Source: Neptuniibacter marinus
GTDB taxonomy: Bacteria > Pseudomonadota > Gammaproteobacteria > Pseudomonadales > Balneatricaceae
DNA: 51,358 nt
Reading direction: 5' to 3'
NCBI RefSeq assembly: GCF_001597725.1
Contig: NZ_LUTR01000024.1
Location: 1 to 51,358 of the forward strand
Shown here: positions 1-51,358 of the stretch, piece after piece
Layout: the number at the start of each line of letters is the position of its first letter
How positions within the stretch are numbered: the stretch's first letter is position 1
Program-made: the position numbers and the translations under genes
Notes under the pieces: generated by a model
Seen by the model: the letters and a program-made list of their open reading frames with translations, nothing else
The model's database searches: none
Told to the model about the DNA's origin: nothing

Positions 1-85
1 AGATTCGACACCTTTATCAAAACGGGTAACTCTCTCTTTTTCAAGATGATGTGTCAGATCTAGTCTGAGCTAATTCACCTTAGCG

Positions 86-1813
86 CTAAGGTGCTTTAAT
101 ATCCGCTTCACTCTCAATTAAAATGCCCTGCTCATTCAGATTAATATCCATCTTCACTCGCATATCCATATTTTTCAATACGTCTAGCTGCTCAGTGACT
201 TCTGGATCACCTGCCATCTCTAGAATAGGCAGTATCGGCTCAAACATTTTTTTATAATCAACAGAGAAGCTCAATAGGCCATTACTTTCGACAGTTTCAC
301 CTGCTAACTGATCAGCAATCGCCTTCCCTTTCTCTCCATTATAAACAACCAAATGCTTACCTTTTAAAGCCAACATAGGTTTAATATCAACCTCGGTTGG
401 AAGAGGCATAATTGTCGATAGATCAACAGGGCTTCCATCTGTAGGTAATTGCAGTTGCGCCAATTGTGGAACAAAAGCTTTAGCCATATTAAACAGAACA
501 GCTGGATCCTCTGCACTCAAAGAGACGATACCATCTAAAGAGTTTAACTTAGGCGCTGAAGAGTCCATAGAAATAGAGAAATCTTGAACCCCAACCGCTA
601 CACCTTTAACCCCTTGCGCCATACCGGTAAACATACCTAAAGCAGCAGGGTTAGCTTGCTGAATATCCGCCTGCATCTCCAATAAAGGTTCACACTTATA
701 GCTTGGCTCAAGCATGTTGCTCCAGATTGATGATAATGCGGGACCTAACTTATTCGCATCAAGCCCTAAGCCCATACCAAACACTTGCGCTTCACTAAGA
801 TAAGAAGGAATAAAACCCTGCATAGAAGTAAGCGCATCAAGCACAACTTTATTATTACTTTCCACCACTAACGCAGCCTTCATATAGCTCCGTTCAGAGG
901 TGATTTTCAAATCATCGTGACTACGTATACCTGCTACTGTGCGCGGCCAGTTAGCTGCCATCGCTCCCATCTCAGCCTGACATTCAGCGGTGCGAACCCT
1001 ATCTAGATCCGTCCCCTTTCCTTCCATCTCCATCGCTTTAGTCAACATAGATGCCAATCTATTGCCATCCGCCGTAGTAAATGCAGTGACTAGCCCTTTA
1101 TGATCAAGATAAGAAAGGGTTGCATTAATAAAGCCATGTTTCGTTTGAATATCTTCCAAAATACCAGCGTCCTGCAACGAAGCTGCTGGTTTGGTTTGCG
1201 CTAAAGCCAATTCAACGTCCGACTCAGTATTCACATGCGTATTAATCGTCCAAGTCGCCCAGCCATTTTCATAAGCAACAAGCACTTCAAACTTTTCACC
1301 CTTAGCGTTACTTTCAAAGCTATACGCTCTATATACCAACTTATTTAATGTACGCGCCTCATGCTTAAAACCACTCTCCTGTTCAGCCTTATCTAAAACT
1401 GCCCACAAGCCCTGTTCATCGGTCACTTGATAACGCACAACTGGCATAAAACCGACAGCATAAACAAACGTTTTTATCTGATCAGGAAGCCCGAACGTTT
1501 TCTGAAAACTTTCTACTGAATGCGCAGCTTCAAAATAAGACTTAACTAAACTCGCAAAAAAGCGCTCCTTAGGATCTGTTCCATCATCCAGTTCTTCAAG
1601 CAAATCATCCGGAATTTTTGCTTGGGGAAACATTGTAGAATTCAGGTAATCCTTAAGGGGAAATGACTCAAGTTGACCTGAAAAGATCACACTATCCGCA
1701 GGCACGTATGCTAAAGGAGAGTATTCTGAAGAACCTGACTCGCCTTGCTGATTGACCATATAACCAACTGCACCAGCGGCAATGACTGCGCCGGCAATAA
1801 TAATTTTACGCAC
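86..1813 (-). CDS. Hypothetical exported or membrane-anchored protein (575 aa)
   Basis: The function is not recognised. The protein begins with a charged MRKII stretch and a hydrophobic, Ala/Gly-rich segment at about residues 4-20, which fits an uncleaved signal anchor or a signal peptide. The rest is soluble, with many Leu/Met-rich helices and repeated acidic patches. Two cysteines (around residues 290 and 380) could form a disulfide in the periplasm. It resembles the large, poorly characterised DUF3352-like periplasmic proteins of marine gammaproteobacteria, but this is an impression and not a domain hit. The gene is transcribed away from the J-protein gene at 2075, and the two share a 261-base intergenic region. 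The stop codon lies inside a perfect 18-base palindrome. Confidence 0.75.
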   Translation of the reverse strand: MRKIIIAGAVIAAGAVGYMVNQQGESGSSEYSPLAYVPADSVIFSGQLESFPLKDYLNSTMFPQAKIPDDLLEELDDGTDPKERFFASLVKSYFEAAHSVESFQKTFGLPDQIKTFVYAVGFMPVVRYQVTDEQGLWAVLDKAEQESGFKHEARTLNKLVYRAYSFESNAKGEKFEVLVAYENGWATWTINTHVNTESDVELALAQTKPAASLQDAGILEDIQTKHGFINATLSYLDHKGLVTAFTTADGNRLASMLTKAMEMEGKGTDLDRVRTAECQAEMGAMAANWPRTVAGIRSHDDLKITSERSYMKAALVVESNNKVVLDALTSMQGFIPSYLSEAQVFGMGLGLDANKLGPALSSIWSNMLEPSYKCEPLLEMQADIQQANPAALGMFTGMAQGVKGVAVGVQDFSISMDSSAPKLNSLDGIVSLSAEDPAVLFNMAKAFVPQLAQLQLPTDGSPVDLSTIMPLPTEVDIKPMLALKGKHLVVYNGEKGKAIADQLAGETVESNGLLSFSVDYKKMFEPILPILEMAGDPEVTEQLDVLKNMDMRVKMDINLNEQGILIESEADIKAP

Positions 1814-1871
1814 CGTTTAAAGCTCCATTTTAATGTTTGTAAGAATCTTAACTGATCATTTTAAAACTGTC

Positions 1872-1904
1872 CCGATTTAGCCTAGAAAAATCGAGGCTAT
1901 TCGG
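1872..1904. promoter_or_regulatory. Imperfect inverted repeat between divergent genes
   Basis: Arms CCGAttTAGCCT and AGGCTAtTCGG flank a ten-base loop between the divergent genes at 86-1813 and 2075-2572. The element is followed by the AT-rich stretch TATAAAAATATATA. It could be an operator or an mRNA hairpin. No regulator is assigned. Confidence 0.25.
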
Positions 1905-2074
1905 TATAAAAATATATACATAGTGACTCAGGTCTATAACCTAACACAGCAATATACACTCAATCTAAAGTTTGCCCCCCTATTCAGGGCCGTTTATCAT
2001 GCAGGTAATGAACCTAAAGTCAGGTTATTAAAACACTGAGTTATAAAATGACTATCATCCGATAAGGGGAATTT

Positions 2075-2572
2075 GTGAATCCAGTCAGTTTGGTCTTATT
2101 AATTAGCATCGCACTTTTAGTGATTTTATGGGTACGCTCACTACCTAAGAAGAAAAAGCTGCCTGCGGTCATCATGATTATTCTGACACTCATTGCACTT
2201 TTTGTTCTACTGATGGCTATCACTGGACGCTTAAGCTGGGTCGCTGTTGCCTTTACAGCTCTACTACCTTTTGCTCGCCACTTAGTTCCGACCCTATTAA
2301 AAGTGCTTCCTTTTCTGAATATCTGGAATAAACATCGAAAAGAAAAGCGTCAACACAATAATAATCGAAGCTCAGCCAACCAAGGCCCATCCGGCAATAG
2401 TCAAAAGGTACGTGAGGCTTATGAAATTTTAGGCTTAAAGCCGGGTTGCTCTAAGGATGAGATCATTGCGGCCCATCGCCGTCTAATGCAAAAAAACCAT
2501 CCAGATCGAGGAGGCAGTGATTATTTAGCGGCCAAAATAAATCAAGCGAAAGACACGCTACTTAACGGTTAA
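2075..2572 (+). CDS. Membrane-anchored J-domain (DnaJ-like) protein
   Basis: The 165-residue protein has two N-terminal hydrophobic segments (about residues 3-20 and 30-55), a basic Asn-rich linker and a C-terminal J domain from about residue 110. The HPD motif that stimulates Hsp70 ATPase is at residues 142-144, followed by RGGSD. The Pam18/Tim14-like order (membrane anchor first, J domain last) suggests a co-chaperone that recruits DnaK to the inner membrane face. The start is GTG, chosen because AAGGGGA lies just upstream. The gene ends in an 11-base convergent overlap with the lipoprotein gene at 2562. The client is unknown. Confidence 0.85.
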
Positions 2573-3569
2573 ATCGACGATGTACTCGCTCAGGTCCAAC
2601 TCGCTCAAGCCTAAGACCATCTGCGCCATAAGTAGAACTATACCCTTTAACGACTAAGCCTCCTCGCTTATCACGCCGAAATATAATCAATTCGTTACCT
2701 TCGCGGCCATCAATTTCTGTCAGATGAACTACAATTTTCCCTGCACTAAGGTGCCTCCATGTTCCTTTCTGTACAATCAAGGGCTGGCTATTTCGATAAT
2801 CCTGAGTCAACAAAACGGTTTGATCAGATGATAAATCAAGGGATAAAAATCGATCTAACCCATTAGCACCTGTTAATAATGAAGTATATAACCCAGGTAA
2901 CGTTCTGACCTCTAAGTCTCCTTGCCGAGCACAACCTGTAAACACCTTGCCGTTCAATACCATTCGGCTAGTGTATTCATATTCAATATCATACTGATCC
3001 CGACACCAGCGTTTTTCCAATGTTAGGCTTACCGTAAAAGCTTCAGCTCCTTCCAAATGGCTACTCCACTCAAAACCATTCCCTAAATTAATCGGTGACT
3101 CTTTAGGAAATATCAACTGAGATAATCTTCCATAATCCTGTACATAGAGGCCATCACCTCTAATGTCAGCAATCCATAAAGGGCGATCCCCTGCGGCTCG
3201 GTATTCATTGCCTGACAGCTCATAGCTACATGTGGATTGGTTCCCGCCCATTAAATGCACTTGATAGACCTCCCAAGGCTCACCAGGCACAACATGGTCT
3301 CCAGTTAACTCGGCATAAAAAACCGGAGACCCCGTTTGATTAAAACGTTTCTTTAGCTTGTTGGTATGATCCTGAATTGACTCTTCTTTGTTAACATAAC
3401 AGGCTTGAAATTTTAATTCGCCATTCTGCAAAGACACTATACCTCGACGAAACAAAGGACGATCTTCGTCCGTTAAATCCGACGGTGTCGTTTTACAGCC
3501 CGATACAATCAGACAAGCGATAACAATGATAAATTGATGCTTCAACGTTATATTTTTAAAGAAAATCAT
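2562..3569 (-). CDS. Putative lipoprotein of unknown function
   Basis: The reading frame is open back to 3629, but the start at 3569 is preferred. It gives an N-terminus of the form [13 protein letters not shown], a hydrophobic core and a lipobox ending VSGC, and it avoids overlap with the divergent TetR gene. The mature part (about 315 residues) looks all-beta, with several Cys residues and many Trp/Tyr, and no domain was recognised. The lipobox suggests lipid anchoring, probably to the outer membrane. The gene converges with the J-protein gene and is divergent from the TetR regulator at 3633, which could control it. Confidence 0.7.
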
Positions 3570-3632
3570 ATGGGTATTGCTTGAGATAGAATGAATGCCG
3601 ATAATAAGCCAATAGTTCATGGAGGGCAAAAA

Positions 3633-4226
3633 ATGGCAAGGCCAGCAGAGTTCGACCGCACGGATGTATTAGAAAAAGCGATGGACGTGTTCTGGAGAAC
3701 CGGCTACAACGCTTCTTCAATTACAGATCTAGTCAAAGCAACGCAACTAAAACCCGGTTCACTTTATGGTGCATTTCAAAGTAAACGCGGATTGTTTTTG
3801 GAAGCAATCGACACTTATAGTAAACGTAGTGTTGAGCGTATCACTGCAGTGCTTAGCAAATCTGAATCCCCTCTACAAAATATAGAATCATTCTTTATTA
3901 TATTCTGTGAGGAGCTAGAAAAAGATCAGATAGGCAAAGGCTGCTTCATGATTAATACAATGCTAGAACTGGCTACCGAAGATGATGAGATTAGAGAACG
4001 TGTGAGCATCTATTTAGATCAAGTCGAGCAGAGCTTCTGCAACACGGTTAGTAAAGCGCAACAACTAGGTGAGATTGATCCACACAAAAGTGCCGCAGAT
4101 CTAGCGACCTATCTAATGACCAATATTTGGGGGTTGCGAGTATTAAGCAGCAAGCGCCCTAATCATAAAAAATATAAAGCGGTCATTAGTAATATTCTTT
4201 TAACCCTTACCTATTCACATCATTGA
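3633..4226 (+). CDS. TetR/AcrR family transcriptional regulator
   Basis: The N-terminus (MARPAEFDRTDVLEKAMDVF) followed by a helix-turn-helix around residues 25-50 (ITDLVKATQLKPGSLYGAF) is classic TetR. The C-terminal half is the helical ligand and dimer domain, with a GKGCFMINTMLELA segment typical of a common TetR_C subgroup. The start at 3633 is chosen because GGAGGG lies eight bases upstream; the longer frame from 3591 would overlap the divergent lipoprotein's leader. The gene is upstream of, and co-directional with, a fumarylacetoacetate-hydrolase-family gene whose promoter carries a 30-base palindrome, so that gene is a plausible target. The inducer is unknown. Confidence 0.9.
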   Translation: MARPAEFDRTDVLEKAMDVFWRTGYNASSITDLVKATQLKPGSLYGAFQSKRGLFLEAIDTYSKRSVERITAVLSKSESPLQNIESFFIIFCEELEKDQIGKGCFMINTMLELATEDDEIRERVSIYLDQVEQSFCNTVSKAQQLGEIDPHKSAADLATYLMTNIWGLRVLSSKRPNHKKYKAVISNILLTLTYSHH

Positions 4227-4248
4227 TTAAGGACAACCTCAGAACTTA

Positions 4249-4290
4249 TGTAGTTTGATTGAATAATTGATCAGACTACACGACCTTTTC
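4249..4290 (+). terminator. Possible terminator after the TetR gene
   Basis: Arms TGTAGTTTGAT (4249-4259) and ATCAGACTACA (4270-4280) form an 11-pair stem with one U-G wobble and a ten-base loop. The tail CGACCTTTTCC is only weakly T-rich, so an operator role cannot be excluded. Confidence 0.4.
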
Positions 4291-4369
4291 CAATGCCCCA
4301 CCCATCCAGCTTTTATTACCCCTATATCCACTCAGAAAACCCAGATACCCCATCACTGAAGAATATTTT

Positions 4370-4399
4370 TTAGTTACCTACCTTCTGTTAGATAACTAA
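4370..4399. promoter_or_regulatory. 30-base imperfect palindrome overlapping a promoter
   Basis: The left arm TTAGTTACCTACC and the right arm GTTAGATAACTAA match at 11 of 13 positions around a TTCT centre. A perfect TATAAT sits at 4416-4421, so the palindrome covers the -35 region of the promoter of the gene at 4463. This is the usual geometry for a TetR-type repressor site. Assignment to the adjacent regulator is inference. Confidence 0.5.
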
Positions 4400-4462
4400 A
4401 TTGCTCTGATACCCATATAATAAACCCTACAACTGAATAACTGTTCTCTTGGGGCTCATCCT

Positions 4463-5320
4463 ATGAAACTAGTCACTTTTAAGCACGATAACCGTGTTTC
4501 TGTAGGGATTCTCTATCAAGGAAAGATCATTCCTGCATGGTCAAACCCATTAATGCCTCAAGATATGTGTCATTTCCTATCCGGTGGGAAATCCCTACAA
4601 GAAAACCTACTCTCGTACGCAGGTAAAGCCGATATCCCCCAAGAAGAGGCAGAACTACTTGCACCCGTTCTTAATCCCCAAAAGTTTCTTGGTGTTGGGC
4701 TTAATTATGCTGACCACATTGCAGAAACAGGCTTAAAAACGCCTGAATTCCCCACTATTTTTAACAAACAGGCCAGTTGTATTATTGGTGACAGCGCGGC
4801 TATCCACCGCCCCTCAGTCTCAAATAAGCTTGATTACGAAGGCGAGCTAGCTTTCGTCATTGGGAAACGATGTCGGCATGTTCCTTACGAACAAGCTCAA
4901 CATGTTATTGCGGGCTATACCATTGTTAATGATATCTCAGTACGTGACTGGCAAATTAAATCCCCAACATGGACTTTAGGAAAATCCTTTGATACCCATG
5001 GTCCTATGGGGCCTTGGATAACAACCGATAATATAGACCCTCACGCATTAGAACTTAAAACATGGGTTAATGGAGAGTTACGGCAACACTCCAATACAAA
5101 AAACCTCATCTTTGATTGCTATGCCCTAGTTGAAACACTCTCGACAGTCTGCACTTTAATGCCTGGTGATGTTATCGCGACGGGCACATGCTCTGGTGTA
5201 GGAGTATCAATGAAACCACGAGGCTACTTAAAGCCAGGCGATACTGTCACTGTCGAAATTGAACATATTGGACGTTTATCAAATAACATCATTGCAGAGC
5301 CCACTACTCCGCTCTATTAA
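4463..5320 (+). CDS. Fumarylacetoacetate hydrolase family protein
   Basis: The 285-residue protein has the FAH fold: GVGLNYADH at about 77-85 (His85 is a likely catalytic residue) and metal ligands Glu126, Glu128 and Asp157 in DYEGELAF and VNDISVRDWQ. It ends with the GDVIATGTCSGVG and LKPGDTVTVEIEHIG segments of the C-terminal beta barrel. Members hydrolyse or decarboxylate 2-oxo or beta-diketo acids (acylpyruvases, fumarylpyruvate hydrolases, oxaloacetate decarboxylases, 2-keto-3-deoxy acid dehydratases). The sequence alone does not choose between these. No aromatic-degradation genes are adjacent. Control by the upstream TetR regulator is suggested by the operator-like palindrome. Confidence 0.9.
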   Translation: MKLVTFKHDNRVSVGILYQGKIIPAWSNPLMPQDMCHFLSGGKSLQENLLSYAGKADIPQEEAELLAPVLNPQKFLGVGLNYADHIAETGLKTPEFPTIFNKQASCIIGDSAAIHRPSVSNKLDYEGELAFVIGKRCRHVPYEQAQHVIAGYTIVNDISVRDWQIKSPTWTLGKSFDTHGPMGPWITTDNIDPHALELKTWVNGELRQHSNTKNLIFDCYALVETLSTVCTLMPGDVIATGTCSGVGVSMKPRGYLKPGDTVTVEIEHIGRLSNNIIAEPTTPLY

Positions 5321-5360
5321 AGCATCTAAACAACACTTTATCACAGCCACTATTTATAGG

Positions 5361-5378
5361 TGTCTCCATTTGGAAACC
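5361..5378 (+). promoter_or_regulatory. Degenerate second GlrR-like half site
   Basis: TGTCTCCATTTG (5361-5372) is a perfect inverted copy of CAAATGGAGACA (5433-5444) 60 bases downstream. With N10 spacing its right half reads AACC rather than GACA, so it would be a weak or half activator site. Confidence 0.35.
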
Positions 5379-5423
5379 TTCTAACTTATTGTTTTATATA
5401 AATAAGTATATTAACCACTCAAT

Positions 5424-5447
5424 TACTGTCTGCAAATGGAGACAGTA
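5424..5447 (+). promoter_or_regulatory. GlrR-type upstream activator site, TGTC-N10-GACA
   Basis: Perfect eight-base arms TACTGTCT and AGACAGTA surround GCAAATGG. The core TGTC (5427-5430), ten bases, GACA (5441-5444) equals the TGTC-N10-GACA motif I know for the enhancer-binding protein GlrR/QseF. A glrR gene lies 3 kb downstream. The site is about 95 bases upstream of a sigma54-like promoter, a normal enhancer distance. Confidence 0.6.
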
Positions 5448-5507
5448 TTGAAGAGATAAACATACTAAGTTTAAGCAGGCCTTTCCAAAAAAGCCAAAAA
5501 CACAATA

Positions 5508-5520
5508 TAACTAATTGTTT
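5508..5520 (-). promoter_or_regulatory. IHF-like binding site
   Basis: The minus strand reads AAACAATTAGTTA, matching WATCAA-N4-TTR at eight of nine specified bases. It lies between the activator site and the -24/-12 promoter, where IHF bending is expected in sigma54 systems. IHF motifs are loose, so this counts only with its neighbours. Confidence 0.4.
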
Positions 5521-5539
5521 TTAAATGCTTTTAAAAATA

Positions 5540-5555
5540 TGGCACAAGTATTGAT
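5540..5555 (+). promoter_or_regulatory. Sigma54 (RpoN) -24/-12 promoter of the EF-hand genes
   Basis: TGGCAC, five bases, TTGAT has the exact sigma54 spacing from the -24 GG to the -12 element. The -12 dinucleotide is GA rather than the usual GC. Transcription would start near 5566, about 45 bases before the EF-hand start codon. The activator and IHF-like sites upstream support the call. Confidence 0.55.
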
Positions 5556-5611
5556 ATATCTAGTTCGATTTTAAACTTTCGAACTGCCATATTTTATCTA
5601 GGAGATAAATC

Positions 5612-5902
5612 ATGAAAACAATTAATTGGGTATTTGCTTCACTAATCGCTACTTCTTCAACTGTTGCACTAGCAGAAGAAGCACCAACAACTGCGGTAGA
5701 AACTCAAACTGAAGTTACTACAAGTGAACAGCCTGCAGAGAAAAAAGTTTTTAACAAACTTGATGCAGACCAAGATGGAAAAATCAGCCAAGAAGAAGCA
5801 AAAAATTACCCTAAACTGGTTGAAGGTTTCGATAAAATCGATGCCGATAGCGATGGTTTTTTAAGCCCTGAAGAATTCACTCGTCCACACAAAAAATCAT
5901 AA
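5612..5902 (+). CDS. Secreted EF-hand Ca-binding protein 1
   Basis: The protein is 96 residues. Residues 1-21 are a signal peptide ending ALA, followed by a Thr/Glu-rich linker and a paired EF-hand. Both loops are canonical: DADQDGKISQEE (51-62) and DADSDGFLSPEE (77-88), with Asp at positions 1, 3 and 5, Gly at 6 and Glu at 12. It should bind two Ca ions in the periplasm or outside the cell, as a Ca buffer or sensor. An AGGAGA ribosome site precedes the ATG. The next gene is a tandem paralogue 33 bases downstream. Upstream are sigma54, IHF-like and GlrR-like sites, which link it to the two-component genes that follow. Confidence 0.88.
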   Translation: MKTINWVFASLIATSSTVALAEEAPTTAVETQTEVTTSEQPAEKKVFNKLDADQDGKISQEEAKNYPKLVEGFDKIDADSDGFLSPEEFTRPHKKS

Positions 5903-5935
5903 TCGGACAATCATAAGTTTTCTGGGAGAATCATT

Positions 5936-6280
5936 ATGAAAGTAACAACATGGGCACTTGCGTCTCTACTAGTTATTTCATCATCAGCAAGCATCGCTGA
6001 CACAGTAATTGCTGCAAAAATCCAATCGGATGATGCGCAGCCCGATGTGATGACTAATGAACAACCTAAAGCGCCTAGTATTTTTGAAAAGCTAGATGGA
6101 AACAAAGATGGCAAAGTAAGCCCACAAGAAGCGCAAGTATCCCCCGCTCTTGTAAAAGGTTTCGATAAAATCGATACCAATAAAGATGGCTTCCTAAGCC
6201 CTGACGAGTTTTCCCAACTTCAGGTTAATGCAACGCCAGCCCCTACTTTCATAGTAATGGCTTCTCTACAAACGTTGTAA
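5936..6280 (+). CDS. Secreted EF-hand Ca-binding protein 2 (tandem paralogue)
   Basis: The 114-residue protein is parallel to its upstream neighbour, with a signal peptide (about residues 1-21), a short linker and two EF loops: DGNKDGKVSPQE (54-65) and DTNKDGFLSPDE (80-91). The shared FDKID segment between the loops shows a tandem duplication. It differs by a 20-residue, rather hydrophobic C-terminal tail (from about residue 95) that the first copy lacks. It is probably co-transcribed with the first copy from the same sigma54-like promoter. The stop codon is 18 bases before a strong hairpin series, so the mRNA may carry a structured 3' end. Confidence 0.85.
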   Translation: MKVTTWALASLLVISSSASIADTVIAAKIQSDDAQPDVMTNEQPKAPSIFEKLDGNKDGKVSPQEAQVSPALVKGFDKIDTNKDGFLSPDEFSQLQVNATPAPTFIVMASLQTL

Positions 6281-6298
6281 ACGGGTTCACTAGTGTGT

Positions 6299-6457
6299 GG
6301 AGGGGTAGCTTAAACTGATTCCGAGACAGCCTCAGTTAGTTATCTCTCCTCCTTCTGGTAACGGTTGAGTAGAGCATCCATGTCCACAAACATAGCCGCC
6401 AGCTCTACTTAACAGGCTAGGAATCCTCCACGGGGTTCCTAGCCCCCCTAATTTTTT
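6299..6457 (+). ncRNA. Candidate structured small RNA or 3'UTR RNA upstream of glrK
   Basis: Three consecutive hairpins are seen. The first pairs 6299-6310 with 6338-6349 and 6313-6318 with 6332-6337: 18 pairs, including three G-U wobbles, with one two-base bulge. The second pairs AGTAGAGC (6368-6375) with GCTCTACT (6402-6409) around a 26-base loop. The third is GGCTAGGAA (6415-6423) with TTCCTAGCC (6436-6444) followed by CCCCCTAATTTTTT, an intrinsic terminator. In enterobacteria the sRNA gene glmY sits at this same place before glrK and is driven by GlrR and sigma54. I see no primary-sequence match to GlmY and no clear promoter of its own, so processing from the EF-hand transcript is possible. 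Confidence 0.45.
6415..6457 (+). terminator. Intrinsic terminator before glrK
   Basis: A nine-pair perfect stem (GGCTAGGAA/TTCCTAGCC), extendable by U-G and C-G pairs, is followed by a T run at 6452-6457. It ends the EF-hand/RNA transcription unit 100 bases before glrK. Confidence 0.8.
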
Positions 6458-6557
6458 CAAACCACCTCAATTAGTAAAAACAGATGGAAATACTATCCAA
6501 TTAAAGCTCTATTCATGGATAATAGACATACACTTGTTAAATAAAATACTCTATTAA

Positions 6558-7967
6558 ATGCCAAATCATAACCGGCGCGGTTGGCGCTTAAGTTCACTAA
6601 AGCAGTTAGTGTTACTTTCCTTCTTAGTAGTGGTCACACCTTTTGGTATCTTGATCTACTATGCAACAGATGCCCTTGTTGAACAATCAGCAGAGGGGCG
6701 CGTACTTGCTAAACAAGCACTAGAAGTCACTCGCCGTGGGCAACGCTTAGAAGGCCTAGCCGAAGACATTACTCGCTCTGCCCGTCAATACCAGATTCTC
6801 GCCAAGCCAGAAATAAAACAACGCTTAACTCAAAACCTGCTTGATTACCGAGAACAACTCTCGATCCACAGCTTCATACTGACCCAAGTTGAGCAGCTTA
6901 ACCAAATCAGTACACTCTTAGATAATATTGAACAATATCAGTCAGAAGACGCTAATAACCTACTCGGATTAACACGCGAGATAAATCAGCAGGTTGACCT
7001 GATTCTTGACCAGCGATTACAAGCGCTCAACTCAACCGCTCAACATACACAAACCCAGCTAAGTACACTTGCGATCATTTTATTGGTTATAGAGATGCTG
7101 CTGATCCTATTTTTTAGTTTTAGCATTATTCGCCCGGTTCGCCGCATTGCAGATAGAATACAAGCACTAGGTACAGGTGAGGAATATACTGGAGCAATGG
7201 TAGGAGGCCCTGACGAGCTGGTCGAATTAGAGCAACAGCTTGATTGGCTCACCGATCGCTTAGCCGAAGTAGAAAATGAGAAACAGCGCTTTTTACGCCA
7301 TATGTCCCATGAATTAAAAACGCCCTTAACCACTTTACGAGAAGGCTCCGACCTATTGGCAGATCAGATCACTGGGCCACTAAATACAAGCCAAATGGAA
7401 GTCACTCAATTACTACAAAGTAACTCAAGGCAGCTACAATCATTAATAGAACAGCTGTTAGACTACAGCCGTTTACATCAAAACGAATCTGTTAATTTTC
7501 ATCGCGTCAAACTACTTCCAGTCTTAACTGAAGCGATCGAGCCTTATAAATTATTACTTGAGCAAAAAAAGATACACCTTAGCCTTCCTAAGGAAGATCA
7601 TGAATGGGTCACCGACCGTGCTATGTTGGTAAGAATTATAAGCAACTTAGTCTCTAATGCTGCGCTATATGGGAGTAATGAAGGTGATCTCACGCTGAGT
7701 ATTAGCCAAACAAATGAACACTGTCTTATTAACGTAGAAAATGATGGCCCCACTATCCCTCTTAAAGATGTTCCTCTGCTATTTGAACCGTTTTATCAAG
7801 GCCAAAATAGGCGACAAGGACCAGTAAAAGGCTCAGGTATAGGTCTAAGTATTGTCCATGACGCAGCCGAGTCCTTAGGCGCAACGGTTAAATTAGCAAA
7901 GAATGAAAATCACCGCGTTGGTTTTAGCGTTTGCCTTCCCATTTCGGAGCACCCTATTAATGATTAG
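6558..7967 (+). CDS. glrK: Sensor histidine kinase GlrK/QseE-like
   Basis: The 469 residues match the usual length. Transmembrane helices lie at about 15-33 and 170-190, flanking a helical periplasmic sensor region. A HAMP domain follows (about 190-240), then HisKA with the phospho-acceptor His251 in MSHELKTPLTT, and a HATPase domain with the N box SNLVSNA and the G2 box GSGIGLSIV. It should autophosphorylate and transfer to GlrR, encoded two genes downstream. The gene overlaps the qseG lipoprotein gene by eight bases, and glrR then overlaps qseG by four, so the three form one operon. The order kinase-lipoprotein-sigma54 activator is diagnostic of glrK-qseG-glrR. The input signal is not known from sequence. 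Confidence 0.92.
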   Translation: MPNHNRRGWRLSSLKQLVLLSFLVVVTPFGILIYYATDALVEQSAEGRVLAKQALEVTRRGQRLEGLAEDITRSARQYQILAKPEIKQRLTQNLLDYREQLSIHSFILTQVEQLNQISTLLDNIEQYQSEDANNLLGLTREINQQVDLILDQRLQALNSTAQHTQTQLSTLAIILLVIEMLLILFFSFSIIRPVRRIADRIQALGTGEEYTGAMVGGPDELVELEQQLDWLTDRLAEVENEKQRFLRHMSHELKTPLTTLREGSDLLADQITGPLNTSQMEVTQLLQSNSRQLQSLIEQLLDYSRLHQNESVNFHRVKLLPVLTEAIEPYKLLLEQKKIHLSLPKEDHEWVTDRAMLVRIISNLVSNAALYGSNEGDLTLSISQTNEHCLINVENDGPTIPLKDVPLLFEPFYQGQNRRQGPVKGSGIGLSIVHDAAESLGATVKLAKNENHRVGFSVCLPISEHPIND

Positions 7968-8454
7968 ATACATTCCTCTCACTTTATGCCTATTCATCTT
8001 ACAAGGCTGCGAATTGAACGAAACAAAACCGAGTATTGAAGTAGAAACCATTTCAGAACAAAAAAGCTGCCGAATAGAGCCTGCTAATCTCGACCGTTTA
8101 CAAAAAATAGAAAAGCTCTTTTTAGAAAACCCTGAACGACGTAGCCGAATAATGCAAAATGCTATCCGAGATAAAGACCAGACGCTTCTTGCTTTGCTGC
8201 TCTCAACACCGCTATCCTCTAAAGAACAGCTCCAACAAGCAAAACGCTATTACGCCAAATTTGTACTTTATCCAGATAAAGCCTGCCCTGGCGATCGATA
8301 TTTCGACTTAAGAGATCAATTAACCTCTGCCCTACTGTGGATGAGAGCTGAGCAAGACAATCTATTACAAGAAAACAAAACATTGCAGATTAAAATAGAT
8401 GCCTTAACTCAGATAGAAACTGATTTAAGTAAAGACAAAGAGATTCAGGAATGA
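7960..8454 (+). CDS. qseG: QseG-like outer-membrane lipoprotein of the GlrKR operon
   Basis: The start at 7960 gives MIRYIPLTLCLF and a lipobox ending LQGC, a proper lipoprotein signal. The frame open from 7903 would extend it inside the kinase gene and is not preferred. The mature protein is short, helical and charged, with a C-terminal coiled coil (about residues 130-160 of 164). In enterobacteria QseG is an outer-membrane lipoprotein that interacts with the sensor kinase QseE/GlrK and stimulates it. The identity here rests mostly on gene order and the lipobox, since this family diverges fast. Confidence 0.75.
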   Translation: MIRYIPLTLCLFILQGCELNETKPSIEVETISEQKSCRIEPANLDRLQKIEKLFLENPERRSRIMQNAIRDKDQTLLALLLSTPLSSKEQLQQAKRYYAKFVLYPDKACPGDRYFDLRDQLTSALLWMRAEQDNLLQENKTLQIKIDALTQIETDLSKDKEIQE

Positions 8455-9776
8455 AACCTCATATCCTTTTAGTCGATGATGACGCCTCTTTGCTAAAGCT
8501 TCTATCAATGCGTTTAGAGGCCAGTGGTTACCAGATTAGTTGTGCCGAAAGTGCAGAAGCGGCCCTAGAGGTGTTAGACGATAAGATTGATCTTCTGGTT
8601 ACCGATCTACGAATGGAAGGTATGGATGGTATGGCACTGTTTAAACAAGTGCAGCGCCTTTATCCACAGCTCCCTGTTGTTATTATCACTGCCCATGGAT
8701 CTATTCCTGAGGCCGTCACCGCTACCCAACAAGGCGTATTTGGTTTTTTAACTAAACCGATTGATCGTGACCAACTGATGCAAAATATTGAAGCCGCCTT
8801 AGCAAGCATCAGTCGAAGCGAAGGGGAATGGCGTAATAATATTATCAGCCGTAGCCATACTATGGAGCAACTACTCCAAGAAGCAGAGCAGATAGCCGCT
8901 TCCGATGTCAGTGTACTGATAACAGGAGCGAGCGGTAGCGGTAAAGAGCTATTGGCCAATGCCATTCATAAAGCGAGTCCACGTAGTAAAAAACCCTTTA
9001 TTGCCATTAACTGTGGCGCACTACCAGAGCAACTACTGGAATCAGAACTCTTTGGGCACAGCAAAGGAGCCTTCACTGGCGCAGTTAATAAACACGAAGG
9101 GCTATTTCAAGCTGCAAATGGAGGCACCTTATTCTTAGATGAAATCGGTGATATGCCAACGCCACTTCAGGTAAAACTATTAAGGGTGTTGCAGGAACGT
9201 CAAATCCGTCCCGTTGGGAGCACCGAAACCATTGCCGTGGATGTCCGTGTTATTTCAGCGACGCATCGAGATCTTGAGCAAGCGATGCAAGATAATAGTT
9301 TTAGGGAAGATCTTTTCTACCGCCTAAACGTAATCAATCTGCACTTGCCTCCCTTAAAGGACCGACCTGAAGATATTCTTCCTCTCGCGCGCTATTTTGT
9401 TGAACAAGCAGCTCTAAGGCACAACCCAAAAGTCAAAAACATCTCAAGTGCAGCCCTACAAGTACTTGCTCAATCCTCATGGCCCGGTAATGTTCGCCAG
9501 CTCGAAAATATTATTGAGAAAGTCACGGCATTAAGCACAACCCCAATCATTTCTGATACAGCTATCCACCGAGCATTAGCTAATCAAGAACAGGTCATTG
9601 CTAACTTTAATGATGCTAGGGCTGAGTTTGAAAAGAGATATCTCTGCAAAGTACTGCAGATAACTGAAGGTAATGTTACCCAAGCTGCGAAAATCGCCGG
9701 ACGCAACCGAACCGATTTTTACAAATTACTGAAAAAACATGCACTGGAAGCTGCTGATTACAAAAATGCGGAGTAA
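8451..9776 (+). CDS. glrR: Sigma54-dependent response regulator GlrR/QseF-like
   Basis: The 441 residues hold three domains. The receiver domain has phospho-acceptor Asp52 (LLVTDLRM) and Lys in FLTKPID. The AAA+ domain has Walker A TGASGSGKE, a GAFTGA sigma54-contact loop, Walker B GGTLFLDEIGD and an arginine-finger region. A Fis-type helix-turn-helix is at the C-terminus (GNVTQAAKIAGRNRTDFYKLL). It activates RpoN promoters after phosphorylation by GlrK. Its ATG overlaps the stop of the lipoprotein gene. A likely local target is the EF-hand promoter, which carries TGTC-N10-GACA upstream of a -24/-12 element. Confidence 0.94.
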   Translation: MKPHILLVDDDASLLKLLSMRLEASGYQISCAESAEAALEVLDDKIDLLVTDLRMEGMDGMALFKQVQRLYPQLPVVIITAHGSIPEAVTATQQGVFGFLTKPIDRDQLMQNIEAALASISRSEGEWRNNIISRSHTMEQLLQEAEQIAASDVSVLITGASGSGKELLANAIHKASPRSKKPFIAINCGALPEQLLESELFGHSKGAFTGAVNKHEGLFQAANGGTLFLDEIGDMPTPLQVKLLRVLQERQIRPVGSTETIAVDVRVISATHRDLEQAMQDNSFREDLFYRLNVINLHLPPLKDRPEDILPLARYFVEQAALRHNPKVKNISSAALQVLAQSSWPGNVRQLENIIEKVTALSTTPIISDTAIHRALANQEQVIANFNDARAEFEKRYLCKVLQITEGNVTQAAKIAGRNRTDFYKLLKKHALEAADYKNAE

Positions 9777-9799
9777 TCCATTACATTAATCCAACGCGA

Positions 9800-10594
9800 T
9801 TACTGATAATCATCCGGTAGTTTAATACCCATGGTATTTGCATCCTCTTGTGCAAGCGCCTTAAAACGCTCTCGTACTTTAGAACCTTTAGGTTTAGTCA
9901 GATAAAATAGCCATTTACTCGCAATTTCAGGTTTTAGCTGATGCTCCTCTCCCCAAGATTGGATAAACGTAAAGAGTGAGTCATCGCTTTTATCAGGCAA
10001 TGCGACAGGAACGGGGTTATCCAACTGCTCCCCTGCTCTTACCCGACGACAAAGAACCTCGTAGTTATATCGAAAATCAGGATATACATCCGCTGCATCT
10101 TCTGTACGTAGACGGAACCATCCCGTCGCTTTGCCCGCATGGTAAATGGCAGGGTGAGTCCACTGATGATGGGAAGCGCTGTCAGAAAAATTACACGCTT
10201 CTTCATAAGCATGTTTAGCCATGGGAAGGCCATAGTCTCCCGTCAAGCTTCTTAAAACTTTAATGAATTCAGAAATAGTCGGCATCCATGCACTATTTTC
10301 TTTACAGTAATCAATCGCAGCCACCAGCTCATTTTCAGTATAACCATCTAAGCTAAGTGCCCACTCTCGTTTTGCTATACGGATCTCATCTTGAGTTTCA
10401 AAACAGCTTTTAAACTTATGCCCATAGATCGCCATGAATCGGGCAAAGATCATATTTACAAAAGTTTTAACTTCAACACTCAGTTCGCGATTTTCCTGCT
10501 GTGTTTGATCATCACCAGTCTGTGTCTTTGATGTCCATGACTGCTGCGGTAACCCGTTTTCGCTTCTCTCGAGTATCTCGGCGGGGGTCTTCAT
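9800..10594 (-). CDS. Phage lambda P-like replication (helicase-loader-type) protein
   Basis: After a 35-residue polar leader, residues about 44-115 contain the segment typical of phage replication protein P: FVNMIFARF, then IAKREWALSL, then ELVAAIDYCKE and MPTISEFIKVLR. A second conserved block around 135-190 (WTHPAIYHAG, WFRLR) follows. Lambda P captures the host DnaB helicase and delivers it to an origin. Residues 200-264 are a divergent tail. The gene overlaps the upstream DnaT-like gene by 83 bases in another frame, which implies translational coupling. No other phage genes are nearby, so it looks like a domesticated chromosomal module. Confidence 0.78.
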   Translation of the reverse strand: MKTPAEILERSENGLPQQSWTSKTQTGDDQTQQENRELSVEVKTFVNMIFARFMAIYGHKFKSCFETQDEIRIAKREWALSLDGYTENELVAAIDYCKENSAWMPTISEFIKVLRSLTGDYGLPMAKHAYEEACNFSDSASHHQWTHPAIYHAGKATGWFRLRTEDAADVYPDFRYNYEVLCRRVRAGEQLDNPVPVALPDKSDDSLFTFIQSWGEEHQLKPEIASKWLFYLTKPKGSKVRERFKALAQEDANTMGIKLPDDYQ

Positions 10595-11441
10595 GACTTA
10601 AACCTGCTTTTTGTTCATTATTGATACGTTGTTGGCGACCCTCTTGGGTTTGTTTCTTAACCCACTCACGTTTCACCCAACCTAAAAATTTCTGATCCCA
10701 GTTTGTCTCTTTACGATCTTTATCTAACCAATAGAGAACGAACTCATCCAAACAGCTTAAGGCAAACTGCTGTGAAATATTGTGCCTTGGTAAAAGCGCA
10801 TACAAATTTTCCGATGGCTGCCAGCCTAACTCCATACCATGTAGCTGCTTATTACGCTGTTCATGTTGCTGGAATAACGCTTGCAGTTCATCGCCCTGAC
10901 GTACTTTTTTAGCCCACCCAATACTACCACCAAAGGTAGGAGCGGGACCGGCATTAGGCGTCGACGTTGTTTGATAAGTACTAACCGCAGCATCAGGGTA
11001 GTAAGGCGTATCCTGCTGTGATTCTATCGACTGACTCTCCACATAATGGTCTTCATTTGTAAATTTTTGAGGTGGCGCAATTGCACGCTCTTCAACAACA
11101 GGGAGCCGACTCACCATCTCAACATCTGATGTGCTATCGGCCCCATCCTCCTTTACAGGAAGGAACGTTACACGTACACGGCCATCCTGAGAAAAAGCGA
11201 CATCAACATACTCTTCCGCGACTAACAAACTGGTTAATTGAGCCAATCGTTCCTCATCCCAATAGGGTGCTAACAATAACCACTGCTGACGAGAAAGAAT
11301 AAATTCGGAAGTAGCATTATTCAGATTTTCAAGCTGTAAACGCTGTTGATAAATCGTTAGCAATACAGCAGCTTCAACACCTACTTTATGAATAAGAGAG
11401 GGATAAAGCACAATAGGTGTTTCAGGAAAAGAGTAATTCAT
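10512..11441 (-). CDS. DnaT-like primosomal protein with C-terminal ssDNA-binding domain
   Basis: The 309-residue protein has an N-terminal winged-helix-like domain (about residues 1-90, FILSRQQWLLLAPYW), a long Pro/Ser/Thr/Gln-rich linker (about 95-185) and a C-terminal DnaT ssDNA-binding domain (about 200-265). The last contains the signature series GWQPSENLYALL, ISQQFALSCLDEFVLYW and WDQKFLGWVKREW. A basic tail follows. E. coli DnaT works with PriA/PriB and DnaC in replication restart. Here the partner encoded immediately downstream is lambda P-like rather than DnaC, which suggests the pair jointly loads helicase. DnaT proteins are usually near 180 residues, so this one is long because of the linker. 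Confidence 0.8.
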   Translation of the reverse strand: MNYSFPETPIVLYPSLIHKVGVEAAVLLTIYQQRLQLENLNNATSEFILSRQQWLLLAPYWDEERLAQLTSLLVAEEYVDVAFSQDGRVRVTFLPVKEDGADSTSDVEMVSRLPVVEERAIAPPQKFTNEDHYVESQSIESQQDTPYYPDAAVSTYQTTSTPNAGPAPTFGGSIGWAKKVRQGDELQALFQQHEQRNKQLHGMELGWQPSENLYALLPRHNISQQFALSCLDEFVLYWLDKDRKETNWDQKFLGWVKREWVKKQTQEGRQQRINNEQKAGLSHEDPRRDTREKRKRVTAAVMDIKDTDW

Positions 11442-11463
11442 TAAATAGAACTGACCTTACAAA

Positions 11464-11495
11464 TAAAAAAGCCGCAGTCTAAGCCACGGCTTTAG
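11464..11495 (-). terminator. Terminator after the CBS-domain gene
   Basis: On the minus strand AAAGCCG pairs with CGGCTTT across a 12-base loop, followed by TTTTATTT. It separates the CBS gene from the DnaT-like gene. Confidence 0.75.
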
Positions 11496-11511
11496 ACATA
11501 ACATTAAATGA

Positions 11512-11919
11512 TCAACCGTTTTGAGCGAAGTTCTCTACTGCACGTAAAACATCACGACGACTAATCTGGCCGATCAGTTTACCATCTTTTACCACAGGTA
11601 AACGGCGACGTTTATTATTAATAAACTCTTCTGCCACTTTAATAATATCCGCATCATGGTTTATGGTGTAAACCTCTTCAGACATATACTTGCCCACAGT
11701 GCCGCCCATCTCTTCTTCATGATACGTTAGCGTGAGAATGGCTTTTAAACAATCAACTTCCGACATCAAACCAACCAAATTACCTTTGGTATCCAAAACC
11801 GGTGCCCCGGTAATATGATGCTCAAGTAGTAAGTTGATCGCTTCAAAAAGATCAGTCTCAGGCGTAAAAGTGATTAAATCAGTACACATATAATCCTGAG
11901 CTTTTACGGATCTCAACAT
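11512..11919 (-). CDS. Tandem CBS-domain protein
   Basis: The whole protein (135 residues from the chosen start) is a single Bateman module of two CBS domains: about 8-65 (DYMCTDLITFTPETDLFEA, then HHITGAPVLDTKGNLVGLMSE) and about 75-130 (YMSEEVYTINHDADIIKVA, then RRLPVVKDGKLIGQISRRDVL). Such modules bind adenine nucleotides and usually regulate a partner. The second in-frame ATG (11919) is chosen because GGAGG is seven bases before it and almost touches the first ATG (11925). It is a single-gene unit with its own terminator. The partner is unknown. Confidence 0.88.
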   Translation of the reverse strand: MLRSVKAQDYMCTDLITFTPETDLFEAINLLLEHHITGAPVLDTKGNLVGLMSEVDCLKAILTLTYHEEEMGGTVGKYMSEEVYTINHDADIIKVAEEFINNKRRRLPVVKDGKLIGQISRRDVLRAVENFAQNG

Positions 11920-12068
11920 TAGCATTCCTCCAAGGCAATAGACATCAATTACCGAATATCATAAAACCGGGAAACCTATCGCCCTTATGGCGAAACATGC
12001 CCGACACTGTCTTTATATTTACACCTAAGCGCCTAAGCCGCAACAAAATAGAACTGATCAAGATCAGC

Positions 12069-12923
12069 TTAATTGAATACAACCGTCTTATTACCATGTA
12101 CAAGCACTTTGTCTTCTAAGTGCCAACGCAAACCTCGCGACAGTACAGTTTTTTCCACATCACGACCTAAACGCACCATATCCTCAGGCTCATCACGATG
12201 AGTAATTCGAATCACATCTTGGTCAATTATAGGCCCTGCATCCAATTCCTCTGTCACAAAATGGCAGGTTGCACCAATTAGTTTAACACCACGCTCATGG
12301 GCTTGATGATAAGGCTTAGCCCCAGCAAACGAAGGCAGGAAGCTATGATGAATATTGATAATTCGATGTGTATAAGCCGCACAAATATCCGTAGGTAGTA
12401 TCTGCATATAACGAGCTAGCACGACGACATCAGCATCATGTTCTCGAATAAGATGACTGACTTTGTCAAAATGCGGTTGTTTGTTCTCTTTATCGACAGG
12501 CACATGATGGTAAGGAATTTTATGCCACTCCACCATACTTCTTAAGTCATCATGATTGGAGATAACACATACGATCTCACAATCTAATTCCCCTTCATGA
12601 TAACGATAGAGCAGATCAGCTAAGCAGTGAGACTCTTTACTGGCCATAAGAATAACTTTCTTTGGCTGGGCCGAATCGGTTACTTCCCAATTCATATTGA
12701 ACGACTGAGCTATAGGAGCAAAAGCCTCTTTAAACTCTTCTAGGGAATATGGCAGCGTCGTAGCACAGACCTCTACACGCATAAAAAAATAGCCGGAGCT
12801 ACTATCAGAATGTTGATTAGCATCAGAAATGGAACCACCATGGCTGGAGATAAAATTACTAACCATCGCGACAATCCCTACCCTATCTGGGCACGATAAC
12901 ACCAACCTGAATTTACGTTCCAT
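12069..12923 (-). CDS. purU: Formyltetrahydrofolate deformylase
   Basis: PurU hydrolyses 10-formyl-THF to formate and THF, supplying formate for PurT and balancing one-carbon pools. The 284 residues match the family. An N-terminal ACT domain (about 4-80, LVLSCPDRVGIVAMVSNFIS) precedes a formyltransferase catalytic domain (about 90-280) with HHSFLPSFAGAKPYHQA, which holds the catalytic His, and CHFVTEELDAGPIIDQD with the catalytic Asp. The gene stands alone. The ACT domain suggests allosteric control by methionine/glycine, as known for E. coli PurU. Confidence 0.95.
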   Translation of the reverse strand: MERKFRLVLSCPDRVGIVAMVSNFISSHGGSISDANQHSDSSSGYFFMRVEVCATTLPYSLEEFKEAFAPIAQSFNMNWEVTDSAQPKKVILMASKESHCLADLLYRYHEGELDCEIVCVISNHDDLRSMVEWHKIPYHHVPVDKENKQPHFDKVSHLIREHDADVVVLARYMQILPTDICAAYTHRIINIHHSFLPSFAGAKPYHQAHERGVKLIGATCHFVTEELDAGPIIDQDVIRITHRDEPEDMVRLGRDVEKTVLSRGLRWHLEDKVLVHGNKTVVFN

Positions 12924-13090
12924 TAATCCCTAACTCCACAGCAAAAAATCGAGTGGACATTCTAGCAGCAGTTATCAGTGCATTGTAATTATTATAAACA
13001 CCAAAAAATAATAACTATTTTGATTTTTTAACAATACTTTTCCATTCAAGCGTTCCCTCATATACTGAAAGAAGTAGGGAGACCGATTAG

Positions 13091-14617
13091 ATGAATTACA
13101 CACCAGAAAGAATGAATCCTTTAAAAGCCTGTCGCTTGGGCTTAGACACCCATCAAGAGCTCACCATTTATTTACGACAAGATAGCCCTGTATGCCGTTC
13201 AGAAGGTTTTTCTGCGCTCTCTCGCGTACTTGTTCATACAGACCATAAACATTTAATCGCTACGCTACATATGGTGACAGGCGATCTTTTGAGCCCCGGA
13301 GAGATTGGCTTTTCAGAATCCGCTTGGAAACGGATGGAACTCGAAGAAAACGTATCTGTATGGCTATCCCATCCGAAGCCCGTGCAATCACTCTCATATA
13401 TCAGAGCTAAGGTATATGGTAAGGAACTGTCCGGAGAACAGCTAAAAGAGATCATTGATGATATTGTCGCCGGACGCTATGCGGATGTACATTTAGCCGC
13501 TTTTATCACTGCATGTGGTGGTGATAATTTAAATATCCGCGAGATCACTGACCTCACTAAAGCCATGGTAAATTCCGGCAGTAAAATAGAGTGGGGCCTA
13601 CCTTTAGTTGTTGATAAACATTGTGTAGGCGGACTTCCGGGAAACCGCACCACCCCGATTCTAGTATCTATTTTAGCTGCCGCTGGGCTCATAATGCCTA
13701 AAACATCATCCCGGGCGATCACCTCCCCTGCGGGCACTGCGGATACGATGGAAACATTAACAAATGTTGATCTTAGCTTAGAATCTATGCGTGCTGTGGT
13801 CGAAAAAGAAGGTGCCTGTCTTGCCTGGGGTGGCTCAGTTAAGCTATCGCCCTCCGATGACCTTTTGATTCAAGTTGAGCGCGCACTAGATATTGATAGT
13901 GAGGGCCAGCTGATCGCATCAGTACTGTCGAAAAAGATTGCTGCTGGAGCGACCCATGTAGTCATTGATATACCTGTCGGCCCTACCGCAAAAGTAAGAA
14001 GTCGTGAAGCGGCAGAAATTTTATCCAATAATTTTAAAGCGGTAGCAACCACCTTAGGCTTAACAATCAGGGTACTCTTTACCGATGGTTCGCAACCGGT
14101 TGGACGCGGTATAGGCCCATCGCTTGAAGCAAGAGACATCCTCGATGTATTACAAAACACCCCCTCAATGCCACAAGATCTCCGACAACGTTCAGTGGAA
14201 GTGGCTGGGGCTATGCTGGAAATGGCGAAAGACCTTCCCCCCGGTGAAGGCATAAAAGAAGCTTTAAGTATTTTGGATTCAGGTGCTGCTTGGGAGAAGT
14301 TTCAAGCGATCTGTTTAGCCCAAGGCGCCTTAAAGTCACCTCCTATTGCTCCGTACCGGTATGAACTCATCGCCCATACCCACGGGACGGTAAAATGCAT
14401 TAACAATAGAAAACTCGCCAAAGTCGCCAAACTTGCCGGAGCACCAGCGGACTTAGCCGCTGGTGTAGATTTACACTGCAAAATTGGTGACCCTGTTATC
14501 CACAATCAACCTCTTTTAACCATTCATGCCGAAAGTTCAGGTGAATTAAGCTACGCCGTAGAATATTTAGAAGACCACTTAGATGTTATTGAACTGATAG
14601 AAAAACCAAAAGGCTAA
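13091..14617 (+). CDS. Thymidine phosphorylase-family enzyme, archaeal AMP-phosphorylase type
   Basis: The 508-residue protein has an extra N-terminal domain (about 1-90) that ordinary bacterial DeoA lacks but archaeal AMP phosphorylases have. It is followed by the phosphorylase core: KHCVGGLPGNRTTPI (about 176-190), PKTSSRAITSPAGTADTME (about 204-222), an alpha/beta domain, and a C-terminal lid domain. The family cleaves nucleosides or NMPs with phosphate; the AMP-phosphorylase branch yields base plus ribose 1,5-bisphosphate. The next gene starts three bases after the stop and encodes a PRPP-synthetase-like enzyme, so a nucleotide-salvage operon is likely. The true substrate (thymidine or NMP) is not decided by sequence. 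Confidence 0.85.
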   Translation: MNYTPERMNPLKACRLGLDTHQELTIYLRQDSPVCRSEGFSALSRVLVHTDHKHLIATLHMVTGDLLSPGEIGFSESAWKRMELEENVSVWLSHPKPVQSLSYIRAKVYGKELSGEQLKEIIDDIVAGRYADVHLAAFITACGGDNLNIREITDLTKAMVNSGSKIEWGLPLVVDKHCVGGLPGNRTTPILVSILAAAGLIMPKTSSRAITSPAGTADTMETLTNVDLSLESMRAVVEKEGACLAWGGSVKLSPSDDLLIQVERALDIDSEGQLIASVLSKKIAAGATHVVIDIPVGPTAKVRSREAAEILSNNFKAVATTLGLTIRVLFTDGSQPVGRGIGPSLEARDILDVLQNTPSMPQDLRQRSVEVAGAMLEMAKDLPPGEGIKEALSILDSGAAWEKFQAICLAQGALKSPPIAPYRYELIAHTHGTVKCINNRKLAKVAKLAGAPADLAAGVDLHCKIGDPVIHNQPLLTIHAESSGELSYAVEYLEDHLDVIELIEKPKG

Positions 14618-14620
14618 CCC

Positions 14621-15499
14621 ATGAAACCACTATTATTTAATCTGAACTCCGATACGCCATTGGCCAACAAGGTCGCAGATAGATTGAAAGCTGATTTGGG
14701 TGAGCTAGATACCAGACTCTTCCCGGATGGGGAAAGTTATTTGCGCGTTTTAAGTGACTGTAAAGATCGCTCGATCATTGTATTCTGCAATTTATATCAA
14801 CCTAATAATAAAACACTAGACCTTATCTTCTTAGCCAACACTCTCAAGGAACTTGGCGCTAAGCATATAGGCTTAGTGACACCCTACCTGCCCTATATGA
14901 GGCAAGATAAACGCTTTAAGCCCGGTGAATGTGTTACGTCTCGCCCCTTTGCTCAACTGCTATCTACTCATTTTGATTGGCTCGTCACCCTAGACCCTCA
15001 CCTCCATCGCTATCACTCACTGGATGAGATCTACAGTTTAGAGGGCCATGTAGTTCACGCAGCGCCAATGATTGCCAACTGGATCAAAAATAATATCCAG
15101 CAACCTCTTTTGATCGGCCCCGATAGTGAAAGTGAACAGTGGGTGTCTGATGTTGCTCAACTGGCTAATGCGCCCTTCCAAGTACTGTCAAAAGTGCGTA
15201 AAGGTGACTATCAAGTGGAGGTCTCACTCCCCGATGTGGAACAATGGCAACAACATACCCCTATTCTGGTCGACGATATAATCTCCAGTGGAAAAACAAT
15301 GCTGCAAACCGTTCAGCATTTACATTCAGCAGGTCTATCAACACCTATCTGCATTGGTGTGCACGGCTTATTCTCTAATAACGCATACGAAGAACTTACG
15401 GCAAAAGCTAAGGTCATCACTTGTAACTCTATCCCTCATCTAAGCAATCAAATAGATATCAGTGACGCACTCTCACATGCTATATCTGAGCATCTATGA
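14621..15499 (+). CDS. Ribose-phosphate pyrophosphokinase-like protein
   Basis: The 292-residue protein is of the PRPP synthetase family. It has the N-terminal FPDGESYLRV segment, the catalytic flexible loop region YLPYMRQDKRFKPGE (about 88-102), DPHLHRYHSLDEI, and the PRPP-binding loop ILVDDIISSGKT (about 214-225). It is shorter and more divergent than the housekeeping Prs (about 315 residues), which is probably encoded elsewhere. It is translationally coupled to the AMP-phosphorylase-like gene. It may make or consume PRPP from the phosphorylase product, but PRPP synthetases use ribose 5-phosphate, so a modified substrate range is possible. Confidence 0.82.
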   Translation: MKPLLFNLNSDTPLANKVADRLKADLGELDTRLFPDGESYLRVLSDCKDRSIIVFCNLYQPNNKTLDLIFLANTLKELGAKHIGLVTPYLPYMRQDKRFKPGECVTSRPFAQLLSTHFDWLVTLDPHLHRYHSLDEIYSLEGHVVHAAPMIANWIKNNIQQPLLIGPDSESEQWVSDVAQLANAPFQVLSKVRKGDYQVEVSLPDVEQWQQHTPILVDDIISSGKTMLQTVQHLHSAGLSTPICIGVHGLFSNNAYEELTAKAKVITCNSIPHLSNQIDISDALSHAISEHL

Positions 15500-15553
15500 A
15501 TCAGTAATGATGAAACGAATAAAGCTATTCCCAAGGATTACCCACTAAAAAGT

Positions 15554-16129
15554 ATGATATTTCAACCTGACTATTGGCTAAAAAATAATTTTATCTCTGA
15601 ACAAGAATCTAGCGCCTTCTTATCGCTCCTAATTGAACAAATTGCTTGGCGACAAGATAAAATTCGCATGTTTGGAAAGACTGTCAGCATCCCTAGACTA
15701 CAAACCTTTATGGGTGATCAAGGTATCAACTACACCTACTCAAACCTCAGCCTTAAAACCGAAGAATGGCATCCTGTAGTCGCTGAAATTAAGGAACGTA
15801 TTGAGACACTAACAGGCCACTCTTTTAATTCAGTACTACTTAACTACTATCGTGATGGAAACGACAGTATGGGTTGGCATCGAGATAATGAACCTGAATT
15901 AGGTAAAAATCCGACTATTGCCTGCGTATCCCTGGGTGCATCGCGAACATTTACACTTAGAGATATAAACAACAAGAGCACAAAACAACAACTGACACTC
16001 AAAAACGGTTCTCTATTATGGATGGGTCCACAACTCCAGCAACAATGCCAACACGCCCTCCCGAAAAGGCTTAGCTGCAAAAATCCGCGGATAAGTTTAA
16101 CGTTCAGGCAGATTCAATCAAAAACATAA
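15554..16129 (+). CDS. AlkB-like 2-oxoglutarate/Fe(II) dioxygenase (alkylated-DNA repair)
   Basis: The 191-residue protein carries the full metal triad: His109 and Asp111 in MGWHRDNE and His167 in QHALPK. The 2-oxoglutarate-binding arginines are Arg179 and Arg185 in PRISLTFRQ. NSVLLNYYRDGNDSMGWH and VSLGASRTF match the ALKBH2/3-type AlkB proteins, which remove 1-methyladenine and 3-methylcytosine from DNA by oxidative demethylation. It follows the PRPP-synthetase-like gene by 54 bases and may be co-transcribed, though no functional link is evident. Confidence 0.92.
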   Translation: MIFQPDYWLKNNFISEQESSAFLSLLIEQIAWRQDKIRMFGKTVSIPRLQTFMGDQGINYTYSNLSLKTEEWHPVVAEIKERIETLTGHSFNSVLLNYYRDGNDSMGWHRDNEPELGKNPTIACVSLGASRTFTLRDINNKSTKQQLTLKNGSLLWMGPQLQQQCQHALPKRLSCKNPRISLTFRQIQSKT

Positions 16130-16222
16130 ATAGACCTATGACTAATAAATAAGGCTATTACGCTATAGTAAAGTGCAACCGCTTGGTATTATGTACAGAT
16201 TCATAATAATTAAGATTGGCCA

Positions 16223-18874
16223 ATGAATAGCTGCTCCATCACTCAAAACCCAGAAATTACTGGTAACCCTAATGCCCAAGAGCTTAATACTATTTTAAAG
16301 CTCCAAAGCCAGGTATTAGAATACGTTGTACAGGACGCTCCTCCTGAACGAATCTTCGATGCTATTTGTCAATTTATAGAACAATCTGTGCCTGATTGTG
16401 TCGCATCCATTATGCTTTTTGATGCAACATATGAGTCTTTAAATGTAGCCTGCGCCCCCAGCTTTACTCGCGAAGCTATTGACGCATTTAACGGCCTAAA
16501 AGCAAACCTTGGCGAAGGCTCTTGTGGGTCATCCGCTTTTTTAGGTACACCCGTACTTAGTATAAATATTGAAAATGATTCACGATGGAATAACGTGCGC
16601 CACATAGCCAAAAAATTTGGCATAAGCGCGTGCTGGTCTTACCCCATCCTATTAGATACAAACAAAGTACACGGTACTATCGCTATATCGTCTTTTGAGT
16701 CGCGAAAGCCTAACTCCTTCCACATACAGCTTCTGAAAGCAGCAGCTAACATCATTGGCATTGTGCTCAAGCGGGTAGCCTCACATAAAGCCCTAACTCA
16801 TACCTCTAGTCTCCTACAAAATATTACACAAGCAATGCCTGGTGTGCTTTATCAATACCACTTAACCACTGATAAAAAGCAAAATTTCACCTATCTCAGT
16901 CCAAGTATAGAAAAAATCACAGGTATCACACTGGAAGAGGCTTATGAAAACTTCGACCTTGTTTGGAACCAAGTTCACCCTGAAGACCAAGCTCAACTGT
17001 GGACAAGCATCATCGATGCAAGCACACACTCAAAACCTTGGTCCCATGAATTTAGACTTTTTCATAAGCAGGGGGGAGAACTAAAGTGGCTTCGCGGCTC
17101 ATCCCTTCCGGGTCAACAGATATCAGATCAGGATCAAATTTGGAACGGTGTGCTGTTAGATATCACACCTGAAAAGTCATCGATTGAACAGCTAAGATTG
17201 GCAGGAATCGCCTTCTCTAGTACTACCGATGGCATCATGATAGCTGACAAGAACAATAAAATTGTCGATATAAATAGAGCTTACGCCATTATCTCTGGCT
17301 ATAGCCGCGAAGAACTTATTGGTCAAAGCCCGACCCTTCTAAAATCAGACAAACACAGCTCAATATTTTACCAATCTATCTGGGAGTCCTTAGACAAAGA
17401 TAAACATTGGCAAGGCGAGATTTGGAACAAACGTAAAGATGGTAAAGTTGTTCCTCATTTAGTCAATATAAATGCTGTTTTAGATCCTATCAGCGATGAA
17501 CTAACCCACTATGTCAGTGTACTATCCGATATTAGCAGCATAAAGGCATCTGAAGCTAAACTATCCCATTTAGCCCATCATGATACTCTGACCAATCTAC
17601 CTAATCGTTTACTCTTTAGCGCACGACTAGATCACGCCATTACGCACCGAAAGAAGAATGAGAAAGTAGTAATGTTGCACCTAGATTTAGACCGCTTCAA
17701 ACACATCAACGATTCCTTAGGTCACACTTATGGGGATCAGCTTCTAATACAAGTAAGCGAGCGTCTAACTAATACATTAAATCCAGCCGATATTGTAGCT
17801 CGAGTTGGCGGAGATGAGTTCGCTATTCTTGTTGAAGAACTTGAAGATACAATCGATGCCTCAGCCGTCGCAGACAAAATTGTTACCGCGATGGAGCAGC
17901 CATTTGTATTGAATGGTAATGATTACTTCACTACAGCAAGCATAGGTATTGCTCTCTCGCCAGATCACGGTGAAGATATTGATGTGTTCACTAAAAACGC
18001 CGATATCGCTCTCAATCAGGCAAAAGATTTAGGCCGTAATAACTATGCTTTCTTCCAGCCAGAATTATCCGAAAGCGCGGAAGAATGGATCAAGCTGGAA
18101 CCCCAACTGCGCAAAGCGATAAAAGAAAATCAGTTTAGGCTTTTTTATCAACCGCAAATGGACCGCAGAGGAAATAACATTGTTGGTGCAGAAGCACTCA
18201 TACGCTGGCAACATCCTGAAATGGGCCTTATCCCACCGATTCAGTTTCTGAATATTGCGGAAGAGATGGGGCTGATGAAAAACATTGGTAACTGGGTATT
18301 AGAGGAAGCCTTTAAGCAACTTGCTCTCTGGAGACAGGCAGGCCTGAGAAATTTCAGACTTGCAATCAATTTAGCAAGCGATCAAATAACCAAACAAAGC
18401 CTACCTGATAAAGTCAGCGATTTATTACAGGAATACAAAATACCAGCAGAGATGATCGAGTTAGAAATCCTAGAAACCTTTCTACTCGAACATAAAACCG
18501 CATCGACTGAAACCTTTCATCAGCTTAGGGCACTAGACATACACTTAGCACTTGATGACTTTGGAACAGGCTACTCATCACTTAGCTATTTAAAACAATT
18601 ACCAATCAATAAAGTTAAAATCGATCAATCTCTTGTCAGAGATATACCTGAAGATGCGAATGACGAGGCAATTGCCAAAGCTGTTATTTTACTTGGGCAC
18701 ACACTCGACCTTACAGTCTGCGCAGAGGGTGTAGAAACACCTGAACAACGGGCTTTTCTAGAATTAGAAGGCTGCGACCAACTACAAGGCTACTTATTCA
18801 GCAAACCGATTAATCAGGAGGAATTTAGCACCTTACTCCGTAAAAATAAGCGGCTAGTCTCTCTAAATAGCTAA
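16223..18874 (+). CDS. GAF-PAS-PAS-GGDEF-EAL cyclic-di-GMP signalling protein
   Basis: The 883-residue cytosolic protein has no evident membrane segment. Domains in order are GAF (about 20-185), PAS (about 195-315), PAS (about 322-440), GGDEF (about 445-610) and EAL (about 625-875). The GGDEF motif (529-533) is intact, so diguanylate cyclase activity is possible. The upstream inhibitory RxxD site is degenerate (NPAD), so product inhibition may be lost. The EAL domain keeps EAL (657-659), DDFGTGYSSL and AEGVET, the residues expected of an active phosphodiesterase. Either or both activities may work, steered by GAF and PAS ligands. It is a single gene with its own upstream region. Confidence 0.93.
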   Translation: MNSCSITQNPEITGNPNAQELNTILKLQSQVLEYVVQDAPPERIFDAICQFIEQSVPDCVASIMLFDATYESLNVACAPSFTREAIDAFNGLKANLGEGSCGSSAFLGTPVLSINIENDSRWNNVRHIAKKFGISACWSYPILLDTNKVHGTIAISSFESRKPNSFHIQLLKAAANIIGIVLKRVASHKALTHTSSLLQNITQAMPGVLYQYHLTTDKKQNFTYLSPSIEKITGITLEEAYENFDLVWNQVHPEDQAQLWTSIIDASTHSKPWSHEFRLFHKQGGELKWLRGSSLPGQQISDQDQIWNGVLLDITPEKSSIEQLRLAGIAFSSTTDGIMIADKNNKIVDINRAYAIISGYSREELIGQSPTLLKSDKHSSIFYQSIWESLDKDKHWQGEIWNKRKDGKVVPHLVNINAVLDPISDELTHYVSVLSDISSIKASEAKLSHLAHHDTLTNLPNRLLFSARLDHAITHRKKNEKVVMLHLDLDRFKHINDSLGHTYGDQLLIQVSERLTNTLNPADIVARVGGDEFAILVEELEDTIDASAVADKIVTAMEQPFVLNGNDYFTTASIGIALSPDHGEDIDVFTKNADIALNQAKDLGRNNYAFFQPELSESAEEWIKLEPQLRKAIKENQFRLFYQPQMDRRGNNIVGAEALIRWQHPEMGLIPPIQFLNIAEEMGLMKNIGNWVLEEAFKQLALWRQAGLRNFRLAINLASDQITKQSLPDKVSDLLQEYKIPAEMIELEILETFLLEHKTASTETFHQLRALDIHLALDDFGTGYSSLSYLKQLPINKVKIDQSLVRDIPEDANDEAIAKAVILLGHTLDLTVCAEGVETPEQRAFLELEGCDQLQGYLFSKPINQEEFSTLLRKNKRLVSLNS

Positions 18875-19099
18875 CTACTCTAGCACCAATTTTATACTTG
18901 TTATTTTCCCATTCAATAAATGGTAAAACCTTGAAGCAGCTTTATCAATGATAAGCATGCTGATGACTTTCCTTCTTAGTCCTCACCAAAACCACCTTTC
19001 CCTCTACTTTCAAACATTTGTTTACTTTTTTTTCTGGAAATACTCAGCCTTACATCTACACTAATAAGGAATGACATGTTCATGAAGGGGAATAAAACA

Positions 19100-19420
19100 A
19101 TGGGCAAAGAAAGCTTATCTGCGCTTCTACACGAGTGGGAAAATAGAGCTCGAAAAATCAACGGCCGCCAAGAGGAAACACTATCTATATACCAATCTGA
19201 TTCAGTAAAACTAAAAGCGTTAGCCACTATGTACAACCTACCAAAAGCAGATATTGTTGCGGCACTCCTTCACGAAGCCCTCAATGAATTAGAAGCTAAA
19301 ATGCCCTATGTTCCGGGTAACAAAGTAATAAGAATTGAAGATGGTGAAGAGATCTACGAGGATAAAGGGCCTATGCCTCGCTACCTTGCTGAGCAAAAAA
19401 AGTTGTTGGATGTAAGTTAA
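19100..19420 (+). CDS. Small conserved protein resembling Pseudomonas 'type 1 pili tip component' proteins
   Basis: From the start at 19100, chosen for AAGGGG nine bases upstream, the protein is 106 residues. An N-terminal amphipathic part is followed by a ribbon-helix-helix-like middle (SVKLKALATMYNLPKADIVAALLHEALNELE in outline) and a conserved C-terminus with PYVPGNKVI, EEIYEDKGPMPRYLA. I recognise the same layout in pseudomonad proteins annotated as pilin-assembly or type 1 pili tip component. That name is doubtful, because no signal peptide is present. Function unknown; cytosolic. Confidence 0.72.
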   Translation: MGKESLSALLHEWENRARKINGRQEETLSIYQSDSVKLKALATMYNLPKADIVAALLHEALNELEAKMPYVPGNKVIRIEDGEEIYEDKGPMPRYLAEQKKLLDVS

Positions 19421-19463
19421 ATTACTCATGCAACGATAATAGATAAACTCTAAATAACGGCAT

Positions 19464-19493
19464 AAAAAAGCCACCAGCTTTCACGGGTAGCTT
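19464..19493 (-). terminator. Terminator after the cytochrome c gene
   Basis: The minus strand reads AAGCTACC, ten bases, GGTGGCTT and then a T run; one U-G pair is present in the eight-pair stem. Confidence 0.75.
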
Positions 19494-19517
19494 GATAGGT
19501 TTATATGCAGGGATAGA

Positions 19518-19898
19518 TTACAGGGTTTTCAAGTAAGCAATCAGGTAGTCCTGCTCTGCTTTATCTGTAATTTCTACGTGACGCATACGTGTGCCTGGTA
19601 CAAACTGGTCGTTACCGGCAATCCACTTACGTAAATTATCTTCTGTCCAAGTAATTCCTGAATTACGTAGTGCATCAGAATAAGCAAAACGTGGTAATGA
19701 AGCGGCTTCACGACCAACTACACCAATCAAACTTGGACCGAAAGCATTTTTACTTGCATCTAAAGAGTGACAAGCTGAACACTTAGTGAAGATATCTTTA
19801 CCTGCAGCTTGCATCATTGCTTCAGTATCTGCTGCCACAGCAACTGAAGACAAGGATAGTGACGCAACAAGTCCCATTAGAGCTACTTTAATTTTCAT
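19518..19898 (-). CDS. Periplasmic c-type cytochrome (class I)
   Basis: The 126-residue protein has a signal peptide (about 1-23, ending VAVAA), a single heme site CSACH (Cys40, Cys43, His44) and a likely axial Met105 in PGTRMRH. KCSACHSLDASKNAFGPSLIGVVGREAAS and a C-terminal helix QDYLIAYLKTL match cytochrome c2/c550-like electron carriers. The third in-frame ATG (19898) is chosen because GAGGGGA lies a proper eight bases before it. The gene has its own terminator. It probably shuttles electrons in the periplasm; the partner oxidase or reductase is not in the window. Confidence 0.92.
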   Translation of the reverse strand: MKIKVALMGLVASLSLSSVAVAADTEAMMQAAGKDIFTKCSACHSLDASKNAFGPSLIGVVGREAASLPRFAYSDALRNSGITWTEDNLRKWIAGNDQFVPGTRMRHVEITDKAEQDYLIAYLKTL

Positions 19899-20035
19899 TT
19901 TCATTCCCCTCAAAATGAATAAAACAATTAAGCGTAAGTATATGCTCTATTCTCTACACAACAGTTGATCTCAAACATGAAATGACCATCTAATAAAAAA
20001 TAAGGGTTAAATCACTCTACGGGTACCAGACATAA

Positions 20036-20078
20036 AAAAACGCAGCAGTAGAGTATCTCCTCTACACACTGCGTTTTT
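20036..20078 (-). terminator. Bidirectional terminator after fumarase
   Basis: AAAAACGCAG pairs with CTGCGTTTTT, with an inner GTAGAG/CTCTAC stem. A/T runs flank both sides, so it can work in either direction. Confidence 0.85.
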
Positions 20079-20099
20079 GAAAGAATAACTTACGAAACG

Positions 20100-21605
20100 T
20101 TAAACTTGCTTAGCGATAACATCTTTCCACTTAGCAGGACCTGTTGTATGAACAGACTCACCTGACGTATCAACAGCAACAGTAACCGGCATATCTTTAA
20201 CTTCAAACTCATAAATAGCTTCCATTCCCATCTCAGGGAAGGCTAGCACTTTAGATGAAGTAATCGCTTTAGATACTAAATAAGCAGCACCACCAACAGC
20301 CATTAGATAAACCGCTTCGTTATCTTTAATCGCCTCAATCGCAACAGGACCACGTTCCGACTTACCGATCATACCTAATAATCCAGTACTTTCTAAAATC
20401 TGACGCGTAAATTTATCCATACGTGTCGACGTTGTCGGGCCCGCAGGGCCAACAACTTCATCACCTACAGGATCAACAGGACCTACATAATAGATAAAGC
20501 GCCCTTTCAGATCGACAGGTAGCTCTTCACCATTATTAAGCATCTCCACCATCCGCTTGTGGGCTGCATCACGTCCAGTTAACATCTTGCCATTAAGTAA
20601 TACAGTCTCACCAACCTTCCACTCTTTAACATCTTCAGGTGTGATCTCATCTAAATTAACGCGACGAGTTGTTGCTCCCACTTCGAATGTCACTTCTGGC
20701 CAATCATCAAGATTTGGTGGTGTCAGAACAGCAGGGCCTGTTCCATCTAAGGTAAAGTGTGTATGACGTGTTGCCGCACAATTAGGGATCATGCAAACAG
20801 GTAACGAAGCAGCATGGGTTGGATAGTCCATAATTTTGACATCCATAATGGTTGTTAAACCGCCTAAGCCTTGAGCCCCTATACCTAAATTATTAACCGC
20901 ATCCATAATTTCTAGGCGCAGTTCTTCAACTCGATTTTGAGGCCCACGTTCACGCAGTTCGTGAATATCTATAGATCCCATCAAGGATTCTTTAGCCATA
21001 ACCGCCGCTTTTTCTGCCGTACCACCAATACCTATACCTAGCATACCCGGTGGGCACCAACCTGCCCCCATAGTAGGGACGGTTTTAACAATCCAGTCGA
21101 CAATGCTATCGGATGGATTCAACATAACCATTTTAGATTTATTTTCAGAACCGCCGCCTTTAGCTGCAACCTGAACATCAACCTTATCGCCATCCACAAT
21201 CTCATAATGAATAACAGCAGGCGTATTATCTTTTGTGTTTTGGCGCTTACCCGCAGGGTCTGCCAGAATTGAAGCACGTAGCACGTTATCAGGGTTAAGG
21301 TAAGCGCGACGTACACCTTCATTAACCATATCCGTTACATTCATGTCAGCATCCCACTGAACATTCATACCCACTTTCAAGAACACGGTCACAATACCGG
21401 TATCCTGACAGATTGGACGCTTACCTTCAGCACACATGCGAGAGTTAATAAGGATCTGCGCCATCGCATCCTTCGCCGCTGGGTTTTCTTCTTTTAGATA
21501 AGCTTCATGTACACCCTTGATGAAATCAAGCGGGTGGTAATAAGAGATGAACTGCAAAGCATCAGCAATACTGCTAATGAAATCGTCTTGACGGATTACG
21601 CTCAT
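20100..21605 (-). CDS. Class I (iron-sulfur) fumarate hydratase
   Basis: The enzyme interconverts fumarate and malate in the TCA cycle with a 4Fe-4S cluster. At 501 residues it is a single-chain FumA-type fumarase: the N-terminal alpha-subunit-like part has RPICQDTG (about 98-105), GGGSENKSK and GWCPPGMLGIGIGGT, and the C-terminal beta-subunit-like part has LTGRDAAHKRM and YYVGPVDP followed by GPAGPTTSTRMD. Candidate cluster cysteines lie in RPICQDTG, MIPNCAATR and GWCPPG. The gene is a single unit with a bidirectional terminator and a long upstream region. Confidence 0.93.
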   Translation of the reverse strand: MSVIRQDDFISSIADALQFISYYHPLDFIKGVHEAYLKEENPAAKDAMAQILINSRMCAEGKRPICQDTGIVTVFLKVGMNVQWDADMNVTDMVNEGVRRAYLNPDNVLRASILADPAGKRQNTKDNTPAVIHYEIVDGDKVDVQVAAKGGGSENKSKMVMLNPSDSIVDWIVKTVPTMGAGWCPPGMLGIGIGGTAEKAAVMAKESLMGSIDIHELRERGPQNRVEELRLEIMDAVNNLGIGAQGLGGLTTIMDVKIMDYPTHAASLPVCMIPNCAATRHTHFTLDGTGPAVLTPPNLDDWPEVTFEVGATTRRVNLDEITPEDVKEWKVGETVLLNGKMLTGRDAAHKRMVEMLNNGEELPVDLKGRFIYYVGPVDPVGDEVVGPAGPTTSTRMDKFTRQILESTGLLGMIGKSERGPVAIEAIKDNEAVYLMAVGGAAYLVSKAITSSKVLAFPEMGMEAIYEFEVKDMPVTVAVDTSGESVHTTGPAKWKDVIAKQV

Positions 21606-21922
21606 GCGGGGGCTCCATATATGGCTTTATTGTCATAAGGGATGAGTTTTGAAAATATTAGACTAAAACGAGTTTGAGTGGCTATCTTCACTTAACTACT
21701 CCATCTAACATCATCACCCATTAGTGCTCTCTCTCGGGAAAGCTTGAACTGCTGCAGAGTATACACCAAAAGTACCAATAAACGGTGTCGGGCATTGGTA
21801 TTAGTTAACCATTTAGCATATCTTCAATTGTTATCTAACGAGCTTAGATATAGGCGGTAAAAAAGTAATAATCTATGACGATAATCAAACAAAAAGCTCA
21901 ATTAAAAGAGTAAGTAATAAAG
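21606..21922. other. 317-base gap without a recognised gene
   Basis: It lies upstream of fumarase and downstream of the UbiA-like gene. It holds a short palindrome, TATCTAA (21832-21838), CGAGC, TTAGATA (21844-21850). No open frame with a plausible ribosome site and no intrinsic terminator was seen. Confidence 0.5.
21832..21850. promoter_or_regulatory. Seven-base-arm perfect palindrome
   Basis: TATCTAA, CGAGC, TTAGATA. Its left part extends to GTTATCTAAC (21830-21839), a ten-base sequence also present, as its complement, in the palindrome at 4370-4399. The site lies about 225 bases upstream of the fumarase start. Regulator unknown. Confidence 0.25.
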
Positions 21923-22774
21923 TTAGAGAGCTAACAAACAACAGTAAAAAAGCCCAAAAACAAAATAACCTCGCCCCGTCTCAGGTGTTAACTGACGGCG
22001 AGCGTCCCTTTCTCTATGTAAAAAGCGACAAGGTAAGATAACAATAGGCAAGGTCAGCAATAACCAATAGCTCCACGGCAATATATCCGCTAGGCCCAGC
22101 AGAATGGTGACGAGATAGATCGCAGCAATCATCATCTTATAAATTAAGATCGCATTATCGTAACCAACTCTCACCGATAAAGTTCGAATACCTTTATCCC
22201 GATCATCTTCATAATCCCTTATTTCATTACTTAATAGCAGCAATGAAGTAAACAAGCTAACCGGAATCGAGAGAAAGAAAACATCTACTTTCACCACTTT
22301 CGTTTGAATAAAATAAGCACCCAACACCATCATGACGCCCATTAACCAAAACACAAAGAAAACAGCTAAACCTCGATGTTTATAGTTAATGGGCTCTAAG
22401 GTGTATCCCAAGGCCCCAAACAATCCAACAACGCTAAGCACCAGTAAAAAAGGTCCAGACAGGTAGATAAAATACACACCTATGCAACTGGCGATAAGGA
22501 AGCAACACAAACCGATTCGAAAATTTATCTTTATCTGACGATGGACTGTCTGATATTGCGGTCCGCTAAGAAACGTTAAATCTGAAAAGTCATTTATAAG
22601 GTTCACACCCGCTTGCAATAACAACCCCGCCAAAAGAATAAGGAAAGCATTAAGAGGGTCAGAAAAACCCTCTCGATAAGCAGCAACAATACCGGTCAAA
22701 CAGACGATAAACGCCACGCTAAATGAGAATGGCCGTAACGCTCGGCTAAAACGATACCGCTCAACAAGCATCAT
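21923..22774 (-). CDS. UbiA-family membrane prenyltransferase (unassigned)
   Basis: The 283-residue protein has about eight hydrophobic helices. It carries the two acidic motifs of UbiA-type prenyltransferases: NLINDFSD (about 61-68), equivalent to NDxxD, and NEIRDYEDDRDKGIRTLSVRVG (about 184-205). Relatives transfer a polyprenyl group to an aromatic acceptor (MenA, UbiA, homogentisate or digeranylgeranylglycerol-phosphate types). The second motif (NEIRDYEDD...GIRTL) is closest in feel to MenA. It starts about 20 bases downstream of trhP with no clear ribosome site, so coupling to trhP translation is likely. The acceptor is unknown. Confidence 0.82.
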   Translation of the reverse strand: MMLVERYRFSRALRPFSFSVAFIVCLTGIVAAYREGFSDPLNAFLILLAGLLLQAGVNLINDFSDLTFLSGPQYQTVHRQIKINFRIGLCCFLIASCIGVYFIYLSGPFLLVLSVVGLFGALGYTLEPINYKHRGLAVFFVFWLMGVMMVLGAYFIQTKVVKVDVFFLSIPVSLFTSLLLLSNEIRDYEDDRDKGIRTLSVRVGYDNAILIYKMMIAAIYLVTILLGLADILPWSYWLLLTLPIVILPCRFLHRERDARRQLTPETGRGYFVFGLFYCCLLAL

Positions 22775-22794
22775 ATTTTTTGATGGCCTGTCCG

Positions 22795-24171
22795 TTAAGC
22801 CTGACGGCTATATTCAGGGGCATTGGGAAGATCGCGCATCATCAAGGCATATTCAGGCTCACAATCTAACGCCATAGGGATCTTCATTACATGACCCGAT
22901 CCTGGCGCAACATCGGCTTGCTTACCTTTTTTATCGATCATCTCATCTAATCTGAATTTATGGTTACCTTGGGGCGTCATCAATTCAAGAGTATCTCCTT
23001 TTAAGAAGCGATTTTTCACATCAACCTCCAACATACCCGCTTGTTTATCGTACCCCATAATCTCGCCAACAAACTGTTGATGGACACCCACCGAATTACC
23101 CGTTTCGTAGTTTTGATACTCATCATGGACATGACGGCGATAAAAACCTTCGGTATAACCTCGGCTGGCAAGATTTTCCAACTCATCCATCAATTTCATA
23201 TCAAAAGGTTTACCCGCAACCGCATCATCAATCGCTTTACGATAAACTTGAGCGGTTCGTGCAACGTAGTAATGGGATTTTGTTCGTCCCTCTATTTTTA
23301 ATGAATCAACCCCCATCGCAGCTAAGCGATGTACATGCTGAATGGCACGCAGGTCTTTTGAATTCATAATATAGGTGCCATGTTCATCTTCGAACGCGGG
23401 CATAAATTCACCGGGGCGCGTCTCCTCTTGCAATAGGAAGATACGATCAGTTGGCTCGCCCTCACCTAATGCAGGCTGACTCCCCTGCGCAAGCGTCTCC
23501 AATTTAGGATCAAATTGTTCAACCGGAACGACATCACCGGACTCATCCACTTTGGCTTCATGGGCGTCATACTTCCACCGACATGAGTTGGTACAAGTGC
23601 CTTGGTTTGGATCACGTTTATTAATGTAACCCGATAACAAGCAACGTCCTGAATAGGCAATACACAGCGCCCCATGAACAAACACCTCAATCTCCATCTC
23701 TGGACAACGCTGGCGAATCTCTTCCACTTCATCTAAAGACAGTTCACGTGAAAGAATCACCCTCTCGACACCCATGGCATGCCAAAACTTAACCGCGGCC
23801 CAGTTCATGGTATTTGCTTGCACAGAAAGGTGGATCGGCACATCAGGGAAGTGCTCTTTAACCAGATAAATCAATCCAGGGTCCGACATAATTAAGGCGT
23901 CAGGCCCCATGGCAATGATCGGACGAAGATCATCAATATAGGTTTTCAACTTGCTATTGTGAGGCAATATATTGCTGGCGAGGAAAAACTTTTTACCTAA
24001 TTGATGCGCAAGGTCAATCCCTTCGCCCAAGTTTTCCATATTGAAGTCGTTATTGCGGACACGCAAACTATAACGAGGCTGCCCGGCATATACTGCATCT
24101 GCGCCATAGGCAAACGCATATTTCATATTTTTTAGTGTCCCCGCTGGAGACAAAAGTTCTGGAGTACGCAT
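22795..24171 (-). CDS. trhP: U32-family tRNA hydroxylation protein TrhP (YegQ)
   Basis: TrhP takes part in prephenate-dependent 5-hydroxyuridine formation at position 34 of tRNAs. The 458-residue protein has the U32 TIM-barrel start PELLSPAGTLKNMKYAFAYGADAVY, VFVHGALCIAYSGRCLLSGY and GTCTNSCRWKYD. The likely cluster cysteines are Cys170, Cys177, Cys193 and Cys197. The C-terminal PQGNHKFRL and PEYALMMRD region is normal for YegQ. Length and motifs fit YegQ better than the shorter UbiU/UbiV paralogues. A UbiA-type prenyltransferase gene follows closely. Confidence 0.92.
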   Translation of the reverse strand: MRTPELLSPAGTLKNMKYAFAYGADAVYAGQPRYSLRVRNNDFNMENLGEGIDLAHQLGKKFFLASNILPHNSKLKTYIDDLRPIIAMGPDALIMSDPGLIYLVKEHFPDVPIHLSVQANTMNWAAVKFWHAMGVERVILSRELSLDEVEEIRQRCPEMEIEVFVHGALCIAYSGRCLLSGYINKRDPNQGTCTNSCRWKYDAHEAKVDESGDVVPVEQFDPKLETLAQGSQPALGEGEPTDRIFLLQEETRPGEFMPAFEDEHGTYIMNSKDLRAIQHVHRLAAMGVDSLKIEGRTKSHYYVARTAQVYRKAIDDAVAGKPFDMKLMDELENLASRGYTEGFYRRHVHDEYQNYETGNSVGVHQQFVGEIMGYDKQAGMLEVDVKNRFLKGDTLELMTPQGNHKFRLDEMIDKKGKQADVAPGSGHVMKIPMALDCEPEYALMMRDLPNAPEYSRQA

Positions 24172-24224
24172 AATGAGGTGGTTTTTCTATAAGTCAGATA
24201 GAATAAATAACGCTAATTATTCAA

Positions 24225-24785
24225 TTAGGCTAAATCCTGTAAGGGAATCTCAAATAATGGCGTGTAAATAGAGCCGTCCTCTCCTTGTTTACTTTGGAAA
24301 AGAACCACTGAATCAGCAAGACTGAACATATCAATAGCCGGCCAACTATCAGGCGCGTTAAACTTGTTAATACCCGGTAATCGTCCTAATGTGACATGAG
24401 GTTTAAAGTCTTCATCTGTATGGTTTACACCTGCTGTATCAGCAACATCGACCATTAGATGATGCAAAGATTCTAACTCTTTATTCACATCGGGAAGTGC
24501 GGCAATTAATGCCAAGCTTCTGCTAACACGATAATACTCAGCCGCATTTATATGCACTTGGAAAGAGCTAAAGTCAGCCAGTTTCTCCCGTGCACAGCGT
24601 TCGAGTTCTTCCACCTGTTCAAGCGAGACCTCTCCAAGAAAGCACAATGTCAGATGATAACGATCTGAATCCACCCAACTAATTTCTGTTTTTTTGTCGT
24701 AAACACACAGCGTATCAGCATGATCAGCCAACCAACGCACAACTGAATCAGGTAACGTTAGTGCAAAGAAAGCGCGGATCTTCAT
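24225..24785 (-). CDS. thpR: RNA 2',3'-cyclic phosphodiesterase (2'-5' RNA ligase family)
   Basis: The 186-residue protein has the two HxT motifs of the 2H phosphoesterase superfamily: His44-Leu-Thr46 in YHLTLCFLGEV and His130-Val-Thr132 in KPHVTLGRLPG. It opens with IRAFFALTLPD, as ThpR/LigT does. The enzyme opens 2',3'-cyclic phosphates on RNA and can make 2'-5' linkages in vitro. It is 53 bases upstream of trhP on the same strand, so it may head a thpR-trhP-prenyltransferase operon. Confidence 0.93.
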   Translation of the reverse strand: MKIRAFFALTLPDSVVRWLADHADTLCVYDKKTEISWVDSDRYHLTLCFLGEVSLEQVEELERCAREKLADFSSFQVHINAAEYYRVSRSLALIAALPDVNKELESLHHLMVDVADTAGVNHTDEDFKPHVTLGRLPGINKFNAPDSWPAIDMFSLADSVVLFQSKQGEDGSIYTPLFEIPLQDLA

Positions 24786-24891
24786 GGAGGCTAAAATTAT
24801 CTCGTTTAGGAATAAGCGTGTATTCTGCCTTCAAGGGCCTGACTTAGCAAACCCTCAACGGCTATCATTTTGCTAGCTATACACCAATTGA

Positions 24892-25758
24892 TTACTTTTG
24901 TTCCAATTGGAGCTGCAGATTATTCAATTTTTGCTTCACTTGAAGCAGATCTTGATTAAGTTGCCTGCGTGTACCATCAAACGCCCGCACAGCCTGCTCA
25001 TTCACTTTTACTCGCCGCTCTAAACCAGCAGTGCTTTTACCTTCTAATTTCGTAACACGATCAGACAGCGACCTCTGAGTTTTAATAACCTCATCTTGCT
25101 GATCTTGATTAATCTCATTACTGGTTCTTACTTCAGTTTCTATACGTGTGACCAGTTTATTAATTTTTTCTACTTCAGCATTAACCGACTTCTTTAACTT
25201 AGCGCTTTCTGACTTCAAGCTTGATAATGCTTTTAACTCTTTTGCTTGGTTCGCCACAGTCGCTTGCAAGGTTTTAATTGTAGCTTCTTGCGTCTTAATT
25301 TGGTTACCCTGCTCTTTAATTAGGGGCGCATTCTTCTGGTGAGCGATCGCCCATAACTTAGCAATCTCTGAATCTAACTGTTTATCTTTTTGTTTAAGAC
25401 TCTCTTCCAAAGAAGAAACATTACCTTGAATCGCTTGGCCGGACTGCTCTGCACCCTGCTCTGTTTGCTTTAAGAGCTCTCGTAATTCTGCGATCTGTTT
25501 TTGGGCTTGAGTAAATGTTGCCTCTTTCTGTTTTTGGGCATCGTACATATCAAAACCAAAGTAACCTAATGCAGATACCGCAGCGATCAGCACTATACTC
25601 ACTAATGCCTGCAAAAAGCCCCCCGAACGTTGAACTTCAACCACAGGTGCCGCTGAGTTTCCTTTTTGAGAAGGCGATGCAGATTGGGGAGAACGGCTCT
25701 CGTCTATAGGCTCCGCTGGCCCCATATTTGGCACATTAATATCATCATCACGATTCAT
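24892..25758 (-). CDS. Membrane-anchored coiled-coil protein of unknown function
   Basis: From the chosen start (MNRDDDINVPN) the protein is 288 residues. It has a Pro/Ser-rich cytoplasmic tail of about 45 residues, one transmembrane helix (about 47-68, ALVSIVLIAAVSALGYFGFDM) and a long periplasmic coiled coil rich in Gln, Lys and Glu up to the end. The layout resembles HemX/YhcB-like scaffold proteins, but no family is claimed. A longer frame from 25779 adds seven residues; neither start has a strong ribosome site. It lies between thpR and groEL on the same strand, with the groEL terminator upstream separating it. Confidence 0.72.
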   Translation of the reverse strand: MNRDDDINVPNMGPAEPIDESRSPQSASPSQKGNSAAPVVEVQRSGGFLQALVSIVLIAAVSALGYFGFDMYDAQKQKEATFTQAQKQIAELRELLKQTEQGAEQSGQAIQGNVSSLEESLKQKDKQLDSEIAKLWAIAHQKNAPLIKEQGNQIKTQEATIKTLQATVANQAKELKALSSLKSESAKLKKSVNAEVEKINKLVTRIETEVRTSNEINQDQQDEVIKTQRSLSDRVTKLEGKSTAGLERRVKVNEQAVRAFDGTRRQLNQDLLQVKQKLNNLQLQLEQK

Positions 25759-25811
25759 GGTTATCCATTCACCCATCACATAGAAAGTTAGATTTTAAAC
25801 TTATTTTACGC

Positions 25812-25842
25812 ACAAATAAAAAGCCCCGCAAAATGCGGGGCT
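25812..25842 (-). terminator. Terminator of the groESL operon
   Basis: AGCCCCGC/GCGGGGCT forms an eight-pair GC-rich stem with a five-base loop. On the minus strand it is followed by TTTTATTT. Confidence 0.9.
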
Positions 25843-25904
25843 CAGTATTTATAAATAGCCAACAGACGACTCTAATTAGCTATTTACTACAGTAAGGGGA
25901 TGAT

Positions 25905-27581
<1,677 letters not shown>

Positions 27582-27635
27582 TTAAACAAAACGTTCTACT
27601 GAACGTAGATACCTGCGAAAAGTTAAGCTGGAAGA

Positions 27636-27923
27636 TTAATCTTCTAGCACACCGTAAATTTCGCCTTCGCTAAGAATAAGTAGCTCCTCGCCGTTTACTT
27701 TCACAGTATTGGCATAACCACCGAATAGTACTGTATCCCCAACCTGAACAGTCAACGCACTACGCTCACCGTTATCTAGAAGTCGGCCTTCGCCTACAGC
27801 AATAACCTTACCTTGGTTAGGTTTTTCCTGCGCGGAACCTGGCAACACAATACCGCTGGCAGTAGTGGCTTCTTCTTCGTTACGACGAACAACTACACGG
27901 TCGTGAAGTGGACGAATTTTCAT
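27636..27923 (-). CDS. groS: Co-chaperonin GroES (Hsp10)
   Basis: This is the 95-residue lid of the GroEL chamber. It begins [14 protein letters not shown], has the mobile loop around residues 17-32 ([16 protein letters not shown]) and ends [15 protein letters not shown]. It is first in the groES-groEL operon, behind a sigma32-type promoter. Confidence 0.99.
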
Positions 27924-28019
27924 TTTGTTTTTTCTCCTGATCTCTGTCTGACCAAAATCAACATTATGTTAGGAAATAGAGCAATTCATAGATTTAAAGA
28001 ATCACCCTTTGAATAGCTA

Positions 28020-28046
28020 AATTGGGGCATTAAAAATGAATTCAAC
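28020..28046 (-). promoter_or_regulatory. Sigma32 (RpoH) heat-shock promoter of groESL
   Basis: The minus strand reads GTTGAA, 13 bases, CCCCAATT. The consensus is CTTGAAA with 13-15 bases before CCCCATnT. It lies about 97 bases before the groES start. No CIRCE repeat was seen. Confidence 0.75.
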
Positions 28047-28049
28047 ACC

Positions 28050-28072
28050 CCATCGAAAAAAAGTTTCGATGG
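28050..28072 (-). terminator. Hairpin just after fxsA
   Basis: CCATCGAAA and TTTCGATGG form a perfect nine-pair stem with a five-base loop, six bases past the fxsA stop and four bases upstream of the groESL -35. It lacks a T run on the minus strand, so termination would be weak. Confidence 0.5.
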
Positions 28073-28077
28073 AACAA

Positions 28078-28584
28078 TTAATCTTTACGCTCAAACTCAC
28101 CATCAATCACATCTGCCCTAGGCTGCGGAGGTATTTTTTGCTCGCCATGATGCTCAAAGGGGGGAGCTGAACGATTAAAAGGATCATTAGAATAGAAGTG
28201 AGCGGAACCCGAGGTATGTTGCTGAGACGCCATAATAGTGAAACGCCCCATTAGCTTAGATGCAAAAGCTTTACGTGTATAAGGCAGCAAACAGCAAAAC
28301 CCAAGAATATCTGTTACAAAGCCAGGTGTAATAAGCATGGCCCCGCCAACGGCTAACACAATGCCTTCAACCATCTCCTGACCTGGAATTTCACCTTGAT
28401 TAGCACGTTGCTGAGCCCTCATCAACGTTGATACCCCTTGATAACGCAACATATTCACGCCAATAAACGCCGATAGCAGCACCAGACCGACCGTATTCCA
28501 TATACCGATCGCATCACCTACATTTATAAGCACTGTGATTTCAATAATCGGGATAATAATAAACAGTAAAAAAAGAAATCTCAT
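28078..28584 (-). CDS. fxsA: FxsA family membrane protein
   Basis: FxsA is a cytoplasmic membrane protein that relieves phage T7 exclusion by the F plasmid when overproduced; its normal role is unclear. The 168-residue protein has the family core: MRFLFLLFIIIPIIEITVLI, the conserved AFIGVNMLRYQG, GIVLAVGGAMLITPGFVTDILGF (hydrophobic, about 78-100) and LLPYTRKAF. A polar tail rich in His and Pro follows. The ATG at 28584 is preferred because GAGG lies upstream. In E. coli too it lies next to groES. Confidence 0.9.
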   Translation of the reverse strand: MRFLFLLFIIIPIIEITVLINVGDAIGIWNTVGLVLLSAFIGVNMLRYQGVSTLMRAQQRANQGEIPGQEMVEGIVLAVGGAMLITPGFVTDILGFCCLLPYTRKAFASKLMGRFTIMASQQHTSGSAHFYSNDPFNRSAPPFEHHGEQKIPPQPRADVIDGEFERKD

Positions 28585-28988
28585 GGGCGCCTCATTGTGA
28601 ATCAAAACACAACTAAACAGTAAGCAAAATTAATACAAAGTCAGCTGCAATATGCTTTATTTCTATGGGCACAAGCTTGCTTTTTCAAGTCTTATCGATA
28701 TTTAAAATCATAAATTTGTATTAAGCCATGAAGTATTCATAAATAAAAAAGCATTACTACGAAAGTACAAATCTACATTGCAGCGCAATATTTAAAAGAA
28801 AAAACAGATACTTAGCAAATGCGTAATAAATCCAAAAAATACAGTCAAAAGTATATAAAACCTATTGATAAATGAATCATACAGGCTAAATGTGGACATT
28901 TGTGCAAAAGCGTTATAAGTTTAAATTCTGCACAATGACGCAATGCACAATAACATTCAGAGTCAAACCGAAGTAAGGGTAACCCTCA
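28585..28988. other. About 400 bases of AT-rich DNA without a recognised gene
   Basis: This is the divergent promoter region of fxsA and the SDR gene. It contains AAATGT-GG-ACATTT (28888-28901) and two TGCACAAT copies near 28930-28950. No open frame with a start and ribosome site and no terminator was seen. Confidence 0.45.
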
Positions 28989-29756
28989 ATGGAACTCAAA
29001 GATAAAGTAATTGTTGTAACCGGCGGTGGCCGTGGTCTTGGTCGCGCAATGGCGCTTGAACTAGCTTCTCAAGGTGCCAAATTGGCATTAATTGATCTTA
29101 GCCAAGAAGACTTAGACACAACTGTAGGCCTTTGCATGGAAGAAGGTGTTGAAGCTCGTGCTTACATTTGCAATGTTGCAAAAGAAGACGAAGTGGAAGC
29201 AACATTCGCTAAAATAGTAGCAGATTTCGGCTCTCTCAACGGTTTAGTAAACAATGCGGGTATTACTCGTGACGGTCTATTCCTAAAAGTTGATCGTGAA
29301 ACAGGTAAAGTTGCTAAGAAGATGTCTATGGATCAGTGGAATCTGGTTATAGATGTAAACCTAACGGGTACTTTCCTATGTGCACGTGAAGCCGCTGCTC
29401 AGATGATCGATTTAGGTGTTGAAGGTTGTATCATCAATATCTCTTCAATATCACGTTCAGGTAATATGGGCCAGACTAACTACACCGCAACAAAAGCTGG
29501 CGCACAGGCAATGGCTGTCACTTGGGCTAAAGAGCTTGCTCGTTACAAGATTCGTGCCGCATCAATTGCACCAGGCTACATCGGTACTGAGATGGTAATG
29601 AGCATGAAGCCTGAAGCACTTGATAAAATCGCGGCAGGCATTCCAGCTAAACGTTTAGGTAAACCAGAAGAGATCGCTAAAACAGTTACTTTCATCTTTG
29701 AAAATGACTACGTTAGCGGCCGCTGCTTTGAAGTTGATGGCGGTCTGCGCATCTAA
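28989..29756 (+). CDS. Short-chain dehydrogenase/reductase, FabG-like
   Basis: The 255-residue protein is a classical SDR with cofactor motif TGGGRGLG (11-18), NNAG (88-91), Asn125, the catalytic Ser152/153 region, Tyr165 and Lys169 (YTATK). DVNLTGTFLC and the C-terminal YVSGRCFEVDGGLRI are typical of 3-oxoacyl-ACP or 3-oxoacyl-CoA reductases, probably using NADPH or NADH. A short insertion around residues 100-113 (VDRETGKVAKKMS) is unusual compared with FabG. It stands alone, with its own terminator, away from any fatty acid synthesis genes, so a non-housekeeping substrate is plausible. Confidence 0.88.
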   Translation: MELKDKVIVVTGGGRGLGRAMALELASQGAKLALIDLSQEDLDTTVGLCMEEGVEARAYICNVAKEDEVEATFAKIVADFGSLNGLVNNAGITRDGLFLKVDRETGKVAKKMSMDQWNLVIDVNLTGTFLCAREAAAQMIDLGVEGCIINISSISRSGNMGQTNYTATKAGAQAMAVTWAKELARYKIRAASIAPGYIGTEMVMSMKPEALDKIAAGIPAKRLGKPEEIAKTVTFIFENDYVSGRCFEVDGGLRI

Positions 29757-29773
29757 TTTCGAGCAATTAGCAC

Positions 29774-29801
29774 AAAAAAACCGGCTATTGCCGGTTTTTT
29801 T
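29774..29801 (+). terminator. Terminator after the SDR gene
   Basis: AAAAACCGGC, TATT, GCCGGTTTTTT: a perfect stem with a T run. Confidence 0.92.
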
Positions 29802-29889
29802 ATAACTAATTTTTAAGATTAACTATTTTTGGCTCTTACGAAAAAGAGCTTTTCGGCCCTTTTTGTTAACAGTAATTCTAGAAGCCTAA

Positions 29890-31812
29890 TTAAGCGCCAA
29901 TCACTCCGCCATCATCACGGGTAATAACAACAATAGTTGAACGCGGTTTACTCATCCCACCTTCTGGAAAATGCGAACCTTTCAATTTCTCACCTGGATG
30001 CTGGATACCAATAAACATAGTTTTATAGTCAGGCGTAAATGTTAACCCCGTCACTTCTGCTGCCACTGGCCCCGTAAGGAAACGATGAACCTCACCGCTT
30101 TCAGGATCACCACACAGCATCTGGTTATTGCCCATACCTACAAAGTCATCTTTATTGGAATATTTACCATCGGTCATAATCCATAAGCGACCACTTTCAT
30201 CAAAACCTAAACCGTCAGGACTATTAAACATATTATCTGGGGTTATATTATTGCTACCCGCCAACAAACCGCTTGAGTGCAATGTTGGGTTACCCGCTAT
30301 CAGGTATAAATCCCAATTAAACGCAGACTGAGTATGATCACCATTCATTGGGCTCCAACGAACAATCTGTCCATACTTATTATTCTCACGAGGGTTCGGC
30401 CCGCCAATAGGTTGATTCTCTTTTTTACCACGATTTTTATTGTTAGTCAGAGTGCAGAAAGCGGTCTGTTTATTAGGATGTACTGCTACCCACTCGGGGC
30501 GATCCATGGTTGTTCCACCCACCTGAGTGGCGGCTAAACGGGTATAAATCAATACTTCAGCTTGGCTGTTAAAGCCATTCTCTGGTGTTAACCCATTTTT
30601 ACCGAAAGTAAGCTCTATCCACTGACCTTTACCCTTTAACTCGCCATCAGCCGCCATAAATTTGGCAACGTATAAGGTACCCTCCTCAAGTAAACGACGA
30701 TTATGTTGATTGTTGTTCGCTATATATTTATCTTTAGAAACAAACTTATAAAGATGCTCACCGCGCTCATCATCACCTAAATACACAACAGCATGACCGT
30801 TCTTATCGATCATAAATGCAGCATTTTCATGCTTAAAACGTCCTAACGCGGTACGCTTTTGTGGTTTAGACGTTGGATCCATTGGGTCAATCTCTACAAC
30901 CCATCCGTGACGATTTGGCTCATTCGGATTTTGAGACAAATCAAAGCGCTCATCATGCTTACTCCACTGATAGGTTTTATCTTCTACTTTAATACCGTAG
31001 CGTTGCAGCTCAGCAGGCACAGCATAAGTGTCATCATTGGAACCAAAGTACTTATGAAAGTTTTCTTCACAAGTGAGATATGTTCCCCATGGAGTCTGCC
31101 CATTAGCGCAGTTATTAAATGTGCCAAGAACCTCCATGCCTGATGGATCCGCAGCGGTTTTTAGCAACTCATCGCCCGCAGCAGGGCCAGTAATCTGCAT
31201 AGGCGTATTTGCTGTAATACGGCGGTTTAGTTTGCCTAAACGGTCCACGCTCCAGCCTTTAGCCGTTTTTTTAATTTCAAAAACAGACACACCATGGGCG
31301 TTTTGCGCTTTTAAAACATCATCCGCAGTAATTGCTTTACCTTGATGATCATATAAATACTCAACATTGGTATATTCATTATTGACCGCCATCACCGCGC
31401 GATCATTAGAGAGAGGGAATAAACTCATCCCATCGGTATTATCGCCAAACTGCAGTGCCTGACTTGCCGCCGGAGCCTTGCCTGACGGATCAAATTCAGG
31501 AGCATTGTCAAAAAGAGGATCACCCCAAGATATTAAATTAGTTACTTTATAGCCTTCAGGCACAACAACAGAATCAGCAGTACTTGCCGGTACAGGTTTA
31601 AAACCGATCAGTTTACTCTTAACTGAAGCAGACATTGCCGCCTGAACCGATTGGGCAATGGGCGACATACCAATAAAAGCACCTACACCCAGCGCTCCCA
31701 TTCCCGCCATAAAACCACGACGACTAACAGCTGTGTTAGTCATGCGTGTAAATTCAGAATCTTGCTCTTGATTCAAATTACTACATAGATCATGTGAATT
31801 GTCGTAACCCAT
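29890..31812 (-). CDS. phoX: PhoX-family (DUF839) alkaline phosphatase, Tat-exported
   Basis: PhoX is a Ca/Fe-dependent phosphatase that releases phosphate from organic esters outside the cytoplasm. The 640-residue protein begins with a cytosolic stretch and a twin-arginine signal (SRRGFMAGMGALGVG, about residues 30-44, cleavage after VQAA). It then shows the PhoX core: TCEENFHKYFG, NRHGWVVEIDP, HENAAFMIDKNGHAVVYLGDDERGEHLYKF in outline, and RPEWVAVHP. The ATG at 31812 is preferred to the GTG at 31821 because AGGTGA sits five bases before it. A Pho box with a correctly spaced -10 lies upstream, so PhoB control under phosphate starvation is expected. Confidence 0.88.
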   Translation of the reverse strand: MGYDNSHDLCSNLNQEQDSEFTRMTNTAVSRRGFMAGMGALGVGAFIGMSPIAQSVQAAMSASVKSKLIGFKPVPASTADSVVVPEGYKVTNLISWGDPLFDNAPEFDPSGKAPAASQALQFGDNTDGMSLFPLSNDRAVMAVNNEYTNVEYLYDHQGKAITADDVLKAQNAHGVSVFEIKKTAKGWSVDRLGKLNRRITANTPMQITGPAAGDELLKTAADPSGMEVLGTFNNCANGQTPWGTYLTCEENFHKYFGSNDDTYAVPAELQRYGIKVEDKTYQWSKHDERFDLSQNPNEPNRHGWVVEIDPMDPTSKPQKRTALGRFKHENAAFMIDKNGHAVVYLGDDERGEHLYKFVSKDKYIANNNQHNRRLLEEGTLYVAKFMAADGELKGKGQWIELTFGKNGLTPENGFNSQAEVLIYTRLAATQVGGTTMDRPEWVAVHPNKQTAFCTLTNNKNRGKKENQPIGGPNPRENNKYGQIVRWSPMNGDHTQSAFNWDLYLIAGNPTLHSSGLLAGSNNITPDNMFNSPDGLGFDESGRLWIMTDGKYSNKDDFVGMGNNQMLCGDPESGEVHRFLTGPVAAEVTGLTFTPDYKTMFIGIQHPGEKLKGSHFPEGGMSKPRSTIVVITRDDGGVIGA

Positions 31813-31913
31813 TTTACTCACCTATTGAAATTAAAAGGAGCGGCTCAAAGTTAAATGTTCTTCTATAAACACAGCAACTAAAGAGTTTTTAAACTGCTTA
31901 ATCGAAGTGATGC

Positions 31914-31947
31914 AAGATAGAAGGTATGAGTGACAAAACCATGACAA
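31914..31947 (-). promoter_or_regulatory. Pho box and -10 of phoX
   Basis: On the minus strand TTGTCAT-GGTT-TTGTCAC (31947 to 31930) is the classic 7-4-7 Pho box. Ten bases further is TATCTT (31919 to 31914) as -10. This is the standard PhoB-activated promoter geometry. Confidence 0.82.
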
Positions 31948-32087
31948 ATAGAGGAACAAAACAGATGAAATAAAAGTTTAATTAATTTTTAACATAAGCC
32001 AAAAGTAGCCGAACATACACGATATATCCATATATTTCATATAGATAGATCGACACAAAAACCAATAATCCGATAAAAGCAGTTAAC

Positions 32088-32121
32088 CTTTCACGCAACC
32101 GTCACAATAGATCCATAGGAT
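32088..32121 (+). promoter_or_regulatory. Pho box and -10 of the phytase-like gene
   Basis: CTTTCAC-GCAA-CCGTCAC (32088-32105), ten bases, TAGGAT (32116-32121). It is a 7-4-7 Pho box with exact spacing to a -10, 46 bases before the start codon of the gene at 32167. Confidence 0.75.
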
Positions 32122-32166
32122 CCCGCCTCAATTCATTATTGAGTAGCCTATAGGAGTCGACACCCG

Positions 32167-34338
32167 ATGTTTAACCACCCAGGTAAACACACCCTAATTG
32201 CATTAGCGCTAGCCTCTGCTGCAATGACAACCCATGCAGACACATTCAACCGAATCGCCACTTTTGCAAACATTCACAACCTACCTGCAGGTTCTGACGT
32301 TGCCACAGAGACATCAGCAGAAATTATTGCTGCAACACAAGATGGAAAATCACTTGTGTACTCTGATAGTCCTTTAGGTGGTTTAGGTTTTATTGATATC
32401 AAAAATGCATCAATGCCTAAACCGGGTGGTTTTGTTTCTCTTAATGGAGAACCTACATCGGTTGCAGTTACAGCAACGACGGTTCTTGCTGGCATCAACA
32501 CATCAGAGAGCTATATCAAACCCAGCGGCAAGCTAGTATCTCTAAGCTTAAACGACCATAAGATCATCGCAAGCTGTGATCTGGGCGGTCAGCCAGACTC
32601 TGTAGCAGTCTCAAAAGATGAGAAATATGTTGCCATTGCCATCGAAAATGAACGCGATGAAGATCTAAATGATGGCGCTCTGCCACAACTACCAGCAGGC
32701 TTCCTTACTATTTATCCGTTAGAAAACGGCAACCCCGTTTGCAGCAAGATGAAAAAAGTAAATATGACAGGTATGGCGACTATAGGCGCTGACGATCCTG
32801 AGCCAGAATTTGTTGATTTCAACGAAAACAATGAAATCGTGGTCACTTTACAAGAGAACAACCACATTGCCATTGTTAATGCGGAAACAGGCACAGTAAT
32901 TAATCATTTTTCAGCAGGTTCAGCAAAACTAACAATGATTGATACGAAGAAAGACAAAGCCTTTGATTTTTCCCAATCACAAACTCGCCTACGTGAACCC
33001 GATTCGGTTAAGTGGATCGACAATGATCGCTTCGTTACTGCTAACGAAGGTGATTTCCAAGGCGGCGCACGTGGGTTCACTATTTTCCACAAGAATGGCG
33101 AAGTCATCTATGAATCAGGGTCTGACTTCGAACACAAAGTGATTGCAACTGGACACTATCCAGATAAACGTTCTGGCAAAAAAGGTAATGAACCAGAAGG
33201 TGTTGCAATAGGCAAGTTTGGTAAAGAGACTTACATCTTCATCTTATCTGAACGCGCATCACTAATCGGCGTATACCGTGATACAGGCAAAGCCCCTGAA
33301 TTTATTCAGATGCTCCCTTCAGGCATTGCACCTGAATCAGCAGTTACCATCCCAAGCCGCAATCTGTTAATCAGTGCCAATGAAAAGGATTTGATTGAAG
33401 ATAAAGGTCCGCGTGCCCACGTTATGATTTATGAGCTAAGTGATAAAACTGCGGCTTACCCACAAATTATGTCTCAGCATGATGATAAAGGTATGCCTAT
33501 CGGCTGGGGTGCACTTTCAGGCCTAGCTGCTGATCCGAAAAAAGCGGGTCACCTATTTGCAGTAAACGATAGCTTTTATGCAAACCAACCAACTATTTTC
33601 AGTATTGATGCAACACACAAGCCTGCCATCATAACTGAAGCTTTAAAAGTCACTCGTAATGGCAAACCTGCTAAAAAGCTAGATCTAGAAGGGATCTCTA
33701 TTGATGGCGATAATGGCTTCTGGCTAGCCTCTGAAGGTAACGCTAAGAAAAAAGTTCCTCATGCTATCTATCATGTCGATACTCAAGGCGAAATTGATCA
33801 AACAATCGATTTTCCTAAAAGCCTTTTAGCACATCAAAAACGTTTCGGCGCTGAAGGTATCACGCAGGTCGGTGACACTTTATGGGTTGCTATCCAGAGA
33901 GAATGGGCTGACGATCCTAAAGGGTTAGTAAAACTACTTTCTTATGATCTAAAAACAAAACAATGGGGTGCGGTGCACTATCCTCTAGAAAAAGCCCAAA
34001 CAGGTTGGGTTGGACTATCAGAGGTCACTGCCTACAACGATTCGCTCTATATTATCGAACGTGATAACCAACTAGACGAAAATGCCAAAATCAAGCAGCT
34101 ATACAAGGTTAGCCTTGACGACCTAAAACCTGCTCCGATTGGCAGCACCCTACCTATAGTGAAGAAAGAGCTTGTAAAGAACTTCATCCCAAATCTGAAA
34201 TCACTTAACGGCTACGTTACCGATAAAATTGAAGGTTTTGCCATTGATGCTTCGGGTCACGCTTACGCTGTAACTGACAATGATGGTGTAGATGACAGCT
34301 CTGGTGAGACTCTGTTCTTCTCTGCTGGCAAATTATAA
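32167..34338 (+). CDS. Exported phytase-like esterase / beta-propeller protein
   Basis: The 723-residue protein has a signal peptide (about 1-24, ending THA). The N-terminal half is a WD/YVTN-like beta propeller (SVAVSKDEKYVAIAIENE, GTVINHFSAGSAKL). The C-terminal half (about 430-720) is an esterase-like phytase domain: LSGLAADPKKAGHLFAVNDS, KKLDLEGISIDGDNGFWLASEG and IEGFAIDASGHAYAVTDNDGVDD. Members act on phosphate esters or are secreted phosphodiesterases; activity here is unproven. It is divergent from phoX with its own Pho box, so it belongs to the phosphate-starvation response. AGGAG lies ten bases upstream of the ATG, and a strong terminator follows. Confidence 0.85.
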   Translation: MFNHPGKHTLIALALASAAMTTHADTFNRIATFANIHNLPAGSDVATETSAEIIAATQDGKSLVYSDSPLGGLGFIDIKNASMPKPGGFVSLNGEPTSVAVTATTVLAGINTSESYIKPSGKLVSLSLNDHKIIASCDLGGQPDSVAVSKDEKYVAIAIENERDEDLNDGALPQLPAGFLTIYPLENGNPVCSKMKKVNMTGMATIGADDPEPEFVDFNENNEIVVTLQENNHIAIVNAETGTVINHFSAGSAKLTMIDTKKDKAFDFSQSQTRLREPDSVKWIDNDRFVTANEGDFQGGARGFTIFHKNGEVIYESGSDFEHKVIATGHYPDKRSGKKGNEPEGVAIGKFGKETYIFILSERASLIGVYRDTGKAPEFIQMLPSGIAPESAVTIPSRNLLISANEKDLIEDKGPRAHVMIYELSDKTAAYPQIMSQHDDKGMPIGWGALSGLAADPKKAGHLFAVNDSFYANQPTIFSIDATHKPAIITEALKVTRNGKPAKKLDLEGISIDGDNGFWLASEGNAKKKVPHAIYHVDTQGEIDQTIDFPKSLLAHQKRFGAEGITQVGDTLWVAIQREWADDPKGLVKLLSYDLKTKQWGAVHYPLEKAQTGWVGLSEVTAYNDSLYIIERDNQLDENAKIKQLYKVSLDDLKPAPIGSTLPIVKKELVKNFIPNLKSLNGYVTDKIEGFAIDASGHAYAVTDNDGVDDSSGETLFFSAGKL

Positions 34339-34354
34339 CGCCCACGCTTAAAAC

Positions 34355-34400
34355 GACATCTCTTAAGGTAATCCAACCTTAGGAGATGTCTTCCTCATTT
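34355..34400 (+). terminator. Terminator after the phytase-like gene
   Basis: Arms GACATCTCTTAAGGT (34355-34369) and ACCTTAGGAGATGTC (34376-34390) form a 15-pair stem with one U-G wobble and a six-base loop, followed by TTCCTCATTT. Confidence 0.75.
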
Positions 34401-34431
34401 ATATACCTATAAAAAAACAACGCCCTATCTA

Positions 34432-34455
34432 TTTAAAAGTTTAAAAGTTTAAAAG
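34432..34455 (+). repeat. Three tandem copies of an octamer
   Basis: The octamer TTTAAAAG is repeated three times without gaps, about 105 bases before the DUF2057 start. It is a possible slippage site or an UP-like AT-rich element. Confidence 0.7.
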
Positions 34456-34478
34456 AAATGTAACAAAAACAAACAAAA

Positions 34479-34512
34479 CTGAAACCTAATTGAAATAAAC
34501 AGCAACTATTAT
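34479..34512 (+). promoter_or_regulatory. Weak Pho-box-like element with -10 before the DUF2057 gene
   Basis: CTGAAAC-CTAA-TTGAAAT (34479-34496), ten bases, TATTAT (34507-34512). The spacing equals that of the two good Pho boxes upstream, but the half sites match the consensus at only about nine of fourteen positions. Confidence 0.3.
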
Positions 34513-34561
34513 TGCGCTGCAAAATAAATTATTAAACGTAGAACAAACCAAGGACATAACA

Positions 34562-35230
34562 TTGTTTTCATTACAGCCACTAAAAGTATCAATATTATTT
34601 CTGGCAACATTATTTTCATCTTCATTTGTTTTTGCAGAAAACATATTAAACCTCTCGGAAGGGGTTAATTTACTTGCAATTAATGGAAAAGAAGCTAAGT
34701 CACCTAGTTTCTTTAATGACCACAGTGCCTATAAACTTCCTAATGGGATCAACCAGATTGTTGTTAGTTATACCGCTGAAATAAAAAACGGAAGCGAATA
34801 TGAACTTGAATATACTAACGCTTTTGTTTTGTTATTCGATCAAAAAGATGAACAGTTACTTATCGCGGCCCCAGAAATAAAAAAGATAAAAGATATCAAA
34901 GAATTAGAAGAAAAAGGAAACTGGATACTAACCGCTAAAAGTGGACAGCCCGTCGATTACAAAGTCTCTTTAATAAAAAATAATGGCTTTCAATTAAGTA
35001 GAGATTACGAACGGGAATTAGAAGATTTTAATAAAACGGATGCCGCAGCAGCACTGCCTAACAAGCCTTTATTCAACCCAAACCAATTAACCAAAAACAA
35101 TACGGCAAAAGCGAAAAATAATAATACTAACGCCAAGAAAAACATGCCTGCTCAGATGCTTATATTTTGGTACAACCAGGCAGACGAAGAAACAAGAAAA
35201 TCTTTCAAAAAATTAATTAACAATCATTAA
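34562..35230 (+). CDS. DUF2057 (YccT/CsgI-like) exported protein
   Basis: The 222-residue protein has a signal peptide (about 1-25, ending VFA) and the DUF2057 layout: NLSEGVNLLAINGKEA, then LPNGINQIVVSYTAEIK and a C-terminal helix LIFWYNQADEETRKSFKKLI. Lys/Asn-rich low-complexity sequence lies at about 175-195. E. coli YccT/CsgI is a periplasmic protein reported to restrain curli assembly; whether that applies here is unknown. The start is TTG, with AAGGA about eight bases upstream. A porin gene follows after 58 bases and may be co-transcribed. Confidence 0.82.
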   Translation: MFSLQPLKVSILFLATLFSSSFVFAENILNLSEGVNLLAINGKEAKSPSFFNDHSAYKLPNGINQIVVSYTAEIKNGSEYELEYTNAFVLLFDQKDEQLLIAAPEIKKIKDIKELEEKGNWILTAKSGQPVDYKVSLIKNNGFQLSRDYERELEDFNKTDAAAALPNKPLFNPNQLTKNNTAKAKNNNTNAKKNMPAQMLIFWYNQADEETRKSFKKLINNH

Positions 35231-35288
35231 TTAAAAACCTCAATTAAGAAAATTAATTATTTATTTAAAACTCTTGGAGAGTATTGAA

Positions 35289-36248
35289 ATGAAAAAGCTG
35301 ATTCTGGCTTCCGCTATTGCCGCTCTTGCAGCAAACTCTGCTACTGCAGCGACTATTTATGAAGATAAAGGTCTAACTTTCAAAATTAAAGGTGACTGGC
35401 AGGTTCAGCTACGTGATAACGCTAGCAAAACCAAAGACGCTGAAGTTGAGTTTGACGACCTAGAGATCAAAAACTCTATAATTTACGATCTAGGTAATGG
35501 TCTGACTGCTTACGGCCAACTAGATTTTGGCTTTAAAAAAGCAGCTGAAGACGACGGTACCGACGGCGATCAGCTAGAAGAAGCTTACTTAGGCCTTAAA
35601 TCTCACGGCTACTCTGTTCAAGTTGGTAAAATGGACAATGCTGCCGATGACTTTGGTATTGAAAATGCAATTGAAAACAACCTAGGCGACGACGTTTTTG
35701 ATGAGTTCGGTTCTGTAGATGGCGACGACGTTATCCGTTTTGATGCTGATTTTGATGTAGCACACGTAGCGATCTCTCACGAGCTTGAAGCTGATGGCGA
35801 AAAAAGTGCTAACGGCGAATCAACTGAAATATACGTTGAAGGCGGTTTTGACGCGATTACTCTAGGCGCGGCATACCAAACGCTTAAAGCAACACCTACA
35901 TCCTCTTCTGTTGATGTATGGGGTGTAAGCGCATCTTTTGACGCTGGCTTCGCTGAGTTTGGTGTTGATTATGGTGAGTCTGATCAAGGTGGATCAAACA
36001 ACGATGTTGCAATGACAAACCTTGTAGCAACATTTAAAGCATCAAAAACCACAAAAATCGCGGTAGGTTATGTTGACCATGACTATGATGCAGCAAATAT
36101 GGATGAAGATGCTATCTACGCAAACGTTGTGTACAAATTCCCTGCCCAGAAAAACGTTTCTGTATTTGCAGAAATCACTAACCGTGACGACGACGCAGGT
36201 ACTGATTACGACCTAGACGTTCTAGCAGGTATGCGTATTAAGTTCTAA
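35289..36248 (+). CDS. Outer-membrane porin (Gram-negative porin family)
   Basis: The start at 35289 (GGAGA eight bases upstream) gives a clean signal peptide, MKKLILASAIAALAANSATAA. The mature part (about 298 residues) is very acidic and shows alternating polar/aromatic beta strands, GNGLTAYGQLDFGF, AYLGLKSHGYSVQVGKMDNAADD and a C-terminal strand ending in Phe (LAGMRIKF), the BamA recognition residue. It should form a trimeric diffusion pore of 16 strands or slightly fewer. It follows the DUF2057 gene and ends in two tandem terminators, which fits a highly expressed gene. Specificity is unknown. Confidence 0.9.
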   Translation: MKKLILASAIAALAANSATAATIYEDKGLTFKIKGDWQVQLRDNASKTKDAEVEFDDLEIKNSIIYDLGNGLTAYGQLDFGFKKAAEDDGTDGDQLEEAYLGLKSHGYSVQVGKMDNAADDFGIENAIENNLGDDVFDEFGSVDGDDVIRFDADFDVAHVAISHELEADGEKSANGESTEIYVEGGFDAITLGAAYQTLKATPTSSSVDVWGVSASFDAGFAEFGVDYGESDQGGSNNDVAMTNLVATFKASKTTKIAVGYVDHDYDAANMDEDAIYANVVYKFPAQKNVSVFAEITNRDDDAGTDYDLDVLAGMRIKF

Positions 36249-36260
36249 GCAGATATAAGG

Positions 36261-36299
36261 CATCGGTTTACTTCCCCCCTTCAGTAAACCGATGTTTTT
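36261..36299 (+). terminator. First terminator after the porin gene
   Basis: CATCGGTTTACT and AGTAAACCGATG form a perfect 12-pair stem with a T tail at 36295-36299. Confidence 0.92.
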
Positions 36300-36306
36300 A
36301 TGAAAA

Positions 36307-36340
36307 GCCCAACAATCTAGCCGAGTGTTGGGCCTTTTTG
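36307..36340 (+). terminator. Second terminator after the porin gene
   Basis: GCCCAACA and TGTTGGGC form an eight-pair stem followed by CTTTTTGTTTT, twelve bases after the first hairpin. Confidence 0.88.
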
Positions 36341-36446
36341 TTTTCATTCTTCCGCTCATCACTTCTCTTATAAACCTTTTAGAAACCATTGCCTTGCTGA
36401 CAGCAGATAGGGACAATAGACGCTTATTCATGGAAGGCGTTCTCAG

Positions 36447-37841
36447 ATGTCATCAGTCGAACCTCAGCCGGTATCTTGGCTTCAATCCGCAAAAGTTTAT
36501 CTACACCCCCGAGCCATTACACTTCTTCTTTTAGGCTTTTCATCTGGGCTGCCCTTATTATTAGTCTTCGGCACACTATCATTTTGGTTAAGAGAAGCTG
36601 GCGTTGAACGCAGTGTAATAACTTACTTCTCATGGGTTGGGCTTGCTTACGGAATCAAATGGCTCTGGGCTCCTTTAGTCGACTGCCTGCCAATCCCACT
36701 TCTTTCACGTTTGCTCGGTCGCCGCCGTAGCTGGCTATTTTTAGCTCAAAGCATGTTACTTGCGGGACTTGTTGGCTTAGCCTTTTCTAATCCTCTAGAG
36801 CATCTGGAATTTATGGCGTTTATGGCCGTATTAGTTGCGTTTAGCTCAGCAACTCAAGATATTGTTATCGATGCTTACCGTATAGAGTCAGCTGAGGAAC
36901 GCCTTCAAGCGGCGATGGCGGCAACTTATATGGCAGGCTACAGAATCGCCATGATTGTCGCGGGCGCAGGAGCCCTCGCCATTGCAGCATGGGTTTCGCC
37001 TACACCGGACAGCTATGACCAAGACTCATGGCGGATTGCGTATCTAGCTATGGCCTCTTTGATGCTAATTGGTATTGCAACAACCTTATCGGTATCTGAG
37101 CCTCAAGCGATTTCTATTGACGAAGAGACGCTTGAACAGAGAAATAAGGTTATTCAATACAGCGAAAAATATGCCCACCTACCGAATATCCTTTCGCGGT
37201 TTATCAGCTGGGCTTATGTCGCCGTGGCCTGCCCCTTTATCGACTTTATAAAGCGTTACGGAAAACAAGCGATTATCATTTTGGCCCTGATTGGCACCTA
37301 TCGTATATCTGATGTGATTCTTGGCATTATGGCGAATGTGTTTTACGTAGATATGGGGTTCACTAAAGGGGAGATTGCACAGATCATAAAGATCTATGGT
37401 GTGGTTATGACGATTGTAGGAGCCGGTTTAGGTGGCATTTTAGTCAACCGTTTTGGTGTAATGAAAATCCTATTTACAGGGGCTTTAATGGTCTCTTTGA
37501 CTAACCTGTTATTCGCATGGTTAGCCACACTTGGTCATAACACAACCGCACTCACTATTGTGATCTCTTTGGACAACCTCAGCGGAGGCATTGCAACCGC
37601 AGCATTTATTGCTTACCTATCCAGCTTAACCAATATCCAATATTCTGCGACACAATATGCGCTTTTTAGCTCAGTCATGCTGCTGTTCCCTAAATTTTTA
37701 GGGGGATTTTCCGGTGGCTTCGTTGATGCCTATGATTATGAATGGTTTTTTATATCTGTTGCTCTTATTGGGCTACCCGTACTTTTACTGATTGTCTTAG
37801 CCGCCAAAACGATAAAACCCACAAATGTAAATGATAATTAA
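36447..37841 (+). CDS. ampG: AmpG-like muropeptide permease (MFS)
   Basis: AmpG imports GlcNAc-anhydroMurNAc peptides released from the cell wall, for recycling and beta-lactamase induction. The 464-residue protein has about 12 to 14 membrane helices. AmpG-specific features are the opening LLLGFSSGLPLLLVFGTLSFWLREAGV (in outline, about 25-55), YGIKWLWAPLVD, GRRRSWL and SSATQDIVIDAYRIE. It lies between the porin terminators and a small gene whose promoter palindrome overlaps the ampG stop codon. Confidence 0.93.
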   Translation: MSSVEPQPVSWLQSAKVYLHPRAITLLLLGFSSGLPLLLVFGTLSFWLREAGVERSVITYFSWVGLAYGIKWLWAPLVDCLPIPLLSRLLGRRRSWLFLAQSMLLAGLVGLAFSNPLEHLEFMAFMAVLVAFSSATQDIVIDAYRIESAEERLQAAMAATYMAGYRIAMIVAGAGALAIAAWVSPTPDSYDQDSWRIAYLAMASLMLIGIATTLSVSEPQAISIDEETLEQRNKVIQYSEKYAHLPNILSRFISWAYVAVACPFIDFIKRYGKQAIIILALIGTYRISDVILGIMANVFYVDMGFTKGEIAQIIKIYGVVMTIVGAGLGGILVNRFGVMKILFTGALMVSLTNLLFAWLATLGHNTTALTIVISLDNLSGGIATAAFIAYLSSLTNIQYSATQYALFSSVMLLFPKFLGGFSGGFVDAYDYEWFFISVALIGLPVLLLIVLAAKTIKPTNVNDN

Positions 37842-37855
37842 TATCATTTACATTT
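37823..37855. promoter_or_regulatory. 33-base perfect palindrome with Fur-box core over a promoter
   Basis: Fourteen-base arms AAATGTAAATGATA and TATCATTTACATTT surround ATTAA. The core TGATAAT-T-AATATCA (37832-37846) fits the 7-1-7 Fur consensus at 13 of 14 positions. The right arm contains -35 TTTACA (37847-37852), 17 bases before the -10 TATGCT (37870-37875). The ampG stop codon lies in the centre. Confidence 0.65.
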
Positions 37856-37914
37856 AAAAAATACTGTACTATGCTCAACGCTCTACTTCAGTTCACTTAA
37901 ACAAGGAGAAGAGC

Positions 37915-38136
37915 ATGACCTACGTAATTGATGCTTGGTTTGAAAGAAGTAACCCTTACCTAAGAGTGATTCATCGCTCTACCGGTATTCCTATCGTGCA
38001 TTGGCAGGGTAGCTCACTAATGAGAAAGCTAGAGAACGGTAGTATCTGTGTTGAAGACTTTGCCGAAAGCCCCTCTCAAGAATTAGTAAAGGAGCTTTTT
38101 TTATTGGATTGTCTTGAGCAAAAGGGAGAGGTTTAA
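37915..38136 (+). CDS. Small conserved protein of unknown function (73 aa)
   Basis: The sequence MTYVIDAWFERSNPYLRVIH, then RSTGIPIVHWQG, is not one I recognise. It is soluble, with no signal peptide and one or two Cys residues. AAGGAG lies seven bases before the ATG. A well-formed promoter (TTTACA, 17 bases, TATGCT) is overlapped by a Fur-like palindrome, so repression by iron-loaded Fur is likely and the protein may have an iron-starvation role. It converges with yajQ, 21 bases away. Confidence 0.72.
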   Translation: MTYVIDAWFERSNPYLRVIHRSTGIPIVHWQGSSLMRKLENGSICVEDFAESPSQELVKELFLLDCLEQKGEV

Positions 38137-38157
38137 AACACCTCCCTACTCATCCCT

Positions 38158-38640
38158 TTAGTCTCGGAAATTATTAAACTGCAAAGGAAGCTCTAAATCG
38201 GCTTCACGCAAAAATGCCATGACGGTTTGCAGGTCATCTCGTTTTTTTCCTGTTACCCGGACTTGGTCACCCTGAATTTGAGACTGAACCTTGAGTTTTG
38301 CATCTTTAATCATTTTGACAATTTTTTTAGCAAAAGGCTGATCTAAGCCTTGTTTAAGAACAACCTCTTGGCGAGCTCTCATATTGGCTTTTTCTGGATC
38401 TTTGACCTCTAGACAACGAATGTCAATTTTACGGCCAACCATCTTTGTCCGCAGAACATCTAATAATTGCTGTAATTGAAATTCTACTTCTGCATGCATA
38501 ATGACTGAGCTATCGTTTTGCTCAAAGCGAGCATCAACCCCTTTAAAATCATAGCGCATCTGTATTTCACGATTAGATTGATCAACAGCATTGGAAACTT
38601 CGTGCATATCCAATTCAGAAACGATATCAAACGATGGCAT
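38158..38640 (-). CDS. yajQ: YajQ-family nucleotide-binding protein
   Basis: The 160-residue protein has the full family sequence: MPSFDIVSELDMHEVSNAVD, then IQMRYDFKGVDARFE, IDIRCLEVKDPEKA, KLKVQSQIQGDQVRVTGKKRDDLQ and the ending LPLQFNNFRD. It has two ferredoxin-like domains. Relatives bind cyclic di-GMP in Xanthomonas, and E. coli YajQ binds nucleotides or RNA; the physiological role varies. It is monocistronic. Confidence 0.95.
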   Translation of the reverse strand: MPSFDIVSELDMHEVSNAVDQSNREIQMRYDFKGVDARFEQNDSSVIMHAEVEFQLQQLLDVLRTKMVGRKIDIRCLEVKDPEKANMRARQEVVLKQGLDQPFAKKIVKMIKDAKLKVQSQIQGDQVRVTGKKRDDLQTVMAFLREADLELPLQFNNFRD

Positions 38641-38788
38641 CTATTAACTCCTCAATTTTTTCAAATTCTAGCTGACCTGTATTGGCTTTTCACGTCACGA
38701 TAATCATAAAATCTACAAACAGGTTAGAATAGACAATAATGATATGGAATTTTGCTCTAATTCCACAGCCTACTTTGATGGAGATATA

Positions 38789-39679
38789 ATGAAACAACCA
38801 TGGTATATCCTAGGTGCAGGGGCTATTGGATCATTATGGGCCTGTCATCTTACCGATCTAGGCTTACCTGTTAGCTTGATTCTGCGCAATCAAGCTAAAG
38901 TTGATCTGTTTCAGAAACAAAATTCAATTTTACTCGCAGGTCAGTGTTATCCAATGACTGCAGAGCTTGCTAGCGCTCCTAAAACAATTAAGCAGCTTAT
39001 CATTACGACTAAATCAATCGATACAGAAAATGCCTTTAATAGCATTAAAAACCGTTTAGACCCTCACGCTAAAATCATCGTTTTACAAAATGGCATGGGC
39101 AGCCAACAGTGGATCCAGTCACAATGCCCCCATGCAGAGGTTGCTTGGGCTTCGACAACCGATGGCGCTTGGCTCAAAGCCCCCTTTAATTTGCAGCATG
39201 CTGGTAGAGGAGTAACACAGATAGGCGCTCCCGACCAAACATATACCTGGATCGATGACCTAATAAAGGGCGGTTTCCTCAATGTAGTGCAAGATAAGAA
39301 TATTTCATTAACCTTATGGAGAAAACTCGCCATCAATTGCGCGATTAATCCTCTGACCGCTATCTTTGATTGTAAGAATGGTGAATTAATTAATAACCCT
39401 AACTACCTTTCAACCATGGCGGCAATCTGTCGAGAAGTGGAACTCGTTGCACACGCATTTGATATTGACCTTTTTGATGGCCCACTAATCGAGCAAGCCT
39501 GTCATGTAGCAGAAATTACTGCTGAAAATTACTCATCGATGCTACAAGACGTGCGCCAGGGCCGCCAGACAGAGATTGATAGCATAACGGGCTACCTTTG
39601 CCGTCAGGCGAAAGTGCAAAATATCCCTGTCCCCATCAATTTGGCATACCTTAAAAAGATTCAGAAAGTTCACCGATAG
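38789..39679 (+). CDS. panE: 2-dehydropantoate 2-reductase
   Basis: The enzyme reduces ketopantoate to pantoate with NADPH in pantothenate/CoA synthesis. The start at 38789 (GGAGA upstream) gives 296 residues beginning MKQPWYILGAGAIGSLWA, the Rossmann GxGxxG. TTKSIDTENAF, LQNGMGSQ, the catalytic Lys in LWRKLAINCAINPLTAI and SSMLQDVRQGRQTEIDSITGY in outline are all standard. The remaining pan genes are not in the window. Confidence 0.93.
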   Translation: MKQPWYILGAGAIGSLWACHLTDLGLPVSLILRNQAKVDLFQKQNSILLAGQCYPMTAELASAPKTIKQLIITTKSIDTENAFNSIKNRLDPHAKIIVLQNGMGSQQWIQSQCPHAEVAWASTTDGAWLKAPFNLQHAGRGVTQIGAPDQTYTWIDDLIKGGFLNVVQDKNISLTLWRKLAINCAINPLTAIFDCKNGELINNPNYLSTMAAICREVELVAHAFDIDLFDGPLIEQACHVAEITAENYSSMLQDVRQGRQTEIDSITGYLCRQAKVQNIPVPINLAYLKKIQKVHR

Positions 39680-39823
39680 TAAAATTTCACCTCAAAAAGA
39701 TAAAGTAGCTAAATCGCGGACAAGTTTGTAAAAATGAACCTAACATCGCTTTCTTGTTATTATGATGGAACCCTTTACCCTAAAAACAATCCAATTAAAG
39801 TATTCACTAATATAAGGCCCCTC

Positions 39824-40399
39824 ATGTCTAATAGATTGACACGTATCTACACGCGTACAGGTGATCAAGGAACTACTGCCCTAGCCAATGGCAAACGCAT
39901 TAGTAAAACAGCCCCACGCATTGAAGTATTAGGTACGGTAGATGAGCTCAATAGCTGTATAGGGCTGATTATTTCAGGCCTAGACCCAGACGATCCTTTA
40001 CACTCTACTCTAACATTGATTCAACACCAGTTATTTGATTTAGGCGGTGAGATCGCAGTGGCTGATCAAAGCTATACAGTTATTGATCAAACAGAGATAG
40101 AATACTTAGAGCATCAGATAGATAAACTTAATGCTGAACTTCCTCCCCTTAAAGAATTTATTCTTCCGGGTGGTTCAGCTTCAGCTTGTTATACTCATTT
40201 AGCCCGTAGTATCTGCCGACGGGCTGAAAGACAAATTACAGCACTATTATTGGATGACGAAGAACAGGTTAATTCAGATGCAGTGGCTTACCTAAACCGT
40301 TTATCCGATCTACTTTTTGTGGCAAGTAGAACAGTTGCGCTGAGGCAGGGCGGCAAAGAAATCCTCTGGCAACCCAGAGATCAACGTAACCGCCTTTAA
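39824..40399 (+). CDS. Cob(I)alamin adenosyltransferase, PduO type
   Basis: The enzyme transfers adenosyl from ATP to corrinoid cobalt. The start at 39824 gives 191 residues: IYTRTGDQGTTALANGKRISK (ATP-binding N-terminus, in outline), VDELNSCIG, LPGGSASACYTHLARSICRRAERQ and VAYLNRLSDLLFVASR, all hallmark PduO/ATR motifs. The longer frame from 39734 adds 30 unlikely residues. It is near, but not in, the cobUTC operon at 42357-44555, so it fits corrinoid assembly. No B12 riboswitch is seen upstream. Confidence 0.92.
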   Translation: MSNRLTRIYTRTGDQGTTALANGKRISKTAPRIEVLGTVDELNSCIGLIISGLDPDDPLHSTLTLIQHQLFDLGGEIAVADQSYTVIDQTEIEYLEHQIDKLNAELPPLKEFILPGGSASACYTHLARSICRRAERQITALLLDDEEQVNSDAVAYLNRLSDLLFVASRTVALRQGGKEILWQPRDQRNRL

Positions 40400-40411
40400 A
40401 AGGAGTACTTT

Positions 40412-40702
40412 ATGAAAGCAATATATGGTCTTGGTCTACTATTTTTAGCCTCATTCACTTGGGCTGATTGCTCCACCGAGCAAACCTTGTGTGAAACACA
40501 ATGTGCCGTTGTACATTTCACAGATGAGGCAGCCGAGCTAGGCTGTAAATCCAAGTGTGTCGCCAAACGCGCGCTCTGCTCAACGGAATCTGGTGCAAAA
40601 ACAGCCGTTGACGCTGGAGGCGAGGTAATCGATTCAGGTGTTGAGGTGAGTAAAGATGCTTGGCAAGATACTAAGTCTTTCGTTAAAGGTTTGACTGAAT
40701 AG
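40412..40702 (+). CDS. Small secreted Cys-rich protein (twin CX3C)
   Basis: The 96-residue protein has a signal peptide (about 1-18, ending TWA) and six cysteines in a mirror-symmetric pattern: C-x6-C-x3-C-x13-C-x3-C-x6-C (residues about 20-57). Such twin CX3C spacing fits a disulfide-clamped helical hairpin. The tail (about 60-96) is an amphipathic helix rich in Asp, Val and Lys. AAAGGAG lies upstream of the ATG, and the start is 12 bases after the adenosyltransferase stop, so the two may be co-transcribed. Function unknown. Confidence 0.75.
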   Translation: MKAIYGLGLLFLASFTWADCSTEQTLCETQCAVVHFTDEAAELGCKSKCVAKRALCSTESGAKTAVDAGGEVIDSGVEVSKDAWQDTKSFVKGLTE

Positions 40703-40742
40703 TTACCTGAGTAGTTACCTGAGTAAGATTCAATTCAGCCCC

Positions 40743-41069
40743 CTAACGCTTAGCTTTACTATCAGCGTACATTAACGCTAAGCGTGTTTGGGTGGCGAAG
40801 CGATTGAAAATATTAAAATCATTGTCCGATACTGGGCCGTTACCTTTCAAACGATCGGCGTACAACATACCAATTACCCGCTTACCCATGACTAATGGAA
40901 TCAGTACAAATCCTTGGCATTCAGTTTGGGAGACAAAGTCTTGAGGTAAACGGTCGCTCCAACCCTCGTCCTCAAGATCATTCACTAAAAGTGTAACCTG
41001 CTTTTCCATCACTCTAAAAAATAGATCACCACCTTTACTAGAGCGATCACGCTCAAAATAACGCTGCAA
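40743..41069 (-). pseudogene. Detached C-terminal GAF part of the frameshifted HDOD-GAF gene
   Basis: This 108-codon frame has no ATG; its first possible start is TTG, with no ribosome site. It encodes the rest of a GAF domain (FFRVMEKQVTLLV, QGFVLIPLVMGKRVIGMLYADR, FNRFATQTRLAL) whose beginning is at the end of the frame at 41075-42340. One extra A in the six-A run at 41078-41083 (minus strand) would fuse them as ...EGKK-IEA-LQRYFERD. It is either a true disruption or a sequencing error in a homopolymer. Confidence 0.8.
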
Positions 41070-41074
41070 GGCTT

Positions 41075-42283
41075 CTATTTTTTACCTTCAATCATCTTAA
41101 CAGCAAGATGGTCTTTCTTTTTATTAAGCAGACAAAGTAAGCTTCGATCAAAATCACTACACTGATGAATCGCCTCTACAACCAATTTAAATATATCGTG
41201 TATAGTTCCTTCAGAACCGATTAATTCAGTCAGCTGATTGAGATACTCTAACTGCCCCTGACTACATACAACCGGTGTATCAGAGCTTTGTATATTATCA
41301 CTAAGTTCAGATTCACCTTGCTCAGCTTCATCATGGGCTAAAAAAGCTAATTTACGCACCATCTCATCTTTAACAGCATTACCTGACTCAACATATTCCG
41401 GAATCAATAACTGAGCTTTGAGACCATAAGAGCGACTCACCTTAGAGACCTGCCGGAAACATTGTATGGCGACCTCTCCTACATCATCAAAGGATATGCC
41501 TGAAACACCCGATACTGCATCGATCAATTGATCATAAGATAGTTCATCACGTATATCGTGCCCATAAATCTGTTGAACTAAACCATTACAAAGAAACGGT
41601 AGACTAGTCAGTAAGTTACTATGCTCATCAAGTTTATTCATATCCACTTCAGACATGGTCTGAAGTACCTGTTTAGGGTACCCCCAGCCTGCAGCCATTT
41701 CTCGGCCTAATGCGTTAAAACTAATGCCTAACACCTCGGTCTGGATAAGTGGCCAGCTTTTATTACTGGTTTTTTTCAAGCTAAGTAGCTTTCGATATTC
41801 ATCTGGTAAAGTACAAGCAACAACGATCTCACCCAAACCAAATAATAATGCTGCAAGATAAGCTTCTTCAGGATCTATACTTTTTTTACTTTTCAGAGCC
41901 AGTTCTTTCGCCATGTTTGCGCTAAGGAACTGCTTCATCATCATCCCAGGCACATCAAGGTCTGGATGCTCATCATGAAAGCTCTCTATCAGCTTAAGCG
42001 TTAAACTGATGCTCTTAATCTGGTTGAACCCCATCAGCACAACGGCACGGGATATAACACTTACATTCCCTTGTCCCCGTTTATATGCCGATGAATTAGC
42101 AAGTTTCAATAAACGAGCAGACAAGCCCGTATCTTTCATGATTGCCATAGCCAGCGCCATAGCATCGCCCTCATCCGAGGAACTAATTTGTTGAATACGA
42201 TTAATCGTTGCGCTAAACACAGGGAGGTCGCCTAAGCGATCAAGGCTATGATGAATATTCTTAAGCGTTTCTGTGTACTTCAT
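41075..42283 (-). CDS. HDOD-domain protein, 5' part of a split HDOD-GAF gene
   Basis: The N-terminal HDOD domain (about residues 10-215, counted from the start at 42283) contains LPVFSATINRIQQISSS, DTGLSARLLKLANSSAY and LFGLGEIVVACTLP. A GAF domain starts near residue 325 (TIHDIFKLVVEAIHQCSDFDRSLLCLL) but is cut after MIEGKK by a stop created by a one-base shift. HDOD-GAF proteins act in cyclic-di-GMP-linked and stress signalling. A GTG at 42340 would add 19 residues. The ATG at 42283 has the weak ribosome site GGGA. It lies downstream of the cobC gene on the same strand. Confidence 0.8.
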   Translation of the reverse strand: MKYTETLKNIHHSLDRLGDLPVFSATINRIQQISSSDEGDAMALAMAIMKDTGLSARLLKLANSSAYKRGQGNVSVISRAVVLMGFNQIKSISLTLKLIESFHDEHPDLDVPGMMMKQFLSANMAKELALKSKKSIDPEEAYLAALLFGLGEIVVACTLPDEYRKLLSLKKTSNKSWPLIQTEVLGISFNALGREMAAGWGYPKQVLQTMSEVDMNKLDEHSNLLTSLPFLCNGLVQQIYGHDIRDELSYDQLIDAVSGVSGISFDDVGEVAIQCFRQVSKVSRSYGLKAQLLIPEYVESGNAVKDEMVRKLAFLAHDEAEQGESELSDNIQSSDTPVVCSQGQLEYLNQLTELIGSEGTIHDIFKLVVEAIHQCSDFDRSLLCLLNKKKDHLAVKMIEGKK

Positions 42284-42356
42284 AATTTCCCGTTTTAAGC
42301 CAATGTCCTTAATAGAGTAAGGCTCACTATGTGTTAGCACTCAACTCATGGAAAGA

Positions 42357-42965
42357 CTAAATAGGAGACTTCACATTACTGCTAATTAATTGTGGCCAAC
42401 TGTGTTCCAAGTCGGCATCAAACCTTAACTGAGTAAAGTAAGCATAGTCTACTTTTATTCTTCCCCAATACTGGGGCTTAATATCAAGTAAATCAGCTAC
42501 CATTGCTCTAATTACTCCACCATGGGTAACGATAAGTATTCGCTTCTCATCTCTCGCTAAAAGCTGTGTCTTCGCAGCCCGAACTCGGCTGGAGAAATCA
42601 GCAACAAGCTCACCTGACGGGGGCGGATTAGCTTCGGGATCTAACCAAAAATTATCAGCCAAATGGGACTGTTGAGCATAAACAGCTTCAAACCGCTGCC
42701 CATCCCACTCACCAAAATTGTACTCTTGTAGCTGATCAAGTATCAAAAGGTTAAGACCTAATCGCTGGGAAACCGTTTCTGCTATATAACGGCAGCGCTG
42801 AAGCGGTGAACTCACCACCAAATCCCAGCCAGGATTATGCTCGATAGCAGTTAAACTATCACGCATACCCTGTTCTGAAAGTTCAGAATCAGTATGTCCT
42901 AAATACACACCCTTCAATTCAGGTTCGCCATGTCGCAATAGGTCAAACTGCGTGGATTTCAGCAA
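42357..42965 (-). CDS. cobC: CobC-like alpha-ribazole phosphatase (histidine phosphatase family)
   Basis: The protein has the phosphoglycerate-mutase-type catalytic motif LLRHGEPE near the N-terminus, SSPLQRCRYIAETV and LIVTHGGVIRAMVADLL with the second catalytic His. CobC dephosphorylates alpha-ribazole 5'-phosphate in the lower-ligand branch of B12 assembly. A TTG at 42965, preceded by GGCGGAG with nine-base spacing and lying after the cobT stop, gives the family's usual length of about 202 residues. The open frame continues upstream to 43025, overlapping cobT. Position after cobU-cobT supports the cobalamin role. Confidence 0.82.
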   Translation of the reverse strand: MLKSTQFDLLRHGEPELKGVYLGHTDSELSEQGMRDSLTAIEHNPGWDLVVSSPLQRCRYIAETVSQRLGLNLLILDQLQEYNFGEWDGQRFEAVYAQQSHLADNFWLDPEANPPPSGELVADFSSRVRAAKTQLLARDEKRILIVTHGGVIRAMVADLLDIKPQYWGRIKVDYAYFTQLRFDADLEHSWPQLISSNVKSPI

Positions 42966-42984
42966 AACAATTTTCTCCGCCAAC

Positions 42985-44031
42985 TTATTGGCTGACACCC
43001 GCATCAGCAAACGTGGCCATATCACGATGCAGCGCGCATGCGGTTCTCATGATATTAACGGCGACAGCCGCACCACTGCCCTCCCCTAAACGCATACCTA
43101 AATCAAGCAGAGGCTGAATATCTAAAGAGTCTAAAATACCTTGATGGAACGCTTCTGGCGAACAATGGCCAAAGACCATCCAATCTTTACTATTCGGGTT
43201 AATCTGAATCGCAATATAAGCCGCAACCGTACTAATAAAGCCATCCACCACTATAGTGATACCTAGATTAGCCGCCTTTAAATACGCTCCCACCATCGCT
43301 GCAATTTCAAACCCTCCTAGGCATTTTAGAATATCCATTGGTGAGGAAAATTGCGTTCGATGTAAAACCAATGCTTGATCAATCACTTTGGCTTTATGCT
43401 GAACCCCTTGCGAACTTATACCTGTCCCTGAGCCTGCAACATCGGCCCCACTCAAATCAAGAAAAGCAGCCATAAGCGCTGAAGCTGATGTGGTATTAGC
43501 AATCCCCATCTCGCCCGCAACAAATAACTCAACCCCTCGGCGCCCTGCTCTAATTACCGCGTCCGCTCCAACATTAAGAGCGGCTTCTAATTGAGGTACA
43601 CTCATCGCCGCTGTCTCAGTAAAGTCAGAGGAGCTAGCGGCTATAACTTTACTAATCACATCAGGGTGTTCAACAGGTGTAACCGTACCAAGATTAATAA
43701 CCTCAAAATCAGCGTTTAACTGTTGGGCTAAAACAGAAATTGCAGCCCCTCCTGATGCAAAATTAAGAATCATTTGGGTCGTAACTTCTTGAGGAAACGC
43801 GGACACTTTCTGTTTCGCTACACCATGATCCGCTGCAAAAATAGAGATGGCTACACGATCACATGAGGGACATTCAACCGCTTGCAATCCTGCTAAACGA
43901 ACCGCTATATCCTCCAATAAACCTAACGAACCTGGTGGCTTAGTTAATTGTGACTGCCGTTCAGTTGCTAGCGCCTTATAATGGAGATCAACGGGCTGAA
44001 CACTAATCGCTAACCAATCTTTTAAATTCAC
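42985..44031 (-). CDS. cobT: Nicotinate-nucleotide:dimethylbenzimidazole phosphoribosyltransferase
   Basis: CobT makes alpha-ribazole phosphate from DMB and nicotinate mononucleotide. The 348-residue protein has KPPGSLGLLEDIAVRLAG, the FAADHGVAKQKVSAFPQEVTTQM region, the EMGIANTTSASA loop, and the catalytic Glu in LGEGSGAAVAVNIMRTA. The ATG overlaps the cobU stop by four bases, which implies translational coupling. The order is cobU-cobT-cobC; cobS is missing from the cluster. Confidence 0.95.
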   Translation of the reverse strand: MNLKDWLAISVQPVDLHYKALATERQSQLTKPPGSLGLLEDIAVRLAGLQAVECPSCDRVAISIFAADHGVAKQKVSAFPQEVTTQMILNFASGGAAISVLAQQLNADFEVINLGTVTPVEHPDVISKVIAASSSDFTETAAMSVPQLEAALNVGADAVIRAGRRGVELFVAGEMGIANTTSASALMAAFLDLSGADVAGSGTGISSQGVQHKAKVIDQALVLHRTQFSSPMDILKCLGGFEIAAMVGAYLKAANLGITIVVDGFISTVAAYIAIQINPNSKDWMVFGHCSPEAFHQGILDSLDIQPLLDLGMRLGEGSGAAVAVNIMRTACALHRDMATFADAGVSQ

Positions 44032-44555
44032 AAACCCACCTGTTTTTCTGTTTTAACATCTAAAGGAATACCTGCAACACTCAAGGTAACGCGCTCCGCA
44101 ATTTTGGCCAGTTCTTGATGTAAACGTCCAGTATTATCTTGGAATTGACGGCTTAGCTCACCCATAGGCACTATCCCCCATCCCACCTCATTGGAAACTA
44201 AGATCAAATCACCTTTAAAAGCCGTAACCACCGCTATCATATCTTGCATTCCTTGCTGCATGACTGATAAATCTTTTAGCAATAAATTGGTAAGCCAAAG
44301 CGTAAGACAATCAACCAAAACAGTCTCACCGGAGCCGCTTAATTCAGAAAGCGCTTGGGGTAAATCAATAGGTACTTCTTTAACCCTCCATTCCGCTGGA
44401 CGATCTGAGCGGTGAAGCGCGATTCGCTGCTGCATTTCCGCATCACCCGCATCGGCTGTAGCAATATAAATAACAGGTTTATTAATCGCTGTAGCTCGCT
44501 CTTGTGCCAAACGACTCTTACCAGAACGAGCTCCCCCTAAAATCAATTGCCGCAC
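44028..44555 (-). CDS. cobU: Adenosylcobinamide kinase / guanylyltransferase
   Basis: CobU phosphorylates adenosylcobinamide and attaches GMP. It has the P-loop GGARSGKS directly at the N-terminus, YIATADAGDAEMQQRI, the HRSDRPAEW segment with the guanylylated His, VDCLTLWLTNLL and SNEVGWGIVPMG. The GTG at 44555, preceded by GGGAGG, gives 175 residues, matching the family. The frame extends to a TTG at 44567, but that codon overlaps the ribosome site. It is first in the operon with cobT and cobC. Confidence 0.93.
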   Translation of the reverse strand: MRQLILGGARSGKSRLAQERATAINKPVIYIATADAGDAEMQQRIALHRSDRPAEWRVKEVPIDLPQALSELSGSGETVLVDCLTLWLTNLLLKDLSVMQQGMQDMIAVVTAFKGDLILVSNEVGWGIVPMGELSRQFQDNTGRLHQELAKIAERVTLSVAGIPLDVKTEKQVGL

Positions 44556-44625
44556 ACAACCTCCCAACAGACTATATTAACTATACTAAACCGCTACTCT
44601 AACCTGTTTATAGGATAGATATTTA

Positions 44626-44655
44626 TTAACATGTATAAATAATACATAATATAAA
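44626..44655 (+). promoter_or_regulatory. nnrS promoter with NsrR-like operator between -35 and -10
   Basis: The -35 is TTAACA (44626-44631) and the -10 is TATAAA (44650-44655), 18 bases apart. Between them ATGTAT (44631-44636), five bases, ATACAT (44642-44647) matches the core of the NsrR palindrome (ATGYAT-N5-ATRCAT). The NO-sensing repressor would block the promoter directly. Confidence 0.6.
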
Positions 44656-44700
44656 AATAGATCCCTAGTATAACACTAGAGTCCTTCAGCGGAGATTTCG

Positions 44701-45879
44701 ATGATTCAATTACAGGAACGCAGAGAACCTTCAGCTTTCTCGCTTTTCAATCTAGGCTTTAGGCCATTTTTCTTAGCCGGAGCTGCCAGCGCTGTTATCC
44801 TAATTACTCTTTGGCTTGTTATATATAGCCAAGGTTACCAACCTCATTATTATGATTTAGCTATCACTTGGCATGCTCATGAGATGATATTTGGATTTAG
44901 CATTGCCATCATTGCAGGTTTTCTGCTCACAGCCGTTCGCACTTGGACTAATGTACAAACCCTGTATAGCTGGCCCTTAGCAGCGCTTTTTTTAGTGTGG
45001 CTCTTAGCTAGGCTACTCCCTGCATTTGAAAGCATACCCAAAGCAGTCATCGCTATTACAGATTTAATCTTTATACCTCTCGTTGCCATCAGCATCGCTT
45101 GGCCCATTATTAAATCCAAGAACTATAGAAATTTTCTATTTCTCCCTATTCTTTTCGCCTTTTTTATCGCTAATTTACTCATCCATCTAAATCTAATGGG
45201 CATAACAGAAGACACTATAGCAACAGGCATTCAATTAGGTTTATTTCTGATTGTTATGATCATTAGCATTGTCGGCGGACGCGTTATACCCTTTTTTACA
45301 GAAAAAGGGGTCGCAGGCACTCAAAGCAGAAAGTTTCCAATAATTGAACGCTCAATTATTCCGATGACCGCCATTTGGGTTATATCTACGCTGACCAGCT
45401 ATACGGGGGTTATTGTTTTTTTCAGTGCACTTGTTGGGCTGATGAATTTAATTCGGCTCGGCGGGTGGTTCAGTAACAAAATATTTACTGTACCACTGGT
45501 TTGGATCCTTCAGCTTAGTTATCTTTTTATCACTTTTGGCTATCTACTTTATGCTTTAAGCACCTTAAACTTGGTTAATCAGTCTATCGCTTATCATGCG
45601 TTTGCTACCGGGGGGATTGGCGGACTTACCTTAGGGATGATGTCTAGGGTCTCCCTCGGCCATACAGGACGAATGCTAACCGCTGGCCCAATGATAATAT
45701 CTGCATTTGTATTACTTATACTCTCTGCGGTATTCCGTATCAGCATTGATATACTGCCCTTACCCTACATGAGTACTTTGCACATTTCTGGCAGTCTTTG
45801 GGTTATCGCTTGGGTTTTATTCTTAATTAAATACACAACGATTCTAATCAAACCAAGAGTAGATGGGATCTACGGATAA
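44701..45879 (+). CDS. nnrS: NnrS family membrane protein
   Basis: NnrS is a heme- and copper-containing membrane protein tied to nitric oxide stress and denitrification in proteobacteria. The 392-residue protein has about 12 hydrophobic helices. Family landmarks are LGFRPFFLAGA near the N-terminus, WHAHEMIFGF with two metal- or heme-type His, VGGRVIPFFTEKGV and the C-terminal GGIGGLTLGMMSRVSLGHTGR (in outline). It stands alone between convergent and divergent neighbours, with a strong bidirectional terminator. An NsrR-type operator in its promoter agrees with an NO response. Confidence 0.92.
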   Translation: MIQLQERREPSAFSLFNLGFRPFFLAGAASAVILITLWLVIYSQGYQPHYYDLAITWHAHEMIFGFSIAIIAGFLLTAVRTWTNVQTLYSWPLAALFLVWLLARLLPAFESIPKAVIAITDLIFIPLVAISIAWPIIKSKNYRNFLFLPILFAFFIANLLIHLNLMGITEDTIATGIQLGLFLIVMIISIVGGRVIPFFTEKGVAGTQSRKFPIIERSIIPMTAIWVISTLTSYTGVIVFFSALVGLMNLIRLGGWFSNKIFTVPLVWILQLSYLFITFGYLLYALSTLNLVNQSIAYHAFATGGIGGLTLGMMSRVSLGHTGRMLTAGPMIISAFVLLILSAVFRISIDILPLPYMSTLHISGSLWVIAWVLFLIKYTTILIKPRVDGIYG

Positions 45880-45908
45880 AAAAAGGCCTCATATGAGGCC
45901 CTTTTTTA
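45877..45908. terminator. Bidirectional terminator between nnrS and acuI
   Basis: AAAAAAAGGCCTC, ATAT, GAGGCCCTTTTTT. The 16-base core GGCCTCATATGAGGCC is a perfect palindrome with A and T runs outside. It serves the convergent genes on both sides. Confidence 0.93.
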
Positions 45909-45918
45909 ACCTTAAGGG

Positions 45919-46902
45919 TTATGCATTAAGATCAATAACAACACGGCCCTTTACTTGACCATTAGTGATTTTCTCTGCGTATTCAGGCACATTATCTAAA
46001 GCAATTATCTGAGCAATTTCACCTAAAGCATTCTCTGGTAACTGAGTCAGTAAGCGTTGCCAAGCCATATTACGACGCTCGTAAGGGCAACTAACCGAAT
46101 CGACACCTTGAAGGCGCACATTACGTAAAATAAAAGGCATAACAGTAGAAGGGAGTTTAAAACTAGCCGCTAAACCACAAGCGGCAACAACACCGCTATA
46201 ATTTGTTTCAGCAATCATTCTAGCTAGTATAGTATCACCCGCTGTATCAATAGCCCCCGCCCATCTCTGTTTCTCTAAAGGTCTTGGCGGCTGAGCCATC
46301 TCATCGCGACTCAAAATTTCACTTGCACCTAAACCACGCAGGTAACCTTCAGTCTCAGCACGCCCAGTAATCGCTGCTACCTGATAACCGAGTCCAGCTA
46401 ATATCGCGACTGCAACACTCCCTACTCCACCCGCAGCACCACTCACCACTATAGGACCACTCTCAGGTGTTACTCCGCCCTCTTCTAAAGCCATAACACA
46501 TAACATAGCAGTTAAACCGGCAGTGCCTATTTGCATAGTACGAATCGGATCCATACCTTCAGGCAAAGGTACCAACCAATCAGCTTTCAAACGCGCATAC
46601 TGGGAATATCCGCCCCAATACATTTCACCTACGCCCCACCCCGTTAAAACAACCTTATCTCCCTTTGAATAACGCGCATCTGCACTATCTTCGACAGTAC
46701 CGACTAGGTCTATTCCAGGCACCATTGGGAAATTGCGAATGATTTTACCTTTACCTGTAACAGCCAGACCATCTTTATAGTTCAACGAAGAGTAATCCAC
46801 TTTTATAAGGACATCTTCTTCCGGTAGGTCGCTCATCGCTAACTGCTCAATAGCAGACGTTGTTTTACCTTCATCTTGTTTCAAAACCAGTGCTTTGAAC
46901 AT
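45919..46902 (-). CDS. acuI: Acrylyl-CoA reductase AcuI/YhdH (MDR family oxidoreductase)
   Basis: The enzyme reduces acryloyl-CoA to propionyl-CoA with NADPH, a detoxifying step of DMSP and 3-hydroxypropionate catabolism in marine bacteria. From the start at 46902 (GGAG upstream) it has 327 residues: SSLNYKDGLAVTGKGKI, FPMVPGIDLVGTV, LTGWGVGEMYWGGYSQYAR, the cofactor motif SGAAGGVGSVAVAIL, CGLAASFKLPSTVMPFILR and GVDSVSCP, all YhdH/AcuI hallmarks. A GntR/FCD regulator is divergent, and its likely operator lies 34 bases upstream of the start. Confidence 0.93.
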   Translation of the reverse strand: MFKALVLKQDEGKTTSAIEQLAMSDLPEEDVLIKVDYSSLNYKDGLAVTGKGKIIRNFPMVPGIDLVGTVEDSADARYSKGDKVVLTGWGVGEMYWGGYSQYARLKADWLVPLPEGMDPIRTMQIGTAGLTAMLCVMALEEGGVTPESGPIVVSGAAGGVGSVAVAILAGLGYQVAAITGRAETEGYLRGLGASEILSRDEMAQPPRPLEKQRWAGAIDTAGDTILARMIAETNYSGVVAACGLAASFKLPSTVMPFILRNVRLQGVDSVSCPYERRNMAWQRLLTQLPENALGEIAQIIALDNVPEYAEKITNGQVKGRVVIDLNA

Positions 46903-46933
46903 ACTAATCTCCGTTGAACGCTTCAATAAGTTA

Positions 46934-46948
46934 ATTTGTCATACAAAT
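46934..46948. promoter_or_regulatory. GntR/FCD-type operator between acuI and its divergent regulator
   Basis: ATTTGT-CAT-ACAAAT is a perfect palindrome whose core TTGTCATACAA fits the TNGTNNNACNA consensus of FadR-subfamily regulators, the class of the divergent gene at 47040. Confidence 0.65.
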
Positions 46949-47039
46949 ATAAAATACTATAAATATTGAATCAATAGGCTATAATTAAATTTATCTTCTA
47001 CCTTAGGTTAGTAAAGAATTTAAACGAGCGGAGTAAAAG

Positions 47040-47771
47040 GTGAATTTAGAGATAGGGCCAATCAACAAAAGCAGCTTATCAAAACAGGTAGCTGACCAGC
47101 TTCAAGAGGCAATTTTAGAAGGTACTCTGAAAGCCGACGACCGACTTCCCACAGAGGAGGAGCTCGCGCAACGCTTCCAAGTATCTCGCCCAACTATCAG
47201 AGAAGCGCTTAAAAGATTAGCCGCAAAAAACCTCATCCGCTCACGCCGCGGCCCAACGGGAGGGTCCTTTGTCAATCATTTAGGAACAAATGAACTCAGT
47301 GACCACTTAACCACCGCCACCACCCTTTTTGTCAGTATGAATGATGTCTCATTAGATGAGATCAGCAGCACTCGGCTTGAAATGGAAAGTTACTGCTTTC
47401 GCCTTGCCTGCCAACATCGTACCGAAGAGGACCTTAAACGATTAGAACAGCACCTCATCTATCAAAAAAATAAAAATATCAGCCCTGAAGAATTCTGTGC
47501 AGCAGATGTTCGTTTCCATCGTGCAATTGCGGATTCCAGTCACAATAAAATGCTGAGCTTTATTATGTACACTCTAATTGAAGCACTTCAACCTGTATCA
47601 AATATGATCGCTTACAGGTTTAGAGAAAGAGAAATCATTACCAGTCAGCACGAGAGAATATTTAACGCTATCAGCAATCAAGACAGAAAATTAGCTTGCG
47701 CTATTTTAGAAGAACAGATTAATTACCTGCAGCAATTACATGAAGAAGCCCAAGAGAACCACCAACAATAA
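47040..47771 (+). CDS. GntR family (FCD/FadR-type) transcriptional regulator
   Basis: The 243-residue protein has an N-terminal winged helix (about 10-75: VADQLQEAILEGTLKADDRLPTEEELAQRFQVSRPTIREALKRL in outline, then SRRGPTGGSFV). It has an FCD ligand domain (about 95-225) whose probable metal ligands are in ADVRFHRAIADSSHN and SQHERIFNAI. FCD regulators respond to carboxylates or acyl-CoAs. The GTG start is preceded by GGAG. The divergent acuI and a consensus-type operator between the genes suggest it controls acuI and itself, perhaps sensing acrylate, acryloyl-CoA or a related acid. Confidence 0.9.
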   Translation: MNLEIGPINKSSLSKQVADQLQEAILEGTLKADDRLPTEEELAQRFQVSRPTIREALKRLAAKNLIRSRRGPTGGSFVNHLGTNELSDHLTTATTLFVSMNDVSLDEISSTRLEMESYCFRLACQHRTEEDLKRLEQHLIYQKNKNISPEEFCAADVRFHRAIADSSHNKMLSFIMYTLIEALQPVSNMIAYRFREREIITSQHERIFNAISNQDRKLACAILEEQINYLQQLHEEAQENHQQ

Positions 47772-48032
47772 CAAAGCATATGATGAGTTCCGAAAAGCTA
47801 GTTCCTTATATAAAGCACCAAAAAAACACCTAAACGACTACAAAAAGTAGAATGCTCAAACCATAGGCATCACGCAAGATTTGTTTTATGCTAAGCACTT
47901 ATTATACAACAGCCAAAACAAGCAATTTCTGCTACTCAAACTAAGCTCTGGGCTGCCTAAAATAGGGAGCAACTCTGTAGAATGAATGGCATAGTGTATC
48001 AGTTAATATTCGCAAGTTATTAAGGAGATCCC

Positions 48033-48557
48033 GTGGAAGATTTATGGTTAATCAGCATTATTTCTTTACTTATAGGTGCTGTTATCGGCTTTTTAATGGG
48101 GCGCTCAGGCAACACCTCTAATCGCCAAGCAGAACTTACTGAACAATTAGACAGTACAACCAAAGAGCTTGAGAACTATAAAGAAGAGGTCAATGAACAC
48201 TTTGAAAAAACAGCTGCACTAGTTAACAACCTCACCAACAGCTATAAAGAAGTTCATGAGCATTTAGCAACCAGTGCCGTAGATTTATGTAAAGCAGGTA
48301 CCATTGATCTCGCCTTAGAACCGGCTATGCATGCAAAAATCGAGAGTCAGGACAATGAGTCTGAAGAACCTGCTGAAAAAACAGAAGAAGTTACAGCTGA
48401 CATTCCTCGAGACTACGCACCCAAAAGTCCTGAAGATGAAGGCACCTTATCTGAAACCTTTGGTCTGAAAGAAGAAACCGCTGAGGAAGAGCCTACTAAA
48501 GAAGGGAATGAATCTACTACAGCGGAAATAGTACCTCCTATTGCCAAGAATAAATAA
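48033..48557 (+). CDS. zapG: YhcB/ZapG family (DUF1043) membrane protein
   Basis: The 174-residue protein has one N-terminal transmembrane helix (about 4-24, IISLLIGAVIGFLMGRSG) and a coiled coil (about 32-75) ending in NSYKEVHEHLATSAVDLC, the conserved YhcB core. A long acidic Glu/Thr-rich tail follows. E. coli YhcB/ZapG takes part in cell division and envelope growth. The GTG start is preceded by AAGGAGA. As in other gammaproteobacteria it lies close to a DegS/AlgW-type protease gene. Confidence 0.9.
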   Translation: MEDLWLISIISLLIGAVIGFLMGRSGNTSNRQAELTEQLDSTTKELENYKEEVNEHFEKTAALVNNLTNSYKEVHEHLATSAVDLCKAGTIDLALEPAMHAKIESQDNESEEPAEKTEEVTADIPRDYAPKSPEDEGTLSETFGLKEETAEEEPTKEGNESTTAEIVPPIAKNK

Positions 48558-48725
48558 GCCATCATCCTTTTATCTCGGCACCAGATTTTCGTATATCAAT
48601 TAAAGGTTGCGCTATTTTTAGCCCAGCCTTTTTTTGTATTTATTGCTTTTCCACGAGCAAAAAAACAGAAAAAACTGCACAATAACCAAGTCCCCTCTGG
48701 AGTGTTTTGCTAAACGACTAATCCA

Positions 48726-49064
48726 TCAGTGGGCGGATAAGAATAAATGACGAACATAACCACTATTTGTAGGTCTTATTAAACGGCCAATCTCTAAGCC
48801 ATTGTGCAACAAGATCAAAGTTGGCCAAAGCTTAACTTTAAATGCTCGTCCCAACGGCTTACCCTTCCCATCATATAGTTTGATATGGGTAAGCTCAGGG
48901 TGATCTTTTAACTCCTCCTGCACTATCGGCTGTGCTAATTGACAATGCGGACACCAAGGCGCACCAAACTCAAGTAGAATATTTCCCGGCATCTCATTAA
49001 TTTGCTCAAGAGTCGGCGCTTCTTCTAAATAATTTGCGTTAATTTCAGTTTGACCTCTACTCAT
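48726..49064 (-). CDS. Thioredoxin-like protein with WCPHC active site
   Basis: A short N-terminal extension precedes a thioredoxin fold: NILLEFGAPWCPHCQLAQPIVQEEL in outline, then LYDGKGKPLGRAFKVKLWPTLILLHNG with the cis-Pro (KLWPT). The CPHC active site (instead of CGPC) is DsbA-like and more oxidising, but there is no signal peptide, so the protein acts in the cytosol. The start at 49064 (112 residues) follows GAGGGG; longer frames to 49142 lack a ribosome site. No partner is evident. Confidence 0.85.
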   Translation of the reverse strand: MSRGQTEINANYLEEAPTLEQINEMPGNILLEFGAPWCPHCQLAQPIVQEELKDHPELTHIKLYDGKGKPLGRAFKVKLWPTLILLHNGLEIGRLIRPTNSGYVRHLFLSAH

Positions 49065-49186
49065 ATAAATTAAACCCCTCATATTTATTAAAATTAACCG
49101 AAAAAACGCCATGCTATGACTCCCACCGTTATAACAGAACAATACACTGCCTCTAAGTCAGACAAGCTTTAGACGGTTAATTTAGT

Positions 49187-49948
49187 CTATACAGGATTAT
49201 CTATCTCTATATAGTGATGCTCTATACCAAAATGCAGCGCAAGCGCCTCTCCCAGTGCTTGCACACCATACCTTTCGGTGGCGTGATGCCCAGCGGCAAA
49301 GTAATGAATACCATTCTCTCTAGCACTATGGACTGTAGGCTCAGAAATTTCACCTGAGATGTAAGCATCCACCCCTAAATCCACTGCTTTATCTATATAG
49401 CCCTGAGCGCCTCCTGTGCACCAACCAATCGTTTTAATCTTATGCTCGCCCCCACAAATCAATAGAGGTTCTCGTCCTAAAATAGAACCTATATGCTCTG
49501 CTAACTGCTCTGCAGTAAAGGTACGCTGGAACTGGCCAATATTACCAATACTCCGAGGGTTATCAGGCTCCAGCCCTGACAGTATTTCAATCCCTAAGCG
49601 TTCTGCCAATTGCGCATTATTACCCAGTAACGGATGTGCATCTAAAGGTAAATGGTAAGCGATCAAACTGATATCATGGTCAAGTAACGCCTTAATCCTT
49701 TTTTTCTTAATTTTAGTAATACAACTATCTTCACCTTTCCAAAAAAAACCATGATGAACCAAAATAGCATCCGCCTTCTCAGCTATAGCTGCCTCAATCA
49801 GCGATTGAGATGCTGTCACACCAGAAACCAGCTTACCTATGACCTCTTTTCCCTCCACCTGAAGGCCATTGGGACAATAGTCTTTAAACTGCGATGGCTC
49901 CAAAAGAGCATCGATATAATTCATTAAATCTTCACGTTTCACTGACAT
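49187..49948 (-). CDS. Nif3-like dinuclear metal-centre protein (DUF34/YbgI)
   Basis: The 253-residue protein (from the start at 49948) contains CPNGLQVEGKEVIGKLVSGV, the metal-binding LVHHGFFWKGED with two His, and YHLPLDAHP. It ends with the conserved YISGEISEPTVHSARENGIHYFAAGHHATERYGV in outline, which supplies further His and Glu ligands. The family forms toroidal hexamers with two metal ions per subunit; suggested roles include GTP cyclohydrolase-like and metal-chaperone functions, and none is settled. It is divergent from the AlgW/DegS-type protease gene, as in pseudomonads. Confidence 0.92.
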   Translation of the reverse strand: MSVKREDLMNYIDALLEPSQFKDYCPNGLQVEGKEVIGKLVSGVTASQSLIEAAIAEKADAILVHHGFFWKGEDSCITKIKKKRIKALLDHDISLIAYHLPLDAHPLLGNNAQLAERLGIEILSGLEPDNPRSIGNIGQFQRTFTAEQLAEHIGSILGREPLLICGGEHKIKTIGWCTGGAQGYIDKAVDLGVDAYISGEISEPTVHSARENGIHYFAAGHHATERYGVQALGEALALHFGIEHHYIEIDNPV

Positions 49949-50025
49949 TATTATCTTATCCATTCACAAAACTTTAATACGCCGTATAATTCTATGCTTA
50001 TTCTGGGTAATTGATTACATAAGAC

Positions 50026-51174
50026 ATGCGTAAATTAAATTTTCTTGTTTGGCCGGTTCTAGCAGGAGTTCTCGTAGCGGTGTTACTTCTACAGCTATTC
50101 CCCAGCCTACTTTCATCAGAATCTCAGGCTATAAAATTCAGAGAAGCCCCCACTATACCTAAGAGTGGCATAGGGCTAGGACCAGTCTCATATGCTGATG
50201 CTGTCGAAGTTGCCGCACCAGCGGTTGTAAACATTTATACACGTACTATTATTCAACAGAAAGTACACCCTCTCTTCAATGACCCTTTCTTTCGTAACTT
50301 TTTTGATGCTGATAGCATCCCCCAACAAGAGAGAATCCAATCAAGCTTAGGCTCTGGCGTTATCCTTACCTCCCAAGGGTATATAGTTACTAACAACCAT
50401 GTAATCACCGGCGCCGATAGTATTATAGTTGCGTTAAAAGATGGCCGTGAAGCTGTAGCTGAAGTGATTGGCACCGATCCTGAAACAGACTTAGCCGTTC
50501 TAAAAGTTGCCATGGAAGACCTTCCTAGTATTGCTCTAACCCAATCAGATAATAGCCGAGTGGGTGATGTTGTTTTAGCCATCGGCAACCCTTTTGGCGT
50601 CGGCCAAACGGTAACTATGGGAATTATAAGCGCAACAGGCCGTCATAGTTTAGGCATCAATACTTATGAAGACTTTATCCAAACAGATGCTGCCATCAAT
50701 CCAGGCAACTCTGGTGGTGCACTAATCGACGCATACGGCAACTTAATTGGTATTAATACAGCTATATTCTCAAAATCGGGTGGATCCCAAGGCATTGGGT
50801 TTGCCATTCCTTCCAATTTAACAAAACAGGTTATGCAAGATCTGATCAAATATGGAAGGGTTGTACGTGGCTGGCTGGGGATTGAGATTCAGGAATTAAC
50901 ACCGAAACTAGCTGAATCCTTTGGCCTTAAAAACATGCAAGGGCTTATTATTGCGGGCGTATTTAGAAATGGACCAGCACACTTAGCAGGGCTTCAGCCT
51001 GGCGATGTTATGTTAACGATAAATAAACAACCCATAATGAACGGTAGAAAGTCTATGACTGAAATCGCTCGTTTCAAACCCGATGAAAGCATAGATATTG
51101 AAATACTTAGAGATGGTGAAAAACTTTCTTTCAAAGCGGTGATTGGTGAACGACCTAGAACACAAGAGCAATAA
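50026..51174 (+). CDS. algW: AlgW/DegS-type periplasmic serine protease
   Basis: The 382-residue protein has an N-terminal membrane anchor (about 8-26), a trypsin-like domain with triad His125 (VTNNHVITGAD), Asp155 (DPETDLAVL) and Ser229 (NPGNSGGA), and one PDZ domain (about 285-375, GLIIAGVFRNGPAHLAGLQPGDVML in outline). One PDZ and a retained anchor mark the DegS/AlgW class rather than DegP/DegQ. DegS/AlgW starts envelope-stress signalling by cutting the anti-sigma factor RseA/MucA when its PDZ domain binds misfolded porin C-termini. Neighbours yhcB and nif3 support this. A terminator follows. Confidence 0.93.
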   Translation: MRKLNFLVWPVLAGVLVAVLLLQLFPSLLSSESQAIKFREAPTIPKSGIGLGPVSYADAVEVAAPAVVNIYTRTIIQQKVHPLFNDPFFRNFFDADSIPQQERIQSSLGSGVILTSQGYIVTNNHVITGADSIIVALKDGREAVAEVIGTDPETDLAVLKVAMEDLPSIALTQSDNSRVGDVVLAIGNPFGVGQTVTMGIISATGRHSLGINTYEDFIQTDAAINPGNSGGALIDAYGNLIGINTAIFSKSGGSQGIGFAIPSNLTKQVMQDLIKYGRVVRGWLGIEIQELTPKLAESFGLKNMQGLIIAGVFRNGPAHLAGLQPGDVMLTINKQPIMNGRKSMTEIARFKPDESIDIEILRDGEKLSFKAVIGERPRTQEQ

Positions 51175-51226
51175 AATAAAAAAACAGGCATTCGCCCACT
51201 GCTGTCCCACAATTTTTTAATCATAA

Positions 51227-51258
51227 AGGGATCCTCATCTGAGGGTTCCTTTTTTTTC
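51227..51258 (+). terminator. Terminator after the AlgW/DegS-type gene
   Basis: AGGGATCCTC, ATCT, GAGGGTTCCT: a ten-pair stem with two U-G wobbles and a tetraloop, followed by a run of eight to nine T. Confidence 0.92.
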
Positions 51259-51358
51259 GCTCTGGCGGTGACGGGTTTAGTAACTCTTTCAGAGCTTTTC
51301 GTTCAAATAAGCTTAGTTGAAGAATCCGCATTACTCTCTGTACGGTCCACCCCTTTTT

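Follow-up and report, generated by a model that had tools for sequence, protein, structure and literature searches.

What does the GlrKR system control in a bacterium where the place in front of glrK is taken by genes for EF-hand proteins, and not by glmY? In E. coli GlrKR, or QseEF, is known for the control of glmY and rpoE (PMC6075780). Its reported ligands are adrenaline, sulfate, and phosphate, and QseG is reported to bind QseE and to activate it directly (PMC12691602). The question is raised by a contig of Neptuniibacter marinus (NZ_LUTR01000024.1, positions 1 to 51,358), and the whole of this stretch of 51,358 nucleotides is here called the window. It carries two EF-hand genes between a set of promoter-like elements and the glrK-qseG-glrR genes.

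Promoter elements and genes of the locus

The two EF-hand genes encode proteins of 96 aa (5612-5902) and 114 aa (5936-6280). Both are on the + strand, both products are over the Pfam cut-off (PF13202, 48.8 and 48.9 bits, respectively), and by eye both have an N-terminus that resembles a signal peptide. Upstream of them a TGTC-N10-GACA word (TGTCTGCAAATGGAGACA, 5427-5444, + strand) is enclosed in a perfect palindrome with 8-base arms (5424-5447, + strand; arms 5424-5431 and 5440-5447), and this word is the predicted proximal UAS of GlrR. The first-pass annotation had taken it to be the GlrR motif of enterobacterial glmY promoters, in agreement with the three exact copies that precede glmY in E. 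coli K-12 (at -230, -197, and -134, i.e., 33 and 63 bp apart) and with the citation of TGTCN10GACA as the QseF consensus in a study of Proteus (PMC8745638). A sigma54 -24/-12 element, TGGCAC-N5-TTGAT (TGGCACAAGTATTGAT, 5540-5555, + strand), lies with its TGGCAC 113 bp from the proximal UAS and has a predicted start near 5566. Its spacer is N5 and its -12 half reads TTGAT, not TTGCW; rpoN is present in the genome, and a generic sigma70 scan found nothing over the element. Two IHF-like sites, recognised by their match to the consensus, are found on the - strand as direct repeats, one between the proximal UAS and the promoter (TAACTAATTGTTT, 5508-5520) and the other between the two UAS (TAACTTATTGTTT, 5382-5394). 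The palindrome, the IHF-like site, and the sigma54 element in front of two EF-hand genes had all been named by the first-pass annotation and are present as it described them.

It had also pointed to a 12-base inverted copy of half of the site. An inverted likeness is indeed found there, extending over 17 nt with 88% match to the proximal UAS. As the site is palindromic and as a second UAS, exact or with one mismatch, recurs at 65-67 bp in many relatives, the stretch (TGTCTCCATTTGGAAACC, 5361-5378, + strand) is more plausibly a distal UAS in degenerate form, with two mismatches and 66 bp from the proximal one. The region 5' of glrK is bounded on its far side by a fumarylacetoacetate-hydrolase gene, and its elements follow each other, in the order of the glmY promoter, as distal UAS, IHF-like site, proximal UAS, IHF-like site, and sigma54 element, with the two EF-hand genes behind them. 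The bare TGTC-N10-GACA motif is not over-represented in the 3.45 Mb genome (17 places against 51 for the reversed control) and is common by chance. TGGCAC-N5-TTGAT occurs six times against none for its reversed control, and among the 15 genomic UAS places with DNA to read (of 17) only that of the window is followed by a sigma54-like element at a distance of 40-260 bp. The combination of UAS and sigma54 element exceeds chance, and the deciding evidence is comparative.

The sensor kinase gene glrK (qseE; 6558-7967, + strand) encodes a product that is 32% identical to E. coli GlrK in an alignment of 464 columns and that matches the GlrK of G066 with a rounded identity of 100%. The lipoprotein gene behind it (7903-8454, probable start 7948, + strand) is called qseG-like from its position and from an LQGC lipobox seen by eye; its product is without a Pfam or NCBIfam match and gave a weak BLAST match to E. 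coli QseG (E 0.004 in a single comparison). The sigma54 activator gene glrR (qseF; 8451-9776, + strand) encodes a protein with 60% identity to E. coli GlrR. It scores 682 bits against NCBIfam NF011695, below the cut-off of 763 although this is still its best NCBIfam family, and it is called an orthologue on the basis of its similarity to E. coli GlrR and of gene order, not of that cut-off. The C-terminal helix is nearly identical in the two proteins (RNRTDFYKLL in the window, RNRTEFYKLL in E. coli), and we take this segment to be the recognition helix. The first-pass annotation had the operon following directly behind the EF-hand genes. The genes do follow, but a gap of 277 bp separates EF-hand gene 2 from glrK and holds a structured RNA with a terminator-like hairpin (see below). 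A GATAAT box at 6518-6523 (+ strand) is a candidate sigma70 -10 element for glrK; such a box is found at most 110 bp from glrK in 28 of 67 family loci against 67 of 1340 shuffles.

Conservation in the family

GlrK was found in 71 of the 116 genomes of the family, and 67 of these 71 loci were examined (G065 was left out as its contig ends there, and G043, G056, and G082 were not included). An EF-hand ORF lies upstream of glrK in 50 of the 67 when a loose expression is used and in 45 with a strict two-loop expression; by the loose expression it is absent in 17. Within 350 bp upstream of the EF-hand gene, 22 of the 50 loci have the exact UAS (three control words, 0/50 each), and 48 have it with no more than one mismatch (control word, 6/50). 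These counts come from related genomes, of which G000 and G066 are near-identical, and are not independent trials. In glrK and the DNA downstream of it, 164,681 bases in all, the exact UAS occurs at 10 places.

In the Neptuniibacter group the geometry is nearly fixed. The distance from the start of the UAS to TGG is 112-114 bp in all 10 genomes examined, one of which (L016) has a mismatch in the UAS and another (L014) reads TGGTAC, and each of the 10 genus loci read has one or two EF-hand ORFs at this place. Of the 50 relatives, 33 show an IHF-like word in the interval from UAS to promoter, compared to 53 of 1000 shuffles; this count flatters the site, since the form of the word was fixed after the window had been seen. 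Across the family, EF-hand genes are again preceded by UAS, IHF-like site, and -24/-12 element with this spacing. Conservation of the UAS pair and of the -24/-12 element in relatives had been set beforehand as the test by which the proposal could fall, and both were found conserved. In three loci (L023, L024, and L027) an extra exact TGTC-N10-GACA lies between the EF-hand gene and glrK, at -64 to -74, and no sigma54 element was found close downstream of it.

A structured RNA between the EF-hand genes and glrK

Directly 3' of EF-hand gene 2, at the place that glmY occupies in E. coli, fold and covariation reveal a conserved structure of three hairpins (6281-6448, + strand), a candidate small RNA that was missed in the first-pass annotation. 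The apical part of hairpin 1 (CUGAUUCCGAGACAGCCUCAG, 6315-6335, + strand) carries a loop, UUCCGAGACAGC, that is identical in nine of nine genus copies while the stems vary. Hairpin 2 (6364-6413, + strand) has an internal loop, CAUCC(A/U)UGUCCACA...UAGCCGCC, that is kept in eight of the nine and altered in L016. Hairpin 3 with its T-run (6415-6457, + strand) resembles an intrinsic terminator, and 8 of its 12 pairs are changed on both sides. The fold has a z of -5.2 in the window and of -3.0 to -6.3 in the nine genus copies, with at most one of 60 shuffles as stable. In the model alignment, which was fitted to the structure and so leans toward pairing, 91.4% of pair cells are standard and 19 of 42 pairs are changed on both sides. 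None of 500 shuffles reached this number of changes, and slid controls were only 29-47% paired. The corresponding count by RNAalifold on a MAFFT alignment was 20 of 42.

A covariance model of the RNA matches 9 of the 11 genus genomes, which is placement and not independent discovery, as all nine are in the training set of the model. The model misses G063, whose element is diverged and shorter and retains CCGAGACA, and G065, where the contig ends near glrK. Four of the 13 matching genomes lie outside the genus and match weakly; in one of them (G005) the match runs from the space between two long ORFs into the beginning of the downstream one. A 21-mer pattern of the hairpin-1 apex gave 10 records in about 85,000 species genomes, seven of them Neptuniibacter. 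The other three (Pseudomonas, Nocardia, and a Bacillota MAG) are likely chance, the model matching them only over the pattern. As far as the model goes, the RNA is limited to a single genus.

Throughout the genus no more than about 20 nt separate the start of the RNA from the EF-hand stop codon, and no sigma70-like promoter was seen just upstream of the RNA; for these two reasons it is read as the putative tail of the sigma54 transcript. The interval from the RNA to glrK, about 100 nt long, is less conserved and holds the GATAAT box. A location upstream of glrK and a terminator-like hairpin at the end would equally suit a cis-acting leader of glrK, an attenuator or riboswitch, in place of a trans-acting small RNA. 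We regard this as rather unlikely, as the RNA adjoins the EF-hand stop codon and is set apart from glrK by the less conserved DNA and its GATAAT box, and as no conserved antiterminator pairing was seen by eye. To just the same extent we doubt that the RNA does no more than stabilise and terminate the EF-hand mRNA at its 3' end. Its position and terminator would fit such a role, and the sister genus (L017-L021) has a different structured RNA between the EF-hand gene and glrK in five of five loci (z -3.8 to -6.5), as if structure alone counted, but a hairpin-1 loop that stays invariant on varying stems suits recognition better than mere stability. It is probable that the predicted RNA is made and functional, and the chances that it acts in trans are about even. 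The complement of the hairpin-1 loop with at most three mismatches has 40 places in the N. marinus genome, the RNA itself included, against 55 for the reversed control, and gives no target signal.

The RNAs of the sister genus have C-rich loops, CCCUCCC and UACCCUACC (CCCUCCC and UACCC), on stems that look compensated by eye, and these loops resemble those of anti-Shine-Dalgarno small RNAs. In another genome of the same order (L200 in G356), the stretch about 100-740 bp upstream of glrK has two exact GlrR sites, followed by TGGCACGACTTTGGCT (by eye) and by apparently non-coding, strongly folded DNA (400 nt, z -4.0) whose last element ahead of glrK is a terminator-like hairpin. The folded DNA is another RNA candidate at the place of glmY.

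Comparison with the glmY locus

The glmY locus of Enterobacteriaceae has in common with the window the TGTC-N10-GACA sites, a structured RNA with a terminator before glrK, and glrK-qseG-glrR behind it. The proximal UAS precedes TGGCAC by about 107 bp in E. coli glmY (measured by eye) compared to 113 bp in the window. The loci differ in their first products, which are EF-hand proteins in the window, and in that E. coli glmY is described as having overlapping promoters, whereas the sigma70 scan was empty over the sigma54 element here. The RNA is like GlmY and GlmZ in place, size, and terminator, but it has no Rfam match to either (RF00128 for GlmY). A search of 4200-10000 gave no Rfam family, and three sub-threshold matches of the RNA alone are taken as chance. 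Among 20 loci searched at gathering level the only match was the control at E. coli glmY (146 bits), and the covariance model of the RNA had no match at that locus. The RNA stands at the glmY place but is not GlmY by any of these tests.

Both rapZ and glmS are present in nine of nine genomes that carry the RNA. Pairing of the RNA with the glmS leader, a trait of GlmZ only, is not supported: in a crude duplex test that leaves accessibility aside, the pairing surpassed 98 or more of 100 shuffles in two of nine genomes. A second glmS paralogue, found in G067 (L230) and G059 (L231), has an upstream sigma54 element (TGGCACGTTAGCTGCA at -63 and TGGCACAGTAACTGCA at -62, respectively) and a shared CGCCTC(T/G)CAAAATGAGAAA box; no exact GlrR site was found in the 1500 bp upstream of it in either genome.

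EF-hand genes as predicted targets across the class

GlrK was found at 1e-60 in 80 of 370 genomes drawn from the class, that of N. marinus included. Outside that genome 79 glrK places were read (G447 was left out), and E. coli was added as the 80th locus. An EF-hand pair lies within 1500 bp upstream of glrK in 8 of the 79 (on the opposite strand in four) and is absent there in 71. Nine other loci have an EF-hand pair, on either strand, 2.8-4.7 kb after the glrK start, i.e., around or beyond the end of glrR, a stretch in which 51 of the 79 loci have at least 1500 bp of DNA.

The genomes were also scanned, blind to genes, for an exact UAS followed at 68-98 bp by TGGCAY-N5-YTGM. The scan gave 36 places in 32 of the 370 genomes compared to 8 for the reversed pattern. 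An EF-hand ORF starts within 330 bp of 8 of the 30 places with DNA, six of these ORFs being over the Pfam cut-off (the window included) and two, L261 and L271, below it; L262 and L268, each with one EF-loop-like match in what is apparently another protein family, were left out of this count. Eight of the 36 places are within 6 kb of glrK. UAS-sigma54 pairs also precede genes for other families, among them PEP-CTERM-like ones. As some of these pairs lie in genomes without a GlrK match, it is probable that other activators use the palindrome too. One such place (L251, 1077-1445) has a GlrR-like UAS and a sigma54 element before a gene for a secreted-looking protein with HKD/GDHKDGKM repeats, possibly metal-binding, that has no Pfam match. 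In L262, L265, and L268 the pair precedes the same protein family (KGKANP..VTLK..TVCEG.FRN), perhaps OsmC-like, which suggests a related regulon.

These loci bear on whether the promoter belongs to the EF-hand genes at all. It might instead serve glrKR itself by autoregulation, with the EF-hand genes as passengers between promoter and glrK. In line with this, one genus of the family lacks the EF-hand gene, and four of its eight loci (L048, L049, L051, and L053) have a sigma54-like element 120-125 bp before glrK, with a one-mismatch UAS in L049 and L053; in Proteus glmY-qseE-qseG-qseF is described as a single operon (PMC8745638). The four loci whose EF-hand gene is divergent speak differently. 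In three of them the sigma54 element points toward the EF-hand gene, with two exact UAS in L151, a one-mismatch UAS in L147, and none in L198, while L179 has a one-mismatch UAS and no sigma54 element was found; an element facing glrK was seen in 0 of the 4. As the promoter follows the EF-hand gene in divergent loci, that gene appears to be the target and not a passenger. Promoter and EF-hand gene are also found together away from any glrK match (L260 and L269) or beyond glrR (L261 and L271), and in the window the terminator-like hairpin and the GATAAT box separate the EF-hand genes from glrK. Such autoregulation, with the EF-hand genes as passengers, is improbable. Control by another activator of the NtrC family with a similar palindrome, as the pairs before non-EF-hand genes and in genomes without a GlrK match might suggest, is more improbable still, given that 8 of the 36 gene-blind places lie within 6 kb of glrK and that the motif is the same as, and the geometry similar to, that of E. 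coli glmY.

Activation of the EF-hand genes by GlrR and sigma54 is, on this comparative evidence, very likely. Control of EF-hand, putatively calcium-binding proteins by GlrKR, as the first-pass annotation had proposed, is supported by the conservation in the family and in other families of the class. The target had been put forward as one not known to be described, and a literature search that covered few subscription papers found EF-hand proteins linked to neither QseF nor GlrR. Among publications that bring EF-hand together with RpoN, two-component systems, and the periplasm, none appeared to be on GlrR; work on QseE with calcium-binding concerned E. coli O157 genomes, and work on Neptuniibacter with small RNA an oceanic sulfide plume. 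The periplasmic CaBP of Caulobacter, which goes with sigV, is likewise a secreted EF-hand protein of small size with a link to a regulator, but the sigma factor is another one and GlrKR does not occur in the part of the system described in the available text (PMC13171946).

Proposed mechanism and biological meaning

We consider it likely, if slightly less so than activation of the EF-hand genes taken by itself, that the whole arrangement is a GlrR-activated sigma54 promoter of the glmY type that drives the EF-hand genes and the RNA. GlrK would phosphorylate GlrR, probably with the help of the QseG-like lipoprotein, and phosphorylated GlrR would bind both palindromic UAS, which are spaced by about 66 bp. 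The DNA would be bent by IHF, and sigma54 polymerase at 5540-5555 would transcribe the genes of two secreted, probably periplasmic, EF-hand proteins. The same transcript would carry the three-hairpin RNA of about 170 nt with the terminator at its end, and this RNA would most likely be a small RNA that is released from the EF-hand transcript, or ends it, and acts through its invariant loops. The glrK-qseG-glrR genes would probably be expressed from a sigma70 promoter of their own together with some read-through, and such read-through would let activation feed back.

One may speculate that calcium is a signal for GlrKR. A broader view, which we hold only tentatively and with more doubt than belief, is that GlrKR is at root an envelope system linked to calcium or other cations. 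Its old and widespread regulon would be secreted EF-hand proteins that report to the kinase, and glmY would be one of several cargoes. The Neptuniibacter RNA would then have evolved independently as a partner and might, like GlmY, be a client of RapZ. The link between GlrR and EF-hand proteins recurs in several families of the class and leads to a simple, testable hypothesis, namely that the system handles envelope calcium. The candidate RNA may represent a second small RNA family at the place of glmY, and a sensor system of uncertain purpose would gain a concrete link to calcium.
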